A DNA stretch of 35,934 nt from Smithella sp. (GTDB lineage Bacteria; Desulfobacterota; Syntrophia; Syntrophales; Smithellaceae): assembly GCA_030018675.1 (NCBI GenBank), contig JASEHT010000004.1, positions 1-35,934 on the forward strand, in the 5' to 3' direction. Under the pieces are notes generated by a model. It saw only the letters and a program-made list of their open reading frames with translations. It had not been told where the DNA came from and did no database searches. How positions within the stretch are numbered: position 1 is the stretch's first letter; every line of letters begins with the position of its first letter. The translations under genes and the position numbers were made by a program. Shown piece by piece: positions 1 to 35,934 of this stretch.

Positions 1-73
1 TAGGAAATCATGTTGAAAATTATGGTCCCTTTAATGGGAGATAAGTGAAAATACAAAATAATTTCAGGTGTAT

Positions 74-1387
74 ATGATGAAAGAAGTTAATATCGGTTTA
101 ATCGGTTTCGGTACCATCGGCAGCGGCGTCGTCCGGCTGCTGAAGCAGAATGAAGATTTAATCGCTAAAAAGCTCGGCGCGAAACTGGTTATGAAGAAAA
201 TCGCCGACATCGATATAACCACATCGCGCGGAATTAAAATCAATAAGGGAGTTCTGACCAAAAACGCGCGTGAAATAATCAACGACAAGGATATTTCGAT
301 AGTCATTGAACTGATGGGAGGGTATGAACCGGCCAGAACATTTGTTTTGGAGGCCATCCGTCAGGGCAAAAATGTGGTAACGGCGAATAAAGCGCTGCTA
401 GCTACCCATGGCAATGAAATATTTGCTGCCGCGCAGAAGAATGCCGTGTACATCGGTTTCGAAGCTAGTGTCGGCGGAACCATTCCGATTATAAAAACCC
501 TCAAGGAAAGCCTTGCAGCGAACAGAATCAATTCGATCATGGGCATTATGAACGGAACCTGTAATTTCATTCTGACCAAAATGACGGATGAAGACAAACC
601 CTTTCATGATGTTTTAAAGGAAGCGCAGAAATTGGGTTTTGCCGAAGCGGATCCCACTTTTGACATCGAAGGAATCGATACCGCGCATAAAATGGCGATT
701 ATTCTTTCGCTGGCTTACGGAAAGAAAGTCAATTTGAAGGATATTTATCTGGAAGGCATTACAAAAATCAGCCGGGAGGATATCGCCTTTGCCCGGGATC
801 TGGGCTTCAGAATCAAATTACTGGCTATCGCCATGCTGAAAAAAGGAACGGTGGAAGCCAGAATCCATCCGACCATGATTCCGTCATCGCATCTTCTGGC
901 CAATGTGAACCGGAATTACAACGCTTTTCATATCATGGGCGACGCGTCCGGTCCCGTGTTTCTTTTCGGACAGGGAGCGGGAATGATGCCGACCGCCAGC
1001 GCCGTTTTCAGCGATATCATGGACAGCGCGCGGAATGTCCTGAACGGTCATAATTGCAGAGGGCCGCTGAGATCGATCAGCGAAACAGCAATGACTCCAA
1101 TAAAATTGATACCCATGGACGATATTGAAACAAAATATTTTTTCCGCTTTTCCGCGCTTGACCGGCCGGGCGTACTCTCGAAGATCGCCGGTATTCTGGG
1201 GAAACACAACATCAGCATTGCCGCCTGTATCCAGAAGGCCAGAGGGAAAAGGGGCGCCGTACCGATTGTGATGACCACGTACAAAGCCAGGGAAAAAGAT
1301 GTTCGCAAGGCGCTGGAAAAAATTGACAGGCTTGATATTGTGCAGGGCAAGACTATGCTCATTCGGGTCGAAGACGATTTAAATTAA
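74..1387 (+). CDS. hom: homoserine dehydrogenase with C-terminal ACT domain
   Basis: It reduces aspartate semialdehyde to homoserine with NAD(P)H in the threonine/methionine pathway, in the cytoplasm. The N-terminus carries a Rossmann dinucleotide loop (GFGTIGSG, about residues 11-18). The middle has the catalytic-domain signatures GIMNGTCNFILTKM and the segment around EADPTFDIEGIDTAHK. The last ~80 residues (from FRFSALDRPGVLSKIAG) are an ACT domain, which in this family mediates feedback by threonine. Length (437 aa) is usual for the long, ACT-containing form. A GTG at 68 is in frame, but the tandem ATGs at 74 and 77 sit better behind the CAGG at 65-68, so I chose 74. The next gene, 24 bp downstream, probably acts in the same pathway. 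Confidence 0.95.
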   Translation: MMKEVNIGLIGFGTIGSGVVRLLKQNEDLIAKKLGAKLVMKKIADIDITTSRGIKINKGVLTKNAREIINDKDISIVIELMGGYEPARTFVLEAIRQGKNVVTANKALLATHGNEIFAAAQKNAVYIGFEASVGGTIPIIKTLKESLAANRINSIMGIMNGTCNFILTKMTDEDKPFHDVLKEAQKLGFAEADPTFDIEGIDTAHKMAIILSLAYGKKVNLKDIYLEGITKISREDIAFARDLGFRIKLLAIAMLKKGTVEARIHPTMIPSSHLLANVNRNYNAFHIMGDASGPVFLFGQGAGMMPTASAVFSDIMDSARNVLNGHNCRGPLRSISETAMTPIKLIPMDDIETKYFFRFSALDRPGVLSKIAGILGKHNISIAACIQKARGKRGAVPIVMTTYKAREKDVRKALEKIDRLDIVQGKTMLIRVEDDLN

Positions 1388-1411
1388 GAAAACGAAAGAA
1401 GTTTATATAAA

Positions 1412-2638
1412 ATGAAATACGTAATTTTACTCGGCGATGGAATGGCCGATTATCCGACAGATAAATTAGGCGGAAAGACGCCGCTGCAGTGCGCGTTTAC
1501 GCCCTTCATGGATCAGGTCGCCGCGGAAGGAACGCTGGGTCTGGTGGACACCATTCCGCAGGGTTTGAATCCGGGAAGCGATGTCGCCACATTGAGTGTG
1601 CTGGGTTACGATCCGGTTGAAAATTACACCGGCCGCGGACCGCTGGAAGCCGCCAGCATGGGCATCAGCCTTGGTCACAATGACATGGTTTACCGTTGCA
1701 ACCTCGTGACCATCGGCGAGAAGGATTCTCCCGGAGAATTCATGGATGATTTTACCGCCGGGCACATTTCCACCTCGGAATCCAGGGAAATTATTCTTGA
1801 TCTCGAAAAGACATTAGGCTCGTTGCTCCACAAGTTTTTCCCCGGTGTCGGTTATCGTCATCTATTCGTCCAGCGGGACGCACAATCCGCTCCGCAAACA
1901 ACACCCCCGCACGATATTACCGGCAAACCGATAGCAGACTATCTGCCGCGGGGCGAGTCCGCCGACGAAGTGAACGCCATCATGCGGAAGGCGTCTGAAA
2001 TATTGAAAAATCATCCCGTGAATATCCGGAGAAGAGAAGCGGGTAAGAAAGAGGCGAATTCCATCTGGCTCTGGGGGCAGGGGAAGAAACCGAAAATGAT
2101 GTCGCTGACCGAAAAGTATTCGATTACCGGGGGAATGATTTCCGCTGTTGATTTGCTTAAGGGTATCGGGGTGATTGCCGGTTTGAAAGTTTGCCCCGTG
2201 GAAGGCGCGACCGGTTACATAGACACCAATTATGACGGCAAGGCCAAAATGGCGCTTGATGTTTTAAATTTTATGGATTTTGTTTTTGTGCATCTGGAGG
2301 CACCCGATGAAATGGGACACGAAGGCAATGCCGAAGGCAAAATCATGGCGATAGAGCTTTTTGATGAAAAAATCGTGGGACCGGTGTTGAATAAAATCGG
2401 ATCATTCGGCGACTACCGGATCATCGTTTTGAGCGATCATCCGACTCCTCTGGATCTCAGAACGCATGTCGCCGATCCGAGTCCTTTCGCTGTTTTATCT
2501 TCAGTCAAGGAGGAAAACCGCGCGGCAGGTATGGTTTTTAATGAAATCAACGCGAAGAATAGTAATCTTCTGATTTCTCCGGGATATTCGTTGATGGAGA
2601 AATTCATTAAAGACTGGGGGAGCGTTGTCCGTTCATAA
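1412..2638 (+). CDS. apgM: ApgM-family enzyme: proposed homoserine kinase / cofactor-independent phosphoglycerate mutase
   Basis: This is an alkaline-phosphatase-superfamily metalloenzyme of the archaeal-type phosphoglycerate mutase (ApgM) group, 408 aa, cytoplasmic. Visible signatures are the metal-binding N-terminus (ILLGDGMADYP), GSDVATLSVLGYDP, the YTGRGPLEAASMGI block, FPGVGYRHLFV, PPHDITGK, the GATGYIDTNYDGKA block, HLEAPDEMGHEG and the C-terminal metal site SDHPTPLDLRTH. Members of this subgroup next to hom have been proposed to be homoserine kinases (a TIGRFAM family carries that name). No GHMP-type thrB is visible here. The immediate hom neighbour therefore makes homoserine kinase at least as likely as glycolytic mutase activity; sequence alone does not decide. 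Its last 14 bp overlap the next gene. Confidence 0.88.
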   Translation: MKYVILLGDGMADYPTDKLGGKTPLQCAFTPFMDQVAAEGTLGLVDTIPQGLNPGSDVATLSVLGYDPVENYTGRGPLEAASMGISLGHNDMVYRCNLVTIGEKDSPGEFMDDFTAGHISTSESREIILDLEKTLGSLLHKFFPGVGYRHLFVQRDAQSAPQTTPPHDITGKPIADYLPRGESADEVNAIMRKASEILKNHPVNIRRREAGKKEANSIWLWGQGKKPKMMSLTEKYSITGGMISAVDLLKGIGVIAGLKVCPVEGATGYIDTNYDGKAKMALDVLNFMDFVFVHLEAPDEMGHEGNAEGKIMAIELFDEKIVGPVLNKIGSFGDYRIIVLSDHPTPLDLRTHVADPSPFAVLSSVKEENRAAGMVFNEINAKNSNLLISPGYSLMEKFIKDWGSVVRS

Positions 2639-3047
2639 TCTAGCTAAAGTCAGGGTGCTTTTCGCCGATACGGACGCCATGGGGGTTGTTTATCACACCA
2701 ACTATATCAAATGGTTTGAGTTGGGGCGAAACGAATTGATGCGACAACTGGGAGTGCCTTACACGGAACTGGGGAAGCTTTCTTTGAATCTCCCGCTGAT
2801 AAATGTGAATTGCGAGTATTTGAAATTTGCGCTGTACGATCAGCTGCTGACGGTTGAAACGCGATTTGCTTATATTAAAAGGGCGACCATCCGATTTGAC
2901 TCCCGCATATGGGACGAAGACATGAAAAATCTTCTGGTAGAGGGCTACACGATTCACGCCTGCACGAACAACGAGGGGAAAATACGAAGAATACCGAAAC
3001 TGCTTCTCGAATTAACTGAAAAATATAATATTAGAAAAGGGGAATAA
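2625..3047 (+). CDS. YbgC/FadM-type acyl-CoA thioesterase (4HBT hotdog fold)
   Basis: A small hotdog-fold thioesterase (140 aa) that would hydrolyse a short-chain or aryl acyl-CoA; the substrate cannot be told. The family signature with the active-site Asp is clear near the N-terminus: FADTDAMGVVYHTNY followed by WFELGRNELMR. The start is a TTG at 2625 preceded by a strong GGGGGAG ribosome site (2616-2622), inside the last codons of the upstream gene, so translation is probably coupled. In many proteobacteria a YbgC homologue stands beside tol-pal genes. Here it stands between the hom/apgM pair and a membrane TPR gene, so no Tol-Pal role is implied. Confidence 0.85.
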   Translation: MSVHNLAKVRVLFADTDAMGVVYHTNYIKWFELGRNELMRQLGVPYTELGKLSLNLPLINVNCEYLKFALYDQLLTVETRFAYIKRATIRFDSRIWDEDMKNLLVEGYTIHACTNNEGKIRRIPKLLLELTEKYNIRKGE

Positions 3048-3052
3048 ATAAT

Positions 3053-3736
3053 ATGGCGGATAAATTAACCAAACAGGATCTGGAAGGGCCGGATGTTTTT
3101 CAATCCACGGTGGACTTGATCAGGGATTATATTTCCGAAAACAAAAAGCGATTTTATTCCATTGTGTCAGCGATTGCCATTGCCGCCGTTCTGGCCTTCG
3201 GCATTTATATGTACTGGAGTCATTATCAATATTCAGCGAAAACAATGTACTCCGCCGCATGGAAAAACGTGACGCAAAATGTCGTGACGAATCCGGAGGC
3301 GGCCCTGATAAACATCAAAGCCTTTCAGGAATTGATTGAAAAGTATCCCCATAGCTGGAGCGCCCGTATGGCTTATTATCATATGGGAAATATTTATTAT
3401 AACGCGGGTGAACTGGATAACGCGATTGCGGCTTACAAGAAATTCGTCGGATTCAGAATGTCCGATAAGGCAGGGCTTAAATTCCTCGCGCTGTCTTCGA
3501 TAGGGTATTGCTATGAAGCGAAAAATGATTACAAATCAGCCCTTGATTCTTTTGAAAAGGCTCAGAAAAGCAACAACGTGGGATTTGAATCCATCGGATA
3601 TGGCAACATCGCCCGCATTCACGAATTATTAAACGACAAAGAAAAAGCTCTGGAATACTATCACAAGGCTCTGGATGACGCCTCTGACGCGTCCAAGGTC
3701 ATTTTTATCAAGCATAAGATTTCGTCTCTCAGTTAA
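3053..3736 (+). CDS. membrane-anchored tetratricopeptide-repeat protein (YfgM-like architecture)
   Basis: A 227-aa protein with a charged cytoplasmic N-terminus (about 35 residues), one membrane helix (about residues 37-54, IVSAIAIAAVLAFGIYMYW) and a C-terminal domain of TPR units. Typical TPR spacing is visible in AYYHMGNIYYNAGELDNAIAA, then ALSSIGYCYEAKNDYKSALD, then GNIARIHELLNDKEKALEYY. The domain would face the periplasm. This layout matches the YfgM/TPR_21 group, whose E. coli member contacts the Sec translocon and periplasmic chaperones; orthology is not shown. An AAGGGG ribosome site lies just before the ATG, 5 bp after the thioesterase stop. It is probably cotranscribed with its neighbours but has no evident metabolic link to them. 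Confidence 0.8.
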   Translation: MADKLTKQDLEGPDVFQSTVDLIRDYISENKKRFYSIVSAIAIAAVLAFGIYMYWSHYQYSAKTMYSAAWKNVTQNVVTNPEAALINIKAFQELIEKYPHSWSARMAYYHMGNIYYNAGELDNAIAAYKKFVGFRMSDKAGLKFLALSSIGYCYEAKNDYKSALDSFEKAQKSNNVGFESIGYGNIARIHELLNDKEKALEYYHKALDDASDASKVIFIKHKISSLS

Positions 3737-3759
3737 AGCCGGTTTGGAGGATTACTTAT

Positions 3760-5520
3760 TTGAAAGTTTTAATGTCAGGTAACGAAGCGATTGCTCGGGG
3801 GGCTTATGAGGCTGGCGTCCGGTTTGCTGCCGCCTATCCGGGAACGCCCAGCACGGAAATACTGGAAAATTTCTGCAAGTATGAAGGGGTTTACGCGGAG
3901 TGGTCGCCCAATGAAAAAGTAGCGGTGGAAGTGGCTATAGGCGCGGCGCTGGCCGGAGAAAAAGCGATGGCGGTGATGAAGCACGTGGGTGTCAATGTCG
4001 CGGCCGATCCCGTTTTCACGGTCAGTTATACGGGGACGAACAGCGCGCTGGTGATCATCAGTGCGGATGATCCCTCTCTGCACAGCTCCCAGAACGAGCA
4101 GGATAACCGCCACTACGCGCGGTCTGCCAAAATTCCCATGCTGGAACCGGCCGATGCACAGGAAGCAAAGGAGTACATCAAGCTTGCTTTCGAGATCAGC
4201 GAAAAATTCGACACGCCTGTGTTTTTACGATCAACCACACGTGTTTCTCATTCCAAGTCGGTTGTGACCCTCTCGGAGCCGGCACCATACGAGGACAAAA
4301 CAGATTTTACCTATAATGCACAGAAATACGTTATGGTTCCCAACTGCGCCCGCATCCGTAGGGCGGAGGTGGAGAAACGACAGCAGGCATTAAGGGAATT
4401 TGCCGAAACTTTTCCGGAAAACAGAATGGAAATTAATAATCCGGACGTGGGAATCATCACGGCGGGCATGCCCTATAACTACGCCAAGGAAGTTTTCCCC
4501 GATTATTCTTATCTGAAACTGGGCATGGTTTATCCTTTGCCGGAGCAACTCATCCGCGATTTCGCTCACAAAGTCAAAAAAATATATGTGATCGAGGAAC
4601 TCGATCCTTTTCTGGAAGAGCAGATTAAAGCTCTCGGCATTAAAGTTATCGGCAAGGAGACATTCCCCTACACCAATGAGTTCGACCCCGGGGTTCTCCG
4701 AAATGCGATCGCGGGAACCACAGAACCTTTATCGCCTTATCAAGAAAGCCTCTCGCCGCGTCCTCCCAATCTTTGTCCCGGATGTCCGCATCGCGGTTTG
4801 TTTTACGCTCTGAAAAAGCAAAAGGCTTTCGTCCACGGCGATATCGGCTGCTACACACTGTCGTATATGAAACCGCTGGAAGGTTTGCATTCCTGCATTT
4901 GCATGGGCGCCAGTATCGGGATGGCGCACGGCATGAGCAAAGCGATGAAGGAAAAAGGGAAGGGGAAGGTGGTCGGCGTCATCGGTGATTCCACGTTTTT
5001 GCATTCTGGAATCACGCCGCTTCTGAACATGGCTTACAACCGAAGTGACGCTTTAATTATCATTCTGGATAACAGTACCACTGCCATGACCGGCATGCAA
5101 GAACACCCCGGAACCGGTTATACTCTGATGGGAAAAGAGGCAAATAAAGTTAATCTAAAGGATTTGATTTCATCTTTAGGAATTGAAAATATAAAGATTA
5201 TCGATCCTTTTGATCAGAAGGCTACAATCAGCGCCATAAAAGAAGAATTGTCCAAAGAAGGGCCTTCGGTCATCATTGCGCAAAGTCCGTGCGCTCTGTT
5301 TAAAAGAGCGAACATCAAGCCGAAACCGGCGCTGAAAGTCGACCCGGATAAATGCGAAGGATGTAAATCCTGTCTTGGTCTTAACTGTCCGCCGATATCC
5401 TGGAAAAAAGGAATAACGAAGGAAGGATCCAAAAGAAAGGGAATCTCCTTCATTGATGAAGCTTTATGTAATGGATGCGGTTTATGCGCGCAGGTCTGTA
5501 AATTCGAAGCAATAAGTTAA
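3760..5520 (+). CDS. iorA: indolepyruvate:ferredoxin oxidoreductase, alpha subunit
   Basis: This is the large subunit of the enzyme that oxidatively decarboxylates aryl-pyruvates (from Trp, Phe, Tyr transamination) to aryl-acyl-CoA while reducing ferredoxin. In anaerobes it can also run toward amino-acid synthesis. The protein is 586 aa, the normal size. It has an N-terminal pyrimidine-binding domain (AAYPGTPSTEILE, WSPNEKVAVEVAIGAALAGE), then CPGCPHR, then a TPP/metal domain (GDIGCYTLS, GDSTFLHSGITPL, DNSTTAMTG). Two ferredoxin motifs end the protein: CEGCKSCLGLNC from about residue 532 and CNGCGLCAQVC from about 570. The start is a TTG at 3760, 9 nt after a GGAGG at 3746-3750. iorB follows across a repeat. 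Confidence 0.96.
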   Translation: MKVLMSGNEAIARGAYEAGVRFAAAYPGTPSTEILENFCKYEGVYAEWSPNEKVAVEVAIGAALAGEKAMAVMKHVGVNVAADPVFTVSYTGTNSALVIISADDPSLHSSQNEQDNRHYARSAKIPMLEPADAQEAKEYIKLAFEISEKFDTPVFLRSTTRVSHSKSVVTLSEPAPYEDKTDFTYNAQKYVMVPNCARIRRAEVEKRQQALREFAETFPENRMEINNPDVGIITAGMPYNYAKEVFPDYSYLKLGMVYPLPEQLIRDFAHKVKKIYVIEELDPFLEEQIKALGIKVIGKETFPYTNEFDPGVLRNAIAGTTEPLSPYQESLSPRPPNLCPGCPHRGLFYALKKQKAFVHGDIGCYTLSYMKPLEGLHSCICMGASIGMAHGMSKAMKEKGKGKVVGVIGDSTFLHSGITPLLNMAYNRSDALIIILDNSTTAMTGMQEHPGTGYTLMGKEANKVNLKDLISSLGIENIKIIDPFDQKATISAIKEELSKEGPSVIIAQSPCALFKRANIKPKPALKVDPDKCEGCKSCLGLNCPPISWKKGITKEGSKRKGISFIDEALCNGCGLCAQVCKFEAIS

Positions 5521-5540
5521 AGTACAAGTACCGCCTTTTT

Positions 5541-5579
5541 TCCCTCTCCCTTGAGGGGAAAGGGCTAGGGTGAGGGTGA
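5541..5579. repeat. dispersed G/C-rich palindromic repeat unit
   Basis: A purine/pyrimidine-biased block: CCCTCTCCC, then TTGA, then GGGGAAAGGG, then CTAGGGTGAGGGTG. The left CCCTCTCCC can pair with GGGAAAGGG (one mismatch) or with the following AGGGTGAGGG, so two alternative hairpins are possible. The sequence matches from memory a repeat type scattered through many environmental proteobacterial genomes. It fills almost all of the 60-bp iorA-iorB gap, and its last bases (GAGGGTG) lie where the iorB ribosome site must be. Only one copy is seen here; its copy number elsewhere cannot be judged from the window. Confidence 0.6.
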
Positions 5580-5580
5580 A

Positions 5581-6162
5581 ATGTCTGATAATGAAGCAAA
5601 AAGTATATTATTTGCCGGAGTAGGCGGCCAGGGAATCCTGCGGGCCAGCGATATTACCTGTGAAGTGATCATGGAAGTCGGTCTTGATGCTAAAAAAAGC
5701 GAGGTCCATGGAATGGCGCAGCGTGGCGGATGCGTGACCAGCCATGTCCGATATGGGAAAAAAGTTTATTCTCCGCTGGCCGAACCGGGAAGCATTCAGA
5801 CGCTTGTTTCCTTCGAAAAAATGGAATCCCTGCGTTATTTGAAATTTCTCAGACAAGACGCCTCTATTATTGTCAATACCGAAGAAATTTATCCTCCGGT
5901 CGTCAATATGGGCGAAGCTCAGTATCCAGAAGAATCTGTTGATTTTTTAAGAAAACATTACGGCAGGGTTATCAGCTTCAACGCCGCCGAACTGGCGCTA
6001 AAGGCGGGAAACATCAAAACCGCGAACGTGGTTCTTTTGGGCGCGCTATCTAACCTGATGAACATTGATAAATCCATCTGGCAAAAGGTTATTAAAAATT
6101 CTTTCCCTGAAAAGCTTGTAAAAATGAATTTAGACGCTTTTCAAATGGGAATTGATGCTTAA
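5581..6162 (+). CDS. iorB: indolepyruvate:ferredoxin oxidoreductase, beta subunit
   Basis: This is the small (gamma-domain type) subunit that pairs with IorA. The 193-aa protein opens with the family motif FAGVGGQGILRASDI (about residues 11-25), followed by KKSEVHGMAQRGGCVTSHVRYG, typical of the 2-oxoacid oxidoreductase gamma domain that helps bind CoA and the partner subunit. Length is normal. It lies 60 bp after iorA, in the usual A-B order. The only plausible ribosome site, GAGG at 5572-5575, lies in the intergenic repeat. A separate promoter is not evident, so cotranscription with iorA is expected. Confidence 0.95.
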   Translation: MSDNEAKSILFAGVGGQGILRASDITCEVIMEVGLDAKKSEVHGMAQRGGCVTSHVRYGKKVYSPLAEPGSIQTLVSFEKMESLRYLKFLRQDASIIVNTEEIYPPVVNMGEAQYPEESVDFLRKHYGRVISFNAAELALKAGNIKTANVVLLGALSNLMNIDKSIWQKVIKNSFPEKLVKMNLDAFQMGIDA

Positions 6163-6213
6163 ATTAATGCACAAATGTTCCATCATAATAATATGATAAA
6201 TAAAGGTTAATAT

Positions 6214-7167
6214 ATGGCAGAAGATTACTATCAGGTTCTGGGCGTCGAAAAAAAAGCTTCGGCAGACGATATTAAAAAAGCTTATCGAAAGCTTGCATTG
6301 AAATGGCACCCGGACAAAAACCCAAATAATAAGGCGGCTGAGGAAAAATTCAAGAAAATTAGCGAAGCGTATGCTGTTTTAAGTGATAATGAAAAACGTC
6401 AGCAGTACGACCAGTTCGGATCGGCTGATCAGTTCCGTCAGCAATATTCCCAGGAAGATATTTACCGTAACTTTGATCTTGATGAAATATTGCGAAGTTT
6501 CGGATTTGGAGGAGCAAAGGGAGGCAGGACGACTTTCCGTACAGGAAGAAGGGGAGGCGGCGCCCGCGATGATTATGATGACCCCTTTGCCGGTCTCTTT
6601 GGCGGCGGTATGGGTGGCGGAAGACAATACGCGAATATGTCGCAAAAAGGACAGGATGCTGAATATAACTTGTCGATTACATTAGAAGAATCTGTTTTCG
6701 GCGCCGATAAAAAGATATCATTTAAGCTCGAAAACCGGATTGAAGACATCAACGTAAAAATACCGGCGGGCATCAGCAACGGAAAAAAATTGCGTTTGCC
6801 CGGCAAGGGATTATCCGGTCACAACGGCGGTCCCAGTGGCGATTTATACTTAAACATTAATGTATTGCCTCATCCTATCTATGCCCGCGATGGCAATGAT
6901 CTCTATATCGAAAAGACCATCAAATTCACCCAAGCGGCGCTCGGAACAACAATAGATGTTCCGACGCTGGACGGAACATCTAAACGAATCAAAATCGCAC
7001 CTGGCACTCAAAATAACACCAAAATTCGCATGAAGGGTTATGGCGTACCGGGATTAAAAGGCGCTCCCAAAGGGGACCAGTACGTAAAAATAAACGTTGA
7101 AGTTCCGAAGAAGCTTTCCGATCGCCAGGCTAAACTTGTTGAGCAACTAGCCGCCGATGGCATATGA
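6214..7167 (+). CDS. cbpA: CbpA-type DnaJ co-chaperone (no zinc finger)
   Basis: A type II J-protein (317 aa) that would stimulate DnaK ATPase and hand over substrates in the cytoplasm. An N-terminal J domain (about residues 4-70) has the HPD triad in KWHPDKNP. Next comes a Gly/Phe-rich linker with several GGG runs (about 92-135), then two C-terminal beta-sandwich domains ([15 protein letters not shown] onward; [33 protein letters not shown]). The four CxxCxGxG zinc-finger motifs of true DnaJ are absent, which separates it from dnaJ. The E. coli counterpart CbpA also binds curved DNA; that is not shown here. AAAGG at 6203-6207 precedes the ATG. It ends the plus-strand block. Confidence 0.9.
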
Positions 7168-7425
7168 TTCCTTGCCGTCGCAATATCATCTTTGATTTAA
7201 TAAAGAATCCTGTGATCGCTGTAAATTGAATTATTTAAGTAACTTAAGCTTTTTGATGGCCTGCTATCCTTGTCTAATAATTAAAACATTACGTCCTATA
7301 AGATATCTTATGTAAACATGAAAGAGAAACGATTCGAAATATAGGCTGAAATTGAATCGATTAGGATAATCAAACAACCCGTCTCAATAATTTAAAGAAT
7401 ATTAGCAGAAATTCGTTCGGGCGAT

Positions 7426-8235
7426 CTATCGACCGGAAACCAAGAGAGTGCTCAATTGCCTGTATGATTTTGGAACATTAAAATGATGAATGGATCTTTC
7501 TTTTTGCAGATTAAGAGTCCAGTTTGTACCATTATCGGCGCTCTGTCGGGCAATATTCATGTTATTAGTCAAAGTTTCCTTTTGACGGCTCCCCTCTTCC
7601 GTTTCCGGCAAATGCTTCCCCGACCTTTTTAATTCTTCAAGCATGGCGCTTTCAATGATAGAGACTGATCTTGTTTCGATTTCACGGAGCATCCGGATTT
7701 GCGTCTCATCAGGCGTTGAGGACGGAAGAATAATTCGGAAAGGCCTATCTATAACGCTTTTCAATGATTTGTTTAAAATAAAAGAGGCTAGTTTTTCGGC
7801 GGCTTGTTCAGGAGTGTTTGTTTCAGAGCAACCGGGTGCTGCAACTTCATTATACATCGGGCAAACGGTAATGGTATAATATTCCGCTTCCGGCAAGAGA
7901 AGTTCATCTCCGATTAAAGGCCCGAAATTCAGCGGCCGGAAAAGTTCATCGGTGGGATCTGGTATATTCAGCAAGTTAATGGGGTTAGGATTTGTGCTCA
8001 AATTTTTATTATCAAAGGCACTTGGCAGTGCCCCGGAGGATTCGGGAGATGTCGGAGAAATGGACGGAATGGTGGTATTGGGCGGTAATTCGACGGATAG
8101 TATATTCAGAAGGTTTTGAAAATTAATGGTTACGCCTTCAGCGAACGCTGCTTTTAAAAAATGACATGGAGAAAAAAATAAATACGCTGACAGCGTAAAC
8201 GCCAGTAAAGTCATTTTAAACGTTTCCCGGGTCAT
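7426..8235 (-). CDS. secreted or periplasmic protein of unknown function
   Basis: I do not recognise this 269-aa protein. Residues 1-32 form a signal peptide: a positively charged start, a hydrophobic core (LLAFTLSAYLFF) and a likely cleavage after AFA/EG. A proline/serine/asparagine-rich, probably disordered stretch follows (about 45-95). The rest contains two cysteines (VCPMY and PGCSE), a predicted helical part (AAEKLASFILNKSLKSVIDR) and a polar tail. It starts with ATG at 8235 behind GGTGG. It is the last gene of the minus-strand run, 36 bp downstream of the zinc-ribbon/TIR-like gene, so it may share its transcript. It converges on the co-chaperone gene across 258 bp. Confidence 0.7.
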   Translation of the reverse strand: MTRETFKMTLLAFTLSAYLFFSPCHFLKAAFAEGVTINFQNLLNILSVELPPNTTIPSISPTSPESSGALPSAFDNKNLSTNPNPINLLNIPDPTDELFRPLNFGPLIGDELLLPEAEYYTITVCPMYNEVAAPGCSETNTPEQAAEKLASFILNKSLKSVIDRPFRIILPSSTPDETQIRMLREIETRSVSIIESAMLEELKRSGKHLPETEEGSRQKETLTNNMNIARQSADNGTNWTLNLQKERSIHHFNVPKSYRQLSTLLVSGR

Positions 8236-8271
8236 GAATCCACCGTTTGTCTTTTGAGGCTTGAAATTAAA

Positions 8272-9222
8272 TTATATTTTTTTTCTCCGTCCGACCACAG
8301 CACAAATAACATCGTAGAGCTTTTCCTTTAACTCGTCTGTCGTTTCCCAGACGACATGGTTATACTGCCTCGTGTCGAAATGAACGTTTTTGAGGTCGTC
8401 TTTGCGAACGCACCAGATAACCGGGAGATTTCTGCCTATGGCATAACCCGCTTCGAAATAAACCACCCTTTGTTGTTCAGTAACTTCCGCTACGACAAAC
8501 AGGGAGTTTTTTATTTCTGCGATGATTTTGGCGTTTATTTTATCACTATGCTGTTTCGAATTAACCCGGCAAGCCTTGTATCCCGCGTCATTTATGGCTG
8601 GCTTGATCGCCCTTTCCCATGCGATATTCATTGAATTCGAAAAAGACATTGCCACATAGGCCTGACTTAATTCAATTGCTCTTTGCTCGTATTTATCCAG
8701 ATATTCCCAACCGGAAGGGCTGATGGCGACTGCCACCGGCTTGTTGCCGCCGGCAAGGATTTCCTTCCTATCATCGATTGAAATCAGCAGGCCACGTTCA
8801 ACGAGAAATCTGATATAAAAAAACAGTTCCTCGGGGGCGGAGGCCCAGGCCAACGGATAATCAAATCGAGGGTGTATGGAAACAATATCACCGGGATATT
8901 TAGATTTCTGCGAAATATGCCGCAGAAAAAGATACTGTTTGTCGGAGGGATTGTAGTCTGGAATGGATTGCTCAATTTCCTTCAGAATGCTCATATTAAT
9001 ATCAGGAATTTCCATGCCGAGTTCAGAAAGATTCCTTATCCAACCGGAAAGTTTCGGCCCTAGATTTTTTTCCTCGATCCATGGCTGGAGTGAATTTGAT
9101 ATTCTGAATTCTCCGCAGCGGGCGCATTTATATTGTAATGCCTTGCCGGACTTTTCTTTAACGGAAACGTCCAGAGCTTGAATCTTGCAGACGGGACAAA
9201 CATTGCTGGGTGTTTTTTTCAT
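8272..9222 (-). CDS. zinc-ribbon protein with C-terminal nucleoside deoxyribosyltransferase/TIR-like domain
   Basis: An accessory protein of about 316 aa. The N-terminus has a two-pair zinc ribbon (CPVC, then CARC about 20 residues later). A middle part (about 60-185) has no motif I know. The last ~130 residues form a Rossmann-like domain: YVAMSFSNSM, AIKPAINDAGYKACRV, IIAEIKNSLFVVAEVT, VYFEAGYAIGRNLPVIW and HFDTRQYNHVVW. The Glu of YFEAGYA lies where nucleoside 2-deoxyribosyltransferases carry their nucleophile; the fold is shared with TIR-like NADases. A role in nucleotide or NAD cleavage, possibly defence, is inference. A TTG at 9237 is in frame, but I prefer ATG 9222 (behind TGATGGA). It lies downstream of the UPF0280 gene. 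Confidence 0.8.
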   Translation of the reverse strand: MKKTPSNVCPVCKIQALDVSVKEKSGKALQYKCARCGEFRISNSLQPWIEEKNLGPKLSGWIRNLSELGMEIPDINMSILKEIEQSIPDYNPSDKQYLFLRHISQKSKYPGDIVSIHPRFDYPLAWASAPEELFFYIRFLVERGLLISIDDRKEILAGGNKPVAVAISPSGWEYLDKYEQRAIELSQAYVAMSFSNSMNIAWERAIKPAINDAGYKACRVNSKQHSDKINAKIIAEIKNSLFVVAEVTEQQRVVYFEAGYAIGRNLPVIWCVRKDDLKNVHFDTRQYNHVVWETTDELKEKLYDVICAVVGRRKKI

Positions 9223-9311
9223 AAATCCATCAGTCAATTACGGTTGGAGATTATTCACGGGAAATACTGCTTATTTCTTAAACCAATATCCCCGAACTAT
9301 CAACCGGTTTT

Positions 9312-10031
9312 TTAGACAAGTTCAACCTCCCCTATTGCGCCCATATCTTTTCCGCATATGATGATAATTCCCGTAATCCCGGATATTGTAATGCCGAAAT
9401 CCAGCGCTTTTCTGATATCCTGGCTGCTTTTGACTTGATTGCCGATAGCGGAAGCAGCGGCATCGGCCAGCGTCGCGGACGGGGAAATAACGCAAACCGC
9501 GTCCGCTTTGCCGAAGCTGAGCGATGGGCCGACCGTGCCGGACGATGTGCAAATGCCGACAGGCGTTTCTTTAGGTTTTACGATGAAATTGATATTGTAA
9601 CTTAAAGGAGATTCTCCGGCAAAAACGGATGTGATCAGTTTTTTTTTGGATCTTAAGAAAATGTCCCCGCCGTTTTCGATGATGATGTTTTCCGTCAAAT
9701 CCATAAGATCACGCCCCACAAATTCAGAAACGGCTCCCGCCACTCCGGCCATCGGCCCTACTCCGCATATTTTTGATTTCGAAAGCATCTCTCTGACAAT
9801 CGGCGGAGCTAAATCATCATCGGCAAGCGGAGTCAGAGATTTCTGAAATTCAGGATGATTCTTGATGTAGGACTCTAAAAAATTACGGTGTTTTGCAAGG
9901 GACTCGAAGGCTTCATCAGCAAGATGAACATCAGAACTGATTAAGAGATCGCTTTCTGCAATTTTCACATTATACGAAACAAGATTATCCTTGTTAATTA
10001 AGGATCTATATGTCCTGTTTTCATATTCCAT
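9312..10031 (-). CDS. UPF0280 family protein (ApbE-like fold)
   Basis: A 239-aa member of the UPF0280 family, related in fold to the flavin transferase ApbE. Visible family blocks are GVGPMAGVAGAVSEFVG (about residues 90-106), IIIENGGDIFL, then CTSSGTVGPSLSFGKADAVCVI and LADAAASAIGN. The TSSGT...ADAAASAIGN spacing resembles the ApbE threonine/metal site. The biochemical role of UPF0280 proteins is unknown to me; a cofactor-binding or flavin-related role is an inference from the fold. Its ATG lies 9 nt after the dnaE stop, so the two genes are probably cotranscribed. Confidence 0.85.
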   Translation of the reverse strand: MEYENRTYRSLINKDNLVSYNVKIAESDLLISSDVHLADEAFESLAKHRNFLESYIKNHPEFQKSLTPLADDDLAPPIVREMLSKSKICGVGPMAGVAGAVSEFVGRDLMDLTENIIIENGGDIFLRSKKKLITSVFAGESPLSYNINFIVKPKETPVGICTSSGTVGPSLSFGKADAVCVISPSATLADAAASAIGNQVKSSQDIRKALDFGITISGITGIIIICGKDMGAIGEVELV

Positions 10032-10040
10032 ATTAACCGG

Positions 10041-13000
10041 TTAGGAATAAACGGTGGCACCCTGCCCCAGAATGCTATCCGCCTCTTTCTTCAATTTGTC
10101 ATTGATATCCAGGCGGTATTCGTCGCCGAGATAAACGATGGTTTCACTTTGCCCATTGGAGATATGCATATAACTTTCACATTTGCCGTGGAATTTTTTT
10201 ATGGAAACCAGAAATTCGGTTATATTCTCGGGCGACACTTTATCGGTATCCACCATAAAACGAACCTGCTTGTATGGATTTTCAAGAGCATTGGACAAGG
10301 GAGTCACGTCCTGGGCGATTAAAGTAATTTTGGTATTTTCTTCAGAGCCGCCGATATCAATTGTTCCTTTAACAACGATCGGCTCCTCATCATGAAGCAT
10401 TTCATAATATTTTTTGTATATATCACCGAAAAATATCGTGTTAATAGAACCCTGTAAATCCTCAAGTGTAACGTAACACATGGTGTCGTTTCTTCTTGTC
10501 TTTTTTTCATTAATCGCACTGACGACGCCGGCCACCGTCGTGGTCTCTTTGTCCCGCTTGGTGTTTAGATTGCCCGAATTGGCGTCCGTGACAAGCTTCA
10601 GTTTGTCCGCAAAACGCAACAGGGGATGTCCGGTAATATAAAATCCCAGGGCTTCCCTTTCAATGGATAAAAGTTTTTTATGATCCCATTCGGGCACATC
10701 GGGTATTTGATAGGTTTTCGGGGCGTCACTTCCTGATGACGAACCGGATTCAAACTGGTCGAAGAAATTCGATTGGTTGCTTTGCCGCTCCTTTTGATTG
10801 CGTTGTACTTCCTCTACGGCTTCTTCATAATATTGCGTAAGCTGACTGCGCTTATATCCCAGAGAATCAAAAGCACCGCACTTGACCAGACTTTCAATCA
10901 CTCTTTTATTCACTCTGCGCAAATCGACACGTTCCAGAAAGTCGATGAAAGAAGTAAATTTCCCTTCGTTACGGACGGATAAAATGGAATCGATGGCGGC
11001 TACGCCCACGTTCTTAATAGCCGCCATGCCGAAGCGGATATGTTTCCCGGAAACCGTAAAATCACGTTCGGATTCATTGATATCCGGTGGAAGGACATCG
11101 ATGTTCATTTCCTTGCAGGCGCTCATGTGTTTGATGATTTTATCACGATTGTCCTTTTCACTCGTCAGAAGTGAAGCCATAAATTCAACCGGATAATGAG
11201 CCTTTAGATAGGCTGTCTGATAAGCGATGATTGCGTACGCTGTGCTGTGGGATTTATTAAAACCGTAAGCGGCAAACGTCTCCATCTGCTCCCAGATTTT
11301 TCTCGCTTTGGCTTCATTAATTTTCTGTTTTTGAGCGCCTTCCAGAAATTTGGGTTTTTCTTTCTCCATTTCCGCGGCTTTTTTCTTGCTCATCACCTTG
11401 CGCAACGTATCCGCCTCAGCCATGCTGTATCCGCCGATGACGCTGGCAATCTGCATGACCTGCTCCTGATAGAGAATAATACCGTACGTTTCTCTCAGGA
11501 TGTCTTCCAATTGTGGAAGCTCGTAGGATATTTTTGTATCTCCCTGTTTGCGCGATGTAAATTCCGGAACCATTTTCATCGGTCCGGGACGATAGAGGGC
11601 GATCAAAGCAATGATATCCTCAATGCAATCCGGTTTTAATTTAATGGCGACATCGGTCATGCCGGCGCTTTCCATTTGAAAGATGCCGTCCGTTTCGCCT
11701 TTCATAAACAATTCATATGTTTCTTTATCATCCAGAAGAAGATTGTGAATGTCGATTTCAATGCCTTTTGATTCCTTGATGAATTTCAGGGTATTGTTGA
11801 TGACGGTCAACGTTTTCAAGCCTAGAAAATCGAACTTGGTCAAACCAACTTCCTGGATGTCGTTCATCGAATACTGAGAAACAACGTCGTCTTTCGATGA
11901 ACAAAGCGGCACCCTTTCCACGAGCGGTGCATCCGATATGACAACTCCCGCCGCATGAGTTGAGGAGTGACGGTTTAATCCTTCCAGAATTCTTGAAAAA
12001 GTCAGAAGTTTGGCGACCGTGGGATTGTTTTTTTCTTCTTCAGCCAGGCGCGGTTCCATTTTGATGGCTTCATCGAGTGTTACATTAAGAACATTGGGAA
12101 TCAATTTCGCGATTCTGTCGGCTTCGCTATAGGGAATATCCAGAGCGCGACCGACGTCACGAATCACGCCCTTGGCCTGCATTTTGCCGAACGTTATAAT
12201 TTGTGAAACTTTATCCTGACCGTATTTATCGGTGACGTATTGGATGACTTGATCGCGCCCTTCCGGACAAAAATCAATGTCAATATCCGGCATGGTACGG
12301 CGGCTGGGGTTCAGGAAACGCTCAAAAAATAAATTGTATCGAATGGGATCAATATTCGTGATTCTGATCGCATACGCTACAAGGCTTCCCGGAGCGGAAC
12401 CACGTCCCGGCCCGACGGGAATATCATTATGCTTGGCGTGTTTGACAAAGTCGGAAACGATCAGAAAGTATCCGGCGAATCCCATGTCCTTGATGATCCC
12501 CAGTTCTTCGTTCAGACGTTTTTTGTATTTTTCCTTAATCGAGGATTCATCTCCCTCTCTGTTTTTTAAAATAATCGGGAGGAGTTTTTCGAGACCTTCC
12601 CTCGCCTTTCTTTCCAGATATTCGTCTAGAGTTTCCTCCGGATTTTTAACCGTAAAATTTGGCAAATAAAACTTGCCTTTCTCCAGAGCAAAATTGCACT
12701 TTTCGGCGATACTGACGGTATTGGAAAGCGCTTCGGGCGTTGATGAAAATAATTCGCTCATTTCATCCGGAGAGCGAAAATAAAACTGATCAGTGCTTAA
12801 GGACATTCTGTCCTGATCGGTAATCTTTTTACCGGTCTGGATGCAAAGCAGAATGTCATGCGCCTCGGCATGATCTTTTTGCAGATAATGACAGTCATTG
12901 GTGGCGATCAAAGGAATGGACAATTCTTTGCTTAATTCGATTAAACCGGCATTGGCGGTTTTCTGCTCCGGGATGCCGTTTTCCATGATCTCGAGATAAT

Positions 13001-13511
13001 AATTCCCTTCACCGAAAATATTCAGATAATGGATGGCGACATTTTTTGCCCCTTCCATATTGCCCTGAAGAATCAGGTCGGCGATTTCACCTTGCAGGCA
13101 GGCGCTGGAAGCAATGAGGCCTTCGTGGCATTCTTTTAAAAGTTCTTTATCCACGCGTGGCCGGTAATAAAAACCGTTCAAATAAGCGGTGGTCGTCAGT
13201 TTCATCAGGTTTTTATAACCTTGCGCGTTTTTCACAAGGACAATCAAATGTTTCGATCTTTCGCTTGCAATTCTGTCGGTCAGCTTATTGGGGGCAACAT
13301 ATAATTCGCAACCAATGATGGGTTTTACGCCAAAGTCGTAGGCCTGCTTGTGAAAATCGATTGCCCCGAACATGTTGCCGTGATCCGTAATGGCGACGGC
13401 GGGCATTTTGTATTCTTTTGCTTTTTTGAACAGATCTTCCAAACGGATCATACCGTCCAAAAGGCTGTATTGGGTGTGAAGATGCAAATGGACAAAATCG
13501 GAGTGCTTCAT
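10041..13511 (-). CDS. dnaE: DNA polymerase III alpha subunit
   Basis: This is the replicative polymerase of the chromosome. The 1156-aa length is normal for DnaE1. It has an N-terminal PHP domain (VHLHLHTQYSLLDG, AVAITDHGNMFGA, GCELYVAP). The palm/active-site region includes VGPGRGSAPGSLVAYA and PDIDIDFCPEGRDQVIQYV, which holds the catalytic aspartates. A helix-hairpin-helix region follows at about VNKRVIESLVKCGAFDSLGY, then a C-terminal OB-fold (TTVAGVVSAI...CYVTLEDLQGS). A GAAGTGA ribosome site lies upstream of the ATG. It sits 63 bp downstream of guaB in the same direction. Nothing is missing or interrupted. Confidence 0.98.
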   Translation of the reverse strand: MKHSDFVHLHLHTQYSLLDGMIRLEDLFKKAKEYKMPAVAITDHGNMFGAIDFHKQAYDFGVKPIIGCELYVAPNKLTDRIASERSKHLIVLVKNAQGYKNLMKLTTTAYLNGFYYRPRVDKELLKECHEGLIASSACLQGEIADLILQGNMEGAKNVAIHYLNIFGEGNYYLEIMENGIPEQKTANAGLIELSKELSIPLIATNDCHYLQKDHAEAHDILLCIQTGKKITDQDRMSLSTDQFYFRSPDEMSELFSSTPEALSNTVSIAEKCNFALEKGKFYLPNFTVKNPEETLDEYLERKAREGLEKLLPIILKNREGDESSIKEKYKKRLNEELGIIKDMGFAGYFLIVSDFVKHAKHNDIPVGPGRGSAPGSLVAYAIRITNIDPIRYNLFFERFLNPSRRTMPDIDIDFCPEGRDQVIQYVTDKYGQDKVSQIITFGKMQAKGVIRDVGRALDIPYSEADRIAKLIPNVLNVTLDEAIKMEPRLAEEEKNNPTVAKLLTFSRILEGLNRHSSTHAAGVVISDAPLVERVPLCSSKDDVVSQYSMNDIQEVGLTKFDFLGLKTLTVINNTLKFIKESKGIEIDIHNLLLDDKETYELFMKGETDGIFQMESAGMTDVAIKLKPDCIEDIIALIALYRPGPMKMVPEFTSRKQGDTKISYELPQLEDILRETYGIILYQEQVMQIASVIGGYSMAEADTLRKVMSKKKAAEMEKEKPKFLEGAQKQKINEAKARKIWEQMETFAAYGFNKSHSTAYAIIAYQTAYLKAHYPVEFMASLLTSEKDNRDKIIKHMSACKEMNIDVLPPDINESERDFTVSGKHIRFGMAAIKNVGVAAIDSILSVRNEGKFTSFIDFLERVDLRRVNKRVIESLVKCGAFDSLGYKRSQLTQYYEEAVEEVQRNQKERQSNQSNFFDQFESGSSSGSDAPKTYQIPDVPEWDHKKLLSIEREALGFYITGHPLLRFADKLKLVTDANSGNLNTKRDKETTTVAGVVSAINEKKTRRNDTMCYVTLEDLQGSINTIFFGDIYKKYYEMLHDEEPIVVKGTIDIGGSEENTKITLIAQDVTPLSNALENPYKQVRFMVDTDKVSPENITEFLVSIKKFHGKCESYMHISNGQSETIVYLGDEYRLDINDKLKKEADSILGQGATVYS

Positions 13512-13574
13512 AAAATCACTTCATTGAAAATAACGGCAGTTCAAACTATTCTATTGACAGAGAAGATGGATTTT

Positions 13575-15035
13575 CTAATCCAGCCAATAATTGGGCGCTT
13601 CTTTGGTGATGATCACGTCATGAACATGGCTTTCTCGCAATCCTGCCTGCGTAATGCGGACAAAACGCGCCTTCTTGATCACTTCTGCAATCGTTTTACA
13701 GCCGACATAACCCATGCCCGCCTTGAGTCCTCCGATGAGTTGGAGAATGCTCGCGGATAAGGAACCGCGGAAGGGAACTCTGCCCTCAATACCCTCGGGA
13801 ACTATTTTTGCCGGACCTTCGATATCATCCTGATAGTATCGGTCCCGGCTGCCCATCTTCATGGCTTCCAGGGAACCCATGCCGCGGTACACCTTGTAAC
13901 TTCTTCCCTGGAATAAAATGGTTTCTCCGGGACTTTCCTCGGTACCGGCAAACAATCCGCCGATCATCACGCAACTGGCTCCCGCGCCGATTGCCTTGAC
14001 GATGTCGCCGGAATATTTTATTCCGCCGTCGGCAATGACGGGAATGCCTTTTCTGGATGCCACTTTATAGGTATCCCTGATCGCCGACATCTGTGCCACA
14101 CCGACGCCGGCAATAATACGCGTGGTGCAAATGGATCCCGGTCCGACGCCAACTTTAACGGCATCGACACCGGCGTCTATTAGAGCTTTGGCGCCTTGGG
14201 AGGTGGCGACATTCCCGGCTATCAATTGGCATTTGGGAAAATTTGATTTGGTGGCTTTGATCGCTTTGAGTACGCCTGCGGAATGCCCGTGTGACGTATC
14301 AATAGCAATGACATCAGCGCCCGCGGCAAGCAATGCTTCAATTCTGGCTTCACGGTCGATAATGCCGACAGCCGCGCCAACTCTTAACCTGCCTAGAGAA
14401 TCCTTGCAGGCGTAAGGGTATTTTCTGATTTTTTCGATATCTTTGATGGTGATAAGACCCTTTAATCGGTATTCATCATCCACAACCAGGAGTTTTTCAA
14501 TACGATGTTCATGAAGAAGTTTTTTTGATTTTTCCAGAGAAATATTCGAAGATACCGTCACAAGATTTTTCTTCGTCATCACATTGGAGACAGGCTGATT
14601 GAGATTTTCTTCAAATCTCAGATCGCGGTTGGTAAGAATTCCTACCAGTTTTCCCTTTTTAACCACCGGTACGCCGGAAATCGAATATTGGTTCATTAAC
14701 TTTAATGCATCGCTGACTTTCCGGTCGGGTTCGATCGTGATGGGATCGACGACCATTCCGCTTTCCGATTTTTTCACTTTGTCCACTTCAATGGTCTGCT
14801 GCTCGATGCTCATATTGCGGTGGATGATGCCGATGCCGCCCTCTTGAGCCATGCCAATCGCGGTGCGCGATTCTGTGACTGTATCCATGGCAGCTGAAAC
14901 AATGGGAATGTTCAGGGAAATCTCTTTTGTCAACTGAGTTGATGTCTTGACGTCCTTGGGGAGAATATTGGAAGCCGCCGGCACCAGCAGCAAATCATCA
15001 AAAGTTAAAGATTCTTTTATTGTGTCATCAAGCAT
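13575..15035 (-). CDS. guaB: inosine-5'-monophosphate dehydrogenase
   Basis: It oxidises IMP to XMP with NAD+, the committed step of guanine nucleotide synthesis. The 486-aa protein has the standard layout: a (beta/alpha)8 barrel beginning [16 protein letters not shown], two inserted CBS domains (about residues 95-210, [22 protein letters not shown] and [20 protein letters not shown]-like repeats) and the catalytic loop GPGSICTTR with nucleophile Cys303. The flap/monovalent-cation region and [10 protein letters not shown] block near the C-terminus are present. A GGAGG ribosome site stands 5-6 nt before the ATG. The dtd and DUF1285 genes lie upstream and dnaE downstream, all in the same direction. 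Confidence 0.98.
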
Positions 15036-15053
15036 TTTTTCCTCCGTCTTTGC

Positions 15054-15518
15054 CTATAAATCCCGATTTGGATTAATAAAATATTTTTTATCGTTTAAGT
15101 TTACAAAAAAACCGACTCCGTTTTCGGCCTGTTCAATAAATTCGGCAAGCTGATAATAACTTTTCCTTGAAAACCTGGCATCAAATTCTCCCTCTTTCAC
15201 CCGGCAATATAGAACGTTGTCTTTACCGACTCGCAAAGAATTCATTTCCAGTGTTTCGCGGGAGTCATCACTTAAAATAATTTCTATCCGCTCGCAATCA
15301 TTTCCGGATAGATGCGTTTTGCAGACTGCGAGCACCACGAAAGCCGTATCTTCGACATGAAGATAGCAACGTTCTTGTCCAAGTTCAATTAAATATTTGC
15401 CGCATTCGTCAATTTTAAGATTTTGAAAAAAGACGCTCAGGATATCCTTGCGGAACATGTGGGCGCCGTTATAATACCAAAGACCGTCTTTATCAATCTT
15501 AATTTCAAAATCTTCCAT
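15054..15518 (-). CDS. DUF1285 family protein
   Basis: A 154-aa cytoplasmic protein of unknown function. The match to DUF1285 rests on the start FEIKIDKDGLWYYNG, the segment GKYLIELGQERCYLHVEDTAF (family form: VEDxPFV) and the end LYCRVKEGEFDARF followed by YYQLAEFIEQ (family form: ARxxRxxFYELVxLA). No enzyme motif is visible. It starts 2 nt after the dtd stop and ends 18 bp before guaB, so it sits in the middle of a tight minus-strand operon. The link to tRNA quality control or GMP synthesis is positional only. Confidence 0.72.
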   Translation of the reverse strand: MEDFEIKIDKDGLWYYNGAHMFRKDILSVFFQNLKIDECGKYLIELGQERCYLHVEDTAFVVLAVCKTHLSGNDCERIEIILSDDSRETLEMNSLRVGKDNVLYCRVKEGEFDARFSRKSYYQLAEFIEQAENGVGFFVNLNDKKYFINPNRDL

Positions 15519-15520
15519 GG

Positions 15521-15970
15521 CTAAACTACTTTCCGGCTGTCCAATAATATCGTGACAGGACCGTCGTTAACCAGTTCCACTTTCATCATCTCCTGGAATT
15601 TTCCGGTTGCCACATGATTCACTTTTTCACGGGCCTTGTTGACGAAATATTCATAAAGTTTATTCGCCTTGTCCGGTTCTTCCGCGTCTGTAAAAGAAGG
15701 ACGTCTGCCCTTCACACAATTGCCGAGAAGCGTGAATTGCGAAACAACCATCATCTGGCCACCGATATCCAGTAGCGATTTGTTCATTTTATCCTGTTCA
15801 TCTTCGAAAATGCGGAGATGAACAGTCTTTTCCAGAATATAAACGGCATCGGCTTCCGTATCTTCCCTGGCCACCCCCAGAAAAATCAGAATTCCTTCGT
15901 TGATTGAGGATATTTCCAGATGGTTAATACTGACACGAGCGTTTTTGACTCGCTGAATAACTGCACGCAT
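15521..15970 (-). CDS. dtd: D-aminoacyl-tRNA deacylase
   Basis: It frees tRNA from mischarged D-amino acids (and glycine on tRNA-Ala), acting as a dimer in the cytoplasm. The 149-aa length is normal. Diagnostic motifs are the start MRAVIQRVKNARVSI, the catalytic SQFTL block (about residues 77-81) and the cross-subunit cis-proline motif in NDGPVTILLDSR near the C-terminus. The reading frame is intact. It is the first gene of the dtd-DUF1285-guaB-dnaE run. No good Shine-Dalgarno precedes the ATG (the upstream bases are ACGGTACCTCC). A weak promoter-like pair lies upstream at 15996-16024. Confidence 0.95.
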   Translation of the reverse strand: MRAVIQRVKNARVSINHLEISSINEGILIFLGVAREDTEADAVYILEKTVHLRIFEDEQDKMNKSLLDIGGQMMVVSQFTLLGNCVKGRRPSFTDAEEPDKANKLYEYFVNKAREKVNHVATGKFQEMMKVELVNDGPVTILLDSRKVV

Positions 15971-16304
15971 TGGAGGTACCGTTCAATTTTTTATTCATTT
16001 AGCAATAAATTTCTGCGCATTCAAGTTATTTCTCTGAAATATCATACAATATTTTTAAGTAATGAAAATTGTAAGGGATGATGAAAGAATGCAGCGAATT
16101 AATGTAGAGGGAATTTCGGCTTTTGGGAGCTATGACAGCCATCATTCGCGATAATTCAATTTTTCTTGACAGGCGGTGCTTTTGTTGTTAAGGACACGCC
16201 TGTTTTAATTTCAGGGGCGTTTGTGGAATATTCAAGCTAGTAATCCTTTTACATCATATTACCTCAAAGCCTTAAACAGAAATTCTAAGGGGGTTTGTCA
16301 CAAG
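15971..16304. other. divergent intergenic region between dtd and the PxxKW gene
   Basis: No credible gene lies in these 334 bp. For the minus strand a weak promoter-like pair (TTGAAT, 17-bp spacer, TAAATG) lies at 16024-15996 upstream of dtd. For the plus strand a consensus TTGACA lies at 16166-16171, but the bases 17 bp further (TAAGGA) are a poor -10. A small hairpin (ACGCC at 16195-16199 with GGCGT at 16216-16220) would lie in the leader of the PxxKW gene. An AAGGGGG at 16287-16293 is that gene's ribosome site, with a long 11-nt spacing. Confidence 0.45.
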
Positions 16305-16586
16305 ATGATTTGCAATACGGTGAAATCTGGATTTGACTGCGTTTTTATGACGAAAAAAGGATGCAGTTATGTCAATAGCAGCTGTAAGGTCGTCGTTGAA
16401 CAGTGTGATGGCTGCGTGAAAATTTTTGAATATGAATCAGGGAAATACTGCAAAGTCTACCCTGATCCGGATGGAAAATGGATGAGCGGTGGCTGCCCGA
16501 CGGCAACTCATGTCAAACTGGAGATCAAAGAAGCGCAGAAAATTAATCCTTTGAAGGCATCCAAGAGAGCCAGTAAAAAAGCCTAA
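16305..16586 (+). CDS. PxxKW family cysteine-rich protein
   Basis: A small 93-aa protein with eight cysteines (positions 3, 12, 20, 27, 34, 37, 49, 64) and no signal peptide. It contains the name-giving PxxKW (PDGKW, residues 55-59), followed by GGCPTATHVK and the conserved tail NPLKASKR. The family is known to me mainly from sulfate reducers and relatives. The cysteine pattern suggests metal or iron-sulfur binding, but its function is unknown. The frame is open upstream to a TTG at 16221. I chose the ATG at 16305 because family members begin at this Met-x-Cys and AAGGGGG lies upstream. It is monocistronic and ends in a strong terminator. Confidence 0.8.
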   Translation: MICNTVKSGFDCVFMTKKGCSYVNSSCKVVVEQCDGCVKIFEYESGKYCKVYPDPDGKWMSGGCPTATHVKLEIKEAQKINPLKASKRASKKA

Positions 16587-16613
16587 CCATTATTGGGATA
16601 GTATCTTGAAAAG

Positions 16614-16643
16614 AAAAAGCCGGCTTCGAATGCCGGCTTTTTT
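16614..16643. terminator. bidirectional rho-independent terminator
   Basis: AAAAA, then GCCGGC (16619-16624), a 7-nt loop, GCCGGC (16632-16637) and T6. The A-run before and T-run after let it work on both strands. It ends the PxxKW transcript and overlaps the stop codon of the MerR gene, so it also terminates the thrS-infC-pheST-ihfA-merR transcript coming from the other side. Confidence 0.92.
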
Positions 16644-16989
16644 AACTGATAATTTCCCTGATTTGTTGCAATTCCTTTTTGATTTTTATTAAAAATATTT
16701 TCTGTTTTTCATCATTCCGGAACGGTGCTTCATCGCCGTTATTACGGATTTTCTGAAGCTGTTTTTTAGCGCCGTCAATTGTAAAACGCTGCGCATAAAG
16801 CAGGTTTTTGATGGTCAACAATTCCTGCACGTCCTTTTTTCTATACAAACGCTGAGCCGTTTTTGTGCGCACAGGGTTAACCGTTTTGAATTCTGTTTCC
16901 CAGTATCTGATCACATACGGTTCAACATTGAGAATTTTACTGACTTCACCAATGCGAAAATATGCTTTCTCCGGAATGATTGTTTCCAT
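16642..16989 (-). CDS. MerR family transcriptional regulator
   Basis: A 115-aa protein with an N-terminal MerR-type winged helix: YFRIGEVSKILNVEPYVIRYWETEF (helix-turn-helix, about residues 10-34), then RLYRKKDVQELLTIKNLLY and FTIDGAKKQLQKI. The C-terminus is short and lysine/glutamate-rich, ending in a helix suited to dimerisation. No effector domain or metal-binding cysteines are present, so it is not a classical metal or drug sensor. A MerR-like gene after ihfA is common in deltaproteobacteria; its regulon is unknown. It is the last gene of this minus-strand cluster, its stop lying in the shared terminator, 136 bp after ihfA. Confidence 0.88.
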   Translation of the reverse strand: METIIPEKAYFRIGEVSKILNVEPYVIRYWETEFKTVNPVRTKTAQRLYRKKDVQELLTIKNLLYAQRFTIDGAKKQLQKIRNNGDEAPFRNDEKQKIFLIKIKKELQQIREIIS

Positions 16990-17125
16990 AGCCTTGCCTG
17001 AAATTTTACAATTGAATTCACCGATTCAAAATTAAAAAATAATTAAAAGAGCTAACATAAATACGCGAATAAACACCCAGGAACTCCTCGCATATTTTGC
17101 CTTGCTGAACGGTGATCTTTTATAA

Positions 17126-17398
17126 TTAATTCAGAGCTTTGCGCAGGACCTGAGAGGATTTGAAAGTCAGCACTCTCCGGGCGGTAATGGAAATTTCCTG
17201 TCCGGTCTGAGGATTACGTCCGCGACGGGCTCTCTTCTCCTTGACGATGAAATTTCCAAATCCTGATATCTTGACTTTTTCACCCTTGGCAAGACAATCC
17301 TTAATGATATCGAACACAGATTCAACGATATCTGAAGAGTCTTTCTTGGAAAACCCGAGCTTTTCGTGAACATTTTGAATAATATCTATCTTCGTCAT
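17126..17398 (-). CDS. ihfA: integration host factor alpha subunit
   Basis: A 90-aa DNA-bending protein of the HU/IHF family. It begins MTKIDIIQNVHEKLGFSKKDS and carries the dimer core VKISGFGNFIVKEK and the DNA-binding arm signature RRGRNPQTGQEISI, with the proline that intercalates. HU and IHF subunits are hard to separate at this length. The position directly after pheT, as in E. coli pheST-ihfA, together with the KIDIIQ start and the LGFSKKDS segment supports IHF-alpha. A strong GGAGGTGAT ribosome site precedes the ATG. It would form a heterodimer with an IhfB encoded elsewhere. Confidence 0.9.
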   Translation of the reverse strand: MTKIDIIQNVHEKLGFSKKDSSDIVESVFDIIKDCLAKGEKVKISGFGNFIVKEKRARRGRNPQTGQEISITARRVLTFKSSQVLRKALN

Positions 17399-17433
17399 AT
17401 CCCTATCACCTCCATTTGAATGTTAAATGTTTG

Positions 17434-19845
17434 TCATGCTCTAATTTTTGAACCTGTTACTTCAATGATCTTTTGCAGTAATTTTTCGTGTATGGAGCTT
17501 ACTTCCGAATCAGTTAATGTCCTGCTGGAAGCGCGGTAAGAAAAACGTAATCCTAAACTTTTTGTCCCCTCGGGAATTCCTTTGCCTTTGTATACATCAA
17601 AAACATACACATTTTCAAGCAAATCTTCATTTTCTTCAAGAATAACATTAAGCATCCTATCCGCTTCCAAATCAACGGATACAACAAAAGCGGCATCGCG
17701 CATTACAGCCGGAAACTTTGATATTTCCTGATAGATTATCTTCTTGTCTGCGTATTTATCTGGAAGATAATCCATATTTATTTCAAATACATAGACATTA
17801 TTTTTAAAGTCAATTCTTTCCATCACATCGGGATGAATTTCTCCGAGAAATCCTATTCTTTTATCATTCATCATGATTGCACAGGATTTTCCGGGGTGTA
17901 AAAACGATTCCGTATTTTCTGGAATATATTTACAGTGATCAATCTTGAGATCAAAAAAAATATTTTCCAGGCAACCTTTGAGATGATAAAAATCAACGTT
18001 TTTTCCGGCATTCCATAAATCGTCAGAAATTTTACCGGTTGCCAGACCGGCAATCATGTTTCTTTCCTCAGGCAACTCTCCCTTGGCACGCTTAAGAAAA
18101 ACCCGGCCCATCTCAAACATCTTCAGATCAAAACAACCGTTGTTTGTATTTCTCTTAGCCGTATCCAGCAAACCGTAAATCATTGTTGTACGCATGACAG
18201 ATAGATCTTCACCTAGCGGATTTGTTATCTTAACTGATCTGCGCCGTTCGTCATTTTCTCTCAGGCAAAGCATGTCTGCAGCCACGGGCGTGCCGAAACT
18301 ATAATTGACAATTTCCGTATAGCCATTGCCGATCATCGCCTTCCGGATTTTTTCTTCAAGTTTTAAACGAGGAATATCTTCCATTTCCGTTATGAAGACA
18401 TCCGGCATATTAGACGGTACGCGATCATAACCGTAAAGGCGGATCACTTCTTCGATGAGATCAATCTCCCGGGATATATCGACTCTGCATGTCGGTGGGG
18501 TGACAAGGTAAGCGCCCTTCCCGTTCTGTTTTAGATTCATACCGATATCGCGGAGTATTTTAACAACCTCTTTGGCGGTTATTTCAATGCCTATCAATTC
18601 GCGGATCCGGTCGATGCGTAAAGGGATATCGCGAACCACGGGAATTTTGTTCGGGTATTCATCAATATAATTTTTACCGACCGTTCCTCCGGACAGGTCG
18701 GCGATTAATTGAGCCGCTCTATTCAGGGCGTTCACAACACCTTCGGGATCAATCCCTCTTTCGAAACGGAATGCGGCATCCGTGGACATACCCAGCTTTC
18801 GGGCGGAACGTCGAATGGACGGGGGATTAAAATAAGCGCTTTCCAGCAGTATTGTTTCAGTATCTTCCTTGACTTCCGAATTCAGACCGCCCATGATGCC
18901 TCCGATGGCTACCGGCTTGATGCCGTCGCAGATCAATAATGTTTCCGCCGGGAGAATTCGGCTTTTCCCATCAAGGGACGTAAACTCCTCCTGGTCCCTG
19001 GATTTGCGAACAATAATTTTTTCTTTTTCCAAAAAACGGAAATCAAACGCGTGGAGGGGCTGTCCCATTTCTAACATGACAAAGTTCGTCGCATCAACGA
19101 TATTATTGATGGTGCGCATTCCGGCTGCTTCCAACCGGATTTTAAGCCAGACGGGCGACGGACCCACTTTAACTTTTTTTATCATTCGTGCGGTATAACG
19201 GGGGCAGAGATCCGAATCGATAATATTTACCGAGGTTAAAGCATTGATGTCTTCGGATGATTCTTTAACCTTGACGGCGGGCGGCTTCATTTTTTTCCCG
19301 GTCAGCGCTGCGACTTCCCGTGCGATGCCAATCATGTTCAAGCAATCCGAACGGTTCGGTGTAACATTAACGTCCAACACGGTATCGCCAATGTCGAGAG
19401 CGGTTTCCAATGGCATTCCCGGTGTTAAATCGGCAGGAAGATGCATGATGCCTGATTCGTCATCTCCGATTTCCAGTTCGGATTCCGAACAAAGCATTCC
19501 ATCCGATTTCTCGCCCTGGATTACCGATGATTTGATGGTGTATCCGCCGGGGATGACGGCGCCGACTTTTGCCAGGGGAACGATATCTCCTGCAGCAATG
19601 TTTTTTGCGCCGCAAACCACGTTATATGTTTGAGATCCGTCCGTGACTTCACATAACAAAAGACGATCCGCCACGGGATGGTTTCTTACGGATAAAATCC
19701 GCCCGACCACAACATGACTGAATTGCGGCTCTATATTCTTTATTTCTTCCACTTCCAGACCGGCCATGGTCAGCTTATGGGATATGTCGTCCGCCGCTAA
19801 TTGCACGTCAACATAATCTTTAAGCCATTTGAGACTAACCAGCAT
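17434..19845 (-). CDS. pheT: phenylalanyl-tRNA synthetase beta subunit
   Basis: The large subunit of the (alpha-beta)2 enzyme that charges tRNA-Phe. The 803-aa protein has the full domain order: an N-terminal start MLVSLKWLKDYVDV, an EMAP/OB tRNA-binding domain (about residues 40-150, VVVGRILSVRNHPVADRL), the B3/B4 editing module (about 210-380), the B5 domain (about 400-470), a catalytic-like core and a C-terminal anticodon-binding FDX-ACB domain (from about 710, SKFPAVMRDAAFVV to the end). The ribosome site AGGAG lies across the pheS stop, 10 nt or so upstream, so the two subunits are coupled. ihfA follows 35 bp later. Confidence 0.97.
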   Translation of the reverse strand: MLVSLKWLKDYVDVQLAADDISHKLTMAGLEVEEIKNIEPQFSHVVVGRILSVRNHPVADRLLLCEVTDGSQTYNVVCGAKNIAAGDIVPLAKVGAVIPGGYTIKSSVIQGEKSDGMLCSESELEIGDDESGIMHLPADLTPGMPLETALDIGDTVLDVNVTPNRSDCLNMIGIAREVAALTGKKMKPPAVKVKESSEDINALTSVNIIDSDLCPRYTARMIKKVKVGPSPVWLKIRLEAAGMRTINNIVDATNFVMLEMGQPLHAFDFRFLEKEKIIVRKSRDQEEFTSLDGKSRILPAETLLICDGIKPVAIGGIMGGLNSEVKEDTETILLESAYFNPPSIRRSARKLGMSTDAAFRFERGIDPEGVVNALNRAAQLIADLSGGTVGKNYIDEYPNKIPVVRDIPLRIDRIRELIGIEITAKEVVKILRDIGMNLKQNGKGAYLVTPPTCRVDISREIDLIEEVIRLYGYDRVPSNMPDVFITEMEDIPRLKLEEKIRKAMIGNGYTEIVNYSFGTPVAADMLCLRENDERRRSVKITNPLGEDLSVMRTTMIYGLLDTAKRNTNNGCFDLKMFEMGRVFLKRAKGELPEERNMIAGLATGKISDDLWNAGKNVDFYHLKGCLENIFFDLKIDHCKYIPENTESFLHPGKSCAIMMNDKRIGFLGEIHPDVMERIDFKNNVYVFEINMDYLPDKYADKKIIYQEISKFPAVMRDAAFVVSVDLEADRMLNVILEENEDLLENVYVFDVYKGKGIPEGTKSLGLRFSYRASSRTLTDSEVSSIHEKLLQKIIEVTGSKIRA

Positions 19846-19860
19846 AATGGAATATTTCTC

Positions 19861-20877
19861 CTAAAATTGTTTCAGAAATCTGATGTCGTTTTCGAAAAAG
19901 AGCCGGATATCTGAAATTCCGTATTTCAGCATGGCGATACGCTCCAACCCGAGACCGAATGCGAAACCGGAATATTTTTCAGAATCGTAATTTACGTTTT
20001 TAAAAACGGCGGGATCAACCATGCCGGAGCCCAGTATTTCCAACCAGCCGCTTTGACCGCAGACTCTGCATCCCTTACCGCCACACATGACACAGCGAAT
20101 ATCAACTTCAGCCGATGGCTCCGTAAAGGGAAAAAAACTGGGACGAAAGCGCAGAACGGTACTTTCACCGAAGATTTTTTTTAAAAAAGAGGCGAGAATT
20201 CCTTTCAGATCTCCGAAGTTCACGCCCTGATCAACCAGAAGACCTTCTATCTGATGAAACATCGGCGTGTGCGACACGTCGGAATCACGCCTGTAAACTT
20301 TTCCCGGAGATAAAATTCTTAAAGGCGGTTGGATTTTTTCCATAATTCTGACCTGGACAGGCGAGGTATGCGTACGCAAGACAACATTATCTTCAATGTA
20401 AAAAGTGTCCTGCATATCCCGTGCGGGATGATCCTGGGGAATATTCAAAGCTTCGAAATTGTAGTAATCCAGTTCTATTTCGGGACCTTCAACAATGGAA
20501 AACCCATATGACGCAAAGATGGAACAGATTTCCTGGCGTACCTGGATGACGGGATGTATTCTTCCACATTTAATCGCGTTACCCGGCAGTGTCACGTCAA
20601 TTTTATCATTGAACAAATCCTGTTGATTCTTCAGGTCGGCATGCTTTTGAAGCGCTTCGTCAATATTTGCATTCAAGGAGTTCTTCAGTTCATTGCAAAG
20701 CTTTCCGAATAAAGGTTTTTCGTCATCGGAAACCTTTGCAATATTCCTTAGAATTCCTGTTAAAAGACCTTTTCTGCCGAGATATTTTGTTCTGATATTT
20801 TGAAATTGATCTAGAGTTTTCGCATCCTTTAATTCGGCCAGAGCATCCTTTCCCAGTTGTTGAAGCTCGTTAATCAT
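19861..20877 (-). CDS. pheS: phenylalanyl-tRNA synthetase alpha subunit
   Basis: The catalytic subunit for Phe-tRNA formation, a class II synthetase. The 338-aa protein has an N-terminal coiled coil (about residues 1-85) that binds tRNA, then the class II core. Motif 2 lies around RILSPGKVYRRDSDVSHTPMFHQIEGLLVD and motif 3 in GFAFGLGLERIAMLKYGI near the C-terminus. RPSFFPFTEPSAEVD is characteristic of PheS. The CxxC-xx-C-xx-C cluster (CVMCGGKGCRVCGQSG, about 270-285) is a short zinc-knuckle-like insert also known from other bacterial PheS proteins. It begins 5 bp after rplT, in E. coli-like order. Confidence 0.97.
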   Translation of the reverse strand: MINELQQLGKDALAELKDAKTLDQFQNIRTKYLGRKGLLTGILRNIAKVSDDEKPLFGKLCNELKNSLNANIDEALQKHADLKNQQDLFNDKIDVTLPGNAIKCGRIHPVIQVRQEICSIFASYGFSIVEGPEIELDYYNFEALNIPQDHPARDMQDTFYIEDNVVLRTHTSPVQVRIMEKIQPPLRILSPGKVYRRDSDVSHTPMFHQIEGLLVDQGVNFGDLKGILASFLKKIFGESTVLRFRPSFFPFTEPSAEVDIRCVMCGGKGCRVCGQSGWLEILGSGMVDPAVFKNVNYDSEKYSGFAFGLGLERIAMLKYGISDIRLFFENDIRFLKQF

Positions 20878-20882
20878 GCCGA

Positions 20883-21233
20883 TTACTTGCCTTTAGCGAT
20901 AGCAACAACCTGTGCGAAGCCCTGCGGATCATTGACAGCCAATTCCGCGAGAATCTTACGATCCAACTCAATGCCAGCTTTTTTCATGCCGTCAATTAAC
21001 CGGCTGTATGTCAAGCCGTTTATCGTTGAGGATGCGTTGATACGGGCTATCCATAATTGACGAAATTCTCTCTTTCTCACACGACGGTCACGATAAGCGT
21101 ATTTCATCGCTTTGTTGACTGCTTCCGTCGCCGTTCTGATCAACCGGCTGCGGGCGCCAAAGAAACCTTTGGCCATTTTCAATACTTTTCTTCTTCTTTT
21201 GCGTGCGTTGACGCTCCTCTTTATTCTGGACAT
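20883..21233 (-). CDS. rplT: 50S ribosomal protein L20
   Basis: A basic 116-aa large-subunit protein needed early in 23S assembly. The signature [20 protein letters not shown] lies at the N-terminus, and [11 protein letters not shown] and [19 protein letters not shown] complete the family profile. In E. coli and Bacillus L20 represses its own operon by binding a leader RNA that mimics its rRNA site. The 48-bp rpmI-rplT gap is too short here to hold such a structure, so any control would lie further upstream. It is transcribed with rpmI and infC. Confidence 0.98.
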
Positions 21234-21281
21234 GTCTATTTTCTCCTGACTTTACAAATTATATCCGGTTCCGGCTGTTCC

Positions 21282-21479
21282 CTATAAATATGGAATAAGT
21301 TTTTTTATTTCCTTGGCGTTAGCAGAATGAACCAGAGCTGATTTCCTTAACGTTCTTTTTCTTTTCGTCGTCTTCTTGGTGAGGATGTGGCTGGCAAAAG
21401 CTTTGCCCCTTTTCACTTTACCGCTTGCTGTGAGTGAAAACCGCTTTGCCGCTCCTCTGTGAGTTTTTAATTTTGGCAT
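21282..21479 (-). CDS. rpmI: 50S ribosomal protein L35
   Basis: A 65-aa, strongly basic large-subunit protein. It begins [20 protein letters not shown] and continues with [21 protein letters not shown], the normal L35 pattern, ending at the usual length. It lies 17 bp after infC and before rplT, the near-universal infC-rpmI-rplT order. Confidence 0.98.
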
Positions 21480-21496
21480 TTGTGCACCTTTCGTGT

Positions 21497-22009
21497 TTAT
21501 TGTTTTTTAGGTGAAAAAATCATCACCATATTACGCCCTTCCAGGCGGGGTTCCTGATCAATGACACATTCATTAGACAGTTCGTCCCTTATTTTTCCCA
21601 TTAATTTTCTCCCGATATCGGTAAAAGCAATTTCACGCCCTCTGAACATCATTGAAACCTTTACCTTGTCGCTATTATTTAAAAACTTTCTGATGTGCTT
21701 CATCTTCACCTGCACATCATGATCTTCAGTTTTTGGTTTTAATTTAATTTCCTTGACCTGAATTACGGTTTGGCTCTTTTTAGCGTCATGCAATTTTTTG
21801 CTCTGTTTATAACGGTACTTTCCATAATCCATAATTTTACAGACAGGCGGATCAGCGGATGGTGAAACTTCCACGAGATCAATTCCTGCTTCTTCAGCAA
21901 TACTGAGAGCCTCTTCCAAAGAAATAACGCCTAATTGCTTGCCGGCATCGTCGATCACCCGGACATTGGCCGAACGTATTTCTCTATTAATTCTTAAATC
22001 CTTAGCTAT
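21497..22009 (-). CDS. infC: translation initiation factor IF-3, with non-canonical ATA start
   Basis: IF-3 binds the 30S subunit, rejects non-cognate start codons and keeps subunits apart. The frame reads through [40 protein letters not shown] (N-domain and linker) to [22 protein letters not shown] and the C-domain, ending in FSPKKQ. The first ATG/GTG-type codon is a GTG at 21958, but starting there would drop the conserved [12 protein letters not shown] segment just upstream. That segment is in frame back to an ATA at 22009-22007, 6 nt after a perfect AGGAGG; an in-frame TGA lies two codons before the ATA. Starting at ATA gives 170 aa, the normal length. Rare AUU/AUA-type starts on infC are known to allow IF-3 autoregulation. 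Confidence 0.92.
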
Positions 22010-22021
22010 ATGTCACCTCCT
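22010..22021 (-). promoter_or_regulatory. infC ribosome binding site that fixes the ATA start
   Basis: Read on the minus strand, AGGAGGTGA (22021-22013) is followed by CAT and then the ATA codon. The 6-nt distance from AGGAGG to the ATA is optimal. The TGA inside the Shine-Dalgarno is in frame with infC, so no start further upstream is possible. The site lies in the 26-bp thrS-infC gap. Confidence 0.85.
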
Positions 22022-22035
22022 GAAAATAATTTCTT

Positions 22036-23949
22036 CTATTGTTTTTTTACGCACATTTCGTGTAATAAAGCAATAAATTCATCAACCGACAATGATCCCA
22101 TATTCCTTCCGTCGCGAGTTCTTGGCGCTACCGCTCCAGCTTCCATTTCCCTGTCTCCGATAACCAGCATGAATGGAATTTTCTGCATTTGCGCCTGACG
22201 AATTTTATATCCGAGTTTTTCGTTTTCAAAACATCTTTCGGAACGTATGCCGGATTCAATTAATTTATCATGAACGGTTTGAGCATAGGGTATATGTTTG
22301 TCCGTCACAGTCAAAAGGACGCATTGCGTCGGAGACAGCCAAACGGGAAAAGCGCCCGCGTAATGTTCTATAAGGACGCCCATGAAACGTTCAATGGCGC
22401 CCAGAATAACACGGTGCAGCATGACCGGGCGGTGCTTTTCTCCATCCGGTCCTATATAGTTTAAATCAAATCTTTCGGGCAAAGTAAAGTCACACTGAAT
22501 GGTGGCGCATTGCCATTTTCTCTTCAACGCGTCTTTCAATTTAAAGTCGATTTTCGGTCCATAGAACGCACCGTCGCCGACGTTTACTTCGTAGCTGATA
22601 TTGTTATCTTTCAGGGCGTTTTCTAAAGCGGATGTCGCCAGTTTCCAGTCGTCATCCGAACCGATAGATTTTTCCGGTCTGGTGCTCAGTTCCACTTCGT
22701 ATTCAAAGCCGAAAATTCCCATGGCGTAATCAACAAAATCGGCAATGGCTCTGATTTCAGAATTCAATTGTTCCGGGGTGCATAGAATATGGGCGTCATC
22801 CTGAGTAAACTGCCTAACTCTCATCAGCCCGTGCAAAACACCGGTCTTCTCGTGTCGATGAACCGTCCCCAATTCAAAATATCTCAGGGGCAAATCACGG
22901 TAGCTTCTGATCGTAGATTTATAAATCAGCATATGGGAAAGACAATTCATCGGCTTGATCCCGTATAACTGTTCATCCACTTCCGTGAAATACATGTTTT
23001 CACGATAATGATCGAAGTGCCCCGATTTTTTCCAGAGATCGACCTTTAGAATCTGGGGTCCCATCACCATGTCGTAACCGCGTTTCAAATGTTCCTTTTT
23101 TTCCCAATCCTCTATCAGATGGCGCAGCATCATGCCTTTCGGATGGAAGATCACCATGCCCGGTCCGGCTTCGTCATTGATCTGAAAAAGATCAAGCTCT
23201 CTTCCCAACCGACGGTGATCGCGCTTTTTCGCTTCTTCGAGCAAATTCAAATATTCCCGCAGGTCATTTTCGCTGGCAAAACCCGTTCCGTAAATGCGCT
23301 GCAGCATCTTATTCTTTTCATCCCCGCGCCAGTAAGCGCCGGCAACACTCAACAATTTGAAAGCCTTGACCCTGCCTGTTGAAGGAATATGCGGTCCGCG
23401 GCACAAATCAATGTAAGAGCCCTGTTTATAGATGCTGACTTCCGTAATGTCAGCCGGCAGATCATTGATTAATTCGACTTTGTAACTTTCATCTCTATCT
23501 TCAAATAACTTTAAAGCATCCGCCCGTGGCAGATCTTCACGCACAAAAATATTATCTGCGACGATGATTTCCTGCATCCGTTTTTCAATCTTTGGAAAAT
23601 CATCTGTGGTGAAAGGCTCCTTGTACTCAAAATCGTAATAGAATCCGTCTTCAATGGATGGCCCGATGCTTACTTTCGCGCCGGCAAAGATATCCTGAAC
23701 AGCCTGAGCCATGATATGTGATATGCTGTGACGTAAAATAGCCAGCCCTTCAACAGAGGACGCATTGATTAAATCAAGTTTCGAATCTTCCTTTATCGGA
23801 TAACTCAAATCTACGGGAATTTTGTTCATTGCTACAGCAACAATATCGCCCAATGATTTCTTTCCCCAGGCTTTTACAGCTTCCGACGCAGATGTGCCTT
23901 GCGGGAATGAAATTTCCTGATTATCCTGGAAAACAACTTTTACATTCAT
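22036..23949 (-). CDS. thrS: threonyl-tRNA synthetase
   Basis: It charges tRNA-Thr and edits Ser-tRNA-Thr. The 637-aa class II enzyme has an N-terminal TGS domain (about residues 1-62), the editing domain with the [11 protein letters not shown] and [11 protein letters not shown] motifs, a catalytic core with zinc ligands (MNCLSHML; the later His residues in [19 protein letters not shown] and in the C-terminal core) and an anticodon-binding domain (from about 540, [14 protein letters not shown]). No strong Shine-Dalgarno precedes the ATG; the leader is GTGTAAGTT. Only 30 bp separate the ATG from a hairpin that follows tRNA-Val. infC is 26 bp downstream. Confidence 0.97.
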
Positions 23950-23978
23950 AACTTACACTACAACAGACTTAATTCATT

Positions 23979-24011
23979 TTAAAAGGGCATCACTGTCTTG
24001 CTGATGCCCTT
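23979..24011 (-). terminator. hairpin between tRNA-Val and thrS (terminator or attenuator)
   Basis: On the minus strand a perfect 10-bp stem (AAGGGCATCA, 9-nt loop, TGATGCCCTT) is followed by only two further unpaired U residues and then AAAA. It lies 34 nt after the tRNA 3' end and 33 nt before thrS. The U-tract is short for an efficient terminator, so partial read-through is plausible. Confidence 0.65.
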
Positions 24012-24044
24012 CAAGTCTTTAATAATTCAAGACATTTAAAAAAA

Positions 24045-24119
24045 TGGTAGGCAAGCAGGGATTTGAACCCTGGACATCCACCGCGTCAGGATGGCGCTCT
24101 CCCCCTGAGCTACTTGCCT
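24045..24119 (-). tRNA. tRNA-Val (anticodon GAC)
   Basis: A complete cloverleaf folds on the minus strand: acceptor AGGCAAG with CUUGCCU, D arm GCUC/GAGC, anticodon stem CCAUC/GGUGG with loop CUGACGC (anticodon GAC, reading GUC/GUU), a 5-nt variable loop and T arm CAGGG/CCCUG with loop UUCAAAU. The discriminator is A and CCA is encoded. The first pair is A-U rather than the usual G-C. Seven T residues follow the CCA directly. A good promoter lies 31 bp upstream. Confidence 0.96.
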
Positions 24120-24149
24120 GCAATAAACACATGTTTTTTCGGCGTTGCG

Positions 24150-24178
24150 TAAATAGCAATAAAATATCGCTGTGTCAA
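24150..24178 (-). promoter_or_regulatory. sigma-70-type promoter of tRNA-Val (and possibly the thrS operon)
   Basis: On the minus strand a consensus TTGACA (24178-24173), a 17-bp spacer and TATTTA (24155-24150). The tRNA begins 31 nt after the -10. This is the best promoter match in the region and the only one I can see before thrS. Confidence 0.75.
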
Positions 24179-24206
24179 GCTAAATATCTTATTTATTAGC
24201 CTATTT

Positions 24207-24752
24207 TTAAGAGGCCCGATTGAGAATCCGTATGCCTTTAAATATATAAACCAGTCCGGAAAGAACGGTAAAACAAGCCGTCAGCCACCACATAATATTC
24301 TTCAGCAAATCGTAATTTAAAAAGTCGAACGTGAAGGTTTTTAAAACCATGGCTAGAAATATCGCACCGATTTGCAATGCTGTTGTTATTTTGCTGACAA
24401 AAACCGGCTTGATTTCATAGGTTACCGACATCATGGAAAGCGTCATAATGCCGATTAATATGATCAGATCCCGGCTGATGACAATTACCGTAAGCCAGCT
24501 GGGAATAAGGCCGAAAATAGACAATGCTATGAAACTGGTGGAGAGAAGAATTTTATCGGCCAGCGGATCCAGAAACGCTCCTAATTCCGTTTGTTTGTTC
24601 AGCATGCGGGCCAGTGCACCGTCAAGAGCGTCGGTAATGCCGGCAATGACAAAAACGATCAATGCCTTTAAATATTCATCCTGGATTAAAAAAATTACAA
24701 TGACAGGGACAAGGATAATTCTTAATAATGACAGAAAATTAGGTATGTTCAT
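24207..24752 (-). CDS. pgsA: CDP-diacylglycerol--glycerol-3-phosphate 3-phosphatidyltransferase
   Basis: An inner-membrane enzyme that makes phosphatidylglycerol phosphate, the first committed step to PG and cardiolipin. The 181-aa protein has the CDP-alcohol phosphatidyltransferase motif (DALDGALAR followed by GAFLDPLADK, about residues 41-67) with all the metal-binding aspartates. It has about five membrane helices, including an N-terminal one after MNIPNFLSLLRI, a start typical of PgsA. The C-terminus (LLSGLVYIFKGIRIL) is as expected. It lies 49 bp after the lipoprotein gene and upstream of tRNA-Val. Confidence 0.93.
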   Translation of the reverse strand: MNIPNFLSLLRIILVPVIVIFLIQDEYLKALIVFVIAGITDALDGALARMLNKQTELGAFLDPLADKILLSTSFIALSIFGLIPSWLTVIVISRDLIILIGIMTLSMMSVTYEIKPVFVSKITTALQIGAIFLAMVLKTFTFDFLNYDLLKNIMWWLTACFTVLSGLVYIFKGIRILNRAS

Positions 24753-24801
24753 TTTATATTATAATTGTTGAATAATCGTTTCTGCCTTTTTTAAACATTA
24801 A

Positions 24802-25395
24802 TCACTCACTTCTCAAGTTCGGACCGTCCGGCAGAGTTTTAACTAATGTATTAACAACCTCTTCAATAACGTTCTCAAAATTATCATGGGATTTTTTATC
24901 CAAACCTTTATCCGTGAAATAAAAATTTCTTATGATCGATTCAGTTTTTTCTTTCCAGATTGTTTCTCCATGATCGGCACTGATGATTTCACATTGTATG
25001 GCGATGTTGATGGGTGCATAAAATATTTTTGCCTCGCTTTTGTCTTCCAACCGGCAATGCATAATTGCGTCGGCTCCAAATGCCTCTTTCACTTTTTGCC
25101 GAACCATTGCGGATGTTTTAATCTCTTGACTTGCAGACCCATCAAGTTTTCTGTCTATCTCTTCCGGATCAAATTTTAAATATCCCTTGAAATAAAGTTC
25201 TTCCATCATACGGGAACGAAACAAGCGAGCGGCGTTATTGTTTTCTGCCTTACTTTCAACAGGCAGCAATACGATTACGTTCGGCCGCAATTTATCGGAA
25301 CCCGTCTCGTTTAAAATATTTTGCGATTTTCCCAGACATCCGCAGATCAGCAATATTATGACTGCCAATAAAATATTGCTTTTAAATATTTTCAT
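24802..25395 (-). CDS. lipoprotein, possibly GNA1162/DUF799-like
   Basis: A 197-aa exported lipoprotein. The signal sequence has a lysine pair, a hydrophobic core (ILLAVIILLI) and the lipobox ICGC, with Cys20 as lipidation site. The mature part begins with a polar linker, then NVIVLLPVESKAENNNAARLFRS, followed by GYLKFDP and FGADAIMHCRLEDK. The VLLPVES-type start and later GADAIM-x-C resemble DUF799/GNA1162-like lipoproteins, but the match is from memory and weak. An ATG at 25407 is also in frame. I chose 25395 because GGGAG stands 5 nt before it and nothing similar stands before 25407. Function unknown. Confidence 0.72.
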   Translation of the reverse strand: MKIFKSNILLAVIILLICGCLGKSQNILNETGSDKLRPNVIVLLPVESKAENNNAARLFRSRMMEELYFKGYLKFDPEEIDRKLDGSASQEIKTSAMVRQKVKEAFGADAIMHCRLEDKSEAKIFYAPINIAIQCEIISADHGETIWKEKTESIIRNFYFTDKGLDKKSHDNFENVIEEVVNTLVKTLPDGPNLRSE

Positions 25396-25484
25396 ATTCG
25401 CTCCCATGTTAGTGGTCTCTTTATCAATATATTAAGAATACCCGAAACGATCATTATTGAAAATAGGTACATTCCAACATATTT

Positions 25485-25811
25485 TTATTTATCGTTAATT
25501 GTTTTTTTTATTTTTTCGATTTCTTCTTTAATTATTTTTTTCGCAATATCAGGAATGATTTCGCGGGCGATTTCCGCAACAATTTTTTCCGCATGTTTTA
25601 TGACTTCATCTCGTATAGGACTGTCCACGTTTGCATTATCATCAATGACGTCAACTAGCGTTATAATTTCATCACGATCAAAGGAATGATCTTCATAACT
25701 GCGTCCATCAACAAAAATAGTCTCCTTATTGTTTTCATGATCGGACTCATTAATCGAATTTGTTAAATCGTATATAGGCTTCATATCCTGTTTTATGGAA
25801 TCATCATCCAT
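25485..25811 (-). CDS. small acidic protein with C-terminal amphipathic helix
   Basis: I do not recognise this 108-aa protein as a named family. The first ~60 residues are rich in Asp, Glu, Asn and Ser and look disordered. The last ~45 (from RDEVIKHAEKIVAEIAREI to KKTINDK) form a long amphipathic helix. Its core IPDIAKKIIKEEIEKIK resembles helical tails of some deltaproteobacterial response regulators and, more loosely, the oligomerising C-terminus of PopZ (LPxxVERLVxEEIE); both comparisons are from memory. No signal peptide or membrane helix is present. AGGAG precedes the ATG. It is the first gene of the minus-strand run leading to pgsA. Confidence 0.72.
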   Translation of the reverse strand: MDDDSIKQDMKPIYDLTNSINESDHENNKETIFVDGRSYEDHSFDRDEIITLVDVIDDNANVDSPIRDEVIKHAEKIVAEIAREIIPDIAKKIIKEEIEKIKKTINDK

Positions 25812-25867
25812 ATTGTTCTCCTGATTATTTTTATCTACAAATCATTTTATGCTGTGCTCGACTGATT

Positions 25868-25895
25868 ATCATAGAGACCCGAACACTTCAAGCAA
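25868..25895 (-). promoter_or_regulatory. candidate promoter for the small acidic protein gene
   Basis: On the minus strand TTGCTT (25895-25890), a 16-bp spacer and TATGAT (25873-25868, five of six consensus bases). It lies 57 bp upstream of the ATG at 25811, in the 182-bp divergent region. Confidence 0.45.
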
Positions 25896-25935
25896 TATAT
25901 CTTTATGGTTTCTTCAAGAACAGAACATTTTATGA

Positions 25936-25965
25936 TTGACATAGTTGCATTGTTTGAGGTTAAAT
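25936..25965 (+). promoter_or_regulatory. sigma-70-type promoter for the UDP-xylose gene pair
   Basis: A consensus TTGACA (25936-25941), an 18-bp spacer and TTAAAT (25960-25965, four of six). It lies 28 bp before the ATG of the decarboxylase gene. No clear Shine-Dalgarno precedes that ATG, where the leader is AT-rich. Confidence 0.6.
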
Positions 25966-25993
25966 ACGCGCAAATTAAGACATAGAATAAAAA

Positions 25994-26938
25994 ATGACAA
26001 AACGAATATTAATTACGGGCGGAGCCGGGTTTCTGGGATCCCACTTATGTGAAAAATTATTGCGCGATGGCAATGATATTATTTGTCTCGATAATTTTTT
26101 CACCGGTGACAAGAAAAATATCGCGCACCTCATGGGCGCGCACAACTTTGAGTTGGTGCGTCACGATATTATTAATCCCATCTATCTGGAAGTTGATGAA
26201 ATATACAATCTGGCCTGTCCCGCCTCTCCGATCCATTATCAGTACAATCCCATTAAAACCATCAAAACCAATGTCATGGGAGTCATTAACGTCCTGGGCA
26301 TTGCCAAGAGAACCCGGGCAAAGGTTCTGCAGGCTTCCACGTCTGAAGTTTATGGTGATCCGGAAGTACATCCTCAAAAGGAGTCCTACTGGGGCAAGGT
26401 GAATCCTATCGGTGTTCGCAGCTGTTATGACGAAGGCAAGCGAGCAGCCGAATGCCTGATGATGGATTATCGACGCCAGAATGGTGTCAATACTAAAATA
26501 GCCCGAATATTTAATACCTACGGGCCACGTATGGCCGTCAATGATGGTCGAGTTATCAGCAATTTTATTATCCAGACTTTGCAGAATCAAAACCTCACCG
26601 TTTATGGCGACGGATCCCATACAAGATCCTTCTGTTACGTGGATGACATGATTGAAGGATTGATCAAGATGATGAACTCCGATGACGATTTTTTCGGTCC
26701 GGTGAATATCGGCAATCCCGTTGAATTTACTATTTTAGAATTGGCAAAAAAAATCATCCAAATGACAAAATGTCGTTCGAAGATTGACTTCCTTCCGTTG
26801 CCTGCTGATGACCCCGTACAGCGGAAACCGGATATAACGATAGCAAAAGACAAACTGAACTGGATGCCCCGGACAGATTTAACCGAGGGACTCCTGAAAA
26901 CAATTGATTATTTCCGCGGAATCTTGCAATCAACATAA
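25994..26938 (+). CDS. uxs: UDP-glucuronate decarboxylase (UDP-xylose synthase)
   Basis: An NAD-dependent extended-SDR enzyme that converts UDP-glucuronate to UDP-xylose. The 314-aa protein has the Rossmann loop GGAGFLG (residues 9-15), the catalytic Ser/Thr region STSEVYG and the YxxxK motif in [11 protein letters not shown], which is distinctive for the UXS/dTDP-glucose-dehydratase-like subgroup. [12 protein letters not shown] and FNTYGPRM are typical UXS blocks. It lies 23 bp before a UDP-glucose dehydrogenase that makes its substrate. The product would feed xylosylated surface glycans. No glycosyltransferase or polysaccharide cluster is near, so the acceptor is unknown. A 4-epimerase role is less likely given the YDEGKR motif. 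Confidence 0.92.
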
Positions 26939-26961
26939 TTCTTGAAGGATTTATATAAACG

Positions 26962-28338
26962 ATGAAATTGAAAAAGAACATCCTCTGCATCGGCGCCGGT
27001 TATGTCGGGGGTCCCTCCATGGCCATGATCGCCTATAAGTGCCCCGATTATCGTGTCACCGTGGTCGATATCAATGGCGACCGCATTGACGCATGGAATT
27101 CGGATAATCTTCCTGTTTATGAACCAGGGCTTGAAAAGATCGTGAAGAAAACCCGGGGCAATAATTTATTCTTCCGCAAAGATATTGAAAACCAAATAAA
27201 GGAAAACGATATTATTTTTGTCAGCGTGAACACCCCGACAAAGACATACGGCGCCGGCGCCGATATGGCCGCTGACCTCCAGTACGTTGAAAAGACGGCG
27301 CGTCAAATACTGAAATATTCCCGATCATCTAAAATCGTCATTGAAAAGAGCACCCTGCCGGTTAAAACAGCCTTGGCCATCGAAAAAATATTATCTTCTT
27401 CGAAGGGCAGAATCAAATTTGACGTTTTATCCAATCCGGAATTCATGGCTGAAGGTACCGCCGTCAAAGATCTGGAAAATCCCGACCGCGTTCTTATCGG
27501 CTCGCGCGAAACAAAAAGTGCGCTGAATGCAAGGAATCAATTGATTGAAATTTACGCCCGATGGATCCCCTTAAAAAAAATCATTACCTCCAATATCTGG
27601 AGCAGTGAGCTGTCCAAGTTGGTGGCGAATGCATTTCTCGCCCAACGGGTATCTTCCATAAATTCCATTTCCGCCTTATGTGAAAAAACGGATGCAGATA
27701 TTACTGAAGTCGCGAAAGCCGTGGGGATGGACAGCCGGATTGGCGATAAATTTTTAAAAGCAGGCATCGGATTCGGCGGCTCATGTTTCAAGAAGGATAT
27801 TCTGAATCTGGCCTATCTCTGCGAGTACTACGGCTTGAATGAAGTTGCTTCCTATTGGAAAAGCGTCATTAAGATCAATCAATACCAGCAGGACCGTTTC
27901 ATCGCCAATATCCTGCACCGGATGTTCGGTACGTTGGCGGGAAAAAAAATATGCATTTGGGGGTTCGCCTTTAAAGCAGACACCAGCGATACAAGGGAAA
28001 GCCCGGCTATTTATGTTGCGAAGAAGCTCATTGCCGAGCAAGCCGAAATAATCATTTCCGACCCACAGGCGATGAAAAATGCTGTTTCCGACCTTGCCGA
28101 TTCAAAAGGAACAATCAGATATGTTGAAGATCCTTACGAGGCGGCCTCCGGCTGCCACGCGATTCTGATTCTGACCGACTGGGATTTGTATAGGAAAATG
28201 GATTTCCGGAAAATCTACCGTTCGATGGTGAAACCGGCGTTTATTTTTGACGGTCGAAACATCATTGAGCGGGAAAAATGTTTTGATATCGGATTTAATG
28301 TGTATTCGATCGGAAAATCGGCTTTAAGCCATATATAA
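26962..28338 (+). CDS. ugd: UDP-glucose 6-dehydrogenase, animal/plant-type subgroup
   Basis: It oxidises UDP-glucose twice with NAD+ to UDP-glucuronate. The 458-aa protein has the N-terminal GAGYVGGP loop (residues 11-18), the central dimer helix and the catalytic loop GIGFGGSCFKKD with nucleophile Cys275. A C-terminal UDP-binding domain includes GFAFKADTSDTRES. Several blocks (AWNSDNLPVYEPGL, VNTPTKTYG, NIWSSELSKL followed by VANAFLAQR, SSINSISALCE) agree closely with my memory of vertebrate and plant UGDH, more than with short bacterial Ugd/TuaD enzymes. It follows uxs by 23 bp behind GAAGGAT. The two genes make a complete UDP-glucose to UDP-xylose route. Confidence 0.95.
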   Translation: MKLKKNILCIGAGYVGGPSMAMIAYKCPDYRVTVVDINGDRIDAWNSDNLPVYEPGLEKIVKKTRGNNLFFRKDIENQIKENDIIFVSVNTPTKTYGAGADMAADLQYVEKTARQILKYSRSSKIVIEKSTLPVKTALAIEKILSSSKGRIKFDVLSNPEFMAEGTAVKDLENPDRVLIGSRETKSALNARNQLIEIYARWIPLKKIITSNIWSSELSKLVANAFLAQRVSSINSISALCEKTDADITEVAKAVGMDSRIGDKFLKAGIGFGGSCFKKDILNLAYLCEYYGLNEVASYWKSVIKINQYQQDRFIANILHRMFGTLAGKKICIWGFAFKADTSDTRESPAIYVAKKLIAEQAEIIISDPQAMKNAVSDLADSKGTIRYVEDPYEAASGCHAILILTDWDLYRKMDFRKIYRSMVKPAFIFDGRNIIEREKCFDIGFNVYSIGKSALSHI

Positions 28339-28348
28339 TCATTGAATA

Positions 28349-28717
28349 TTATGAGATAAAATCAAAGGCATTTTTAATTAGCCGAATCTCGTTTTTTGAT
28401 CCGGAAACCGTAATAGCGATGACATCAAACCTCGCGTTGGCGTTATTCATTGCCTCGTTCTGCAAATACCATAATGCTAGCTGTGACATCTTCTTTTGTT
28501 TTTTGATGCCGACAGCCTCTTCCGGATAGCCCATTTCACCGGACTTCCGTGTTTTTACTTCCACGAAAACCAGTTCATTGTTTTCCCGGGCGATGACATC
28601 AATTTCCCCGATAGCACAGCGATAATTTGTTTCCAGAATTTGATATCCGTTTTGTTTCAGATATGATACGGCGGCAAACTCACCCTTTTCTCCGGTTGTT
28701 TTATTGGGATTTTTCAT
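28349..28717 (-). CDS. yraN: UPF0102 family protein YraN
   Basis: A 122-aa protein with a restriction-endonuclease-like fold. GEKGEFAAVSYLKQNGYQIL opens it, and the metal-site motif CAIGEIDVIARENNELVFVEVKTR (about residues 33-56; GEIDVIA and EVKTR) is complete. GYPEEAVGIKKQKK completes the family profile. The physiological role of YraN is not settled; a nuclease function in DNA processing is inferred from the fold. It begins 1 nt after rnhB, a common pairing. Its stop lies 10 bp from the convergent ugd stop, with no terminator between them. Confidence 0.9.
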   Translation of the reverse strand: MKNPNKTTGEKGEFAAVSYLKQNGYQILETNYRCAIGEIDVIARENNELVFVEVKTRKSGEMGYPEEAVGIKKQKKMSQLALWYLQNEAMNNANARFDVIAITVSGSKNEIRLIKNAFDFIS

Positions 28718-28718
28718 T

Positions 28719-29336
28719 TTAACCGATCAAATCGATTGTCGTCTGATTCAAATTTTTTACATGAAATGACTTGCGATGTATTTTACAGATACCGAATTGC
28801 CTGATGGCATTAAGATGTTCTTGCGTACCGTACCCTTTGTTCCGCTGAAAATTATATTGGGGAAATTGCCGGTGATACATTTCCATAATTCTATCCCGGG
28901 AAACCTTGGCTATAATCGAAGCGGCGGCGATCGAAACGCTTAAGTTATCCCCCTTGATCAGAGTTTTTTGCGGTGTAATGATGGGAATGCGATTGACACC
29001 GTCAACCAGGATAAAGTCAGGGGATACGGATAACTCCAGCACGGCTTCACGCATGGCTTGCAGCGTCGCCCTGAGAATATTGCATCGATCAATCGTCTCG
29101 GCATCCGTTACTTTCATGCCGATCGCAACAGCATCTTTCCCGATGATGCCATATAATTTTTCACGACTTGCTGGCGTGAGTTTTTTTGAGTCCTTGATGT
29201 CGGGGTTCACGTAGTCAGGCGGAAATACAACAGCCGCCGCTACAACCGGTCCCGCTAGAGGCCCCCTTCCCGCTTCGTCCACTCCCGCGATGATTTGGTA
29301 TCCGTCGCTGTAAGCGTTTTTCTCAAAGGCATCCAT
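28719..29336 (-). CDS. rnhB: ribonuclease HII
   Basis: It cleaves RNA in RNA/DNA hybrids and starts removal of misincorporated ribonucleotides from DNA. The 205-aa protein has the family signature GVDEAGRGPLAGPVVAAAV (about residues 18-36), with the adjacent catalytic Asp and Glu. Later come DSKKLTPASREKLY, ILVDGVNRIP and AKVSRDRIMEMY, holding the remaining acidic residues. GYGTQEHLNAIRQFG near the C-terminus is typical. It lies in the usual rplS-rnhB-yraN order. Confidence 0.97.
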   Translation of the reverse strand: MDAFEKNAYSDGYQIIAGVDEAGRGPLAGPVVAAAVVFPPDYVNPDIKDSKKLTPASREKLYGIIGKDAVAIGMKVTDAETIDRCNILRATLQAMREAVLELSVSPDFILVDGVNRIPIITPQKTLIKGDNLSVSIAAASIIAKVSRDRIMEMYHRQFPQYNFQRNKGYGTQEHLNAIRQFGICKIHRKSFHVKNLNQTTIDLIG

Positions 29337-29394
29337 AAGAATCTATCGGTTGCGCCACGCTAAATGATTATGACAATCTTTTTTAAATAGAATT

Positions 29395-29742
29395 TTATTG
29401 TTTTGCTGCTTCCTTGATTTTCGCCTTCTTGCCTCTGAGGCCTCTCAGGTAATACAGACGTGACCGGCGAACCTTGCCTTTGCTGATGACTTCGATTTTA
29501 TCGATAATCGGCGAATGCAGGGGGAATGTTCTTTCCACCCCGACTCCGTAGGAAACTTTTCTTACCGTAAAATTCGATCGGCTGTTGCCGCTTCTCTTGC
29601 GGATGACAACGCCTTCAAAAGCCTGAATTCTCTGTTTCTGTCCTTCAATGATGCGCACAAAAACCTTTACGGTATCTCCCGTTTTAAATCCGGGGATATC
29701 GGCTCTGGTTTGCTCTTTTTCAACGATTTCCAATATATTCAT
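29395..29742 (-). CDS. rplS: 50S ribosomal protein L19
   Basis: A basic protein at the 30S/50S interface. The sequence has the standard pattern [44 protein letters not shown] and [18 protein letters not shown], at normal length (115 aa). A GTG at 29745 also opens the frame. I chose the following ATG at 29742 because AGGAGG (29756-29751) lies 8 nt before it. Here the SPOUT methyltransferase gene stands between trmD and rplS, unlike the E. coli order. Confidence 0.97.
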
Positions 29743-29781
29743 CACTATTTCCTCCTGAAATAATTACTAATAAATTATAAT

Positions 29782-30333
29782 TTAATTTCCCATCATCCGA
29801 TCCAGAATAATAGCCGCTGCCGAACGAACGGCCAGATGATTATAACCTTCACAACCTTTGATCGGCTCCAATCTGTAATCGGCCTGACCGACCACTTCAT
29901 CGGCGATTCCCGAACCTGTTCCGAAAATTACGAGATACGGCGCATTCGCTATAAGCAGTAATTTTCTTAATTCGGCAAATTTTAAAACATTCCCAGAAAT
30001 ATTCGCTCCGGTAGCGACAGTACGCGGAACCAACCCTGTGCTTCCGGCAATATCATCGATAACCGACTGAAGGCTTTCTTTGATGAAAATCAATTCAAAT
30101 GCCGCCCTGCGATCATCATTGAATTCGGCTCCATAGCCGTTGCGCCAGTGATTGACAATTGTCTCAGCCAGTTTGCGTTGTTCTTCGATCGGATTGACAA
30201 TATAAAATCTCTTAACTGCGTATGTTTTCGCCGTTCTGGCAATATCGTGTATATCCATATTCGCGATAGATGTTGTTACGACTCTGCCTTCTTTATTATA
30301 CACCGGGTAATGTAAAAGAACGATATAAAGCAT
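29782..30333 (-). CDS. SPOUT-fold RNA methyltransferase (Methyltrn_RNA_4 type)
   Basis: A 183-aa putative SAM-dependent RNA methyltransferase. The pattern LYIVLLHYPVYNKEGRVV, TTSIANMDIHDIARTAKTY, FYIVNP and the C-terminal knot region (LVIFGTGSGIADEV, then YNHLAVRSAAAIILDRM) match a family I know from deltaproteobacteria, Thermotogae and Aquificae, usually beside trmD and rplS. The last segment is the likely SAM-binding knot. The RNA target is unknown to me. The position in the ribosome/tRNA-modification operon supports a tRNA or rRNA substrate. It is 63 bp after trmD and 37 bp before rplS. Confidence 0.82.
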   Translation of the reverse strand: MLYIVLLHYPVYNKEGRVVTTSIANMDIHDIARTAKTYAVKRFYIVNPIEEQRKLAETIVNHWRNGYGAEFNDDRRAAFELIFIKESLQSVIDDIAGSTGLVPRTVATGANISGNVLKFAELRKLLLIANAPYLVIFGTGSGIADEVVGQADYRLEPIKGCEGYNHLAVRSAAAIILDRMMGN

Positions 30334-30396
30334 TCAAGCTTTTCCATATTAAGTTGGGGAAGACCCTTACATTATAAATTTCTTAAAATCAAGACT

Positions 30397-31137
30397 TTAT
30401 ATGTTTTCGAATTTAATTTTCTCCAGATACTTTTCATCATCCGAAGAGAGTTGCGCGCCCTTCAGCAAATCGGATCGTCGTTGATATGTTCTTCTCAGCG
30501 ATTCCTTCCGTCGCCAGAGTTCAATATCGGCATGATGACCCGAAAGCAAAACATCCGGCACAGCCCAGCCCCGATAAACCGACGGTCTCGTATACTGCGG
30601 ATATTCAAGGAGATTATTTGAAAAAGACTCCTTTTCCGCGGATTCTTCATTTCCCAAGACATCGGGTACAAAGCGTGAAATCGCGTCGATAAGAACTAGG
30701 GCGGCAAGTTCTCCGCCTGTCAGAATATAATCACCGATGGAGATTTCTCTATCCACCAGATGTTCCCTTATTCTATCATCAACGCCTTCATAGCGCCCGC
30801 AGATGATGATCATATTTTTCTTTTCGGACAGTTCTCTCGCGATGTCCTGATTCAGTAATTCTCCCTGCGGACTCATCAAAATGACGGTGACATCATCCCG
30901 GATTTTGTTTTTAATTGCTGTCAGCGCCTTGTCAACCGGTTCAATTTTCATCACCATTCCGCATCCGCCGCCGTAAGGTGCGTCATCGGTCATTTTGTGT
31001 TTGTCATCAGCCCAATCCCGAATATTGTGCAGGGAAACGCTTAAAACACCCTTTTCTCTGGCTTTCTTCAGAAGGCTGTAATCAAGGGGGGAAGCAAACA
31101 TTTCGGGAAAAATGGAAAGAATTTCGAATCTAATCAC
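30397..31137 (-). CDS. trmD: tRNA (guanine-N1-)-methyltransferase
   Basis: It makes m1G37 next to the anticodon, preventing +1 frameshifts. The 246-aa SPOUT dimer enzyme has [13 protein letters not shown] at the start, [34 protein letters not shown] and [17 protein letters not shown] forming the trefoil knot and SAM site. Next comes [31 protein letters not shown], holding the tRNA-binding and catalytic part. It begins 2 nt after rimM, and its ribosome site must lie within the rimM end, so coupling is expected. Confidence 0.98.
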
Positions 31138-31139
31138 GG

Positions 31140-31640
31140 TTACAAACCTGCCATTAATTTTACTTTCATGATTTTCTTTTGGACGTTGATTTCTTTGATG
31201 ACCTCAGCGATAGCGGGAATAAGAATTTCCCGTTTCCCTTTGCAAACATAAACATCATTGCTTCCCGTGGGAAAGATGGATTCTATTTTTCCTATGTGCT
31301 CACCTTCTTCAGTATAAACATCAATCCCGATAACATCATCGCAGTAATACTCGCCTTCCGGCAGTATTTCCAAAATATCTCTCTGCAGATATACTTTACG
31401 ACCGATGAAACCGCGGGCTGTCTCAACATCGGATATTTTTTCCAATTGAACAAAGAACATTTTGCCGGACCGATCAATTTTTCTGATGTTGAAGGGCTTT
31501 TTATTTCCGGAAGCCTCTTCAACATACAGACATTGAATTTTATTAAAAATACCCGCGGTCTCCAGGCATGACCGCACTTTCATACATCCCTGGAGACCGC
31601 GGGTATTTACGATCTCTCCGACTTCCAAGAGATCCATCAT
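31140..31640 (-). CDS. rimM: 16S rRNA processing/maturation factor RimM
   Basis: A 30S assembly factor that binds S19 and the 16S 3' domain. The 166-aa protein has an N-terminal RimM barrel ([18 protein letters not shown]) and a C-terminal PRC barrel ([17 protein letters not shown] and [20 protein letters not shown]). The usual TDFPERF-like segment after the first strand is replaced by LETAGIFNK, encoded by one arm of a perfect inverted repeat. The start is a double ATG (31640, 31637) 5 nt after the khpA stop with no real Shine-Dalgarno, so initiation probably depends on khpA translation. Confidence 0.95.
31547..31608 (-). repeat. perfect 20-bp inverted repeat inside rimM, terminator-like in mRNA
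   Basis: Arms 31547-31566 and 31589-31608 are exact reverse complements; after one mismatch three more pairs extend the stem. In rimM mRNA this places a 20-bp, GC-rich hairpin at nucleotides 33-94 of the gene, with UUUUU at the foot of its 3' arm. It is the strongest secondary structure I see in the window and lies wholly in coding sequence. Confidence 0.9.
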
Positions 31641-31645
31641 TTATT

Positions 31646-31882
31646 CTACTCGATTATTTCTAAAACGGCTCTTTTATGAGCTTTCGCGGAGGCCGCGCTT
31701 AAAATCATACGAATCGCCTTGGCGGTTCGACCCTGTTTGCCGATGACCTTGCCCAAATCTTCCTTCGCCACGCGCAATTCAATAACAGATGTCTGTTCCC
31801 CGACTATTTCAGTAACTTCAACCTTATCCGGATAATCTACCAAAGCCTGAGATATATACTTAATCAATTCCTTCATCGTCAC
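31646..31882 (-). CDS. khpA: KH-domain RNA-binding protein
   Basis: A 78-aa single KH domain protein of the KhpA (YlqC) family. The fold signature is [27 protein letters not shown], with the GxxG-type loop GKQG at about residues 47-50. In firmicutes KhpA works with KhpB on small RNAs and cell division; in proteobacteria its role is open. It lies in the typical rpsP-khpA-rimM order, 68 bp after rpsP. Its end, 5 nt from the rimM start, probably drives rimM translation. Confidence 0.95.
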
Positions 31883-31950
31883 AACCTCCGCTGAATTTAA
31901 TAAGTTTCGTTTAGAAATAATTTTTCAATAACAGCATGCTCGTTAATGGG

Positions 31951-32205
31951 TTACTTGATTTTAGCTTCTATACCTTTCGTCTTAAGTAAATTAGATACCG
32001 TCAGAGTTGCCTTGGCCCCTTTCGCCAGCCAGTTGCGAACGCGATCTTCCTTGAGTGTCACTTTAGCCGGATTCGTCTTCGGATCATAATTACCCAAAAT
32101 TTCGAGAAATCTTCCATCTCGCGGAAAATCTGCATCAGCCGCCACAATACGATAAAAAGGTTTACCTTTGGCACCCATACGAGCCAATCTAATTTTTACA
32201 GCCAT
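31951..32205 (-). CDS. rpsP: 30S ribosomal protein S16
   Basis: An 84-aa small-subunit protein, normal length. It begins MAVKIRLARMGAKGKPFYRIV and continues with FLEILGNYDPKTNP and WLAKGAKATLTV, the S16 profile. An AGGAGG (32226-32221) lies 15 nt before the ATG, which is long. No closer site exists, and an in-frame TAG just upstream excludes an earlier start. It lies 70 bp after ffh. Confidence 0.98.
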   Translation of the reverse strand: MAVKIRLARMGAKGKPFYRIVAADADFPRDGRFLEILGNYDPKTNPAKVTLKEDRVRNWLAKGAKATLTVSNLLKTKGIEAKIK

Positions 32206-32275
32206 TGATTTCTAATATTACCTCCTTAAAATAATAATTTTTTTGATGAATTCATTTATCACAGTTTTTTGCATT

Positions 32276-33607
32276 TTAAAAGGGAAAATTCCTCATCAGG
32301 GATTTAATGCCGTCTTTTTTGTTGAATTTTTTCATCATTTTTCTTATTTCCATGTAATTTTTCAGCAATCGGTTCACATCCTGAACGGTTGTTCCGCTGC
32401 CCAAGGCGATTCTTTTTCGCCGGCGACCGTCAATAACAAGATAATTATAACGCTCCTGTTTCGTCATTGAATCGATAATCGCCGTTATTTTGACCAGTTC
32501 CTTTTCGTCAGGCTCAACATCCTTTAACGCTTTCATCTTGCCCAATCCCGGAATCATCCCCATAATGTCCTTCATCGACCCCATTTTTTTAATCTGAGAT
32601 AAATGATTGCGAAAATCGTCCAGCGTAAAATTATTCTTTTTTATACTTTTTTCAAGTTCAAGGGCTGTTTTTTGGTCGATGTTTGCCTGAGCTTTCTCGA
32701 CCAGGGTAAGAATGTCACCCATGCCCAGAATTCTGGAGGCCATTCTCTCCGGATGAAAAACTTCCAGATTGTCAATTTTTTCTCCCACGCCGACGAATTT
32801 TATCGGTTTACCGATGACCGATTTAAGGGAGAGCGCGCTGCCGCCGCGTGCGTCACCGTCCATTTTCGTCATAATGACGCCGTCGATGTTGAGCAGTTCA
32901 TTAAATTTGGCGCCCACATTAACGGCGTCCTGACCGGTCATGGCATCAGCCACATATATAATCTCCGCGGGGTTGACATTCAGCCTTATATTCTTCAGCT
33001 CGTCCATCAAAACATCATCGATATGCAATCGTCCGGCCGTGTCGATGATCAGGATTTCAAAACCGTTTCTTTTAGCCTCCTCCACCGCTTGAACACAAAT
33101 CTTTACCGGATCTTTCAATGTCTTGTTTTCAAAAACACCTACCTTTATCTGTTTTCCCAGGAGAGCCAACTGTTCAATAGCCGCAGGACGATAAACATCC
33201 GCAGACACCAGACAGACCTTTTTCCCCTCTTTGGACAGTAAAAGAGCCAGCTTTGCGGCAGTGGTTGTTTTACCGCAACCCTGAAGTCCCACAAGCATGA
33301 TGACGGAGGGAATACGCGCGCCGAATTTTATGGTTGAACTCACGCCCCCCATCAACTCAACCAGACGATCGTGCACAATCTTGACTATCTGCTGTCCCGG
33401 GGTAATGCTTTCCATCACATCCCTGCCGATGGCTCTGACACGAACATCTTCAATAAAATCTTTTGCAACCTTGAAATTAACATCCGCCTCCAGAAGGGCC
33501 ATGCGTACTTCCTTGAGGGAGGCGTTTATATTTTCCTCCGATAAAATACCGCGTCCTTTTAATTTCTTAAATATAGAGTCCAGCTTTTCAGAAAGATTTT
33601 CGAACAT
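32276..33607 (-). CDS. ffh: signal recognition particle protein Ffh
   Basis: The GTPase of the signal recognition particle; it binds 4.5S RNA and signal peptides and delivers membrane proteins to FtsY. The 443-aa protein has an N domain, then the G domain with P-loop GLQGCGKTT (about residues 107-115), DTAGRLHID, TKMDGDARGG and FVGVGEKIDNLEVFHPERMASRILGMGD. A methionine-rich M domain follows (MGSMKDIMGMIPGLGKMK to FNKKDGIKSLMRNFPF). It lies between the SPOR protein gene and rpsP, the usual ffh-rpsP order. Confidence 0.98.
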   Translation of the reverse strand: MFENLSEKLDSIFKKLKGRGILSEENINASLKEVRMALLEADVNFKVAKDFIEDVRVRAIGRDVMESITPGQQIVKIVHDRLVELMGGVSSTIKFGARIPSVIMLVGLQGCGKTTTAAKLALLLSKEGKKVCLVSADVYRPAAIEQLALLGKQIKVGVFENKTLKDPVKICVQAVEEAKRNGFEILIIDTAGRLHIDDVLMDELKNIRLNVNPAEIIYVADAMTGQDAVNVGAKFNELLNIDGVIMTKMDGDARGGSALSLKSVIGKPIKFVGVGEKIDNLEVFHPERMASRILGMGDILTLVEKAQANIDQKTALELEKSIKKNNFTLDDFRNHLSQIKKMGSMKDIMGMIPGLGKMKALKDVEPDEKELVKITAIIDSMTKQERYNYLVIDGRRRKRIALGSGTTVQDVNRLLKNYMEIRKMMKKFNKKDGIKSLMRNFPF

Positions 33608-33627
33608 AATGGTGCGCCTTTATTTCC

Positions 33628-34371
33628 TTAGTGTTTATTTGAAACATCATCCTCCTTGCGGATGATACATTTTTTCCCTGTTTTGACGGAAATGATATTT
33701 ACCGCATCTTCAGCGTGCAGCCTGCTCTGAAATCCGGTAGCAATGACCCTGAATACGATGCCTTTCCCCTTGACATCTGCTTTGACGATCTCCGTTTTAT
33801 AGCCCAACAAAGATACGTCTTTACGTATGGCTTCCGCTTTGTTCTTTTCTTTCAGGGAAGCCACCTGAACAATAAATTTATTTTCTCCTGAATGTTTCAA
33901 TCCCTGCTCTTCTCGAGGCGGAGCCAGTTTAACGTTTTTTTCGATCTTCGTTATCTGCTGCTCTTTTTGACTGTTCTGGACAGAATTAGGCTTTGGTGTT
34001 TCTTCTTTGACAGGTTGTGCGACAGCAGTCTCCTTGGGAGATAACGATTCCTCTTTCGGTGGAGCTTTCTTGCTGGTCAATGTATTGTGAAACGTCAGAT
34101 TAATATTTTCATCATTCAAAGAGGATGGGTCTTGAAGAATCTTCTCATCCGCGACGCTTTGAGCCATTCTAATCCTGGCCGGACGCCAGACCAGAGCCAG
34201 TACTCTTTGAGGCACGCCGGCAATTTTTTCCGGATAGGTATCGATATTTTTTCCGACATCAATACCGAACAAAAAAGCCGCACACAAAAGAGCGGTCATC
34301 CCGGTCACCACAATGATGAGTCCCGTTTTACCGATCGTCAGTTCAATTTTTTTTTTATTACCGGTGGCCAT
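33628..34371 (-). CDS. SPOR-domain membrane protein
   Basis: A 247-aa bitopic protein. The cytoplasmic N-terminus is short, followed by one membrane helix (about residues 16-36, GLIIVVTGMTALLCAAFLFGI). A long charged linker rich in Pro, Lys, Glu and Gln comes next. A C-terminal SPOR domain (about 167-240, KFIVQVASLKEKNKAEAIRK to KTGKKCIIRK) has the typical two-repeat start FIVQVAS and VFRVIATGF. SPOR domains bind denuded peptidoglycan strands and gather at the division septum, so a cell-division or cell-wall role is likely. It lies 50 bp after argS, a common deltaproteobacterial neighbour. Confidence 0.88.
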   Translation of the reverse strand: MATGNKKKIELTIGKTGLIIVVTGMTALLCAAFLFGIDVGKNIDTYPEKIAGVPQRVLALVWRPARIRMAQSVADEKILQDPSSLNDENINLTFHNTLTSKKAPPKEESLSPKETAVAQPVKEETPKPNSVQNSQKEQQITKIEKNVKLAPPREEQGLKHSGENKFIVQVASLKEKNKAEAIRKDVSLLGYKTEIVKADVKGKGIVFRVIATGFQSRLHAEDAVNIISVKTGKKCIIRKEDDVSNKH

Positions 34372-34421
34372 AAGAATGAACTTTAAATAAGATTCAATTA
34401 TCTACATCGACAATGACATTT

Positions 34422-35934
34422 TTACATTTTTTCCGGCGCGTTTACGCCCAAAATGTTCAGGGCATTCCGTAAAACAATCTTCACGGTTTTGGCCAGAAAA
34501 AGTCTCGCTTTCATTAAAGGCTCATTGTCGGAAATTACCTTATTTTTATTGTAATAGCTATGAAATACTCCGGCCAATTCATTGAGGAAAAACGTGATCC
34601 GGTGAGGCTCCAGCGCGCTGGCGGCGCCTTGAATCATTTCCGGATAACCGACAATCATCTTGATCAAAGTTTTCTCTTCCGGTTCGCTGAGCAACGCCGG
34701 ATTGATATCAGCGTATTGCGGCAAAGACACCTGGCGTTCACCGGCCGTTCTGATAATACTGCAAATGCGGGCATGGGCATACTGCACGTAATAAACCGGG
34801 TTTTCATTCGACTGTTTCTTGGCCAACTCAAGATCAAAATCCAGATGGCTGTCGGACCGGCGCATCAGGAAATTATACCGGGCGGCATCACGCCCGACCT
34901 CATCGATGACTTCTCGTAACGTCACAAACTCTCCGGAGCGCGTGGACATGGCCGCCGGTATCCCCTCCCGCAAAAGATTGACGAGTTGGACAAGAATAAT
35001 CTTCAAGGAGTCTTTTTCATGACCCAAGGCCTGAATTCCCGCCCACAGACGCGGCATATAACCGTGATGATCAGCGCCCCATATATCGATGAGCATCTCA
35101 TAACCGCGTCCATATTTATTCTTGTGATAGGCGATATCCGCGGCAAAATAGGTCGGTTCTCCGTTTTGACGGATGACGACCCTGTCCTTTTCATCGCCGA
35201 AGGCTGTGGTTTTAAACCAAAGCGTTCCTCCGTCGGAATAAATAAATCTCTGGCGGCGTAAATCATTGAGAAGTTGATTGACGCCGTCGTTTTTATAAAG
35301 CGCCCTTTCGCTGAAATATTCGTCGAAGACAACACCGAAATCCTTCAGATCGACTTTGATTTCATCGAGGATTGATTTTCCGGCCAAGGCGGTAAAATAA
35401 CGTATAGATTGTTCTTCTTCGATTTGCAGATATTTTTCTCCTTCCCGGCCAAGAATATCACGAGCAATATCTTTAATGTAGTCGCCCTGATAGCAGCCCT
35501 CCGGAAATTCGACTTTGCGACCGCAGAGCTCCTGATAACGTAACAGCACGGATTTCCCGAGATTGTTCATCTGGTTTCCGGCGTCATTGATATAATATTC
35601 CCGGGTAATATTGAATCCGGCGGTTTTGAGCAAATTGGCAATGACGTCGCCGACAACAGCGCCTCGGGCATGACCGATATGCAGCGGTCCGGTGGGATTT
35701 GCGCTGACGAATTCGATTAAGACTTTTTTACCGTCGCCCAATTCAATTTTCCCGTAATGATCATTTTTTTCTTCAATATTTTTTAGCGCCGCATGCCAGG
35801 CGCGGTCATTGATGAAAAAATTAATAAACCCCGGTCCAGCAATCTGAGTCTTTTCAATGATATTGTTGGGATCGATGATATTTTCCTGAATTATCTGAGC
35901 AATGGCGCGAGGGTTTTTTTTGACCTTGGATGCC
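34422..35934 (-). CDS. argS: arginyl-tRNA synthetase, N-terminus cut by window end
   Basis: A class I synthetase for Arg. Reading continues in frame upstream of the first start-like codon (TTG at 35741, a Leu in KIELGDGKK) to the window edge, so the true start lies beyond 35934. The upstream part has the ArgS N-terminal (Add-1) end, [15 protein letters not shown]. Visible motifs are [16 protein letters not shown] (HIGH at about 78-81 of the visible part), [15 protein letters not shown], the KMSKS-like [13 protein letters not shown] and a DALR anticodon-binding C-terminus. About 503 residues are visible, so roughly 50-60 are missing. Confidence 0.97.

Follow-up and report, generated by a model that had tools for sequence, protein, structure and literature searches.

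What does a zinc-ribbon protein encoded directly after the guaB-dnaE-UPF0280 genes of a Smithella species do, and how did its gene come to stand there? A preliminary description of the window, i.e. the whole stretch of DNA that was analysed (35,934 nucleotides of contig JASEHT010000004.1, assembly GCA_030018675.1), had suggested an inserted defence or nucleotide-salvage gene. We examined this gene, here called P0001, by structure prediction, family searches and comparison of its locus across the genus and the phylum, and a putative role in defence emerges as the best explanation, which we regard as plausible.

Domain architecture and residue conservation

P0001 (9222-8272, minus strand) starts with an ATG at 9222 and ends with a stop codon at 8274-8272. 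Its frame, open throughout and present as a single copy in its own genome, encodes 316 amino acids with a predicted succession of zinc ribbon, helical stretch, winged helix and NDT/TIR-like domain. The N-terminus reads MKKTPSNVCPVCK and continues through YKCARCGEF, and the C-terminal part includes VYFEAGYAIGRNLPVIWCVRKDDLKNVHFDTRQYNHVVWE. The two CxxC pairs listed in the preliminary description are indeed found at residues 9-12 (CPVC) and 33-36 (CARC(G)), as are the motifs YFEAGYAIGR (residues 255-264) and HFDTRQYNH (residues 281-289), and these features are more than chance, 61 distinct homologs aligning with the protein.

An AlphaFold2 model built on a 29-sequence alignment (A2) has a mean pLDDT of 84 and a pTM of 0.56, a value at which the arrangement of the domains stays uncertain. 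In this model, a beta-rich ribbon carrying C9, C12, C33 and C36 (residues 1-42; 9097..9222, minus strand) is followed by helices up to residue ~90, by a winged-helix-like domain recognised from its order of helices and strands (residues ~92-184; 8671..8949, minus strand) and by an alternating beta/alpha domain (residues ~187-309; 8296..8664, minus strand). The middle region, described before as unassigned, does link the two ends of the protein but can now be assigned to the helical stretch and the winged helix, the latter matching weakly the PadR-like regulator 1xma (E 0.04, A1 profile).

Among the 61 homologs, Glu257 (codon 8452..8454, minus strand), the candidate nucleophile in YFEAG, is present in all, as are G259 and F282, while D283 is found in 60 and H281 in 58; the HFD motif (residues 281-283; 8374..8382, minus strand) is a signature of the family. 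All four ribbon cysteines are kept in 38/61 homologs, and 18 of the 56 longer ones have another N-terminus in place of the ribbon pattern, several rows of the 61-homolog alignment being truncated at a contig end. In further genomes of the phylum, different sequence surrounds the catalytic domain, so that this domain behaves as a mobile module.

A PadR-like winged helix joined to a zinc ribbon would also suit a transcription regulator that senses a ligand and whose NDT-like domain binds a nucleotide without cleaving it. The invariance of the candidate catalytic Glu and the lack of a conserved target operon both speak against such a regulator, which we hold to be highly improbable.

Fold and family relationships

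Foldseek searches of the PDB with the C-terminal domain were led by SPARTA TIR-APAZ, the Chroococcidiopsis NDT, DNPH1/Rcl, MilB and AbTir, with a probability of 1.00 for CtNDT and DNPH1 and target-normalised TM-scores of up to 0.77 for DNPH1/Rcl. The Rossmann-like NDT/TIR C-terminus proposed in the preliminary description is hence the very fold that structure prediction and fold search returned, rather than an unrelated one, and weak sequence profiles agree with it: the top PDB profile match is Rcl/DNPH1 (E 0.0024), and Pfam Nuc_deoxyrib_tr (PF05014) scores 21.1 bits versus a gathering cut-off of 28.8. The Glu of the Rcl/DNPH1 sequence GYELG lies under E257, where the catalytic-Glu context xExG-A of NDT/DNPH1 (PF05014) is present, in agreement with the earlier placement of this residue at the position of the NDT nucleophile, itself an established Glu (PMC10913048). 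At the level of sequence only, a hydrophobic position of the P0001 family falls in the Asp column of Rcl, and the strand-1 position (Tyr in NDT/DNPH1) is F in 60/61 homologs and Y in P0001. Altogether, the model and these matches support an NDT/TIR/DNPH1 fold for the C-terminal domain.

The PADLOC model PDLC00733 ('Effector, TIR') matches residues 202-301 of P0001 (E 6.6e-13) and is matched by 29/29 aligned members of the family; Pfam TIR gives no match to P0001 and NCBIfam no relevant one. The phage family phrog_16139 matches residues 73-306 (E 9.8e-42), that is, nearly the full length, but is listed as of unknown function and adds no mechanism. None of the libraries searched assigns a function to the family.

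By both sequence and fold, the closest neighbour of P0001 is DNPH1, which hydrolyses nucleotides and has a housekeeping role, and one may ask whether P0001 is a nucleoside- or nucleotide-processing enzyme (a DNPH1-like dNMP N-hydrolase or a deoxyribosyltransferase) acting in salvage or pool cleaning, its N-terminal domains being regulatory. Besides the profile and structural matches to DNPH1/Rcl, such a role is favoured by one divergent homolog (L034), located between genes for an anaerobic ribonucleotide reductase and a radical-SAM protein; elsewhere the family has no association with nucleotide metabolism. DNPH1/Rcl and the NDTs (PF05014) share the C-terminal fold and the catalytic Glu position with P0001, but they are single-domain proteins of ~150 aa, whereas P0001 has a preceding zinc ribbon and winged helix, and the HFD motif is its family's own. 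These extra, sensor-like domains and the carriage by prophages and plasmids make nucleotide salvage less likely, and the patchy distribution and the Pfam score under the cut-off weigh in the same direction, so that we consider a processing enzyme unlikely.

Distribution and mobility

P0001 occurs in 4/17 genomes of the genus (G000, G002, G011 and G013), always directly after the UPF0280 gene. On the UPF0280 tree, in which many forks are weak, the carriers are scattered, requiring four changes, and 0% of the bootstrap trees allow a single change. This presence/absence pattern speaks against a regular gene of the dnaE operon, a reading that was rejected, and supports P0001 as an accessory, inserted gene, distributed sporadically and not conserved as part of a core operon. 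Across the phylum, a single-sequence search finds matches in 21/395 genomes and a profile search in 35/395, of which ~14 span all or nearly all of the architecture. Two of the homologs from the profile search contain in-frame stops (G096, L036 9666-10568; G209, L043 9379-10335), suggesting that the gene is dispensable and decaying in places. The nearest homolog beyond the genus is encoded, in an unrelated setting, by a Syntrophus MAG; it is 66% identical to P0001, whereas the best UPF0280 match and the DnaE of this MAG are 39% and 64% identical to those of the window. These identities suggest, without proving it, a horizontal transfer.

Relatives of P0001 were found at 41 viral or prophage contig loci and on 5 plasmids, and distant ones occur in staphylococcal phages, where they stand alone and inverted within the replication module. 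A tblastn search of INPHARED phages with P0001 gave no match, all matches were distant and at domain level when a homolog served as query, and a second viral scan with L041 as query gave none. Phage carriage, together with a winged helix and zinc ribbon that suggest nucleic-acid binding, would fit a mobile-element gene altering the physiology of the host or of a rival phage, by superinfection exclusion or by removal of bases as an N-glycosidase on DNA; action on DNA has been proposed for the NDT domains of Abi fusions (PMC3710099). P0001 however bears no DNA glycosylase signature and lies on the chromosome, without phage genes, in four genomes, and we view this reading as quite improbable.

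A variable spot at the chromosomal dif site

The immediate surroundings of P0001 agree with those described before: guaB-dnaE-UPF0280 upstream and, downstream, a signal-peptide-like protein without Pfam match (7426..8235, minus strand). That the gene lies at the end of a housekeeping operon is correct as to position, but it is not a simple operon end, since P0001 is preceded by a conserved element of its own. This promoter-like element, TTGATA-17-TAAGAA in the window (9275..9303, minus strand), is common to the four carriers in a TTGATA-17-TATTAC-like form and missing from the empty sites read; it received no score in a generic promoter scan. As judged from this conservation, P0001 probably has its own promoter.

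Comparing the intergenic regions between UPF0280 and dnaJ across the genus and the family brought out a common sequence, ATGTTTACATAACATATCTTATAGGACGTAA, for which matches were then found among the dif sites published for deltaproteobacteria. The site in the window, ACGTCCTATAAGATATCTTATGTAAACA (7291..7318, plus strand), is identical at 24/28 positions to the dif published for Syntrophus aciditrophicus and likewise to that of Geobacter sulfurreducens (PMC2731167). The genome contains a single copy, with none expected by chance in the window, and the site is conserved in sister genomes; the dif pattern of E. coli has no match within the window when 3 mismatches are allowed. The presence of this chromosomal dif, which does not figure in the preliminary description, means that the window spans the recombination locus of the replication terminus.

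The UPF0280 gene (9312..10031, minus strand) and a dnaJ-like gene (6214..7167, plus strand) form the conserved left and right borders of an interval around dif, which serves as a variable insertion spot across the genus. The spot is essentially empty in five genomes (G004, G005, G015, G016 and G017), contains the secreted protein without P0001 in three (G003, G008 and G009), a Mrr-family restriction gene with Vsr in G012 and a LmuB-like SMC-type ATPase in G007. That the same site occurs empty or with other cargo supports the earlier suggestion of an inserted gene. The signal-peptide-like protein recurs at the dif spot of four sister genomes (G002, G003, G008 and G009). As P0001 and this protein are each found without the other, a toxin-antitoxin pair formed by the two was rejected.

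A position between dif copies is known for elements that rely on the XerCD system of the host. In G003, G009 and G014, two dif copies flank a filamentous prophage that has a Zot/pI ATPase and, in G009, also a secretin; the coordinates of these prophages are 3624-8425 of L120, 3640-10811 of L121 and 3063-9647 of L118, respectively. P0001 itself, in the stretch from UPF0280 to dif, is not flanked by two dif copies. In G014, a DACNV/DAC-type protein (a sensor with a DisA-like remnant; L118 950-2266) is a further cargo of the spot beside the prophage.

Neighbours of homologs and comparison with known immune systems

Clustering of the genes that neighbour homologs elsewhere revealed no conserved partner of P0001 beyond phage structural genes, and P0001 as part of a multi-gene system was accordingly rejected. 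Some homologs do adjoin defence-related genes: a bSEFIR gene lies 7 bp upstream of the homolog on a Leptospira plasmid (L053), another homolog (L036) adjoins two genes, one for type IIG restriction-modification and one SIR2-like, and a third a VapBC-like pair (L045). A PADLOC scan of 60 neighbours gave many matches, mostly to generic models, which in the absence of a control set are not counted as enrichment. The homolog contexts fit accessory or defensive cargo, with the defence neighbours being anecdotes without a control count.

Two loci deserve a separate mention. At L046 (9681-11829), a divergent homolog lies directly downstream of genes for a ThsB protein and PDC-M50A, possibly forming a three-gene system. 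On an Aliarcobacter plasmid (L055 7776-9724), a truncated homolog ends 3 bp before a fusion of a second NDT-like domain with a TRAFs-binding region, and two TIR genes are found nearby.

The PADLOC match and the top Foldseek matches tie P0001 to TIR effectors (SPARTA TIR-APAZ, AbTir), from which it differs by having no Pfam TIR match. None of its neighbours in the window is a cyclase, Argonaute or ThsB gene; a partner of the CBASS or Thoeris type (cyclase or ThsB) is missing beside P0001, ThsB adjoining only the divergent homolog of L046. The NDT-like effector of Retron-Eco1 (Ec86), which works by NAD+ hydrolysis (PMC12405507), resembles P0001 in length and in uniting an NDT-like with a DNA-binding domain in a single protein; however, its NDT domain is N-terminal and its wHTH C-terminal, the reverse of the order in P0001. 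When P0001 was compared directly with the Ec86 effector of BL21, no homology was detected (hhalign probability 0.3%), and there is no reverse transcriptase beside P0001, the ORFs of the window there being dnaE, UPF0280, the secreted protein and dnaJ. P0001 as a retron-type effector was rejected on the basis of the reversed order and this hhalign result. DUF4062 of Swarozyc is a TIR-like immune NADase, distantly similar to TIR and NDT and with a conserved Glu (PMC13174449), but Pfam DUF4062 gives no match to P0001. Finally, NDT domains fused to Abi modules have been predicted to be suicide toxins (PMC3710099).

A putative stand-alone immune effector

With confidence slightly better than even, we propose that P0001 is a stand-alone, horizontally moving immune protein of the abortive-infection type inserted beside dif. 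Our results support the predicted architecture, the NDT/TIR fold with its invariant Glu, the sporadic occurrence of the gene, its mobile contexts and a variable spot at dif. It is favoured by the NDT/DNPH1/TIR fold with a Glu at the nucleophile position; by the match of all 29 aligned members to the PADLOC effector model; by the patchiness in genus and phylum with prophage and plasmid carriage; by a spot common to filamentous prophages, a Mrr-type restriction gene with Vsr and a LmuB-like gene; by the homologs that adjoin ThsB, bSEFIR, type IIG RM or SIR2-like genes; and by the precedents of Abi-NDT fusions and Retron-Eco1. The housekeeping role of DNPH1, the modest pTM and the anecdotal nature of the neighbours count against it.

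In the proposed mechanism, the zinc ribbon and winged helix would bind a ligand derived from infection, either a nucleic acid or a phage protein, and would thereby switch on the C-terminal domain, probably through oligomerisation. The activated domain would then break the N-glycosidic bond of a nucleotide with Glu257 as nucleophile, and the infected cell would stop growing before phage release. NAD+ is the likeliest candidate substrate, at about even confidence, and a free (deoxy)nucleotide comes next, as a possible but rather doubtful one.

More broadly, we put forward a tentative proposal with two joint parts, which we judge possible but are inclined to doubt as a whole: that proteins combining a zinc ribbon, a winged helix and an HFD-type NDT/TIR domain form an as yet unrecognised, phylum-crossing class of partnerless single-protein immune sensor-effectors, which would sense infection directly and kill as nucleotide N-glycosidases, and that dif is a small hotspot for defence genes and inoviruses in this group of Syntrophales. 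In several immune systems, killing is done by NDT/TIR-like domains, which usually have to be switched on by a partner (cyclase, Argonaute or retron). If the proposal is true, a family with its own probable sensor and no conserved partner would represent a compact system that lends itself to tests in E. coli, and dif, the Xer site at the chromosome terminus and a known entry point of filamentous phages, may also collect anti-phage genes.
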